DNA of 38,851 nt, taken from NCBI RefSeq assembly GCF_003671765.1, contig NZ_QPIB01000032.1, positions 1-38,851 on the forward strand, given 5' to 3'. A model generated the notes under the pieces. That model was given only the letters and a program-made list of their open reading frames with translations. It searched no databases and had not been told where the DNA came from. The position numbers and the translations under genes were made by a program. Shown one piece after another: positions 1 to 38,851 of this stretch. This DNA comes from Xenophilus sp. E41 (GTDB lineage Bacteria > Pseudomonadota > Gammaproteobacteria > Burkholderiales > Burkholderiaceae_C). Position 1 is the first letter of the stretch; the number at the start of each line of letters is the position of its first letter.

Positions 1-1769
1 ACTACGGTGAGGGGTCCAGCATCATTCAGGAACGCACCCATGCGTTTGCCATGAAGTCCCAGATCTGGCTGATGGATCCGCGGCCAAACCTCACTTCGAT
101 CGTTAACGCTGTTGAGACAAGCTTCGAATTGTCGGAGGCAAGTCAAACCCCCGTGATGCTTCAGTTGCGGATCCGTGCCTGCCACGTGCACGGCCAATTC
201 GTGTGCAAAGACAACCGGGCACCGAGGATCTCCACGCGCGATAGCCTAGATGCGCCGACGTTCGACTACGCGAAGGTCAATCTGCCGCCCTCGATTTATG
301 AGCATGAGCGCCAGAAGATTCAGGAGCGCTGGCCCGCTGCGGTTCAGTTCATCAAAGACCAGCGGCTCAACGAGGTGTTTGACGGACCGCTCGGCGAGAT
401 AGGTCTCATCGTTCCCGGCGGTCTTTACAACGGCGTGATCCGGGCATTGCAGTTGCTGGACCTGGCCGACGCGTTTGGCCAGACGCAAGTGCCGCTATAC
501 GTGATGAACGTCGTCTACCCGCTGGTCCCGGACGAATTGTTGAACTTCTGCGCCAGCAAGCGTGCCGTCCTGATGGTGGAAGAAGGGCAGCCTAACTACA
601 TTGAAGATGCTGTGCATGCGATCCTGCGACGCGCTGGAGTAGAAACTCGTCTGGCGGGCAAGGATGTGTTTCCGATGGCGGGTGAATACACGGGCGAAGT
701 CTTGTTAAGGGGCCTGTCCGATTTCTTTGGCGAGTTGCGCCCTTCGGGTATTGACGTGGCGCAGGCATCGGAGCAGTCAAATGCGCTAGCGCTAACGAAG
801 AATCAAGCGGCGGAAGTGCTCGGCGTGCCAGTCCCGAATCGCCCGCCGGGGTTCTGCGTGGGTTGTCCCGAGCGTCCAGTCTTCGCCGCCATGAAGCTTC
901 TTCAAAAGGAGCTCGGACAGGTCCACGTCAACGCAGACATCGGCTGTCACACCTTCGGCACCTTGCCGCCCTTCAACACGGGGAGCACCGTCCTTGGCTA
1001 TGGCCTTGGACTTGCCAGTTCGTCCGGCATTGGCCCGCTGATGAGCCGTCGTACCGTAAGCATTATGGGCGACGGTGGCTTTTGGCACAACGGCTTCACC
1101 AGTGGCGTGGTCAACGCCGTCTATAACGGTCAAGACTCCGTGCTGATCATCCTGCAAAACGGGTACACGTCGGCCACCGGCACGCAAGCCATTCCGTCTT
1201 CTCCTTCGCAGCCGACCGCCCGACCGTTGACGCTGAACATTGAACGTGCGCTCGAGGGTGTGGGCGTGAAGTGGCTGCGCAAGATCCGCAGCTACTCGGT
1301 GGAGGAAATGGTCGCTACGTTGCGTGAGGCCATGACCACAGAGGAGTCGGGCCTGAAGGTCATCATCGCCGACGGCGAATGTCAGCTGGAGCGGCAGCGC
1401 CGCGTCAAGCCGAAAGTCGCACAGCAGCTCAAGAATGGCGAGCGCGTCGTGCGAACGCGTTTCGGGATTGACGAGAGCGTGTGTACGGGCGATCACTCGT
1501 GCATCCGCCTATCCGGATGCCCGTCGCTGACGATCAAGCCTAACCCAAGTCCTCTCCGCGCGGACCCAGTGGCCACCGTAAATCAGGGATGCGTGGGATG
1601 CGGTCTTTGTGGGGAGAACGCGCACGCAGCTACGCTGTGCCCGTCGTTCTACAAGGCGGACATCATTCAGAACCCGGGGCGGTGGGACCGCTTTATAACA
1701 AGCATTCGCGGCGCCGTGATTGGCCGGCTAGCCAGTACGACTCGCACCCCTTCGGAGTTGGTGCAATGA
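1..1769 (+). CDS. 2-ketoacid (indolepyruvate-type) ferredoxin oxidoreductase, alpha subunit, 5' partial
   Basis: The reading frame is open from base 3 with no start in the window, so the N-terminal pyrimidine-binding domain is mostly cut off; 588 residues are visible. It opens with YGEGSSIIQERTHAFAMKSQ, typical of IorA-like proteins. The TPP-binding half contains the stretch after GCPERPVF and a GDGGFWHNG motif (the GDG of the thiamine fold). The C-terminus has two clustered cysteine motifs (CTGDHSCIRLSGC and CVGCGLCGENAHAATLC), a ferredoxin-like pair of [4Fe-4S] sites. The family oxidatively decarboxylates aryl-2-ketoacids (indolepyruvate, phenylpyruvate, in some members phenylglyoxylate) to aryl-acyl-CoA. 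Its stop overlaps the start of the next gene (ATGA), so both subunits are probably translationally coupled. The exact substrate cannot be read from sequence. Confidence 0.88.
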   Translation, partial: YGEGSSIIQERTHAFAMKSQIWLMDPRPNLTSIVNAVETSFELSEASQTPVMLQLRIRACHVHGQFVCKDNRAPRISTRDSLDAPTFDYAKVNLPPSIYEHERQKIQERWPAAVQFIKDQRLNEVFDGPLGEIGLIVPGGLYNGVIRALQLLDLADAFGQTQVPLYVMNVVYPLVPDELLNFCASKRAVLMVEEGQPNYIEDAVHAILRRAGVETRLAGKDVFPMAGEYTGEVLLRGLSDFFGELRPSGIDVAQASEQSNALALTKNQAAEVLGVPVPNRPPGFCVGCPERPVFAAMKLLQKELGQVHVNADIGCHTFGTLPPFNTGSTVLGYGLGLASSSGIGPLMSRRTVSIMGDGGFWHNGFTSGVVNAVYNGQDSVLIILQNGYTSATGTQAIPSSPSQPTARPLTLNIERALEGVGVKWLRKIRSYSVEEMVATLREAMTTEESGLKVIIADGECQLERQRRVKPKVAQQLKNGERVVRTRFGIDESVCTGDHSCIRLSGCPSLTIKPNPSPLRADPVATVNQGCVGCGLCGENAHAATLCPSFYKADIIQNPGRWDRFITSIRGAVIGRLASTTRTPSELVQ

Positions 1770-3286
1770 CTCGCTCGGTTTGTGTGCTAATTGCCGCCAT
1801 GGGTGGAGAGGGCGGTGGCGTTCTGGCCGACTGGCTGATTGACGCGGCCACGCAGAAGGGCTTGCCGGTGCAGAGCACGTCGGTGCCGGGTGTCGCGCAG
1901 CGCACGGGCGCTACGACCTATTACGTGGAGATTTATCCAGTGCCGCGCACCGAACTCGGCGGTCGCGAACCTGTTCTGTCGCTGACGCCTACGCCTGGTG
2001 GACTGGATTTGGTCGCAGCATCCGAGCTTGTGGAGGCGGGGCGCGCGATACAAACCGGGTATGTGGGGCGGCTTCGCACCGTTCTGTGCGCCTCAACCCA
2101 CCGAGAATTCGCGGTCTCGGAAAAGAGCGCGATGAGCGATGGTCGCTACGACAGCACTCGTGTTTTGCAGGCCGCCCACGCGATGGCCAAACAGAGCGTG
2201 CTGTTCGACATGCGAGTGCTGGCGCAGAGGAACGGCACGGTCATCAACACAGTGCTGTTCGGTGCCATGGCGCGCTCCGGGCAGCTTCCTTTCGACCGAG
2301 CCGCGTGCGAAGACGCGATCCGGCGTTCGGGCAAAGCCGTGGAAGCGAGCCTTCGCGGGTTTGCGGCCGGCTATGAATGGACTCCAGGCGCCGATGCGCC
2401 TGTCCTGGCGAAAGATCCGGGTCAAATGCCCACTTCGGCGCGACTTGAGGCGCTGCCCGAGGCGATACGCTCAGTCGTGGCTGCCGGCGTGGCCCACACC
2501 GCAGATTTCCAGGACGCTCGTTACGCCAAGCTTTACCTTGACCGTGTCGAGCACGTGCTCAAACTCGAACGCGCGGCTGGCGATCCCCAGTTTCCGGTGA
2601 CGCGGGAGACATCCCGATATTTAGCGCTGTGGATGGCCTTTGAGGATGTGATTCGGGTGGCGGATCTGAAGAGCCGTAGAGAACGCATCGATCATGTGCG
2701 CCAAGAGGTGGGGGCGAAGGCCGGCGAACCCGTGCAAATGACCGAATTTCTAAAGCCAGGCCTCGACGAGATCTGCTCGGTACTGCCTCCCAGACTGTCT
2801 GCTTGGGCCCGCCGGCGATTGGCGCCGCGTGCTCATGCGTTGCAGAAAGGCATCCACCTGCGCTCCCATACGGTGCTTGGATTCATGACGTTGGTCGCGC
2901 TGCGCTCGCTCCGGCCACTGCGCCGACGCATGTCACGCTTTCTTGCTGAGCAGGAGTTGATCGAGCGGTGGCTGTGCGTGGTGCGAGACACTCTGGCACG
3001 TGACCCCGAACTCGCTCATGAAATTGCGTTGGCCGGCAACTTGGTCAAAGGCTATGGCGAAACCAGCGAACGAGGCCATCGCAACTTGATGGCTATTCTG
3101 GAAGACGTCGAACGCACCATGGCAACACAGTCGACCGATTTCGCCACGGTGGGACGCGTTCGCAAGGCTCGCAAGGCCGCGCTCGAAGATCCTGAGGGTC
3201 GTGCGCTTGCCAGCGCGCTTGGCCTGCCACCGCCCCAGCCGGTCGCCCAACCCATACGTTTCGTTCGCCGACGTCCTGCAGGGTGA
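1766..3286 (+). CDS. Indolepyruvate oxidoreductase beta-subunit family protein (gamma domain plus DUF6537-like region)
   Basis: 506 residues. The start ATG at 1766 overlaps the alpha-subunit stop, which supports it over longer upstream options. The N-terminal ~200 residues match the gamma/beta domain of 2-ketoacid:acceptor oxidoreductases: an AAMGGEGGGVLADWL loop, then VPGVAQRTGATTYYVEI, which binds CoA/TPP in the family. The C-terminal ~250 residues are helical and Arg-rich and resemble the DUF6537 extension seen in long beta subunits. The protein should complete the alpha subunit to a heterodimer acting in the cytoplasm, passing electrons to ferredoxin or another acceptor. No transporter or ligase follows it; 304 bases separate it from the convergent regulator. 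Confidence 0.85.
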   Translation: MTRSVCVLIAAMGGEGGGVLADWLIDAATQKGLPVQSTSVPGVAQRTGATTYYVEIYPVPRTELGGREPVLSLTPTPGGLDLVAASELVEAGRAIQTGYVGRLRTVLCASTHREFAVSEKSAMSDGRYDSTRVLQAAHAMAKQSVLFDMRVLAQRNGTVINTVLFGAMARSGQLPFDRAACEDAIRRSGKAVEASLRGFAAGYEWTPGADAPVLAKDPGQMPTSARLEALPEAIRSVVAAGVAHTADFQDARYAKLYLDRVEHVLKLERAAGDPQFPVTRETSRYLALWMAFEDVIRVADLKSRRERIDHVRQEVGAKAGEPVQMTEFLKPGLDEICSVLPPRLSAWARRRLAPRAHALQKGIHLRSHTVLGFMTLVALRSLRPLRRRMSRFLAEQELIERWLCVVRDTLARDPELAHEIALAGNLVKGYGETSERGHRNLMAILEDVERTMATQSTDFATVGRVRKARKAALEDPEGRALASALGLPPPQPVAQPIRFVRRRPAG

Positions 3287-3590
3287 GGGCGTCACGCCAC
3301 GGATATGTTAAATGCCAATAGAACTGACAGTGAATGGATGCTTGCGCCTGCCGCCATGCAAGGCGCCGGATTCAGACTTCAGTCATCCTTCTCAAGAGCT
3401 TAGCGCGCATCTACTTTCGATCTTGCGCATTGCGCATCAGTACAACCGTAGCGACTTGGCAGCTTCGGTGCGCGGCGGAGCGCGCTTGTACGCAATGCCG
3501 GGACGTTCCAAGCACGAGTGTCGCACGGAGAATAGGGCTTCATCGGCGAAGCCGAAGCCGCATCTCTCCCTGGTTTGCGGGCGGCGCCGC
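3287..3590. other. Intergenic region between convergent genes
   Basis: No gene is supported here. A short inverted repeat GGCTTC-N6-GAAGCC lies at 3536-3553, placed where a bidirectional transcription stop between the plus-strand oxidoreductase and the minus-strand regulator would be expected, but no T-tract follows it. Open frames that cross this region run antisense through the regulator and have no recognisable family. Confidence 0.4.
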
Positions 3591-4271
3591 TTAGCCAGGC
3601 CGCGGCGGCGGATGATCCGACGAAGTGGGCTTCCCGTCCGGACCACTCATGACGATCACGACCTTTGCGGGTTTGCGACCAACAGACCCATACGCGTGCC
3701 CGACCGAGCTGTCGAAGTACGCGGAGTCAGTGGGGCCAAGTTCAAGGACTTGTCCCGTTTCAAACGCAATCTGGACGGAGCCGGTCAGGACCATCACGAA
3801 TTCTTGGCCTGGATGGCGCACGAATTTGGGCGCAGCCTGTCCGGCGCGCACCACGATTCGCGCGTGCAAAGGGGTCATGCGTCTATGCGGGAAGTTGCCT
3901 GCCAGGACCTGGTAGTCATATTCCTCCCCGTCGTAGCGCGGCGCGGCGCCAAGGGTGCTGCGTACAACGGGCGACCTGGTCCGTGGCGCGACTTCACCAC
4001 CTTGGAATTCAAAAAGGCTCGAAATGTCGATGTCAAGGGCGCTTGCGATATTCAGGAGCTTTTCGTAGCTCGCCGCTACCTGGCCGAGCTCAACCTTCGA
4101 CAGCGTCGAGAGCGCTACGCCGGACCGTTTTGCCAGTTCTTTGAGCGTGCGGCCCTGTTGTTTCCTAAGACTGCGAAGCCGGCTGCCCAGCGCGAGGCGG
4201 TTGGTCGGCCCGGATCCTTCAGAAATATCTGCTAGTCGCATCACGTAGGGGTTTTCCATAGATGTCGGCAT
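3591..4271 (-). CDS. XRE-family transcriptional regulator with C-terminal cupin domain
   Basis: 226 residues if the ATG at 4271 is used; ATGs at codons 5 (4259) and 11 (4241) are alternatives. Residues ~28-80 form a helix-turn-helix of the XRE/Cro type (LRSLRKQQGRTLKELAKRSG, then STLSKVELGQ). Residues ~130-210 form a cupin_2 barrel (HPGQEFVMVLTGSV and the later SSVGHAY), which in this family senses a small ligand. Such regulators commonly control amino-acid, polyamine or aromatic transport and catabolism. It is divergent from the ABC binding-protein gene, and two tandem palindromes lie immediately upstream of its start, so autoregulation and control of the 4381-6895 genes is the natural reading. 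Confidence 0.85.
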   Translation of the reverse strand: MPTSMENPYVMRLADISEGSGPTNRLALGSRLRSLRKQQGRTLKELAKRSGVALSTLSKVELGQVAASYEKLLNIASALDIDISSLFEFQGGEVAPRTRSPVVRSTLGAAPRYDGEEYDYQVLAGNFPHRRMTPLHARIVVRAGQAAPKFVRHPGQEFVMVLTGSVQIAFETGQVLELGPTDSAYFDSSVGHAYGSVGRKPAKVVIVMSGPDGKPTSSDHPPPRPG

Positions 4272-4272
4272 G

Positions 4273-4306
4273 ATTCTCGCATATGAGAATTCTCAGATAT
4301 GAGAAT
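4273..4306. promoter_or_regulatory. Tandem operator: two copies of ATTCTC-N6-GAGAAT
   Basis: Two 18-bp inverted repeats, 4273-4290 and 4289-4306, have identical 6-base arms (ATTCTC and GAGAAT) and 6-base spacers, GCATAT and AGATAT. They overlap by two bases. They sit in the divergent region between the XRE-cupin gene and the binding-protein gene and abut the upstream ATG of the regulator. This is the expected architecture for a dimeric XRE repressor bound side by side. That the XRE-cupin protein binds here is inference. Confidence 0.75.
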
Positions 4307-4380
4307 CGGTGCGACTTCTTCTGTCTTTTGAAGTCTTTTCCTCAACCTGTCATCAACCGTCGAAAAAGGAAGTTGTTCAA

Positions 4381-5502
4381 ATGAAATCTGCTGCTATCGC
4401 GCTTGCCCTGGGGGCGTCGAGCCTCCTGGCTGCTGCCCAGTCCACTATGACAGTACACATCGGCGAGGTGGGCCCGCTGTCGGGTGGACTCGCTCACTAT
4501 GGAAAAGACGCCAGAAATGCTGCCGTCATGGCTATCGATGATCTCAACGCCAAAGCACTCAAGATTGACGGCAAGGTCGTGAAATTCGTCTTGGTTGCAG
4601 AGGACGATGCAGCCGACCCCCGCCAAGGGACAGCGGCCGCGCAAAAGCTGTGTGACAGCAAGGTAGCCGCGGTTGTCGGCCATATCAACTCCGGCACCGC
4701 AATTCCGGCCGCTCGCATCTATGACGACTGCGGCATTCCCTTCATCTCCTCGGGTGCCACAAATCCAAAGCTCACGCAGCTCGGTTACAAGACCACGTTC
4801 CGGATCCTGGCAAGCGACGACGCCCTTGCCGCGGCCGTCGCAGACCAGGCGAAGAAACTGGGGATCGAGCGTGTTGCAGTGGTTGATGACCGGACCGCAT
4901 ATGGTCAGGGCATTGCGAGCGTCTTCAGCGCCCGGGCCAAGACAAATGGCATGAAGATCGCGGTTGAGGAATACACGTCCGACAAGGCGACGGATTTCAT
5001 GGCGATCCTTACAAGGATCAAGTCTCAGAACGTTCAGGCCATCTTTTTCGGTGGAGCGGACGGGCAGGGTGGTCCTATGCTGCGCCAGATGAACCAGCTG
5101 GGCTTGACCAATGTACGTTTGCTAGGCGGTGACGGCATCTGCACAACGAAACTTAGTGAGCTCTCAGGAAATGTTTCCTCTCTCGGAAACGTTCTGTGCG
5201 CCGAAGGCGGTGCGTCCTTGGCAAAGATGCCCGGTGGGGAAGCCTGGAAACGACGCTACGACGAACGATTCCCGGGCGACTACGTTCTTTTCTCGCCCTA
5301 CACTTACGACGCTGTCATGGTGCTCGCCGATGCAATGGTCCGCGCGGGTTCGGCCATTCCCGAAAAATATCTTTCGCAGCTGACAAAGTCCTCGTATAGC
5401 GGCGTGACGACGCGTGTCGCGTTTGACGCGCGCGGCGATCTGTCGAATCCGACGGTCACTCTCTACACGTTCAAAGCAGGCGTGAAAACACCGCTCAACT
5501 GA
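4381..5502 (+). CDS. ABC transporter periplasmic substrate-binding protein (branched-chain amino acid type)
   Basis: 373 residues from the ATG at 4381, chosen because it is followed directly by a signal peptide (MKSAAIALALGASSLLAAAQ) and preceded by an AAGGAAG ribosome site. The mature part begins TVHIGEVGPLSGGLAHYGKD, the hallmark of LivJ-like type I periplasmic binding proteins, and keeps the two-lobed fold throughout (VVGHINSGTAIPAA, FISSGATNPKLT). No permease or ATPase gene accompanies it, so it must work with a transporter encoded elsewhere. It is divergent from the XRE-cupin regulator and upstream of a DadA-like dehydrogenase, suggesting that the ligand is an amino acid or aromatic amino-acid analogue. 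Confidence 0.88.
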   Translation: MKSAAIALALGASSLLAAAQSTMTVHIGEVGPLSGGLAHYGKDARNAAVMAIDDLNAKALKIDGKVVKFVLVAEDDAADPRQGTAAAQKLCDSKVAAVVGHINSGTAIPAARIYDDCGIPFISSGATNPKLTQLGYKTTFRILASDDALAAAVADQAKKLGIERVAVVDDRTAYGQGIASVFSARAKTNGMKIAVEEYTSDKATDFMAILTRIKSQNVQAIFFGGADGQGGPMLRQMNQLGLTNVRLLGGDGICTTKLSELSGNVSSLGNVLCAEGGASLAKMPGGEAWKRRYDERFPGDYVLFSPYTYDAVMVLADAMVRAGSAIPEKYLSQLTKSSYSGVTTRVAFDARGDLSNPTVTLYTFKAGVKTPLN

Positions 5503-5566
5503 CGCGGGGGGGAGAAAAAATTCGATGGCGCCCCCAGCACTGCCTCATGTCAGATGAGCATCAAAG

Positions 5567-6895
5567 ATGAACAAGCGGGTGCCGCAAGAAATTGAGCACA
5601 CGAGCGTGTTAGGAGTAATCCCCACTGTGACCCTGAATGATGTGAAAGCAAGCGGAGATGCCCAGTGCTTGGTGCTGGGAGCTGGAATAGTGGGGGTCTC
5701 GACAGCGCTTGCCTTGCAAGCGCACGGGCTGCAGGTTTTGCTTCTGGATCGACAGAGCCCCGGGAAGGAGACGTCGTTTGGCAATGCCGGTCTCATCCAG
5801 CGAGAGGCGGTTGTTCCGTATGCGTTCCCTCGAAACTGGGCAAAGGTCATGGAGGTTGCATTTGGGAATGGCAACGACGTTCACTATCACCTCGGTGCAA
5901 TGCCGGCCTTTGCTGGACCGCTTCTGCGCTATCGCTGGTACTCAGAGCCTGCGCGTCATGCAGCGATTTCGCGCAGCTACGCTTCCCTGATCGAGCAGAG
6001 CATCACCGAGCATGTCAGATGGATCGAGGCATCGGGCGCGTCAGAATTGGTGAAAAAAGAAGGCTGGGTACAAGCATTCCGCTCGAGCAAGGCGTTCGAA
6101 GCCGCTGCGCTCGACTCCAAGGCCCGGGCAGCCGAATACGGACTAAATGTAGACGTGCTGGGCCGCGACGGAATGAACGCACGACTGGGTGCCTTGCGCA
6201 CCGACCTCCTTCAAGGAGCCGTTCACTGGCTGGACGCTTGGACAGTCTCCGATCCTGGGGTCTTGGTCGAGCGCTACGCCAAACTTTTCTTGGCCAACGG
6301 GGGCCATCTCGCATTCGGCGACGCCAACAGCCTTCGCCGGACTAGTCAAGGTTGGGCTGTAAAGACGGATCACGGAATCGCGGAAGCTCCATCAGCGGTA
6401 GTTGCATTGGGCCCATGGGCGACAGGCGTTTTGTCGCCGCTTGGCTATAAGCTTCCCATATTCGTGAAGCGTGGCTACCACCGTCATTACGATGGGGGCA
6501 CCAGCCTGAAAATCCCGACTTTGGATGCAGAGCACGGTGTCATGATGGCGCCAATGTCTCGAGGGCTGCGACTTTTGACAGGTGCGGAATTCGCCGCTGC
6601 GGGAGCACCACCGACACCGGTCCAGTTGGTGGCCGCCGAACGCGCCGCAAATGAGTTGATCGATGTCGGTAACCCAGTTGATCCGCAGCCTTGGCTAGGT
6701 TCCCGCCCTTGCACAGTAGACATGAAGCCGATCATTGGCGCAGCTCCGAAGCACGACGGCCTTTGGTTCAATCTTGGGCACGGTCACCAAGGATTCACAT
6801 TGGGGCCAGCCTCAGGCCGGTTGCTCGCGGAGCAGATTCTCGGCCTCCCACCATATATTGATCCTGCACCCTTCTCGCCCGCGCGGTTTGCCTGA
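5567..6895 (+). CDS. FAD-dependent oxidoreductase, D-amino-acid dehydrogenase (DadA) type
   Basis: 442 residues from ATG 5567. A GTG at 5627, 11 bases after an AGGAG, would give a protein 20 residues shorter and is a serious alternative start. The dinucleotide-binding motif is LGAGIVGVSTALALQAHG near residue 38, followed by the acidic end of strand 2 (LLLDRQ). SFGNAGLIQ is typical of DadA-like enzymes, as is the C-terminal GLWFNLGHGHQGFTLGPASG. The family deaminates D-amino acids (or glycine-like amines) to 2-ketoacids, passing electrons to the respiratory chain. Position after an amino-acid-type binding protein and near a 2-ketoacid:ferredoxin oxidoreductase suggests a connected route, but the substrate is not determined. 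A convergent pseudogene follows. Confidence 0.85.
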   Translation: MNKRVPQEIEHTSVLGVIPTVTLNDVKASGDAQCLVLGAGIVGVSTALALQAHGLQVLLLDRQSPGKETSFGNAGLIQREAVVPYAFPRNWAKVMEVAFGNGNDVHYHLGAMPAFAGPLLRYRWYSEPARHAAISRSYASLIEQSITEHVRWIEASGASELVKKEGWVQAFRSSKAFEAAALDSKARAAEYGLNVDVLGRDGMNARLGALRTDLLQGAVHWLDAWTVSDPGVLVERYAKLFLANGGHLAFGDANSLRRTSQGWAVKTDHGIAEAPSAVVALGPWATGVLSPLGYKLPIFVKRGYHRHYDGGTSLKIPTLDAEHGVMMAPMSRGLRLLTGAEFAAAGAPPTPVQLVAAERAANELIDVGNPVDPQPWLGSRPCTVDMKPIIGAAPKHDGLWFNLGHGHQGFTLGPASGRLLAEQILGLPPYIDPAPFSPARFA

Positions 6896-6930
6896 CTAAG
6901 GTAGCGGCTGCATTCGCGGCCAGCCCTGCG

Positions 6931-6964
6931 CTTCGGCGAACGTGGCGTACTTGATTCGCCGAAG
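6931..6964. terminator. Perfect 10-bp inverted repeat between convergent genes
   Basis: CTTCGGCGAA at 6931-6940 pairs with TTCGCCGAAG at 6955-6964 across a 14-base loop. It lies 35 bases after the dehydrogenase stop and just beyond the ligase remnant, where a bidirectional terminator would sit. No T-run follows on either strand, so factor-independent termination is uncertain. Confidence 0.45.
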
Positions 6965-6977
6965 TCAAGCGGCGCTA

Positions 6978-7421
6978 CACGATGACTTTGTGCACTTCGT
7001 GCTCGCTGCACGTCAGCGCCGACTTGATGGCGGGCAGTACCGTGCCAGAAACAAAGACCGCTCGCGCTCACAAGTGTTCGAGCATGTAGGCGTGTCGTCT
7101 GCCGTTAGGAGGGTGTTTAGAGCGAATAGGCCTGACGCCGGCGTGGACGGCGCCCAGGAGCACCGTTGGCCAGTCGACGGTGTCTTGCAGGACGATAAGG
7201 ACGCGCTCCTCGCATTTGATGCCAAGGTCCCGGATCGCGGCTGCGGTCTGACGTACCCGTCGGTCCAATTGGTTGTGCGTAAGGGTGGCCCGTCCGTCCA
7301 CGAATGCGAGCTTGTCGGACCGCCCTGCGTTGGCCGTCAGGAAGTGGTCGGCAATGTTGAACGGTTCGGCTGGCGACTCGACCGGGTTAGCGTACGGCGT
7401 CAAGTCAGCGGGTTGGGCCAT
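6978..7421 (-). pseudogene. Benzoate-CoA ligase remnant (N-terminal quarter, frameshifted and with a stop)
   Basis: The start (MAQPADLTPYANPVESPAEPF) and the following ~90 residues read as the N-terminus of a benzoate-CoA ligase, which normally has about 520-530 residues. After GAVHAGV the frame is lost: the expected ALNTLLTADD is encoded in another frame, and the original frame resumes at AYMLEH, so two compensating indels are present. A TGA at 7068-7070 then interrupts, probably CGA mutated to TGA, because the same frame continues as ARAVFVSGTVLPAIKS up to a TAG at 6975-6977. The remaining two thirds are absent. The gene starts 12 bases after boxD, as expected for a boxD-ligase operon. Active product is very unlikely. 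Confidence 0.85.
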
Positions 7422-7433
7422 GGCGTTTGTCTC

Positions 7434-8978
7434 CTAGAGCGAGAGGATCACCTCGGGCGAAGCCTGTACTGCCACGCGGCGGCTGTAGAAGTTCAGTGCA
7501 CGCAGTCCGCCGAGCTCCTCGCCGCCGCCGGCGCGGCCCGGCCCCCCATGCAGCGACTGCGGCATCACGTTGCCGTGCCCGCTGTGGACGCCGGCAGATG
7601 CTGGCGTGACCACGTGAATGCGCCCGTGACTCGGCGCAAGCGCAAGCGTCGATCGTGCAATGACCGCCGGATCATTTCCGTACAGGGATGCAACCAGAGA
7701 GCCCTTGCCGCGGCGCACCATCGCATGCGCGTGGTCGAGATCGCGGTAGGGAATGAGTGTGGCGACAGGGCCGAAGACCTCATGATCATGGACATTGGAG
7801 ACAGCGTCGGAATCCCGTATGCCCAGCAGTGTGGGCGCCACGCAGCATGCGACAGCCGGGTCGGCGTCCACTGGCGCCTTGCCGTCGCCGTCGTAAAGCG
7901 TCTCTGCGCTTTGCTGAAGCAGGGCGATCCCTTCCGTGACAGCTTGGAGTTGGGCGCGGCTGACCAAAGAGCCCATGCGAACGGCTTCGCTGCGTGGGTT
8001 GCCCACGACGGTCTTTGCCAGGCGCGCGGAGACTGCTTGCCCCACCTCGTCGAACAGCGGCGCCGGCACAAAAATGCGACGGATGGCGGTGCACTTCTGC
8101 CCCGACTTGGTGGTCATCTCTCGCGCTACTTCTTTGACAAGGGCCTCGAACGCGGGTGTCCCGACCTCGTTCCCTGGTAGCAGCACAGCGGAGTTGATGC
8201 TGTCAGCCTCGATGTTGGCGCGAACAGAGCGCGCGCTGACGGCGGGGTGTCGCCGGATCACGGCGGCGGTTTCGGCACTTCCCGTGAAGGACAGGACATC
8301 GAGTTCTTGCAGCGCATCTTGCAGGCCTGCACTGCTGCCGCAGACGATTGACAGCGCGCCGGCTGGCAGAAGCCCTGCGTCTACCACGTCGGCGACCATG
8401 CGGTGCGTCAGCCACGCTGTGGACGTGGCCGGCTTGGCGACCACGGGAACGCCGGCCAGCAGGGCAGGTGCTGCCTTCTCCCACAGTCCCCAGGCAGGAA
8501 AGTTGAAGGCATTGATGAAGAGTGCCAGGCCCTCGGTGGGCACCTGAATGTGCTGGCTCTGGAACAGCGCGTCCTTAGCCAGGCTAACAGGTTCGCCATC
8601 CTTCAAGTACCGCGTGGCGCCGAGAGTCTTGCCAAGCTTGCTGTAGGTTACGAGGGTGTAGATCGCACCGTCGATGTCAACAGCGGAGTCGTTCCTGACG
8701 GTCCCGCTGTTCGCCGTCGCTATCTCGAAATAGGCGTCTCGATTCGCTTGGAGCAGCTTGGCGATGCGATCCAGTAGTTCGGCGCGCTCGACGAAGGTCA
8801 TTGCGCGCAAAGCTGCACCCCCTTCTTGGCGAGAGAAGGCAAACGCTGCAGCGAGATCCAGTCCGGATGCGTCAACCCGCACGAGTTCGTCTCCCAGCAC
8901 GGGATCGAACAGCGGCGTGCCCGTGCCGGTACCGGCAATCCAGCGGCCACCAAGGAAGTTGGGGAGCAGTTGAGTCAT
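7434..8978 (-). CDS. boxD: 3,4-dehydroadipyl-CoA semialdehyde dehydrogenase
   Basis: 514 residues from the ATG at 8978, which overlaps the stop of the upstream DUF4863 gene (ATGA) and starts MTQLLPNFLGGRWIAGTGTG; a longer reading into the upstream gene is not needed. Aldehyde-dehydrogenase fold: NAFNFPAWGLWEKAAPALLA (substrate/NAD region), FTGSAETA, the conserved E of IEADSINSAVL, and the catalytic Cys in TTKSGQKCTAIRRIFVP. This is the variant found in box and paa clusters (BoxD, or the dehydrogenase half of PaaZ). It oxidises the semialdehyde made by BoxC to 3,4-dehydroadipyl-CoA, using NADP in characterised members. It appears intact although the ligase gene directly downstream is broken. 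Confidence 0.9.
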   Translation of the reverse strand: MTQLLPNFLGGRWIAGTGTGTPLFDPVLGDELVRVDASGLDLAAAFAFSRQEGGAALRAMTFVERAELLDRIAKLLQANRDAYFEIATANSGTVRNDSAVDIDGAIYTLVTYSKLGKTLGATRYLKDGEPVSLAKDALFQSQHIQVPTEGLALFINAFNFPAWGLWEKAAPALLAGVPVVAKPATSTAWLTHRMVADVVDAGLLPAGALSIVCGSSAGLQDALQELDVLSFTGSAETAAVIRRHPAVSARSVRANIEADSINSAVLLPGNEVGTPAFEALVKEVAREMTTKSGQKCTAIRRIFVPAPLFDEVGQAVSARLAKTVVGNPRSEAVRMGSLVSRAQLQAVTEGIALLQQSAETLYDGDGKAPVDADPAVACCVAPTLLGIRDSDAVSNVHDHEVFGPVATLIPYRDLDHAHAMVRRGKGSLVASLYGNDPAVIARSTLALAPSHGRIHVVTPASAGVHSGHGNVMPQSLHGGPGRAGGGEELGGLRALNFYSRRVAVQASPEVILSL

Positions 8979-9448
8979 GAGAATTGAACTTGCCCTTCGG
9001 GCAGGAGATAGGATACGAGCGCACGACCTTGCGAAACATTCGACAGGTGGGCACTGCCCGGGGGATAGACGAGCCACCCGGCCGGGTGCTGGTCGAAGCG
9101 TGCATCAAGGTCCGGAGGCTTGATCAGGTCGATCTCGCAATGCGGGTGCGTGTGGTCCGGTTCTGCGACGTCACGCATTTCAACGACGTCGACAGAGAAC
9201 CGCGCAAGGTCATCTGCTGGCTTGAAGATGCGGCCGTAGCAGATGTCACCTGCTTCCCGTGTGCGCAACCATCCAGCATCGACCCCCGCTTCGCACGCGG
9301 CCTTCAGATGTGTAAATGTGGGTGACTGCGGCCCGGGGGGCGTGTTGAGCCACGCCTGGAGCGAGGCGTCGAGCGGCCGGACGCGCAGTGCGCTGGCGAA
9401 GTCAACCAGCAGGGCACGGGATGTCTCGGGCGTAGATGTTGTTGTCAT
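8975..9448 (-). CDS. DUF4863 family protein of the box operon
   Basis: 157 residues, small cupin-like protein with HTHPHCEIDLIKP and GWLVYPPGSAHLSNVSQG, which could form a metal site. The family (DUF4863) contains 4-hydroxylaminobenzoate lyase PnbB and also members sitting between boxD and boxR in many Betaproteobacteria, whose role in benzoyl-CoA metabolism is not established. It is the first gene of the minus-strand box operon, with a divergent promoter region shared with boxR, and overlaps boxD by four bases. A chemistry claim beyond the family name is not justified by the sequence. Confidence 0.75.
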   Translation of the reverse strand: MTTTSTPETSRALLVDFASALRVRPLDASLQAWLNTPPGPQSPTFTHLKAACEAGVDAGWLRTREAGDICYGRIFKPADDLARFSVDVVEMRDVAEPDHTHPHCEIDLIKPPDLDARFDQHPAGWLVYPPGSAHLSNVSQGRALVSYLLPEGQVQFS

Positions 9449-9493
9449 CGCAGGTCTTCGCTGACTCCAATGGCGCCGCGACGCGCACTAAAT

Positions 9494-9547
9494 TGCATAC
9501 AAGCACTTTAGTGCTGTAGAGTGGCGCTGTCAAGCACTATACTGCAT
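9494..9547. promoter_or_regulatory. Candidate BoxR operators in the boxD/boxR divergent promoter
   Basis: Two copies of a 17-base motif, CAAGCACTTTAGTGCTG at 9500-9516 and CAAGCACTATACTGCAT at 9531-9547, resemble the two arms found in front of boxC. The first also forms a short palindrome AGCACT-TT-AGTGCT (9502-9515), and a further TGCA lies at 9494-9497. BzdR/BoxR-type regulators are known to recognise TGCA-containing repeats. Binding by this BoxR is inferred from the shared motif and position. Confidence 0.6.
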
Positions 9548-9564
9548 GAACGGATTGTCCCGGC

Positions 9565-10491
9565 TTGTCTTCGGCCTTGTCACGTGGCGTGGATTGGCCA
9601 TCTGGGCGTCGGGATGTCGACGCGCAGTCGCTGTCGCTGGGTCCGCGTGTGCGCATGCTGCGCGCGCGTGCAGCCATGACTCGCCGGCAACTGGCGGTTC
9701 GCGCTGGCGTGAGCGAACGTCATCTTGCGAGCCTCGAGAGTGGCGTGGGCAATCCTTCTGTGGTTGTGTTGCACAACGTTGCCCAAGCATTGGGCTGCTC
9801 GCTGGTGGAGCTCATTGGAGACTTCAGCACGGAGACTCCGGAATGGATGCTACTGCGTCAGGTCCTAGCTCGGCTGGACGAGCGGGCGCTGGGAAGGGTC
9901 AGGCAAGCGATCGAGCGGATGTTGCGGATCGGAAGCGACCAGGGGGAGGGGCCGCTCAGGCGAACCCGGATGGCCCTTGTCGGCCTTCGCGGAGCAGGTA
10001 AGTCCACGGTCGGAAGGTTGTTGGCGAAGGCGCTGGAGCTGCTTCGTGTGGAGCTGTCGGCCGAGATCGAGAAGGTCAGCGACTGCGGCGTGGTCGAGAT
10101 CCAGTCGTTGTAAGGCCGGAACGCCTATCGTCGCTACGAACGTAGGGCGCTAGAAGACGTCTTGCGCATGCACCAACATATGGTGCTCGTGACGCCGGGC
10201 GGCATCGTCAATGACCCGTCGACCTTTGGTGCACTCCTGTCCCATTGCACGTCGGTCTGGCTGCAGGCCAGTGCGAGGGAGCACCTGCGCCGTGCTCAAG
10301 CCCAGGGTGACCTGCGGCCCATGCGGGCCAATCCTGAAGCTTTGCAGGACCTCGAGTGCATCTTGGCCAGTCGCGCACCCTTCTACGGCAAGGCAGACCT
10401 GTGCATCGACACAAATGGGCTTACACCAGGAAGAGTGCTTCATAAGCTGCTGGGGCAGCTGGGTGACACCTCACTTCGGGCGAATGTGTAA
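9565..10491 (+). pseudogene. boxR: Benzoyl-CoA-responsive regulator (XRE plus shikimate-kinase-like), interrupted by an in-frame stop
   Basis: The frame from a TTG at 9565 (or GTG at 9589) encodes an XRE DNA-binding domain (MTRRQLAVRAGVSERHLASL), then a linker and a shikimate-kinase-like domain with P-loop GLRGAGKST. A TAA at 10111-10113 stops it after 182 residues. The same frame continues without a shift as GRNAYRRYERRALEDVL and VTPGGIVNDPSTF through to the TAA at 10491, giving the ~300-residue length of BoxR. In relatives the stop position holds Tyr (LYG), so TAT/TAC to TAA is the likely change. The C-terminal domain binds benzoyl-CoA in this family. The truncated product would keep the DNA-binding part only. 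Sequencing error or readthrough cannot be excluded. Confidence 0.85.
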
Positions 10492-10492
10492 C

Positions 10493-10540
10493 ATGCATCA
10501 TTGTGCTTGTACTATGTTGAAGACAAGCATTATGATGCAT
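10493..10540. promoter_or_regulatory. Large imperfect palindrome in the boxC promoter, candidate BoxR operator
   Basis: An 18-base left arm (10493-10510) and an 18-base right arm (10523-10540) match at 16 positions across a 12-base spacer. Each arm begins or ends with ATGCAT and contains a CAAGCA core; read outward each arm is CAAGCAYWATGATGCAT, the motif also seen twice before boxD and boxR. The palindrome begins 2 bases after the boxR stop and ends 37 bases before the boxC start, so it should overlap the boxC promoter. Confidence 0.7.
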
Positions 10541-10577
10541 CTCATCCAAAGCACCTCATCACCAAACAGGAGCCACC

Positions 10578-12236
10578 ATGAGCGAGACACTGCGCGTTGA
10601 CTATCAAACTAGCCCTTCCCAATACAAGCATTGGAAACTCAGCTTCGAAGGACCCGTGGCAACGTTGGCTGCTGACTTCGATGAAAACGGTGGCCTGCGT
10701 CGTGGCTACAAGCTAAAGCTGAATAGTTACGACCTCGGCGTCGACATCGAACTTAACGATGCCATTAATCGGGTTCGTTTCGAGCACCCCGAAGTGCGCA
10801 CCGTAGTCTTGACCAGTGCGAAGGAAAAGGTGTTCTGCTCTGGTGCCAACATCTTCATGTTGGGCGTGTCTAGCCACGCCTGGAAGGTGAACTTCTGCAA
10901 GTTCACGAACGAAACCCGAAACGGCCTGGAAGACTCCTCGGCGAACTCGGGGCTCAAATTCCTCGCCGCGGTCAACGGCGCTTGCGCTGGAGGTGGCTAC
11001 GAACTCGCGCTTGCCTGCGACGAGATTTACCTTGTGGACGACCGCTCCTCCGCAGTGTCGCTGCCTGAGGTGCCTCTGCTTGGCGTCCTGCCTGGTACGG
11101 GCGGTCTAACGCGGGTCACCGACAAGCGTCACGTGCGCCACGACCTTGCGGATATCTTCTGCACCACAAGTGAGGGCGTGCGCGGCCAGCGGGCCAAGGA
11201 TTGGCGCTTGGTCGACGAAGTCGTCAAGCCGGCGAATTTCGCGGCCAAGATCCAGGAGCGAGCGCTGGAACTCGCCGCCGCGAGCGATCGTCCGGCGGAC
11301 GGCAAGGGCGTGGCATTGACGCGGTTGAGTCGCACGATCGAACCTGATGCACTGCGCTATGGCTTGGTGGACGTGGAGATCAACCGCAACAAGCGCACGG
11401 CAACCCTTATCGTCAAGGCACCCGCCGGCGCCCAGCCTTCGACGATTGCCGAGATCGAAGCGGCAGGTGCGGCTTGGTATCCACTGACGCTTGCGCGCGA
11501 GTTGGAAGACGCCATCCTGTCGATGCGCACGAACGAATTGGACATCGGCACCTGGCTCATCAAGACCAAGGGCGACGCCTCGTCCGTTCTTGCGACGGAT
11601 GAGGTGCTGGCAAAGCACAAGGACCATTGGCTGGTGCGCGAGACGATTGGTCTTCTGCGCCGCACGTTCAGCCGCCTGGACGTCAGCAGCCGCAGCCTCA
11701 TCGCGCTCATCGACGCCGGCTCGTGCTTTTCTGGTTCCTTCCTTGAATTGGCCCTGGCTTGCGACCGCATCTACATGCTTTCGCTCCCAGACGATCAGGC
11801 CAACGCTCCCGTGATCACAGTCGGCAAGCTCAACTTCGGCACTTACCCGATGGCGACTGACCAGAGCCGCCTGGGCCGTCGCTTCTATGACGAAGCGCCA
11901 GCGCTTGATGCCGTCCGGGCCGTACTAGGCAAGCCCCTGAACGCGCAGGCCGCATTGGACCTTGGCTTGGTCACCAGCAGCCCCGACGATATCGATTGGG
12001 CGGACGAGACCCGCATCGCGATCGAGGAACGCGTGGCGATGAGTCCCGACGCATTGACGGGCATGGAAGCCAACCTGCGATTCAATGGGGTCGAAAACAT
12101 GGCCAGTCGGGTCTTTGGGCGCCTCACCGCCTGGCAGAACTGGATCTTCCAGCGTCCCAACGCCGTCGGTGAGAGGGGCGCATTGAAGGTCTACGGCAAA
12201 GGCGATAAGGCCGCGTTCGACTGGAACCGCGTCTAG
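10578..12236 (+). CDS. boxC: Benzoyl-CoA-dihydrodiol lyase (2,3-epoxybenzoyl-CoA dihydrolase)
   Basis: 552 residues, the usual length. ATG 10578 has AGGAG eight bases upstream. The enzyme is a duplicated crotonase fold: the N-terminal half shows the oxyanion-hole signatures VFCSGANIFML and NGACAGGGYELALACD, the C-terminal half a second, degenerate repeat (IALIDAGSCFSGSFLELALACD). BoxC opens the ring of 2,3-epoxybenzoyl-CoA with two waters, giving 3,4-dehydroadipyl-CoA semialdehyde plus formate. First gene of the plus-strand operon and directly preceded by the palindrome described at 10493-10540. Its third codon positions are mixed, unlike boxB. Confidence 0.95.
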   Translation: MSETLRVDYQTSPSQYKHWKLSFEGPVATLAADFDENGGLRRGYKLKLNSYDLGVDIELNDAINRVRFEHPEVRTVVLTSAKEKVFCSGANIFMLGVSSHAWKVNFCKFTNETRNGLEDSSANSGLKFLAAVNGACAGGGYELALACDEIYLVDDRSSAVSLPEVPLLGVLPGTGGLTRVTDKRHVRHDLADIFCTTSEGVRGQRAKDWRLVDEVVKPANFAAKIQERALELAAASDRPADGKGVALTRLSRTIEPDALRYGLVDVEINRNKRTATLIVKAPAGAQPSTIAEIEAAGAAWYPLTLARELEDAILSMRTNELDIGTWLIKTKGDASSVLATDEVLAKHKDHWLVRETIGLLRRTFSRLDVSSRSLIALIDAGSCFSGSFLELALACDRIYMLSLPDDQANAPVITVGKLNFGTYPMATDQSRLGRRFYDEAPALDAVRAVLGKPLNAQAALDLGLVTSSPDDIDWADETRIAIEERVAMSPDALTGMEANLRFNGVENMASRVFGRLTAWQNWIFQRPNAVGERGALKVYGKGDKAAFDWNRV

Positions 12237-12339
12237 GTCGTCACGGCTTTCGCAGATCGCCGCGATTCGCCCGACGAATGACCGCGGAGGCCTGCCTTGG
12301 AGTTTCCGTGTCATTCGTCATCAAGCCAAGGAGCCAAGG

Positions 12340-13764
<1,425 letters not shown>

Positions 13765-13766
13765 CC

Positions 13767-13790
13767 GACAAGGCGCCGCTGCGCCTTGTC
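13767..13790 (+). terminator. Strong hairpin three bases after boxB
   Basis: GACAAGGCGC (13767-13776) and GCGCCTTGTC (13781-13790) form a perfect 10-bp stem with a four-base loop, CGCT. No T-run follows, so a role in mRNA stability or attenuation between boxB and boxA is as likely as termination. A second GC-rich repeat lies around 13810-13830. Confidence 0.5.
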
Positions 13791-13873
13791 GAGATCCGCG
13801 GACGACGACGGCCCCGGCGCGTACCGGGCCGTATCGCTTGCGATGCGCCATCTACAAGAAGCGGAGACTTACC

Positions 13874-15154
13874 ATGAACCTGGCTGAAATGTCCGTCATT
13901 CAGCAGCACCTTATCGACCCGGAGATCTGCATTCGGTGCAACACCTGCGAAGCGACCTGTCCGGTGGACGCGATCACCCACGACAACCGAAACTATGTGG
14001 TGGATGCAGACAAGTGCAACCTGTGCATGGCATGCGTTCCCCCTTGTCCGACCGGTAGCATCGACAACTGGCGCACCATGCCCAAGGCGAAGACGTACAG
14101 CCTAGAGGCTCAGCTGGAATGGGACACGTTGCCGGACCCGCTGAGCGGGGAGACCCTTGCAGCCGCGGGCGCCACCGAGCAGGCGATCGCGGCGGCCGCT
14201 GCAATGCCCGCCCAGCAGCCTGCCGTCGATGCAGCTGAAATCCCGTTCAACAGCGCGCAGTATGGCGCCACCGTCGCTCCGTGGAGTGCTGCACACCCAT
14301 ACACAAACCTCTACGGCGGGCGATCGAGCGAAAAGTTCATATCCGCGACAGTGACAGGCAACGTCCGAGTCACAGAGGTGGGAAAGGACTACGACACCCA
14401 TCACATCGTCCTGGACTTCGGTGTGCAACCGTTCCCGGTGCTGGAAGGCCAAAGCATCGGCGTGATACCCCCAGGCGCAGACGACAAGGGCAGGCCGCAC
14501 CATGCTCGACAGTACAGCCTTGCAAGTGCACGCAACGGTGAACGTCCCGGGTACAACAACATTTCGTTGACGATCAAGCGGGTCCTCGAGGATCACAAGG
14601 GGCGGCCGGTGCGCGGTGTCGCCAGCAACTACATGTGCGACCTGGAAGTTGGAGACAAGGTCCAGGTCATCGGGCCGTTCGGCGCGAGCTTTTTGATGCC
14701 GAACCATCCGAGAAGTCATGTCGTCATGATCTGCACGGGTACCGGGTCGGCCCCAATGCGCGCCATGACTGAATGGCGACGACGACTACGCAAGGGTGGC
14801 AATTTCGAGGGCGGAAAGATGATGCTGTTCTTCGGGGCGCGAACCAAGGAAGAACTGCCGTACTTCGGCCCGCTGTGTAGCTTGCCCAAGGACTTCATCG
14901 ATATCCATCTGGCGTTCAGCCGTACGCCTGGCGCACCCAAGCGCTACGTTCAGGACCTGATGCGAGAGCGTGCTGCGGATCTTGCCGAACTGCTGCAAGA
15001 CGCTAATGCACACTTCTACGTTTGCGGCCTCAAGGCCATGGAAGAGGGCGTAGTGCTCGCCCTGAAGGATGTCGCGACACAGGCCGGCCTTGACTGGGAC
15101 GAAATCGGAGGCGCTCTGAAACGCAGCGGGCGACTTCATCTGGAGACCTACTGA
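13874..15154 (+). CDS. boxA: Benzoyl-CoA 2,3-epoxidase, reductase subunit
   Basis: 426 residues from ATG 13874 (GGAG eight bases upstream), starting [17 protein letters not shown] as BoxA proteins do. Two [4Fe-4S] ferredoxin motifs stand at the N-terminus: C19, C22, C25, C29 and C48, C51, C54, C58. A ferredoxin-NADP reductase module follows, with the FAD motif [11 protein letters not shown] and the NADPH motif [15 protein letters not shown]. It moves electrons from NADPH to BoxB. The stop TGA overlaps the ATG of the next gene by one base, tying ring epoxidation to the beta-oxidation genes that follow. Confidence 0.95.
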
Positions 15155-15948
15155 TGTCGGCGACCACAATCCACATCGATCGTGCGGCCAATGGCGTCGC
15201 AACGGTCACCATGTCACGGCCGGAGGTTTTCAATGCCTTCGACGAGAAGATGATCACCGAACTAGATCGTGCATATGAGCAACTTTCCGCAGACAGCAGC
15301 GTTCGTGTCGTCGTGCTTGCAGGACGCGGAAGGCACTTTTCCGCGGGAGCTGATCTCCAGTGGATGCGGCGTGCAAGCGAGGCCAGCTTCGATTGGAATC
15401 TAGGGGATGCGCGAAGGTTCGCAGGCATGCTCGCACGCATCGATGCATGTCCCAAGCCCACGATTGCTCGGGTTCAAGGTGCGGCGCTCGGCGGCGGCGT
15501 TGGACTGGCATGCGCCTGCGACGTCGCGATCGCTTCGGAAGACGCCAGTTTCGCCGTGAGCGAGGCCAAATTCGGCATCCTTCCGTCGGTCATCGGCCCT
15601 TATCTGACCAACGCGGTCGGAAAGCGACAGGCCAAGCGGCTTGCACTCACCACCGAGCGGTTTCGTGCTGGTGAGGCACTGGCGATGGGGATGCTGCAAC
15701 AAGTTGTGGTTGTTGAAGAGCTGGACGCGGCGGTGAATCGATGCGTCTCCCAACTTCTGCAGGGCGGCCCGAATTCGCAGCTCGAGGTGAAGGCGCTCTT
15801 CTCCCGACTCGATGTGGGACCGATCACTCGCGACGTGAGGGAGTTGACGGCACAGACCATCGCGCGCGTCCGTGGAACGGAGGAAGCCAAGGAAGGGTTT
15901 GCGGCGTTCCTGGGCAAGCGTCCTGCTGCATGGGTGCCGCAACCATGA
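15154..15948 (+). CDS. Enoyl-CoA hydratase/isomerase family protein
   Basis: 264 residues. Crotonase fold with oxyanion-hole segments HFSAGADLQWM and GAALGGGVGLACACDV and the acidic segment SEAKFGILPSVIGPY. The FSAGADLQWM form is close to methylglutaconyl-CoA hydratase-type members, but the operon places it after ring cleavage, so isomerisation or hydration of dehydroadipyl-CoA is the plausible task. It starts on the boxA stop (TGATG) and its own stop overlaps the next start (ATGA). Confidence 0.85.
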   Translation: MSATTIHIDRAANGVATVTMSRPEVFNAFDEKMITELDRAYEQLSADSSVRVVVLAGRGRHFSAGADLQWMRRASEASFDWNLGDARRFAGMLARIDACPKPTIARVQGAALGGGVGLACACDVAIASEDASFAVSEAKFGILPSVIGPYLTNAVGKRQAKRLALTTERFRAGEALAMGMLQQVVVVEELDAAVNRCVSQLLQGGPNSQLEVKALFSRLDVGPITRDVRELTAQTIARVRGTEEAKEGFAAFLGKRPAAWVPQP

Positions 15949-17522
15949 GCGGCAGCGATACGATCAAAGCTTCGCCGGTCCTCGTAGTTGGGGCGGGCAT
16001 CATGGGCGCGGGCATCGCGCAGGTCGCAGCGCAGGCAGGTCAAGCCGTCTTCCTCTTCGACTTGCGGGTGGGTGCTGCTGTTCGTGCGAAAGAACGGCTA
16101 CGTGATACCTTGGATCGTCTGGTGACCAAGGGAAAGCTTACACGAGCCGAGGTCGATGCGACGCTTGCGCGAATCGAGCCCATTGAGCAGTTGGCGCAGG
16201 GCGCTTCCGCTGGTGTGGCTATCGAAGCCATCGTGGAGAGCCTGGATGCGAAGCAGGCATTGATGCGGCAACTGGAGGTCGCACTGCCCTCAACTTCTAT
16301 CCTGGCGACGAATACGTCGTCGATCAGCGTGACGGCTATCGCTAAGGGTCTTGCTAACCCGGGACGCGTGGTCGGGATGCACTTCTTCAACCCCGTTCCA
16401 CTAATGAAGCTCGTGGAAGTGGTTCATGGACTGCAGACGGAGCAGGTCACGGCGGATGCGGTGTTCGAGCTCGCTCAGCATTGGGGCAAGGTTCCTGTGC
16501 ACGCGCGCAGCACGCCCGGGTTCATCGTGAACCGCATCGCCCGGCCGTTCTATGCGGAAACGCTCGCAATCCTTCAGGAGCGGGGCGCAAGGGTTGAAGA
16601 AGTAGATGCCTGCCTCATGGCTGCGGGGTTCCGGATGGGCCCATGCGCCCTGATGGACCTAATCGGTCACGACACGAATTTGGCCGTCACGAGCTCGGTC
16701 TACGCGGCCAATTTCTTCGACAAGCGGTTCATTCCATCGATCGTGCAGCAGGAGTTGGTGGATGGCGGCCTCTTAGGGCGCAAGTCCGGGCAAGGGTTCT
16801 ACAACTACGGCGAAGGCAGCGTCGCCACACTCCCGTTACCTGCCAGCGGGGCCGGCGCAGTCTCTCCCCGGAGCCGCGTGATCGTGCACGGCGTTGGGCC
16901 ACATGCGGCGTGGTTCGTCGAGAGTGTTGGCCGCATCACCAAGCGTCAGGTGGAGCGCGAGGTCGAATCCAGTTGGATCGGCCTGTCAATCGAAGATGTC
17001 AAGCTCGCGATGACCGATGGCCGGACCGCGTATGACTTGGCTGCCGCGGGAGTCGGTTCGAACGTCGCGGTATTTGACCGCTTCGATCCGAAGCGCGTAT
17101 CACTCGAGATTGCCTTGCCATTGGCATTCTCGATCGAAGGTCAGGCAAGCGCGCAGGCATCTCGCGTCGCACGGGACTGGCTTGGTGCGATGGGCTTCCA
17201 TCCGGTGCCGATGAAGGATCTCCCCGGTCTCGTTGTCGCGCGCACTATGGCGATGCTCATCAACGAGGCGGCGGATGCGGTATGGCAGGGCGTTTGCTCC
17301 CAAGCGGCGGCTGACTCGGCGATGAAGCTTGGCGTCAACTACCCCAAGGGTCCCTTCGAGTGGCTTCGCGACTGGGCCGGCACAACCGGTCGGGGGGCCG
17401 CAGGCGTCACTGCGATGCTCGATGCACTCGACAGTCACTACCGTGGCGAGCGCTATCGCGCCAGTCCATTGCTGAGAAGACAAGCGCACTGGACGATTCC
17501 CGCCAACAAGGAAACGTCATGA
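15945..17522 (+). CDS. 3-hydroxyacyl-CoA dehydrogenase (PaaH-like)
   Basis: 525 residues, about the length of PaaH. Start ATG 15945 overlaps the previous stop. NAD-binding VLVVGAGIMGAGIAQVAAQ near residue 12; family signature GMHFFNPVPLMKLVEVV; C-terminal 3HCDH helices (STPGFIVNRIARPFYAE) and a second 3HCDH repeat in the last ~100 residues. In the pathway it would oxidise 3-hydroxyadipyl-CoA to 3-oxoadipyl-CoA. A thiolase to finish the route is not in this window. Four-base overlap with the following gene. Confidence 0.88.
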   Translation: MSGSDTIKASPVLVVGAGIMGAGIAQVAAQAGQAVFLFDLRVGAAVRAKERLRDTLDRLVTKGKLTRAEVDATLARIEPIEQLAQGASAGVAIEAIVESLDAKQALMRQLEVALPSTSILATNTSSISVTAIAKGLANPGRVVGMHFFNPVPLMKLVEVVHGLQTEQVTADAVFELAQHWGKVPVHARSTPGFIVNRIARPFYAETLAILQERGARVEEVDACLMAAGFRMGPCALMDLIGHDTNLAVTSSVYAANFFDKRFIPSIVQQELVDGGLLGRKSGQGFYNYGEGSVATLPLPASGAGAVSPRSRVIVHGVGPHAAWFVESVGRITKRQVEREVESSWIGLSIEDVKLAMTDGRTAYDLAAAGVGSNVAVFDRFDPKRVSLEIALPLAFSIEGQASAQASRVARDWLGAMGFHPVPMKDLPGLVVARTMAMLINEAADAVWQGVCSQAAADSAMKLGVNYPKGPFEWLRDWAGTTGRGAAGVTAMLDALDSHYRGERYRASPLLRRQAHWTIPANKETS

Positions 17523-18328
17523 GCAGTTCTAACTTGAGCGGCCTCGGGCCGCATTTGGCGGTGAGGCTATGCGACGATGGCGTCGCGGAGGTCGTGTTCG
17601 GCCCTCCCGGCGGCATGCCTTTTGCGGATGCGCAAGGGCATGCTCGCCTTGGAACGATCTGGCGCGAACTTCAGACCACCCCTGGCGTTCGCAGCCTCCT
17701 CGTGCGAAGTGAGGGCAAAGGCTTCTGCGCGGGGGGAACCCCTGAGGTGGTTCAGTCAATGCTTGACAGTGAGTACGCGAGGCTGCGCGTGATGCAGGAG
17801 GGGCGGGCGATCGTTCAGGGAATGATTGACTGCGACCTGCCCATCGTCTCAGCGATCAACGGGGCAGCAGTGGGCGCTGGCGCGGCGGTTGCCTTGCTTG
17901 CGGACATATCTGTGGCGGGTCATAAGGCAAAGATCATTGACGGTCACACCAAGCTCGGTGTCGCGGCAGGCGACCATGCGGCGGTACTCTGGCCGTTGCT
18001 CTGTGGAATGGCCAAGGCCAAGTACCACTTGCTGATGTGCAACACCATCGATGGCCGGGAAGCCGAAAGGATCGGGCTGGTAAGTCTGGCAGTGGCGGAC
18101 GACGAGTTAGACACGACTGCACGCGAAATCGCGCACAAGCTCGCGCAGGGTAGCCCAACCGCGCTGGCGTTCACGAAACGCTCGCTGAACCATTGGTTGC
18201 GAATGGCTTGGCCTGCATTCGAGCATTCTTTGGCCCTGGAGATCCTTGGCTTCGCGGGCCAGGATGCTCGGGAGGGTTTCGCTGCGCTCAATGAGCGACG
18301 CCCTCCTCGCTTCGGAGCGGACGCGTGA
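17519..18328 (+). CDS. Enoyl-CoA hydratase family protein
   Basis: 269 residues from ATG 17519, overlapping the upstream stop. Crotonase-type oxyanion segments GFCAGGTPEVVQ and NGAAVGAGAAVALLADISVA are present, with HTKLGVAAGDHAAVLWP where other members carry catalytic acids; the usual Glu is not obvious there, which is common in this AGD-containing subgroup. Two crotonase genes in one operon suggest that one is a double-bond isomerase (3,4- to 2,3-dehydroadipyl-CoA) and the other the hydratase; which is which is not decided by the sequence. Confidence 0.82.
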   Translation: MSSSNLSGLGPHLAVRLCDDGVAEVVFGPPGGMPFADAQGHARLGTIWRELQTTPGVRSLLVRSEGKGFCAGGTPEVVQSMLDSEYARLRVMQEGRAIVQGMIDCDLPIVSAINGAAVGAGAAVALLADISVAGHKAKIIDGHTKLGVAAGDHAAVLWPLLCGMAKAKYHLLMCNTIDGREAERIGLVSLAVADDELDTTAREIAHKLAQGSPTALAFTKRSLNHWLRMAWPAFEHSLALEILGFAGQDAREGFAALNERRPPRFGADA

Positions 18329-18771
18329 AGTTCGAGGAGTTCTACCAGGGTCAAGTGATCTCGGCTGGTCCATATCAGGTCGATGCGGACGAGGTGATCC
18401 GGTTTGCCGGTGAATACGACCCGCAATGGTTTCACGTCGATCCGCAGGCGGCGTCGGCCGGGCCGTTCGGCGGACTCATTGCAAGCGGGTGGCACACCTG
18501 CGCCATCTCGATGCGTCTCGTGGCCGATGCAGCGTTGAAGGGCTCTGAGTCATTTGCCTCGCCGGGCATTGAGCAGATTCGGTGGCCGCACCCGGTTCGG
18601 CCTGGCGACGAGTTGTACCTTCGAGCCACGGTAATAGAGGTGCGGCGATCGCGGTCTCGCCCTGAGCTTGGGATCTTGCGATGGCGCTGGCAGCTGCTCA
18701 ACACAGATCAGCTCCAGGTGCTGGACCTGACGGCAACCAGCATGTTCGACCTGGTCAAGCCAGCTCCCTAA
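18325..18771 (+). CDS. MaoC-like hot-dog dehydratase
   Basis: 148 residues, GTG start at 18325 overlapping the previous stop (GTGA). A short MaoC-type hot-dog domain with the catalytic Asp/His segment YDPQWFHVDPQAA and the helix GGLIASGWHTCAISMR. Members hydrate enoyl-CoA or act as accessory dehydratases. As the last gene of the continuous boxC-to-maoC operon it may provide a second hydration activity for the dehydroadipyl-CoA steps. No terminator with a T-run follows. Confidence 0.85.
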   Translation: MKFEEFYQGQVISAGPYQVDADEVIRFAGEYDPQWFHVDPQAASAGPFGGLIASGWHTCAISMRLVADAALKGSESFASPGIEQIRWPHPVRPGDELYLRATVIEVRRSRSRPELGILRWRWQLLNTDQLQVLDLTATSMFDLVKPAP

Positions 18772-18924
18772 AGGCTGCCGGGCAAGGCGATGGGGCCGCG
18801 CGCCCATGCACGATGTATGCGTCAGGGCGCTGCGATGCTCCCTTGCCGGTCTCGGGGCAGTTCCGGTGCACGCTGAAGAGCGGCCAGGGCTCTAGAGCTC
18901 CGAAACTGCTGTGCGCGTTGCGAA

Positions 18925-18957
18925 ACACCCACCATAACGCCCAATTATGGTAGGTGT
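18925..18957. repeat. 33-bp inverted repeat with 13-bp arms and 7-bp spacer, tyrosine-recombinase-site shape
   Basis: Left arm ACACCCACCATAA (18925-18937) and right arm TTATGGTAGGTGT (18945-18957) match at 12 of 13 positions around a 7-base centre CGCCCAA. A smaller repeat GTGCT/AGCAC (18956-18974) encloses an A-tract. There is no T-run on either outer side, so it is a poor intrinsic terminator. The 13-7-13 layout equals that of core crossover sites of tyrosine recombinases. I see no second copy in the window and no recombinase gene. Confidence 0.45.
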
Positions 18958-19328
18958 GCTCAAAAAATAAGCACCTGGCATTCGGGGGAAGCAGGGCGCC
19001 TTGCGTTGTGCACGGCTGGCTGCTTTGCAGCGATTGTAGGCAGTGATCTAGAGGCCGCGAACTGACGCTCAGCAAAGTACAGTTGGCAGCGTCGCCCATC
19101 TCGCGGAAAGCTGTGCCGATCTGGACGAGCGTGGCTAGTTCCATCCTCACTTTGTCAGTGTCACGGAGCATTCTGAGCATGGGCGAGGTTGTGCACACCG
19201 GTCTGCATCCAATGGGCAAGGGCACTCTGCTCTCGCTGGAACCGCTTCGTTCCGGTGGTGGAGGGCCGAGGATTCACTTCAATGATGTTCTAGTGTCTCA
19301 GGCTCCGATCCGGTGAGGTCCGGCCCCG

Positions 19329-19354
19329 CCACCATACGGGTGGAGGTCCTTTTT
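19329..19354 (+). terminator. Weak hairpin followed by T5
   Basis: CCACC (19329-19333) and GGTGG (19339-19343) form a five-pair stem with loop ATACG; six bases later a run of five T follows. The stem is short and the spacing is longer than usual, so this is only a possible terminator. Confidence 0.25.
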
Positions 19355-19669
19355 GGGAGACTCGCAACTCCGCGGGGCAACCCATCCGTTCATTGCGCGC
19401 CGGCAACCGGCAGGATCGGTGAGGCGGCCCGGACTTGAGTAAGCGCCCCTCAGCGCCAAGCTCAATCGAGCCACGTGCAGCTGCTATGACCTTCATCGAA
19501 AGCTACAAGAACGCCAGAGCCTCAAAACATTGATCGGCGCTGGCCCCATATCAATCCAATTCCGAACGCACTTGGATCACGGCGAACTCAGCCTCGTACC
19601 AGGACGAGGAACCGCAGCAGGAACTGGCTGCTCAGTCGACTATGCTGCTGTCAATGTGAAGGAGTCGAT

Positions 19670-20563
19670 ATGCCTGGATTGGTGCTGGAATTGCAGCGGG
19701 ATGCGCTGGACGCCAACGTCAAAGTAGCCGACCTACTGAGGAAGGCACTTGTCGTTTCAAGGAAACTGGAGCTGGCCGAGATGCAGGACTGGATTGAATC
19801 CGAGCTCGGTAGCTACGAGAACACGGATGATTGCCCGCTGTATCGGCAAATGTATGGCGAACTGAAGGTCTGGAACCCGTACCACGGATTTCAGCCGGTA
19901 TTGGTTCCGGATCAGGAGCTTGCCGACATCATCTGCTCAGGGGCCAACACCCAGTCAATTGGTGAGCTTGAAGACCTGCTGCGGGGAGACGCAAAGACCT
20001 TCCACATGCAGATGAGCGGCCCACAGAAGGCGATGCTTGCAAAACTGATCGGCGTGAACCTGGAACCTTCGCTTCATATACCCCGCCAATCGATGGTGAA
20101 GATCTTGGACAGCGTGCGGAATCGAATCCTCCAATGGTCTCTTGACCTTGAGAAGCGAAACATTTTGGGAAGCGGGCTGACATTCAGCAAGGAGGAGAAG
20201 GCAATGGCCAGTCAGATCAACTACCACACCGTCAACAACATTGGGTCGATGACGAACTCCCAGCTCCAACAGCACTCATCTGGAGTTCAAGTGATTGAAG
20301 GAGCCTTGGGCACGGACCTGACCAAGCTGGTCGAGAGCATTGCGTCGAGCCTAAGCGGCCTCTCGCTATCACAACCTGACACCCAAGAGCTATTGGCGGA
20401 GCTAGCAACGCTTCGGTCTCAGCTCGACTCGCCAAAGCCGAAGGTCGGCATCATCAAGGAATCGCTCGCGAGCGTTCGGACCGTTCTGGAGGGCGCAGCG
20501 GGGAATCTAGTCGCGTCGGACTTGCTCGCCAGATTGGGACCGCTTCTGGGCGCGATCACTTAA
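19670..20563 (+). CDS. AbiTii-domain protein
   Basis: 297 residues, ATG 19670 with AAGGAG five bases upstream. The N-terminal ~170 residues match the AbiTii domain: VLELQRDALDANVKVADLLR, the RKLELAEMQDWIESELG segment, then ELKVWNPYHGFQPVLV. The linker contains NYHTVNNIGSMTNSQLQQHS, a Gln/Asn/Ser repeat-like strand region seen in several bacterial defence proteins, and the last ~90 residues are helical. AbiTii-domain proteins are associated with abortive-infection type phage defence; the biochemical activity is not known. It is convergent with the proteasome-like gene and separated from it by a hairpin. Confidence 0.75.
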   Translation: MPGLVLELQRDALDANVKVADLLRKALVVSRKLELAEMQDWIESELGSYENTDDCPLYRQMYGELKVWNPYHGFQPVLVPDQELADIICSGANTQSIGELEDLLRGDAKTFHMQMSGPQKAMLAKLIGVNLEPSLHIPRQSMVKILDSVRNRILQWSLDLEKRNILGSGLTFSKEEKAMASQINYHTVNNIGSMTNSQLQQHSSGVQVIEGALGTDLTKLVESIASSLSGLSLSQPDTQELLAELATLRSQLDSPKPKVGIIKESLASVRTVLEGAAGNLVASDLLARLGPLLGAIT

Positions 20564-20615
20564 CGACTGGATGCTGCAAGCTCACCGGCTCGGAGGCTCT
20601 GGGAAACCCTGAGTA

Positions 20616-20642
20616 GGGAACAGGTGCAAAGCACCCGTTCCC
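20616..20642. terminator. 12-bp hairpin between convergent genes
   Basis: GGGAACAGGTGC (20616-20627) pairs with GCACCCGTTCCC (20631-20642) around AAA with a single mismatch. It sits between the AbiTii gene (plus) and the Ntn-hydrolase gene (minus), where a bidirectional terminator is expected. No T-run follows. Confidence 0.55.
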
Positions 20643-20691
20643 GACAGCACCTCGCCCCCCGCAAGTGTGGGGTCCAGGGAGTTGCTCATTC

Positions 20692-21516
20692 TCACAGCCT
20701 GCGCAGGGCATCAGGCTGTGCTTGTGCGGTAGGAAGCTTCTGCATCGTAGTGCTATCGCACCGTTCGAAGTTGGCGTTCCTCCACTGGACTGTATCAAAA
20801 TTCCTAAGATTATCCACATGCGCGCCGAGAAACGTTCGCCTTCCCTCGTAGATTACGCCAAACGTTGTGGACACTGAATTTGGTTTTCGGATGACTCCCA
20901 CGAGTTGCGGCGCACCACCTACTGTTGGATTCGAGGTATTCGCGAGCGCGTCGCAGAAGCAATGGAAGACCGCTCTGCTCGTTTCCTTAGTTGGTCCACT
21001 CTCGTACCGTGCAAAATTCTCCTGAAACTCCGCTGCGCCACTTCCGAGAGCGAAGAGAACGCCCGATGCAGACGGCATTTTTTGCTCTTCGCCATACCAA
21101 CCACGCGTCTTGTCCCAGCTTATAGTATGGCTGAAGAATGTCTTGTTGTTCAGTGGATCTCGCGAGCCGTGGACCACGCTCAGCGCATTCTCAGCAAGAC
21201 CAGCATGCAACGCCGGATACTCTCTAAAGAGGTCATTGAGCTTGTTGACTATCGCCTGAAACTTCTGCTTGGGCGAGGAGTTGCCCGAGAACAATAGACC
21301 CGCGTCGGCAAGCTCGACAATCTGGCCTAGCGCGAGAGAAGGGAAAAGGACGTCCCCGCAATAGCCGAGTACGTCAGGCCACCTCTTGAACGCAAAAACT
21401 TTGCGCCCGTAATTGAAGTATGCGGAATCATTCCAAGAGACTCGGCTGTCCGCGGCCATATACAGCGAAGACGGCCCCTTAGTGTCAATGCCAGCCCAGC
21501 AAACCAACAGCGTCAT
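20692..21516 (-). CDS. Proteasome-like Ntn-hydrolase
   Basis: 274 residues; ATG 21516 preceded by GGAGAG. The sequence begins Met-Thr, so removal of Met would expose an N-terminal Thr. Proteasome-type pattern follows: AADSR with Asp23, then RKVFAF with Lys39, 16 residues apart as Asp17 and Lys33 are in 20S beta subunits, then GYCGDVLFPSLALGQIVEL (the G-x-x-GD turn and helix H1) and FALGSGAAEFQENFARY (the GSG...A segment). T2 to D23 is five residues longer than in the proteasome. This supports a self-standing Thr-protease-fold protein distinct from HslV and Anbu in length and loops. A protease role is inferred; the location next to an AbiTii gene suggests defence. Confidence 0.65.
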   Translation of the reverse strand: MTLLVCWAGIDTKGPSSLYMAADSRVSWNDSAYFNYGRKVFAFKRWPDVLGYCGDVLFPSLALGQIVELADAGLLFSGNSSPKQKFQAIVNKLNDLFREYPALHAGLAENALSVVHGSRDPLNNKTFFSHTISWDKTRGWYGEEQKMPSASGVLFALGSGAAEFQENFARYESGPTKETSRAVFHCFCDALANTSNPTVGGAPQLVGVIRKPNSVSTTFGVIYEGRRTFLGAHVDNLRNFDTVQWRNANFERCDSTTMQKLPTAQAQPDALRRL

Positions 21517-21628
21517 CAGGAGCTCTCCTCCAATGTGTTTATTGAAACGCAGAGTGCGGAGACTAACGGAGACGCACGGTCAGGGCCAGGGCGCTGTAGA
21601 GTACTTGGCAAACGAAGGAGGGCCCGAC

Positions 21629-22072
21629 ATGCAAATGATCGACATGGCTGAAGGGCAGGGCGACACGGCAGCGCCAAGGCCGCCCGACTGGCCCGCGGAA
21701 AGGGTGCTGCGCGACCTGGCGCTCGCTGTCGCATTGGCGAGCGCATCTGCCTGCTGGGCTCTGGAGAGATCCACGGGACTTACCGACACCGCACTTCAGT
21801 ACGAGGCGGACTACCGGGTGGTGGCCGCTTGGTGCGGCACGCCGGCCTTCGAGAAGAAGTTCTTCACGCAATCACAGCAGTTTGTGGCCTCCAGTAATGG
21901 CCAGGACAAGTTTGCCACCGAACGCCAGGAGAGCACCATCCGTTCGTTGCGGCGCAACCCGATCGCGCTCATCGGTTCGCAGTCGGACTGCAAGGTGCAG
22001 GGCGACGAACTCAAGCGGGTGATGGACGAGCGCAGCAGGAGCCGCAGCGGGCAGCGCGGGCGCGGCCGTTAG
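21629..22072 (+). CDS. Hypothetical protein with one hydrophobic segment
   Basis: 147 residues from the ATG at 21629, preferred because GAAGGAGG stands just before it; in-frame longer readings lack a ribosome site and run antisense to the Ntn-hydrolase gene. Residues ~27-45 (VLRDLALAVALASASACWAL) are a probable membrane anchor or uncleaved signal, leaving a ~100-residue C-terminal part with two Cys, ending in an Arg/Ser-rich tail. I do not recognise the family. It is divergent from the Ntn-hydrolase gene across 112 bases. Confidence 0.55.
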   Translation: MQMIDMAEGQGDTAAPRPPDWPAERVLRDLALAVALASASACWALERSTGLTDTALQYEADYRVVAAWCGTPAFEKKFFTQSQQFVASSNGQDKFATERQESTIRSLRRNPIALIGSQSDCKVQGDELKRVMDERSRSRSGQRGRGR

Positions 22073-22285
22073 CGGGGCCAGTGCATCCGGGCAGCGCACT
22101 GGGCAAAAGAGGCCCACCCCGAAAGGCGGGCCAAGGCAAACCTGAGGAAAGCGCCTGGTCGACACCGAGCGCACGCTGGGCACCAAGGTGACGAAGAAGG
22201 CGCAAGAAGACCGGGGGACCGCGACGAGAAAAGCGCGGACGACGCTGAATAAGCTCGAGCGGCAGGAGCAGACGAGGAGAAAACC

Positions 22286-22852
22286 GTGAGCGATTGGGAT
22301 TTTTTGCACGACATGCACGAGCGCGGCTATAGCGCGGAAGACATTGCGGATGCCGCAGCTTGCGGGTATGCGCCCTGGGAGGCAAAGTACATCGACAGGG
22401 AGTGGGCTGAGAAGCAGCTTGACGGCGCACCAGAAGACGCCTCTTCAGTCCAACCTGCGCCAAGCAGAGATGGCTTCCCGTTCAGCATCCTAAAGCACAT
22501 GGAGATCTTCCAAGACTTAGTCGAGTGTGCGGAACGCCACTACGAAAACACTGGCAGATACCTACAAGTCTGGGGCGAACTGGGCGAAATCTACGCTGAG
22601 ATCAAATTCGGGCTTCGCCGCCACGCGACTCACGCGCCGGGCTCGGACGGCACGATTGACGGCAAGCGCGTTGAAGTCAAGACCATCTCCCCAGAGAAGG
22701 CCGGCGACCATGTACTGGTCAAGACTCAAGGCGATTTCGAGAAGCTGCTGATTGTGCGCATTGATCGCAACTTCCAATTTCAAGGGAGGCTCATTGATCG
22801 CAGCGAGCTGACGGGCGGCGCCGGCAAGTACCTCAAAGGGCGGCTTCCGTGA
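22286..22852 (+). CDS. PD-(D/E)XK-type nuclease-like protein
   Basis: 188 residues, GTG start at 22286 behind GAGGAG. The C-terminal half has the pattern of the restriction-endonuclease fold: E98/E101 in GELGEIYAEIKFG, D121 in APGSDGTIDG, and E130-V-K132 in KRVEVKTISP. The strand after it (HVLVKTQGDFEKLLIVRID) fits the core sheet. The N-terminal ~60 residues (SAEDIADAAACGYAPWEAKYI) look like a small helical adaptor. It is not part of an evident restriction-modification pair, as no methyltransferase is near. It overlaps the next gene by four bases (GTGA), so the membrane protein downstream is its probable partner. Confidence 0.65.
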   Translation: MSDWDFLHDMHERGYSAEDIADAAACGYAPWEAKYIDREWAEKQLDGAPEDASSVQPAPSRDGFPFSILKHMEIFQDLVECAERHYENTGRYLQVWGELGEIYAEIKFGLRRHATHAPGSDGTIDGKRVEVKTISPEKAGDHVLVKTQGDFEKLLIVRIDRNFQFQGRLIDRSELTGGAGKYLKGRLP

Positions 22853-23433
22853 ACGAGCTGTGTTTCGTGAGCAATCTCACCAGTAGCGAATGGGCATCGT
22901 GGGTACAGGCCATCGCCAGTGTGATCGCAATCGTCGCAGCGGGCGGTGGAGTTTTCTATCAGGCGAGACGATCAAGGCTAGAGGGCTGCGAGCGAGAGGC
23001 CTCAGCGTTGTTCGGTATCGCTCGCATGCTTGTTCACTTTCGCGATGCTGCAGTTGAGGCGCGCGCTGAGAAAAGCAAGACAGAAAGGTGGCCTGCCGGG
23101 CATCCCGCAGAGCCAAGCACGCGGTACCTCGAGCTTGCCGAGGCAGTTCTAGGCTTCCCAATGGAGGCCGTGTTGAACGAAGTGGCCTTCGAGGCGCTCT
23201 TGCAGGCAAGGCGGGCGTCTCGCGAAATGGAGTTGTTGGTCGGACCTGAGGCCGAGCTTGAAGTAAACCATAAGCACAATAAGGTATTTGCCGCCTATAT
23301 CAAGATTGTTGATGACCAGATTAGGCAGGTGCGGGAGGAAGCCAACAGGCGCAAGAATGGCAAACCGCCAATGCAAGCCATCGCGGATGAGGATCGTTCG
23401 CACAGCCCGCCATCGGCGATTCCAGCAGCCTAA
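22849..23433 (+). CDS. Single-pass membrane protein coupled to the nuclease-like gene
   Basis: 194 residues, GTG start at 22849 overlapping the nuclease stop. Residues ~14-38 (WASWVQAIASVIAIVAAGGGVFYQA) form one transmembrane helix followed by positive residues (RRSRLEG), so the ~150-residue rest is expected in the cytoplasm; it is helical and charged (EEANRRKNGK). I do not recognise the family. Such one-helix proteins are common as partners of nuclease or toxin components in defence loci. Confidence 0.65.
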   Translation: MNELCFVSNLTSSEWASWVQAIASVIAIVAAGGGVFYQARRSRLEGCEREASALFGIARMLVHFRDAAVEARAEKSKTERWPAGHPAEPSTRYLELAEAVLGFPMEAVLNEVAFEALLQARRASREMELLVGPEAELEVNHKHNKVFAAYIKIVDDQIRQVREEANRRKNGKPPMQAIADEDRSHSPPSAIPAA

Positions 23434-23764
23434 CGTGCGCGGCAAAGAGTTGACCGAAGGAAGAACCCGGCGCCCTGGCATCTCGACATGGCGCCTCACG
23501 TTCTTGCGTGCGTAGGCTGGGCCAGGTCTCGAGCCTCCGGATTTCGAGCGTAGGCTGACCGGCACCGTAGAAGAGGCGAGGGCGCTGCCGCGGCTGATGC
23601 CGGTCGTGGCGTTCAATGCGCAGCCAAACCGTCGGCACGGCATGAGGCGGTCCCGGCGCCGGTCCAGCCCTCGCTTCTTGACTGAAGTCCGGCAGAGAAA
23701 ATCCGCTGCTGTCGATTCGCGCCGGACTTTCCAAATGGGGGCGTGAGGCACGCGGGGGCGGGGG
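23434..23764. other. Intergenic region, 331 bases
   Basis: No gene is supported between the membrane protein and the minus-strand gene ending at 23765. Long minus-strand frames run across it into the flanking genes but are rich in Arg/Pro/Gly and resemble antisense shadow translation. No strong repeat or tRNA was found. Confidence 0.4.
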
Positions 23765-24094
23765 TTACTTCCTCCGCCGCGTCGGTGTGCCACCGGGTGC
23801 CTGGGTCCTCTTGAATTGCGCCCTGCGACGCGTCTCGCGACGCTCTGCGCGCCTTTGGGCGAACAGCACTGCCGGCATGTAACCCTCTTGATCGAGTAGA
23901 AGGTCTTCGAAGGTCCCTGATTCGACTTGCCTGCGCAGCATGGCTCGCAGCGCGTCGCCAACCTCCACCGACTGGTCGAAACAGAGCTTCCTAAGTTGCT
24001 CCCTAGTCGATCGATCCACCAGCACGCTTAGAAACACGTCAGGTGCTACCAAGGGGCGTTTCGCGCTTGCACGCGTCGTTGGCTTGTCCCTCAT
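23765..24094 (-). CDS. Hypothetical small basic protein, possible ribbon-helix-helix
   Basis: 109 residues from ATG 24094, which overlaps the stop of the upstream gene as TGATG. The segment FLSVLVDRSTREQLRKLCFDQSVEVGDALRAM has the strand-helix-helix rhythm of small ribbon-helix-helix regulators. The C-terminal third is strongly basic (RRAERRETRRRAQFKR) and could bind nucleic acid. Family not recognised with certainty. The translational coupling to the 24094-24501 gene suggests that the two products act together. Confidence 0.5.
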   Translation of the reverse strand: MRDKPTTRASAKRPLVAPDVFLSVLVDRSTREQLRKLCFDQSVEVGDALRAMLRRQVESGTFEDLLLDQEGYMPAVLFAQRRAERRETRRRAQFKRTQAPGGTPTRRRK

Positions 24095-24501
24095 CAATGC
24101 AACGCACGGGCGGGCACCGGGGGTAGCTCCATCTGGATCATGCAGTCGCGCATCTGCGTGACCAAGAGCTGCACGTCTGCAGTGGACTGCTCCATCACTT
24201 CGCCAAGTTGCCCGAGTTGCTCGGGCGACATTCGCCCAATTAAGACTAGCCGCAAGGCGTGCGCGAACTGCTGGATAACTTCTGGTGCCAGTTTGCCAAA
24301 CGTTCGCAGCAGACGATCGGGGTCATCACTATCGACATGCATTGCTTGAGGGTAGTGGCTGCCTGCAACGTGTCTGCCAGAAAACACGCCGAGCCGTGCG
24401 AATTTCCAGTATGCGGCACTTTCGCTAACATTCTCACGGATTTCAGCATCCCTGCGCATCAAAGAACCTGTCTTCGCTGCGGCGTTCGCCACCACTCTCA
24501 A
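24094..24501 (-). CDS. Hypothetical protein coupled to the basic protein gene
   Basis: 135 residues or fewer; an ATG at codon 15 (MRRDAEIRENV) is an alternative start. The middle segment (LLRTFGKLAPEVIQQFAHALRLVLIGRMSPEQLGQL) is amphipathic helical, the N-terminus might form a small DNA-binding unit. No known motif. One-base overlap with the next gene supports that both are real. Confidence 0.45.
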   Translation of the reverse strand: MRVVANAAAKTGSLMRRDAEIRENVSESAAYWKFARLGVFSGRHVAGSHYPQAMHVDSDDPDRLLRTFGKLAPEVIQQFAHALRLVLIGRMSPEQLGQLGEVMEQSTADVQLLVTQMRDCMIQMELPPVPARALH

Positions 24502-24511
24502 GGCGCAGACC

Positions 24512-24850
24512 TTACTTGGCCGGAGCGCAGGTCACGCTGGTTCGCGTCCCTTTGCATTCGAGTTGAAGGTTCTCACCCTTGCGCCGAAAGTTTTGAATGA
24601 CGATCGTTTTGGAGTCTAGTTCGGAACCGTCGGCACGACCGGTCGAGTACGACGATGTCGAAAATGCGGCGGGAGATTTGGCCTGATTGTGCACTGCGCC
24701 ACTTGGCAGCAACGCAAGCGCCGCACCGCCGACCAGAAGGACGAGGATCGCTGCACAAGCCTTTGCTGGCCAACCCGGCGGCGCGGTCAGGGCAACCACG
24801 AACGCCATAAGGACAACCATCAACAGCGCGAAGTTTAGGAAGCCTTGCAT
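24512..24850 (-). CDS. Small membrane protein, two predicted helices
   Basis: 112 residues from ATG 24850 (an in-frame upstream start at 24892 adds 14). Hydrophobic stretches FLNFALLMVVLMAFVVALTA and ACAAILVLLVGGAALALL form two transmembrane helices, followed by a soluble ~60-residue tail with a Cys pair (LECKGTRTSVTCAPA) that may form a disulfide if periplasmic. Family not recognised. Confidence 0.5.
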   Translation of the reverse strand: MQGFLNFALLMVVLMAFVVALTAPPGWPAKACAAILVLLVGGAALALLPSGAVHNQAKSPAAFSTSSYSTGRADGSELDSKTIVIQNFRRKGENLQLECKGTRTSVTCAPAK

Positions 24851-24925
24851 CGATGCACTCGTGTGAGCTAGGTCAGCGCCCGACGTTCGCAAGCTGCTGT
24901 CAGGCGAAGGGCCAGGCTAGTACTC

Positions 24926-25310
24926 TTACTGTGGGTCGGGGAACGACTTGAGGACGCGATACTCGAGCTTCGTGTTCGTCGCAGAGATGACCTCGATGCG
25001 AACACCTTTGAACCCGATCGTTTTGTCTGTTGTCAGGTCGTACTGCACGTCTTGCGAGAAAGCAGTACGAGCTAGCTCCCCCGCAAACTCGCGATACGTC
25101 AGTTTGATCTGGTCGCCGACTCTGCCGCCATAAATCAATTCTTGTCTGAAGTTCGGTCGCCGCATGTCGACCAGCTTGCCGACACGAAACTGTGGGTTAG
25201 CGGGCGCTATGCGACCCGGACCGGTCAGGTCGTAGTAGCCCTGGAGCTCGAGTACTCCGTTTGCTTTGACCACGACGTAGCCGTTCTTGGGAAACGCTCG
25301 TCGCCCGCCT
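24926..25310 (-). pseudogene. C-terminal part of a hypothetical gene lacking its start
   Basis: The last ~125 residues (from about PKNGYVVVKANGVLELQGYY to VLKSFPDPQ) read as an ordinary folded protein. Upstream of about 25305 the same frame (LQRLYAGGRR) has no in-frame ATG and becomes the antisense of an equally protein-like plus-strand sequence. The frame can be extended to 25537, but that N-terminal part looks like shadow translation. Best reading: a 5'-truncated gene, joined at this point to another gene fragment. Family not recognised. Confidence 0.5.
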
Positions 25311-25606
25311 GCATAAAGGCGTTGGAGAAGCTGGCAACTTCGGAGAGCAACGACATTCTGGCCAACGCGCTCGCGTACTACAGAAAGAACAAGTTCCTCA
25401 CGCCTAAGTACGCCTTCGTGGTGTTGTGGCGCCTTGGCCGGCATCGGATCGATCACAGCCCCAGCTTCTTTAAAGTCAACTTGTCCAAGCAAAAATTCAA
25501 GGACGATCTGCGGGCGATGGAGCTGAGCAAGGTGCACGTCCTCTGGCCTGCGCTGACATCTTCACAGCGAGAGAGCGCCACCCAGATGGGCCACACCGCG
25601 CCCTAG
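25310..25606 (+). pseudogene. C-terminal part of a second hypothetical gene lacking its start
   Basis: From about ACIKALEKLATSESND to the stop at 25606 the plus-strand frame looks like real protein (for example NKFLTPKYAFVVLWRLGRHR and KFKDDLRAMELSKVHVLWPA). Its upstream extension to 25142 is antisense to the minus-strand fragment. No ATG, GTG or TTG with a ribosome site is seen near the start of the convincing part. The two fragments are oriented head to head with their missing 5' ends meeting near 25305-25315. Confidence 0.5.
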
Positions 25607-25709
25607 GCCGTTCTTTGATTTGTCATCGTTCTGACGGACGCGTGTTTGCGAGTGGCTCGTAGTTGGGCCATCGGTTCGCCGACCATCCAGCATGGTCAAT
25701 GATGCGCCT

Positions 25710-28682
25710 TTAGCGTTCAAGCCGAACCCTAAGCCGGCGGGCACGTTCCCGGAACGCAACATCTCCACCTTCAAGTATGTCGCACACTTGCTTTCGAATG
25801 CCAGCGTCTTCGAGGCCTCCGGTAACATAGCTAAATTGCGGGAGTGCCCCTCCGGATGAGTGGGTGGCGTTCGCCACAATGATCTGGTCGGCATCAGTAT
25901 TGATTACCAGGTTTGCGTTGTGGGTGACGATGATCACTTGCCGCTTGCTTCTGGCCTGCAGAAAGAGGGGCACCAGTTCATCGTTGACAGATTTAGGATC
26001 GAGATTCTCCTCTGGCTGGTCGATGATGAGCGGACGGTCGTCTGCTTCGTCGAGAGCCAGATAGAGCAGAAGCAAGACGATTCCACGCGTTCCTGGCGAT
26101 AGCTTTCTAATGTCGGCTCCGTCGTACCGAATCTCATAGCGGACGGAGATGTGCTCTGTCCCAAAAAGCCACTGTGCGAATCGAAGACTCCATTGTCGAA
26201 ACTCGGCACGATCAGACGACGCGGGAGGCGCGTGCGCTAGAAGAGGTTTGGAATACTTCGCGATGAATGCCGCCATCGCTGCCTGCACCTCCAAGGCCGT
26301 GCCAAATTCCCACGCGTGCTTCAGTTCAGCGATTGCCAACTTTGCCAGCGTACCGCGGCCCATAAAAGGACCAGACTTACGGCAATCGATGAGATGTTCT
26401 TCTGCTGCAGTAGCCCACCGGTCGACGTCAGCCGTACGGGAAACTTGAATACTAAGTTTCCTCAATGTGCCGCTTGTACCAGACAGCCGCGCCATGAGGG
26501 GGCGGTACAGCTCTTCAAGGGCCTTTTGCTCGCTGATGACGGCAGCGAAAAGTCGACCGTATGTAGCTTCCCGCTCGGTCTGCAGCGCCTTGCGTCGCTC
26601 TATCGCAGTCTGAGCATCAGCGTGCTTAGTTCGGAGGGCCTGAAGTGCTCCGTTCTCTGTGGCGATGCGCCTGGACAGCGCACTGTATTGTTTGCGTACA
26701 ATCGTGTCGGCGCTGATGAGCTTTTCTAAGCGGTTCATTTCCGCCTTCAAAACGGAGAGCGAGACCTTCGACAGATCAACATCAGGTTCGATCAGTGGCG
26801 CATCGGGCTGAGATGCTGGTACCTCAGCGCCGACCAGTGCTGCAATCTCCTTATCCGCCCAATTGATGTACCCAGACAGCGCCAGATCCACATTTCCTTT
26901 GTAGATCAACAGAAATTCATCCCATTGCGTGTCGTTAAGCCCACTACCGGCGTGTCGTGCTCTGGCTTGCCGCAGCATTTCGGGTGCTTTTGAGGACCGA
27001 GTGTTTTGCACCTCGTCTTGTAGGGCTACAAACGTCCGTCGTTGAGAAGAGAACGCGGCAATGCGGCTGTTCAAAGCTTGAATTGACGTGTTCAGTTGTT
27101 CATGTCGAACCGCCTGTGCCTCCGTTCCTTTTACTACCAGCTTCGTCAGGTCATTCGTGTAACCCTTCACCAGGGATTCTTTGGCGGCAACCTGAGATTT
27201 AAGGGTGTCAACCAGCGCTTGCTTCTCAATCTCTACCGCAATGCGTTCCGAGATCGCATCGATCGTTTCGGTTTCGCGAACGCGTGCTTGCTGGTACCGC
27301 TGAGTCCTATGGTCACGGAGTTGAGAGAAGTCGAGCGCACCGTCTGTGTCTTCTGTTGCGTGTGCTTCGAAAATCACACGCTCAATCTCGCCGACAAGAC
27401 CTTCCGAGGCACCCCTCGACGAACACAGCTCCTCAACGAATTGTTGCGACAGATAGCGAGCCCGTGGATAGGACCAGCTTTCATCGAGGTCTCGCCCGTC
27501 AAGGTAGCTCTTGGTTGCGTTCCCACCGCCCCATCGCAGGTAAACATTGCTTTGACCAATAACTGGCCGCGCCCTCACAAGAAAAGAAGCACTAATGTTC
27601 TGGTCTTCACTCCACGCAGTTTGAGGAATGGCCTGACACCCTGCTGCGATCATGTCGGCGAGGGCAGTCTTGCCTGAGCCTCTCGACCCAATGATGGCGA
27701 CCAGACCCGGATTCAGCGGCATCGATTTTGTGATGGCCCAGTCGGCATCTTGAATGTCGATGCTAGAAATCACTTGCGACGGCATCGCCGTTTTTGGGGG
27801 CTCAGCACCGACGAAGGCTCTGTTGGCTGGGTCGATGCAGGCTTGGCGCAGCGCTTCAAATGTCAGCGCCCCTTTGATCCAAGAGAACCTGTCCTTGGCG
27901 GGTTGAGCCGTCGAGGCGAGGTTGTGAGCATCGCTGCCATGCATGCAGGGTTTGCAGCCGCCGTAGCGATCGTTGAGACGCTGTGCGTCGAGGTCCTTCA
28001 TGCCCAACCAAAATTCCCGCTGAGCTGCACTGCTTGTAAAGATGAAGTGCGCGAACTTCTCGATCTCTTGGCGTATTGTCTGGTCTGCTGCCTGCCGCAA
28101 GCCGGAGGTCCCATCGCCCGACCCGCCGGCTACACCGATCAGAACGTTCGCCTTCGCCCATGCACTTCGCGAGTAGGTGTCACGAAGCGCCAAGAAGTTG
28201 ACTTTGAACTGGGTGGCCCCGTGGGCGAGGGCGGCCCGGTCGTCCTTGATCGTCGGGTCGGCCGCCTTGCCCAACCGAATGAGCTCCTCAGGGCTGCAGT
28301 CAAATTGATCACCGTGCGCAGCGAAACTGAGGCGTGAAAGAAAACGGCGAATTTCAGATACGTGGTTAGGGTCGTCTGGGCTTACCAGTAGGTGCAGATT
28401 CACGAAGCCGGATTTGGCCGCTACATCTAGCCGTACCTCAATGTTTGGGATTACCAATGACACATTTGGCAGACTGCCCGTCTGCTGCCGGCGGCAGACC
28501 TCTTCGTAGAGCTGAGTAGTGTAGTAGTCGGTAATCGCTACGGCACCGATCGGCGGTGAAGCGTTGTTCAGCGCCTGTAAGTAAGCACCCCAATCTTCCG
28601 CCCTGAATTGGTTATTGAGGATGGTGCCCGGCGCATGAATGTGCGGCTCCCAGCGATTCCATTCTGAACCACGCGTGATCAT
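25710..28682 (-). CDS. PHP-domain SMC-like ATPase (TrlF-type)
   Basis: 990 residues. N-terminal PHP phosphoesterase: WEPHIHAPGT (H14, H16), AITDYYT, and CMHGSDAHN (H248, D251, H253). Walker A GSRGSGKT at 332-339. A long coiled-coil middle part (~450-780), rich in Glu/Gln/Lys/Arg. C-terminal ABC half: signature KLSPGTRGIVLLLLYLAL, Walker B LIIDQPEENLD with D888, and the H-loop IIVTHNANL. This is the layout of TrlF-family AAA-like ATPases, SMC/RecN-like proteins with a built-in metal phosphoesterase, found in defence and repair contexts. DNA-dependent ATPase coupled to nucleic-acid or nucleotide hydrolysis is inferred. No obvious partner subunit adjoins it. Confidence 0.85.
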   Translation of the reverse strand: MITRGSEWNRWEPHIHAPGTILNNQFRAEDWGAYLQALNNASPPIGAVAITDYYTTQLYEEVCRRQQTGSLPNVSLVIPNIEVRLDVAAKSGFVNLHLLVSPDDPNHVSEIRRFLSRLSFAAHGDQFDCSPEELIRLGKAADPTIKDDRAALAHGATQFKVNFLALRDTYSRSAWAKANVLIGVAGGSGDGTSGLRQAADQTIRQEIEKFAHFIFTSSAAQREFWLGMKDLDAQRLNDRYGGCKPCMHGSDAHNLASTAQPAKDRFSWIKGALTFEALRQACIDPANRAFVGAEPPKTAMPSQVISSIDIQDADWAITKSMPLNPGLVAIIGSRGSGKTALADMIAAGCQAIPQTAWSEDQNISASFLVRARPVIGQSNVYLRWGGGNATKSYLDGRDLDESWSYPRARYLSQQFVEELCSSRGASEGLVGEIERVIFEAHATEDTDGALDFSQLRDHRTQRYQQARVRETETIDAISERIAVEIEKQALVDTLKSQVAAKESLVKGYTNDLTKLVVKGTEAQAVRHEQLNTSIQALNSRIAAFSSQRRTFVALQDEVQNTRSSKAPEMLRQARARHAGSGLNDTQWDEFLLIYKGNVDLALSGYINWADKEIAALVGAEVPASQPDAPLIEPDVDLSKVSLSVLKAEMNRLEKLISADTIVRKQYSALSRRIATENGALQALRTKHADAQTAIERRKALQTEREATYGRLFAAVISEQKALEELYRPLMARLSGTSGTLRKLSIQVSRTADVDRWATAAEEHLIDCRKSGPFMGRGTLAKLAIAELKHAWEFGTALEVQAAMAAFIAKYSKPLLAHAPPASSDRAEFRQWSLRFAQWLFGTEHISVRYEIRYDGADIRKLSPGTRGIVLLLLYLALDEADDRPLIIDQPEENLDPKSVNDELVPLFLQARSKRQVIIVTHNANLVINTDADQIIVANATHSSGGALPQFSYVTGGLEDAGIRKQVCDILEGGDVAFRERARRLRVRLER

Positions 28683-28827
28683 CGTTTTCCAATTCCGGTT
28701 GGCTTTGATTGACCGAGCTCTGCGACCGTTCTGCGGCCACGCTGCTCGCTTGAATGCCCAGCGATTTCGATCTATCGGTGTAAGTCAAAACAGCGTCGGC
28801 ATCGCGTACATGATGCGCGGACCGCGC

Positions 28828-29163
28828 TCAGCTGTCACATGCCGCCAGGGCGACATGGTATGAGATGGATCCTTGGCTGAGCGGCGACATCGACTCCGAC
28901 TTCTTGTTGCGCTTTGCCTCGGCAAGAGTGTCGCCTTCGCCAAGATAGCGGAACGTTTGAGCCTTGCAGTCGATCTCTCTAATCGCGAAAGATGTCCCGC
29001 TTGGGCCAACGCGTTTAGTTACAACGGTTCTTTTAGTTCCCGCTTTGCGTAGCTCGACCAGGTCGTAAGTTGCTCGGGAATCGGACGGCACGGAGAGCGT
29101 CGAATCCTTCGCCGTGGCGAGATTGACTACGAGAACTAAGGAGGCAAAAAGCAGGGTTTTCAT
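28828..29163 (-). CDS. Small secreted hypothetical protein
   Basis: 111 residues with a clear signal peptide (MKTLLFASLVLVVNLATAKD, cleavage expected after ATA). The mature ~92 residues contain two Cys (EIDCKAQTF and ALAACDS), possibly a disulfide, and are predicted periplasmic. Family not recognised. It sits 145 bases upstream of the TrlF-like gene and 53 bases downstream of the 29217-30380 gene, all on the minus strand. No strong ribosome site. Confidence 0.6.
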   Translation of the reverse strand: MKTLLFASLVLVVNLATAKDSTLSVPSDSRATYDLVELRKAGTKRTVVTKRVGPSGTSFAIREIDCKAQTFRYLGEGDTLAEAKRNKKSESMSPLSQGSISYHVALAACDS

Positions 29164-29216
29164 CGTTGGCTTGGGTCAGTGCTCTCGAAACAGGACAGGA
29201 TCGCGGTGCTTGTTTG

Positions 29217-30380
29217 CTATCGATGGTGCAGGCGGCGGTGCAGGGCCGAGATGCCTTCCTCGTCAAGCGCCGGGAACAGCCCTTTACGGAGCGGAAACGT
29301 GGCCATCGTCTGAACCTTGCCGTTCGGCTTGCCGATCGAAGTGCGTGCCGACGGCTGAGTGGCAATCCAGAACGCTGCCATGCCGATGTCATCTGTGTAC
29401 AACACGGGGTCTAGCTGGGGAAGGATTGAGTGCATGTGATGCAGAGCCTCTAGTGCAAACATGTCAGCCGCCGCGTTGTATGCCATCCCTGGGGTGTATT
29501 CGCGCTTTGGCTTGATGAGCGCCCTGCCGGGCCTGGCCGCGCGGTGGTCAGAGAGAGGTGAGTGGCCGTCGTACACGCAACTTAGAAGCGCCAAGGCAAC
29601 TTGTGCCGTGGCCGGCACTCGCTCCTCATCGGCCATCTGCAAGATCTCGCGTTCCAGGTCGAGGCGCTCATGGGGCGGCGGTTGATCGACAACCAGCGGC
29701 GCGGCCTTCATGAGCAGGCGTTGAGCGTTTGCCCGTGCGATCGCGTTGTCGATGCCCATATTGAACAGGGCTGCTCGTTGGATCGACGTCATCCTTTGGA
29801 CTTTGGCGCCGGCGAACGTCTGCTCCAATGCTCGTACACCTCGTGCGAGCTCAGCACGGATCTCGAACGGCGAAGGCGGTCGCTTGTTCCGACCTTCTAG
29901 CGCAAAGAGTGCCGGGCTCACTTCGAGTGAATCCAGGCCCAAGTCCTTCATCAGACTGAATCGCGCCGCTGGCCCGTGAAGCTGAGCCTCATTCACCAGG
30001 GCCTTCTCAAGCTTGATCACCAGGTTTCTATCTACCAGCGCAAGGCGCTTATGGGCCCAAGGCATCGGTAGCCAACCGCCGTCGATAAGCCCGTAGGCCA
30101 GAATTTCTGGCGGCCCGGTCATGGTGGCGCTCACAGTCAACGGACCTGCAATTTCGAGGCCTGTGCTCTCCGTAGCCGAATTGCCGTTTGTGATGACGAC
30201 GGGAAAGGTGGGGTTCCCTTCGGCGGCGCGTACAAATTGCTCAAAGCCCAAGGGTTGGACGTCGAACGTGTTGGCGTCGTGCGGCCTGATCTCGGTCACT
30301 TTTCCAGCCTCGTCAACAAACTTAATGGCTGGGGTGGCGAGCCATTCAAGTCTTGAAGCAGCTTCTGTCGGTACATCCAT
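29217..30380 (-). CDS. Hypothetical protein, possible PIN-like domain
   Basis: 387 residues, family not recognised. Features: WLPMPWAHKRLALVDRNLVI (hydrophobic strand ending in Asp), YNAAADMFALEALHHMHSIL and PVLYTDDIGMAAFW (Asp-rich strand end). This spacing of acidic residues at strand ends is like that of PIN-type nucleases, but the match is by eye only. The N-terminal ~90 residues look like a separate beta-rich domain. First gene of a minus-strand group with the secreted protein and the PHP-SMC ATPase. Confidence 0.55.
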   Translation of the reverse strand: MDVPTEAASRLEWLATPAIKFVDEAGKVTEIRPHDANTFDVQPLGFEQFVRAAEGNPTFPVVITNGNSATESTGLEIAGPLTVSATMTGPPEILAYGLIDGGWLPMPWAHKRLALVDRNLVIKLEKALVNEAQLHGPAARFSLMKDLGLDSLEVSPALFALEGRNKRPPSPFEIRAELARGVRALEQTFAGAKVQRMTSIQRAALFNMGIDNAIARANAQRLLMKAAPLVVDQPPPHERLDLEREILQMADEERVPATAQVALALLSCVYDGHSPLSDHRAARPGRALIKPKREYTPGMAYNAAADMFALEALHHMHSILPQLDPVLYTDDIGMAAFWIATQPSARTSIGKPNGKVQTMATFPLRKGLFPALDEEGISALHRRLHHR

Positions 30381-30803
30381 GGCGGCTAGCCGGACCAGTG
30401 CGCAGCAAACCAGACGTCAACCCACGACCTTCGCTTCTGCCAAGCGAGCCAGTGCCGCTGTCGGGCTGAGGAGCTTCAGCAGGCCTAGGGCCTGGACCCC
30501 TCAATCTCTGACCTAACTTCTTTGCGAGCTACGCGCGCAATCTCTGACTTCAGGGCCGATGCGATATTGCTCATGGGCGAGCATTATCTTCCTCTACGAT
30601 GACTGTCAAAGGTTTGCTCGAGTGAGCAATGCATTGGCAGGGCGACGCGATGGCATTTATGGTCCCCGCTATCAACGCTCAGTGAGAGCTCCTTCACAGC
30701 CAAGTTCAAGGCCCAGGACCTAATGTCAGTGCTGCTTTACTAGCAGCCAAGGGCGTGCAGGTGTCAGTGGCGAAGCTAGACAACGGCGTCTAGGCTCATC
30801 GCC
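30381..30803. other. Intergenic region upstream of the 387-residue protein gene
   Basis: About 420 bases between two minus-strand genes. It carries the repeated TTGCTC-type inverted repeats at 30568-30629. Plus-strand frames crossing 30121-30516 run antisense into the gene and are not supported. Confidence 0.4.
30568..30629. promoter_or_regulatory. Two similar inverted repeats, TGCTC-N6-GAGCA and TTGCTC-N4-GAGCAA
   Basis: TGCTC at 30568-30572 pairs with GAGCA at 30579-30583; TTGCTC at 30614-30619 pairs with GAGCAA at 30624-30629. The half-sites are the same word and the centres lie 46 bases apart, roughly four helical turns. They stand ~190-250 bases upstream of the 29217-30380 gene. A repressor or activator site is inferred; its protein is unknown. 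Confidence 0.4.
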
Positions 30804-31520
30804 TTAGTTCCAGACCTTCACCAATTCAGCAATCTTGGTTGCGACGACCGACATGGCGTCTTCCTTGGTGTCTAAACCGGTCCTAGACGCCAGTAACGGG
30901 CTTACCGCGCGCAACGCGACGTAGTCGGTGCCGTGGACGATGGGGACTAACCGATTTCCGGCGAGCAACGCCGAGAGTTCCTTGTCCGCGACGCCCTGAT
31001 TCGGCAAGCCCGAGATGAAGCTCGGAGTCACCAGAACTAGCCCAATGCGCGAGTTCGCCAAGCCCTTGTCGATTGCGCGCATCATCGGCACGCCGAGTCC
31101 GAGGTCCGCTTCGCTGAACCAAACCTTCACCCCCGCCGTCGTGAGCGCGTCGTAAAGCTCCTTTGCGGCGCCTTGCCGGTCGGGCCACGCGTGACAGAGG
31201 AAGCAGTCCCGCAGGTCAGGCTGTTCCACGACGGTTTTCTCGACCGCTTCGCGAACCGGCGTGAGGGAAGCGATTTGGCTGGGCGTGTACGACACAGTCG
31301 AGCCAGGGCGCGACCACCTCGCTCTAGACCCGCCGCCCCCGCTCAAACGACTAGCGCCGTAGCTGCTGCTGCCGCCCCCGCTGTACCCGCTGCCCGACGA
31401 GTACGAAGAGCCGTACCCGTAGCTACTGCTGCGATAGCTGCTGCGGTATCGACAGGCGGGGCAGGCCGCTGCCGCTGCAGAAGAGCTGTGCCCACGTACG
31501 GGTGCTGTGCACTGCGCCAT
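30804..31520 (-). CDS. TIR-domain protein with Ser/Tyr/Gly-rich N-terminus
   Basis: 238 residues, ATG 31520 behind GTGAGG. Residues 1-25 contain CPAC (C20, C23) after an Ala run. Residues ~26-66 are low-complexity Ser/Tyr/Gly. Residues ~104-235 form a TIR domain: DCFLCHAWPDRQGAAKELYD, then VKVWFSEADLGLGVPMMRAI, ANSRIGLVLVTPSFISG, KELSALL. In TIR NADases the catalytic Glu lies before the (L)xxG of this loop; here that position is Asp139, with Glu137 two residues earlier, as in the subfamily with WFSEKDV-type loops. NAD hydrolysis is therefore possible but not certain. It stands alone, without a STING, Sir2 or Thoeris-type partner next to it. Confidence 0.85.
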   Translation of the reverse strand: MAQCTAPVRGHSSSAAAAACPACRYRSSYRSSSYGYGSSYSSGSGYSGGGSSSYGASRLSGGGGSRARWSRPGSTVSYTPSQIASLTPVREAVEKTVVEQPDLRDCFLCHAWPDRQGAAKELYDALTTAGVKVWFSEADLGLGVPMMRAIDKGLANSRIGLVLVTPSFISGLPNQGVADKELSALLAGNRLVPIVHGTDYVALRAVSPLLASRTGLDTKEDAMSVVATKIAELVKVWN

Positions 31521-31647
31521 TGCTGAACCTCACTCGTTTTGGAGCCCAAATGGTAAGCATGGCACGCTCATCCGTCATGGGATAAGGCTGGATAAATTGT
31601 GCACTTCACGTGGAAACCAAGGCGAAATATGGTGGAAATCGTGCTGG

Positions 31648-31667
31648 AGCCTGCATTTTTGCAGGCT
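31648..31667. terminator. Perfect 8-bp hairpin with TTTT loop
   Basis: AGCCTGCA (31648-31655), TTTT, TGCAGGCT (31660-31667). It lies in the 278-base region between the ImmA-type gene and the TIR gene, both on the minus strand. Possible terminator or processing stem for the upstream ImmA transcript; no T-run outside the stem. The rest of 31521-31798 shows nothing. Confidence 0.4.
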
Positions 31668-31798
31668 AGGCGATTCTGACCATCCATGATGCTGAAGTTC
31701 GGAGCACCCGGCGGCAACGGCCCGACTGGTTGCAGCAACTAGGCCGGTGGGCTCATCACGCCGACCGGGATTTATTCAACGACCGCAGGTGGAAAGAT

Positions 31799-32491
31799 CT
31801 AGCCTACGGAGCGGACCAATCCGGTCTGGCGTAGCCGGATTGCCATTGTCGTAACGGACACCTGAAACAGGTCGTGAAGCGGCTGGAAGTGGCGGCCGCG
31901 AAAACGAGGTGCACGAGCTACCACGCGCGAAAAGGCGGGGGAGTCGTAGGCCGAGTTCATGAGCGACGTGAAGTTTGCGCCAAGAAGCTCGAATGCAACG
32001 TCATCGGTGAGCTTGAGGCTCTCAACTCCGAAGGCCGCGTTGAAGGCCCTGCGCAGTTGCTTCGCCGGTACGAGAAAACATCCCGCGAAGTGGTTGGCCT
32101 GGCGCTCTTTGGGATCGGCTGGCTCATATGGCTCGGTCATCCCGTCCATGGCGATTTCACGGTGGTGGTGAATTCCGGGGTGCATCACTACATGCCCGAC
32201 TTCGTGTGCGAGGGTGAAGCGTTTTGATCTTGGACTCAGCTGTTCCGAGACTGCGATGACGCCGCCGATGCGGTTGATGAAGCCGCCAAGTTCCCGGCCA
32301 GCTCGCATGGTCGGGCTGCTCAGTTGCCCCTCTTTGACCGTGAAATCCAAATAGTGAGCAGCTACCCACGGGTCACAAACGTCGAGTGGCGTGACGAGTT
32401 CACCCGGCCACAACGAGCATTGGCGGTCCCAGAGCTCAAGTTGCAGATCGCGGGCGCATTTTTCTGGATCGATGGTGGGGGCGACGATCAT
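31799..32491 (-). CDS. ImmA/IrrE-family metallopeptidase
   Basis: 230 residues from ATG 32491, preferred to the longer reading from 32623 because GAGG precedes it and the convincing sequence begins there (MIVAPTIDPEKCARDLQLEL). Zinc site HEVGH at 96-100 in RFTLAHEVGHVVMH, followed by KERQANHFAGCFLVP with the third ligand. The family cleaves or binds XRE-type repressors, as ImmA does in ICEBs1 and IrrE in Deinococcus. Here no XRE gene adjoins it, so the target regulator is elsewhere. A 16-bp perfect palindrome lies 61 bases upstream. Confidence 0.85.
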   Translation of the reverse strand: MIVAPTIDPEKCARDLQLELWDRQCSLWPGELVTPLDVCDPWVAAHYLDFTVKEGQLSSPTMRAGRELGGFINRIGGVIAVSEQLSPRSKRFTLAHEVGHVVMHPGIHHHREIAMDGMTEPYEPADPKERQANHFAGCFLVPAKQLRRAFNAAFGVESLKLTDDVAFELLGANFTSLMNSAYDSPAFSRVVARAPRFRGRHFQPLHDLFQVSVTTMAIRLRQTGLVRSVG

Positions 32492-32531
32492 TTGCGCACT
32501 GTACCTCACGGCGAGCAAGAACGCTAGATAT

Positions 32532-32568
32532 GGGGTTCTAGGGGGAACCCGGACACTACATGTAGTGT
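32532..32568. promoter_or_regulatory. Perfect palindrome ACACTACATGTAGTGT and adjacent GGGTTC-N6-GAACCC
   Basis: The 16-bp palindrome is at 32553-32568; a second inverted repeat GGGTTC/GAACCC lies just before it, about 32533-32550. Together they occupy the gap between the helicase stop (32633) and the ImmA-type start (32491). This is a likely operator for the peptidase gene. Confidence 0.6.
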
Positions 32569-32632
32569 TTTTTCGAGGCGTTGAGCAGTTATGCCTGACC
32601 ATGAGGTGGATTCCATACGTCATTGGAGCGAA

Positions 32633-34573
32633 TCAGGGTAGGGCGCCGGTCCTCGTGGGCCAGGCTTTCCTCATGCTTGCGTCTCGCAGCGTCTTAAGCA
32701 CCTCTGATGGCTCGAGGAAAGCGCTCAGCTTCCGATACTCCCGACGCACGCCGCTTACCTTGATGGGGGAGTGCGCGAGCCACACGCGCTTTCGCGCTCG
32801 GGTGATGGCGACGAACAGCACGCGTCGCTCCTCATCAAGTTGGTCGGCAGCCTTGGCCCGGCGATCGGGCAGCACGCCCTGAGTCACGCCCAGCACGAAA
32901 ACGTAGTCCCATTCCATGCCCTTGGCGGCGTGGATGGTCGAGCACGTGATGGCAGTGGCACGCGCCATCTTTTCGACGTGCGCGGCCATTTCGGCGGCGC
33001 AAGCAAACCCTCGCGTCCGCGTATCCCAACGGTTGACAGCGTTGCGCAGCGGCTTGTGGGCGTTAATGCCGCCGTGCAGGCAAAGGTAGATGCGGACGCA
33101 AGCCCGATACGCGCCCTCGAGCGATGTGGCGCCATGAATGCTCAGGAAGTCCTTGACGAACTGGGCCCATCGCTCTGGTAGCGGACGTGGGGCGACGTCC
33201 ACAGGGGCCGCATCCTCATCGTGCTCCTCGTCTGCGCCGCCATCCGGCTGTGCCGCCGCCAGCAAGCCGTCCAGATCGTCGAGCCCCAGCCGCTCTCGCA
33301 TCTCGGCCTGCAGTTCGGCGCTCAAGGTCACAGCGCGGCCGCTGGCACCGGGTTCGACTCCCAGTCCGTGGTCGCGCAGCTCCTCGAACCGCTCGGCCAA
33401 CCACAGGACGTCCAGGACCGCTTGGTAGTAGTTGCCGGAGCCGGAGCCGGTGAGGGTGGTGGCCACGGTCCGGCCCGCAAGTTCCTGCGCCACTGGGTGG
33501 AGGACAGACCGGACACGGCCGAGCAACGCGATCCGGGAAGGCACCACGCCGCGGTCCAGGAGCTTTTGAACTTGTTCGGCCACCAGTTGAGCGAGCGCGT
33601 GGGTGTCTTCGGCCTCGAGCAGCACCGGCTTCTTGCCGTCCCGGTCAGCTTCGATGACCGGCGCGCCGAGCGGCTGGGCCACGGCCATCGCCAGTGCGGC
33701 AGTCTCGGCGGTCAGTCGGTAGGACCAATTCAGCGTCCGCTCCTTCACCTCGTCGTCGCCCAGCACCATGCCACGGTCGGCCAGAGCCAGTCGGAGGGGC
33801 GTGTAGCGGCCGCCCATGAAGCCGTAGACTGCCTGCAAGCGATCCCCGAGCACCACCGTCGTCTGGACGCGTTGAGCCAGGCCGGCGATCAGCTGCGACT
33901 GGATGGTCGTGCAGTCTTGCCACTCGTCGACGATCAGATGATCGATCCCGAGCTGCTTTGCGGTCAGCCGGTCCAGCAGCTGACGCCCAAGACGCAGCAT
34001 GTCGTCGAAGTCGATCAGGTTCTTCGCGCGTTTGTGGTCTTGGTAGGCCTGCGCCGGGGTCGATCGGGCGGCCAGGCGTGACCGCTCGAGCTTGCTGGCG
34101 GCGGCACGCGCTCGCCCCTTTTGGCCGGCCCCGCCTTTCGGCTCGTGGATCGAGCGGAGGATCTTGGTCTTGGTGCCGACGTCCATCACGGAGGGCGAGT
34201 GCAGAAAGCCGAGAGCGAGATGGTGACGGCGGATCAGCGCGAAGAAGAGGGCGTGGACGGTGGACACGGCGACAGTGGGTCCGGGTCCGGAGCTGCCCGC
34301 CACCAGGCCGGCCCCGGCCTCGATTTCGAGCTCTTCGAGTCGTTGACGGAAGTTGAAGACGGTGGCGTTGGTGGCCGAGAGTACCTGGATGCGAGCGCCC
34401 GGATGCTTCTGGAGGAGATGCTGGACGCGAGCTGTGGCAGCCGTGGTCTTCCCGGCGCCCGGCACGGCCGTGACTTCGGTGAAGCGCGCAGTGCTACGGG
34501 CGATCTGGCGCATGACGTTGGACTGCTTGATGGCGTCGGGGGGAGAATCATCCGGATCGATGTTCTTGGGCAT
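32633..34573 (-). CDS. UvrD/Rep-family superfamily 1 helicase
   Basis: 646 residues from ATG 34573 (MPKNIDPDDSPPDAIKQSN); an upstream extension to 34849 is rich in Arg/Ser/Pro and unconvincing, and no ribosome site is visible at either. Motif I VPGAGKTT (37-43), motif II LIVDEWQDCT, motif III GDRLQAVYGFMGG, motif V STIHAAKGMEWDYVFVLG, motif VI VAITRARKRVWLAHS. DNA translocation or unwinding 3' to 5' is expected from the family. An acidic insertion (EEHDEDAAPVDVAP) is unusual. No adjacent OLD-family (GajA-like) gene is found, so this is not a Gabija pair. It may serve the mobile element's replication or a defence role. Confidence 0.88.
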   Translation of the reverse strand: MPKNIDPDDSPPDAIKQSNVMRQIARSTARFTEVTAVPGAGKTTAATARVQHLLQKHPGARIQVLSATNATVFNFRQRLEELEIEAGAGLVAGSSGPGPTVAVSTVHALFFALIRRHHLALGFLHSPSVMDVGTKTKILRSIHEPKGGAGQKGRARAAASKLERSRLAARSTPAQAYQDHKRAKNLIDFDDMLRLGRQLLDRLTAKQLGIDHLIVDEWQDCTTIQSQLIAGLAQRVQTTVVLGDRLQAVYGFMGGRYTPLRLALADRGMVLGDDEVKERTLNWSYRLTAETAALAMAVAQPLGAPVIEADRDGKKPVLLEAEDTHALAQLVAEQVQKLLDRGVVPSRIALLGRVRSVLHPVAQELAGRTVATTLTGSGSGNYYQAVLDVLWLAERFEELRDHGLGVEPGASGRAVTLSAELQAEMRERLGLDDLDGLLAAAQPDGGADEEHDEDAAPVDVAPRPLPERWAQFVKDFLSIHGATSLEGAYRACVRIYLCLHGGINAHKPLRNAVNRWDTRTRGFACAAEMAAHVEKMARATAITCSTIHAAKGMEWDYVFVLGVTQGVLPDRRAKAADQLDEERRVLFVAITRARKRVWLAHSPIKVSGVRREYRKLSAFLEPSEVLKTLRDASMRKAWPTRTGALP

Positions 34574-34930
34574 GGTGAGGTGGAGGAAAGGAGACCGAGG
34601 TGACCTGCTGGAGGCCGCAAAGCCGGGGAGAGGAGGGTGTGTGTCCCGGACCGTCTGAACGATGCGTTTCTGTCCTCTCTGGGCAGGTCTGCGAGTCGAT
34701 AAGAGGGCTCTTTCGGCGATGACGCCGTTGGGCTGATGCATCGATGCGCAGAGGGTCCAGAAGAGGGTGCCAGAACGCCAAAGTTGACGTGTTTTGGCGG
34801 TGCGCAGCGGAGCGGAAAATGCACCAAAACGCACGAAAAGGGCCCTCAAACCACGAAATCGGTGACTTGAGGGCAGGGTGGGGCAGGGTAAAAGGGGTAT
34901 CTATAACAGTTGTGCGTCTCAGGGCCCGAG
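34574..34930. other. Non-coding region between Rep-like and helicase genes, candidate origin or promoter
   Basis: 357 bases rich in structure. GCCCTCAA (34842-34849) pairs with TTGAGGGC (34867-34874). A looser repeat links CGTGTTTTGG near 34790 with CCAAAACGCACG near 34825. Polypurine blocks (GGGTGGGGCAGGG) lie near 34875-34900. The location downstream of the Rep-like gene and the repeats make a replication origin possible, but no nick site can be named. Confidence 0.35.
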
Positions 34931-35842
34931 TCAGCGCCATTTCCGCGGCGAGCGAGTGATCGCGACGGCCGCTTTTTCGATCCACTGCTCGGTCGTCAGG
35001 CCTCGCATCGCACGCAGGGTTTTGGGATGCTTGCGAACCAACGCCTGAAGCGCGAACGTGTGGCGCGGAAGACCCTGCACGCCCGGGTCATCCGCGCGTC
35101 GCATAGTCCGGTACTTCTCGTGTTTTAGGGCGCGGCTGACGCGTCGCTGCAGAGACTCGGCGTGCGCTTTGCCAGCGCCCGCGCCCGGGGTCATTGCGGC
35201 GCCCAGCTTCGCGCGGTTGCCAAGGTCCCAGTGCCGCACGCGCTCGTTCCAAATAGCCTGAAAGTCGAACCCGATCAGGTCCTGCAAGCCGTAGACACCA
35301 GCTTTCCGAAGGGCCTGAGCGCCCTGAAGGCGCAGCTCTGCGTGAAAGCACGGGAGGCCGCGCGCTGCCGTTTTGAGCTTGGAATGCCGGTCGGCGTACA
35401 CGACGAGGCGAACTGCTCGACCGCGCCTGCCATAGTAGGCGCCGTGCTTGTACATGCGGACCTTGCCACGGTAAGAGCGCAGCAGCGTGGTCCGGAGGAA
35501 GTAGAGGAGCAGGCGCCGCGCGTCGCGCTTACGTTCGACCGGGAAGTCGCGTGCAAACTCGACGTAGATGACTTCCGCAGCCACCGTATCGCTGAGCAAG
35601 CTCTTGACTAGATGCAACGCGCGCAAGCTGGGCTGCAGGAGCGTCAGCTCGTAGCGCCAGCGCGGCTGATACTGAACATCGGCAGGGGAAAGCGTGGCTT
35701 TGGTCAACGCTGTCACGCCCAGAGCCTTGAGGCAGGCCAGCGCCTTATTGCCAGGATGACGATCCAGGCGCATTTCCACGCGGTCAAACGCGTCGCAGAA
35801 CAGTGTGATGATGTTGGTGTTCACGATGGAAGGCGGCCGCAT
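34931..35842 (-). CDS. Rep-like protein, replication initiation type
   Basis: 303 residues. A pattern recalled from replication proteins of small mobile elements and inovirus-like satellites: YELTLLQPSLRALHLVKSLL, AAEVIYVEFARDFPV, VRLVVYADRHSKL, and CFHAELRLQGAQALRKAGVY followed by DLIGFDFQAIW. The C-terminus is Arg/Lys-rich. Identification is by pattern, not a firm family assignment; a nicking Tyr cannot be assigned. Gene order AlpA, RecA-like, Rep-like on one strand supports an integrative or satellite element. Confidence 0.45.
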   Translation of the reverse strand: MRPPSIVNTNIITLFCDAFDRVEMRLDRHPGNKALACLKALGVTALTKATLSPADVQYQPRWRYELTLLQPSLRALHLVKSLLSDTVAAEVIYVEFARDFPVERKRDARRLLLYFLRTTLLRSYRGKVRMYKHGAYYGRRGRAVRLVVYADRHSKLKTAARGLPCFHAELRLQGAQALRKAGVYGLQDLIGFDFQAIWNERVRHWDLGNRAKLGAAMTPGAGAGKAHAESLQRRVSRALKHEKYRTMRRADDPGVQGLPRHTFALQALVRKHPKTLRAMRGLTTEQWIEKAAVAITRSPRKWR

Positions 35843-35871
35843 CTTGGCGGCCGCCGAGTTGGTGGATAGGG

Positions 35872-36798
35872 CTATCGGAGAGGAGGCGGGAGCTTGTAGG
35901 CGCGCCCGAAGCGCTCGCGATAGCGCTTCGGCACCTGATCGCGTTGAGCCGGACGCATGCGAGCCAGTCGCTGATCCACGTCGTCGACGGTCAAGCCGAC
36001 TGCGTTCGCGTTGACTGCGCGTTCATAGCCGTCAGCAGCGAGATACCAAGTCAGGCGGTCCAGGCGGTCCGCCGAGACAAAATGGCTAGCCCGAAAGCCG
36101 AACTCGCCGTCCTCGACCGTGAGTTGAAGCATGAGCTTCCCCAGGCCGTCCGCATGAAAGTCTTTGGCGTTAGATGACTCGAGGGTGAACGCGAAGCTGT
36201 GGGTGGGATCTGGCTCGCACGGGTCGCAGATCAGGGTGTCGTCGGCAAGCGCAGCGACGTGCCCGAGTTCCTCAATCTCGGTAGCGTGTGCCAGTAGAAC
36301 GACCTGCTTGCCGACTTTCGCAGCGAAGTCTTTGAGAGACGCGATTGCTGCGGGTGGGGCTGCAGCCAGCACGGCCGCACTGAAAGGAATGACGACGACT
36401 TCCGACGTTGCTCGGCCCCCAACAAGTTCCTCCAAGCGGAGACGAGTGACACCTTCCAACCAGTTCAGCCCTGCATCGTTGTGGACATGCTTAATCGTCA
36501 GGCAGGCAGACTTTTTGGGCACCGGCATTGAGTGCGCGACTTGATTTGCAAAGTGGTAGTCCTGCGGAGAGCCGGCGAAGAGAATCGTGACTGCCCTGCC
36601 GTTGCGAATCGGGCTGCCGGGCGGCGAGCTGGGTTGGCACGCTAGTCGGGCGTAGCTGGCCATTGCGTGCAGCAAGGCCACGGAGGTTGGCACCAAGATC
36701 AAGTCAAGGCCATGATGCGCGATCGAGGCTTTGTGGCCGTCCCAAGTCAAGTGTTGCTGGGCAGGCTCCGCCCCACCCTTTACAGTGTCTTTTTTCAC
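35872..36798 (-). CDS. Hypothetical RecA-like protein without a Walker A motif
   Basis: 308 residues, GTG start at 36798. Hydrophobic strands VTILFAGSPQDYHFANQVA, SEVVVIPFSAAVLAA and KQVVLLAHATEIEELGHVAALADDTLIC follow the order of a RepA/DnaB-type RecA core, but no P-loop GxxxxGK[ST] is present. It may be a degenerate or structural relative, perhaps an adaptor for the Rep-like protein 29 bases downstream. Family not recognised with certainty. Confidence 0.5.
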   Translation of the reverse strand: MKKDTVKGGAEPAQQHLTWDGHKASIAHHGLDLILVPTSVALLHAMASYARLACQPSSPPGSPIRNGRAVTILFAGSPQDYHFANQVAHSMPVPKKSACLTIKHVHNDAGLNWLEGVTRLRLEELVGGRATSEVVVIPFSAAVLAAAPPAAIASLKDFAAKVGKQVVLLAHATEIEELGHVAALADDTLICDPCEPDPTHSFAFTLESSNAKDFHADGLGKLMLQLTVEDGEFGFRASHFVSADRLDRLTWYLAADGYERAVNANAVGLTVDDVDQRLARMRPAQRDQVPKRYRERFGRAYKLPPPLR

Positions 36799-36814
36799 AG
36801 ATTTCTAGATGTAG

Positions 36815-36852
36815 GCCCACCCGCGCGCAACCGTGCGCCTGTGGGCGGGTGG
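36815..36852. terminator. GC-rich hairpin between AlpA-like and RecA-like genes
   Basis: CCACCCGC (36817-36824) pairs with GCGGGTGG (36845-36852); an alternative pairing is GCCCAC (36815-36820) with GTGGGC (36841-36846). In the minus-strand transcript the stem lies between the AlpA-like stop and the next start, where it could attenuate readthrough. Confidence 0.5.
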
Positions 36853-36860
36853 CTGTTTAT

Positions 36861-37043
36861 CTACTTGCCCAGGGCCTTCTGAATTTCGGCAACCTTGTCG
36901 GCGTAGTAGCCCTTGGTGCGTGGGCCGTTGCTCTGCGGCTTCGGCACCAGGTTGTTCGCCAATCTGTTGTAGAAGGTCGAGCGCGACCAGCCCATCAGTG
37001 CGATGAAGTCATTGAGGCGCACGAAGCGTTGCGGTGGTTCCAT
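36861..37043 (-). CDS. AlpA-family phage-type regulator
   Basis: 60 residues, ATG 37043 with AAAGGA five bases upstream. Helix-turn-helix of the AlpA/MerR-like excisionase type: FVRLNDFIALMGWSRSTFYN, then the basic wing (NGPRTKGYYADKVAEIQKAL). AlpA proteins regulate integrase expression and excision of P4-like satellites and other integrative elements. No integrase gene is visible; it may lie outside the window. A small inverted repeat 24 bases upstream may be its operator. Confidence 0.8.
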   Translation of the reverse strand: MEPPQRFVRLNDFIALMGWSRSTFYNRLANNLVPKPQSNGPRTKGYYADKVAEIQKALGK

Positions 37044-37371
37044 GTTGTCCTTTCATGCATAGGTTTGCTCAACCGGGTGTTGAGCTACGCCAATGATCAA
37101 CAGGCGCCGGGATCTGTGCGACCGACTTCGCTTTGAATTCGTTTGCCATCGTCGGCACTTAGTTACGTCCGTCGACAATGCCGCCGAGGGGGTCGCTTAC
37201 GACGTATCCCCTGTGGACGGCGCCTTTGATGGCACCGGGCTCCTGGGTCGGAGAAGCCCGCGCCCGGGAGCGGATCATTGGCGCAAGACCTGCCACGGGA
37301 TTTCGTCGCAGGTCATCCTGTAATTGGGTCGATGGGTACAGTCGCCCACGTCCAGAACGGTCGGAGAAATG
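37044..37371. other. Divergent promoter region between AlpA-like gene and 322-residue protein gene
   Basis: 328 bases without a gene. It contains the repeat at 37067-37085 and otherwise no feature that I can name. Confidence 0.4.
37067..37085. promoter_or_regulatory. Inverted repeat GCTCAAC-N5-GTTGAGC
   Basis: Perfect 7-base arms at 37067-37073 and 37079-37085, centred ~33 bases upstream of the AlpA-like start. It probably overlaps that promoter; autoregulation is inferred. Confidence 0.55.
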
Positions 37372-38340
37372 ATGAGTGAAATCAATAGAGAAGACGCAAG
37401 AAGACGCGCAAGAAACAGCGTTTTCGACGTGGAGCGATCGTCCGAGAGGCAGATCACTGAAACCACAATCGCGAGCACCGCAGAGGCCTCCGTCGACGAC
37501 GCGAAGCGTGCCGACGGAACGCGCAAGAGGGGCAGTCATTCAAAAGGCAGGGAGGATGAACCGCGAAGCCCCGCGGCTGTGCTTTCGTCTGGTGAGGTGA
37601 GGGCTCACGTGGAAGTGATTCGAGAGGCAGTAGCAATGCTCGCCTCGCTGATCCCTGAACAATCGTACTCGGTCGACTGGAACCATTACGCCGACGTGCG
37701 GGTACTTCCACTCTTCAAAGTTGCGGCACTGGCCCTTGGTTTGCCTACTGACACCAAAATGCGCAATGCAGTGCTCCAACACTCCCCTGATCTCGCGCAA
37801 CGCTACGAGCAAGTACGGTCGTACTTGCGGTCGAAGTTGGCGAAGGAGAAGCGCGAGGGCTTGGTGACATGCGCCGAAATCCCGTCCAATGGCAACAATA
37901 CGCGCATTGACGTCCTCAGCGCCCTGAGGGTACTCAGAGAAAAGCGCGGCGATCTCTGTCCCCAGTTCTTGGACCTTGAACCAACTCTCGAGCGTGCGCC
38001 CGACCAGTTTGACTTCTTGAACCGTCCTACTCGAAAGGAAGCGGACGCCAAGAATGAAAGCAAGCTCAGTACATCAGAACAGCGCATGCTCAATAAGCAA
38101 TACGCGCTCTTGCTTGGTATAGCGATTGTTCACTACGATTTGGATCTTGGAAGAAAATCGAATATCGCGAGAGTAGCTCGCGAACTCGCCGCTGATTTCG
38201 AACGCAACGGCTTACACCACGACGGATTTGGGTTCGACGGAATAAAGTCTGCGCTGGAAGCTGCCTACGATGAGAAGAAAGACGAGGTGGCGGGGTCGCC
38301 TGCTGGCAAGAAGTTACCAACCTTGAAAGTGAAACGGTAA
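37372..38340 (+). CDS. Hypothetical protein
   Basis: 322 residues from ATG 37372, chosen because GGAG lies five bases upstream; ATG 37369 is one codon earlier and an in-frame start at 37324 lacks a ribosome site. The first ~80 residues are charged and Ser/Arg-rich (disordered). From ~80 on it is helical: VEVIREAVAMLASLIP, LFKVAALALGLPTDTKMRNA, and a C-terminal unit LLLGIAIVHYDLDLGRKSNIARVARELAADFERNG. I do not recognise the family. It is divergent from the AlpA-like gene, so it may belong to the same mobile element as cargo. Confidence 0.6.
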   Translation: MSEINREDARRRARNSVFDVERSSERQITETTIASTAEASVDDAKRADGTRKRGSHSKGREDEPRSPAAVLSSGEVRAHVEVIREAVAMLASLIPEQSYSVDWNHYADVRVLPLFKVAALALGLPTDTKMRNAVLQHSPDLAQRYEQVRSYLRSKLAKEKREGLVTCAEIPSNGNNTRIDVLSALRVLREKRGDLCPQFLDLEPTLERAPDQFDFLNRPTRKEADAKNESKLSTSEQRMLNKQYALLLGIAIVHYDLDLGRKSNIARVARELAADFERNGLHHDGFGFDGIKSALEAAYDEKKDEVAGSPAGKKLPTLKVKR

Positions 38341-38703
38341 GTCGCAATGATCCGACGGCCTGCCAGTTGGACGTCTCCGGTCATGCTCACTAGAGAGTCA
38401 GCGCGTAAACCTGGCTACGCGATTTCGAACCTGAGCGCCACCGAGACGCGCCAAGCGTGGGCGGCGGCGTCTGTGACACTGTGCTGCGGAATGTGCAAGC
38501 CGGTCATCGAGACGGTCAGTCCATCTGAGTTCGGTAGCAACCTCGACGGGTCGCAGCCGCTTGCTTATTCGGGCGCTCAACGGGGGAGCGCGCCCGTCGG
38601 TGAAAGTTTCCTTCCGGGCCGGCGGGCCATCAGGCTGGCTACTTCATCCCTTGGACAAGGATGGCTTGCACGATCTTCGAGTCGATGCGAACGCCTGCGT
38701 AGC
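38341..38703. other. Region before the IS66-type end without a supported gene
   Basis: A plus-strand frame from 38347 runs through the proposed insertion-sequence end into its transposase antisense, so it is not a reliable gene. No other coding or RNA signal is evident. Confidence 0.4.
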
Positions 38704-38722
38704 GTGAGCGTCTGGCCGTCCC
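38704..38722. repeat. Candidate terminal inverted repeat of an IS66-family element
   Basis: GTGAGCGTCTGGCCGTCCC stands 20 bases beyond the transposase stop. IS66-family ends usually begin GTAAGCG-like, so this fits as the outer end. The other end and the target duplication are outside the window. Confidence 0.45.
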
Positions 38723-38742
38723 ATCTTGACGGCGATCAGCGT

Positions 38743-38851
38743 TCAGGCCTGCACTGATGTCCAGCGATGCGGCAGCAGCTCGGCGAGTCGGGAGTTGGGC
38801 AGTGCCGGCAGACGCTGCAGCACATCACGCAGGTAGGCCCACGGGTCGTGC
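38743..38851 (-). mobile_element. IS66-family transposase, C-terminal fragment cut by the window edge
   Basis: On the minus strand the last bases encode HDPWAYLRDVLQRLPALPN, then RLAELLPHRWTSVQA and TGA (38743-38745). This is the typical C-terminus of IS66 TnpC (YLRDVL...LLPHRW). The element continues to the right, so its integrity is not known. Confidence 0.85.

Follow-up and report, generated by a model that had tools for sequence, protein, structure and literature searches.

Type III toxin-antitoxin systems, which include ToxIN, CptIN and TenpIN, are built from tandem RNA repeats located upstream of a gene for a ToxN-type RNase, with a terminator between the two. The locus presented here resembles these systems and AvcID in being a small mobile pair of one protein and an adjacent structured RNA. 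It differs from the type III systems in that the RNA is present as a single copy, with no tandem repeat, and lies mostly downstream of the gene or divergent from it, and in that the protein has no match to a toxin family in Pfam, NCBIfam or PADLOC. A structured RNA neighbouring a defence protein is also a feature of retrons and of defence-associated reverse transcriptases with ncRNA; however, the present module has no reverse transcriptase and encodes a putative amidohydrolase. On the protein side, 22 new proteasome homologues have been reported, some of them widespread (PMI-4), and the proteasome active site is composed of Thr1/Ser1, Asp17, Lys33 and Gly47 (Fuchs, Alva and Lupas 2021, PMC8665760). 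That paper places connectase, a protein ligase, in the proteasome-like family and gives no genomic context pointing to the function of the homologues, and a term search found the word "RNA" absent from its main text. The family studied here could be one of the 22 homologues, for example PMI-4. In the openly licensed literature, no account was found of a proteasome-like protein that has its own structured RNA; the subscription literature was mostly outside the scope of this search.

The window, that is, the whole stretch of 38,851 nucleotides that was analysed, contains the following features relevant to this comparison.

19670-20563, plus strand: AbiTii gene (PF18864, 132 bits; PADLOC)
20606..20685, minus strand: structured RNA, from the GCAACU leader to the GGGU end, starting 6 nt past the stop codon of the Ntn gene
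20607..20612, minus strand: 3' strand of P1, UCAGGG (alignment, pairing test, lone fold)
20616..20642, minus strand: long hairpin P4, GGGAAC...GUUCCC (alignment, pairing test, lone fold)
20647..20655, minus strand: short hairpin Ph, GC-GAGGU-GC (hand alignment, pairing test)
20657..20672, minus strand: hairpin P3, CCCC / GGGG with loop (hand alignment, pairing test)
20674..20679, minus strand: 5' strand of P1, CCCUGG (hand alignment; helix 1 of the pairing test)
20680..20685, minus strand: 5' leader GCAACU; weakly supported pairing of its CU with an AG of the Ph loop is possible
20692..21516, minus strand: gene for a proteasome-like Ntn protein of 274 aa, with ATG at 21516, candidate nucleophile T2, and D23, K39 and G54
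21525..21531, minus strand: likely ribosome-binding site GGAGGAG of the Ntn gene (read from sequence)
25710-28682, minus strand: TrlF-family AAA-like ATPase (NCBIfam NF045780, 684 bits)
30804-31520, minus strand: TIR_2-domain protein (52.5 bits)
31799-32623, minus strand: IrrE-like Peptidase_M78 protein (58.4 bits)

The open reading frame at 20692-21516 on the minus strand is a real gene. As the sequence-only reading had proposed, it opens with Met-Thr and its D23 and K39 are spaced by 16 residues; of the two motifs named there, GSG is found at residues 158-160, whereas GxGD is not, the actual letters being G51-Y-C-G-D. Protein searches recovered 690 relatives at E<=1e-3, and 805 with a 46-row profile. 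Position 2 is occupied by T in 81 of 85 aligned sequences, among them the window protein, and by S in the other 4; position 23 is D in 84 and E in one. K39, G54 and G158 are invariant (85/85), and the same applies to Trp28 and Gln204. T/S2, D23, K39 and G54 reproduce the proteasome active-site pattern, the first two being set five residues further apart. With the proteasome-like Ntn proteins, that is, the 20S beta subunits, HslV, BPH and the 22 homologues, the family shares a candidate nucleophile at position 2 behind Met, an Asp and a Lys spaced like Asp17/Lys33 and a Gly at the place of Gly47, and no dedicated unfoldase is seen adjoining the gene. The family differs from the known proteasome-like proteins in having a dedicated RNA next to the gene and no significant PF00227 match. 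From the residue pattern, removal of Met1 and catalysis by Thr2/Ser2 would be expected.

Comparison with structural and family databases points, though weakly, in the same direction. No match for the 274-aa protein was found in Pfam, NCBIfam or PADLOC, proteasome families were absent among the matches of 46 family members at E<=1, a PDB search with the single window sequence returned nothing relevant, and the family has no significant match to PF00227 or to any PDB chain. The top three PDB matches of a profile were nevertheless proteasome beta chains, in register (E 0.11-0.14), and a larger family profile matched proteasome beta at E 0.28-0.38. Aligned with hhalign to a BPH profile of few sequences, the family gave P=0.0036, in register, while the values were 0.25 against HslV and 0.059 against HslV and BPH pooled, with reversed controls at 0.24-0.25 and the HslV-BPH positive control at 3.7e-6. 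Proteasome-like Ntn ancestry of the 274-aa protein is likely, and the idea of a stand-alone protein of this kind gains support to that degree from the residue pattern and the weak in-register beta profile matches. The genome's own HslV (PF00227) sits elsewhere, adjoining an AAA_2 ATPase that is read as HslU; the genome also has a second PF00227 protein, read as BPH, and the protein studied here is therefore an additional one. The suggestion that it is not HslV, made for want of an HslU partner, agrees with this, as HslU is absent among the window ORFs adjoining the gene.

The recurring partner of the Ntn gene, found at its side in many phyla, is an RNA, which had gone unnoticed in the sequence-only reading. 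It starts with a leader GCRAYU, with variants, followed by the helix P1, which closes round the three hairpins P3, Ph and P4. The P3 loop opens with ACCA in 20/44 copies, and the Ph loop occurs as GAGGU, GAG, UAGU and other variants. The RNA was aligned by hand in 42 of the 49 loci of the first scan, L027, L031, L034, L039, L040, L042 and L049 being left out of the manual alignment; addition of L027 through the model R2 (see below) raised the total to 43/49. L199 and L202 were added later, and L202 was then dropped from the alignment A5, so that 43 of 44 rows passed, 40 of them distinct. In these rows, the paired cells amounted to 98.1% of 808, compared with 66.9% in shuffled alignments, a percentage that is inflated because the alignment was made by eye towards the structure; slid-structure controls gave 42.9-57.0%. 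Both sides had changed in 18 of the 25 pairs (43-row alignment), and the covariation score was 0.653 against 0.158 shuffled. The helices are kept by compensatory changes. P1 provides the cleanest test, since the leader and the terminal GU fix the positions of its two strands. Counted from the pairing table on the RNA strand, 62 G-U cells stand against 15 non-standard cells, which points to an RNA and to this strand. Pairing of 2-3 bp between leader and loop is weakly supported. Folded alone, the window RNA has a z of -3.19, with P1 and P4 present and P3/Ph paired differently. No match to the element was found in Rfam 15, whether in the window at 20400-21700 (E<=5), in 8 further loci (E<=1), in L199 (E<=0.5) or at the gathering cut-off in 6 sources. 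An HDV-like ribozyme, or a long pseudoknot between the leader and GAGGUGC, was dropped as a candidate, as the same bases form a hairpin in the divergent clade. Downstream of the gene in L034 (4109-4220), a variant element with three hairpins, a strong closing stem and then a T run was seen by eye, and it may be a third RNA type.

The side and orientation of the RNA vary, and it can therefore not be explained as a mere portion of the mRNA. Among 42 copies, 25 lie downstream in sense, one upstream in sense (L025) and 16 upstream and divergent. Nearly all downstream copies (22/25) begin 4-6 nt past the stop codon, and the 16 divergent copies lie on the other strand, 37-163 nt upstream of the start codon. 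The later loci L202, L214 and L216 also have the RNA upstream and divergent. In the plasmid locus L199, which forms a long branch, it is upstream in sense, and the nearest kin in the tree are divergent. The layout follows the protein tree: in 46 rows, 8 changes are needed compared with 19.8 for shuffled labels, in a tree with poor support on 19 of 43 inner branches. For the divergent RNAs, the promoter-like sites that precede them scored above 95% of single-base shuffles in 4/16 only. A readthrough or frameshift signal is at odds with the divergent copies and with the in-frame stops that follow closely in some loci, and was rejected.

Model searches placed the RNA next to the same gene. Model R1, built from 17 downstream copies, matches the window at 20600-20686 on the minus strand with 88.6 bits, the near-identical L002 being part of its training set. 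It also found copies beside the gene in loci outside the training set, divergent ones included, several of them only at E 0.1-3. Over 369 genomes of the class, R1 returned the window's own copy only, a count that is a lower bound because R1 misses RNAs such as that of L202. Model R2 was built from 18 upstream copies. Applied to 35 loci outside its set, it gave 18 matches at E<=5, 17 of them beside the gene, and all 13 matches with E<0.1 adjoin the gene; these include L216 (1.4e-12), L013 (2e-7), L027 (0.0088), L214 (0.021), L037, L036, L022 and L024. Over 398 genomes of the phylum, R2 gave two matches (G781 and G493), each of which adjoins the protein gene; G781 (L216) is the single independent case, since the G493 sequence is that of L043, which belongs to the R2 set. 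R2 missed the window's own RNA among these genomes, as well as hand-aligned copies such as L014, L019, L020 and L025, and absence of the RNA elsewhere is therefore no proof. The whole-genome model searches found the RNA only beside the protein gene. No copy was found in L031, L034, L039, L040, L042 and L049, L039 and L049 being gene remnants, nor was one seen to accompany the distant relatives L217, L218 and L219. The blastn searches with the element gave nothing in E. coli and nothing real in plasmids (three records with 26-27 base pieces), and in viral contigs the leader was upstream in 0 among the 120 matches listed for the pattern GCGAGGTGCTGTCGG.

The protein gene is sparsely distributed. 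In one scan of species genomes it was located at 48 loci (L002-L049), whose phyla include Pseudomonadota, Bacteroidota, Bacillota, Planctomycetota and Cyanobacteriota; together with the viral contig L050 they form the first-scan set of 49, in which L002 represents either the record of the window's own species or a very close one. Of the other loci, L213 is a repeat of L050, and the sequence of L215 is that of L043. When distant relatives and the window's own genome are counted, the gene occurs in 3/369 genomes of the class and 6/398 of the phylum. In the annotated collections, a relative occurs in five plasmid records, and none was found in the phage records; the plasmid matches H4 and H5 were set aside in the further analysis. 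The protein gene is broken in six copies (L007, L039, L045, L046, L048 and L049). An integron integrase is present in L006 (490 bits), and L009 contains a fragment of one (209 bits, below the cut-off of 265). The sparse spread, the integrase in L006 and the defence-model matches nearby fit a mobile, optional module. In L007, L045, L046 and L048, the structured RNA is still complete beside the broken gene.

Some relatives are accompanied by an RNA of another kind. L040, L198 and L200, which do not have the four-helix RNA, carry instead a tRNA-like RNA, which is encoded on the other strand and whose end is 0-9 nt away from the stop codon of the gene, and L026 has both, the tRNA-like RNA lying just past the four-helix one. 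In a descriptor scan of 54 loci, tRNA-like RNAs within 700 nt of the gene were found in these four loci only, with three elsewhere; their acceptor stems are only 3-5 bp long. Ordinary tRNAs were found by ARAGORN 0.5-0.9 kb upstream in L036 and L037. The D-loop AGUA and the T-loop UGCRARU are common to L026, L040 and L198, and the T-loop of L200 differs. Phage-encoded tRNAs have the same two loops: the signature was found in 49 viral-contig stretches (IMG/VR L220-L268), in 42 of which ARAGORN calls a tRNA, and it is therefore a phage-tRNA trait and not unique to the Ntn family. The tRNA-like RNAs differ from phage-encoded tRNAs by their short acceptor stem and odd anticodon loops, and, in L040, L198 and L200, by lying flush with the Ntn gene. 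In the plasmid relatives L200 (2677-3969) and L198 (2408-3967), another gene ends about 30 nt upstream; it matches HEPN_Toprim_N in L200 and has no Pfam match in L198, and it is a possible operon partner in this branch.

The neighbouring proteins make a defence setting of the Ntn gene plausible. Between about 19 and 38 kb, the window, with its TrlF-family ATPase, TIR protein and IrrE-like peptidase, has the look of a mobile or defence island, and PbeA, AriA and PDC-S06 models matched beside relatives, among the matches listed for the 83 chosen proteins of a neighbour set (A8). This set comprises 72 proteins from a 103-protein list (out of 218 candidates) and 11 added by choice, and its count of 7 Phage_integrase proteins is biased, as five of the 11 hand-added proteins are recombinases. 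A clustering of the ORFs that surround the gene in the window and in 48 loci, considered for clusters spanning at least three loci, brought out no recurring protein partner other than recombinases and generic families; the five clusters present in at least three loci, the family itself aside, were by eye of tyrosine recombinase, helix-turn-helix, ABC, short-chain dehydrogenase and sensor-kinase types. In a single case, L018 of Hymenobacter (7210-12331), the gene and its RNA lie between the RNA-repair genes pnkp (PNKP_ligase, 588 bits) and hen1 (Hen1_L, 347 bits). The sequence-only reading had regarded the protein as a possible protease arm of an antiphage pair with AbiTii and had called for a count of co-occurrence, the absence of which was to speak against the pair. 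The AbiTii gene is indeed the convergent neighbour in the window, identified by both PF18864 and PADLOC, but the pairing fails elsewhere: an AbiTii-like protein was found in 0/54 other loci at E<=1, some of these loci being short contigs. Such a pair is hardly tenable, and the AbiTii gene of the window probably lies there by chance, in a region of defence type.

Our preferred explanation, held with moderate confidence, is that of a hydrolase under the control of the RNA, the two belonging to a mobile module of defence or toxin-antitoxin-like type, for which we infer that the RNA binds the protein and controls the enzyme. The gene and the RNA of the window would form a mobile two-part module, composed of the Ntn protein and its own small structured RNA. 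The methionine aminopeptidase of the cell would strip Met1 and bare Thr2/Ser2 as the nucleophile, and Asp23 and Lys39 would complete the active site. Binding of the RNA to the protein would then hold the activity in check or set its timing. If the RNA were lost, cleaved or stripped, as a result of phage attack or loss of the element, the hydrolase would be released and growth would stop, so that the RNA would serve as an antitoxin or sensor. The replacement of this RNA by a tRNA-like one in three relatives suggests, speculatively, that the signal has to do with tRNA or with a factor acting on tRNA. A more tentative version sees a ribonucleoprotein enzyme whose cloverleaf-type RNA, with four helices in most members and similar to a phage tRNA in some, is a bait or co-substrate for tRNA-acting factors, with the activity switched on for defence when the RNA is cut or displaced; this we regard as possible, if rather on the unlikely side.

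Several other explanations have to be weighed against the RNA-controlled hydrolase. The RNA could instead feed the enzyme, as a co-substrate or guide (an aminoacyl donor or docking RNA) of an Ntn enzyme of ligase or transferase type. The tRNA-like RNAs in place of the four-helix RNA in L040, L198 and L200 agree with this, and so does the membership of connectase in the proteasome-like family (PMC8665760); however, the acceptor stems of the tRNA-like RNAs are very short, and the common RNA has no 3' CCA end. This reading is a serious rival, although we would not expect it to prevail. A dedicated RNA-protein pair with a role outside defence, in protein quality control or regulation, would suit the lack of a known phenotype and of telling genomic context for the homologues in PMC8665760, but the sparse mobile distribution and the six broken gene copies suggest an optional module, and we consider it unlikely.

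Two further possibilities concern the nature of the element itself. The close spacing of the downstream copies behind the stop codon is what would be seen if the RNA regulated or stabilised the protein's mRNA in cis, as 3' UTR hairpins, a ribozyme or a terminator-like structure would. In 16 of 42 loci, however, it is located upstream on the opposite strand and therefore cannot be in the protein's transcript; moreover, it is upstream in sense in L025 and L199, and divergent also in L202, L214 and L216, which leaves a cis-element quite unlikely. Still less probable, indeed very unlikely, is a DNA structure that serves mobility, either attC-like or made of hairpins recognised by a recombinase. 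The integron integrase of L006 and the fragment in L009 would be in line with it, as would an attC-like site that lies upstream of the L003 gene and has perfect boxes. The excess of G-U over non-standard cells, on the contrary, fits RNA pairing, and the whole-genome model searches found no element away from the protein gene. The identity of the element as an integron attC was rejected, as strict R''/R' boxes occur in L003 only (1/54 loci, close to the shuffled 0.65), where the site is separate from the element.

The adjoining RNA is a kind of context that a neighbourhood analysis limited to proteins cannot see. If the pair is functional, a new type of enzyme would join the toxins or immune systems that are under RNA control, and for at least one orphan family of proteasome-like proteins the role would become directly testable. 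The enzyme and its RNA may protect the bacteria, or the mobile DNA that carries the module.
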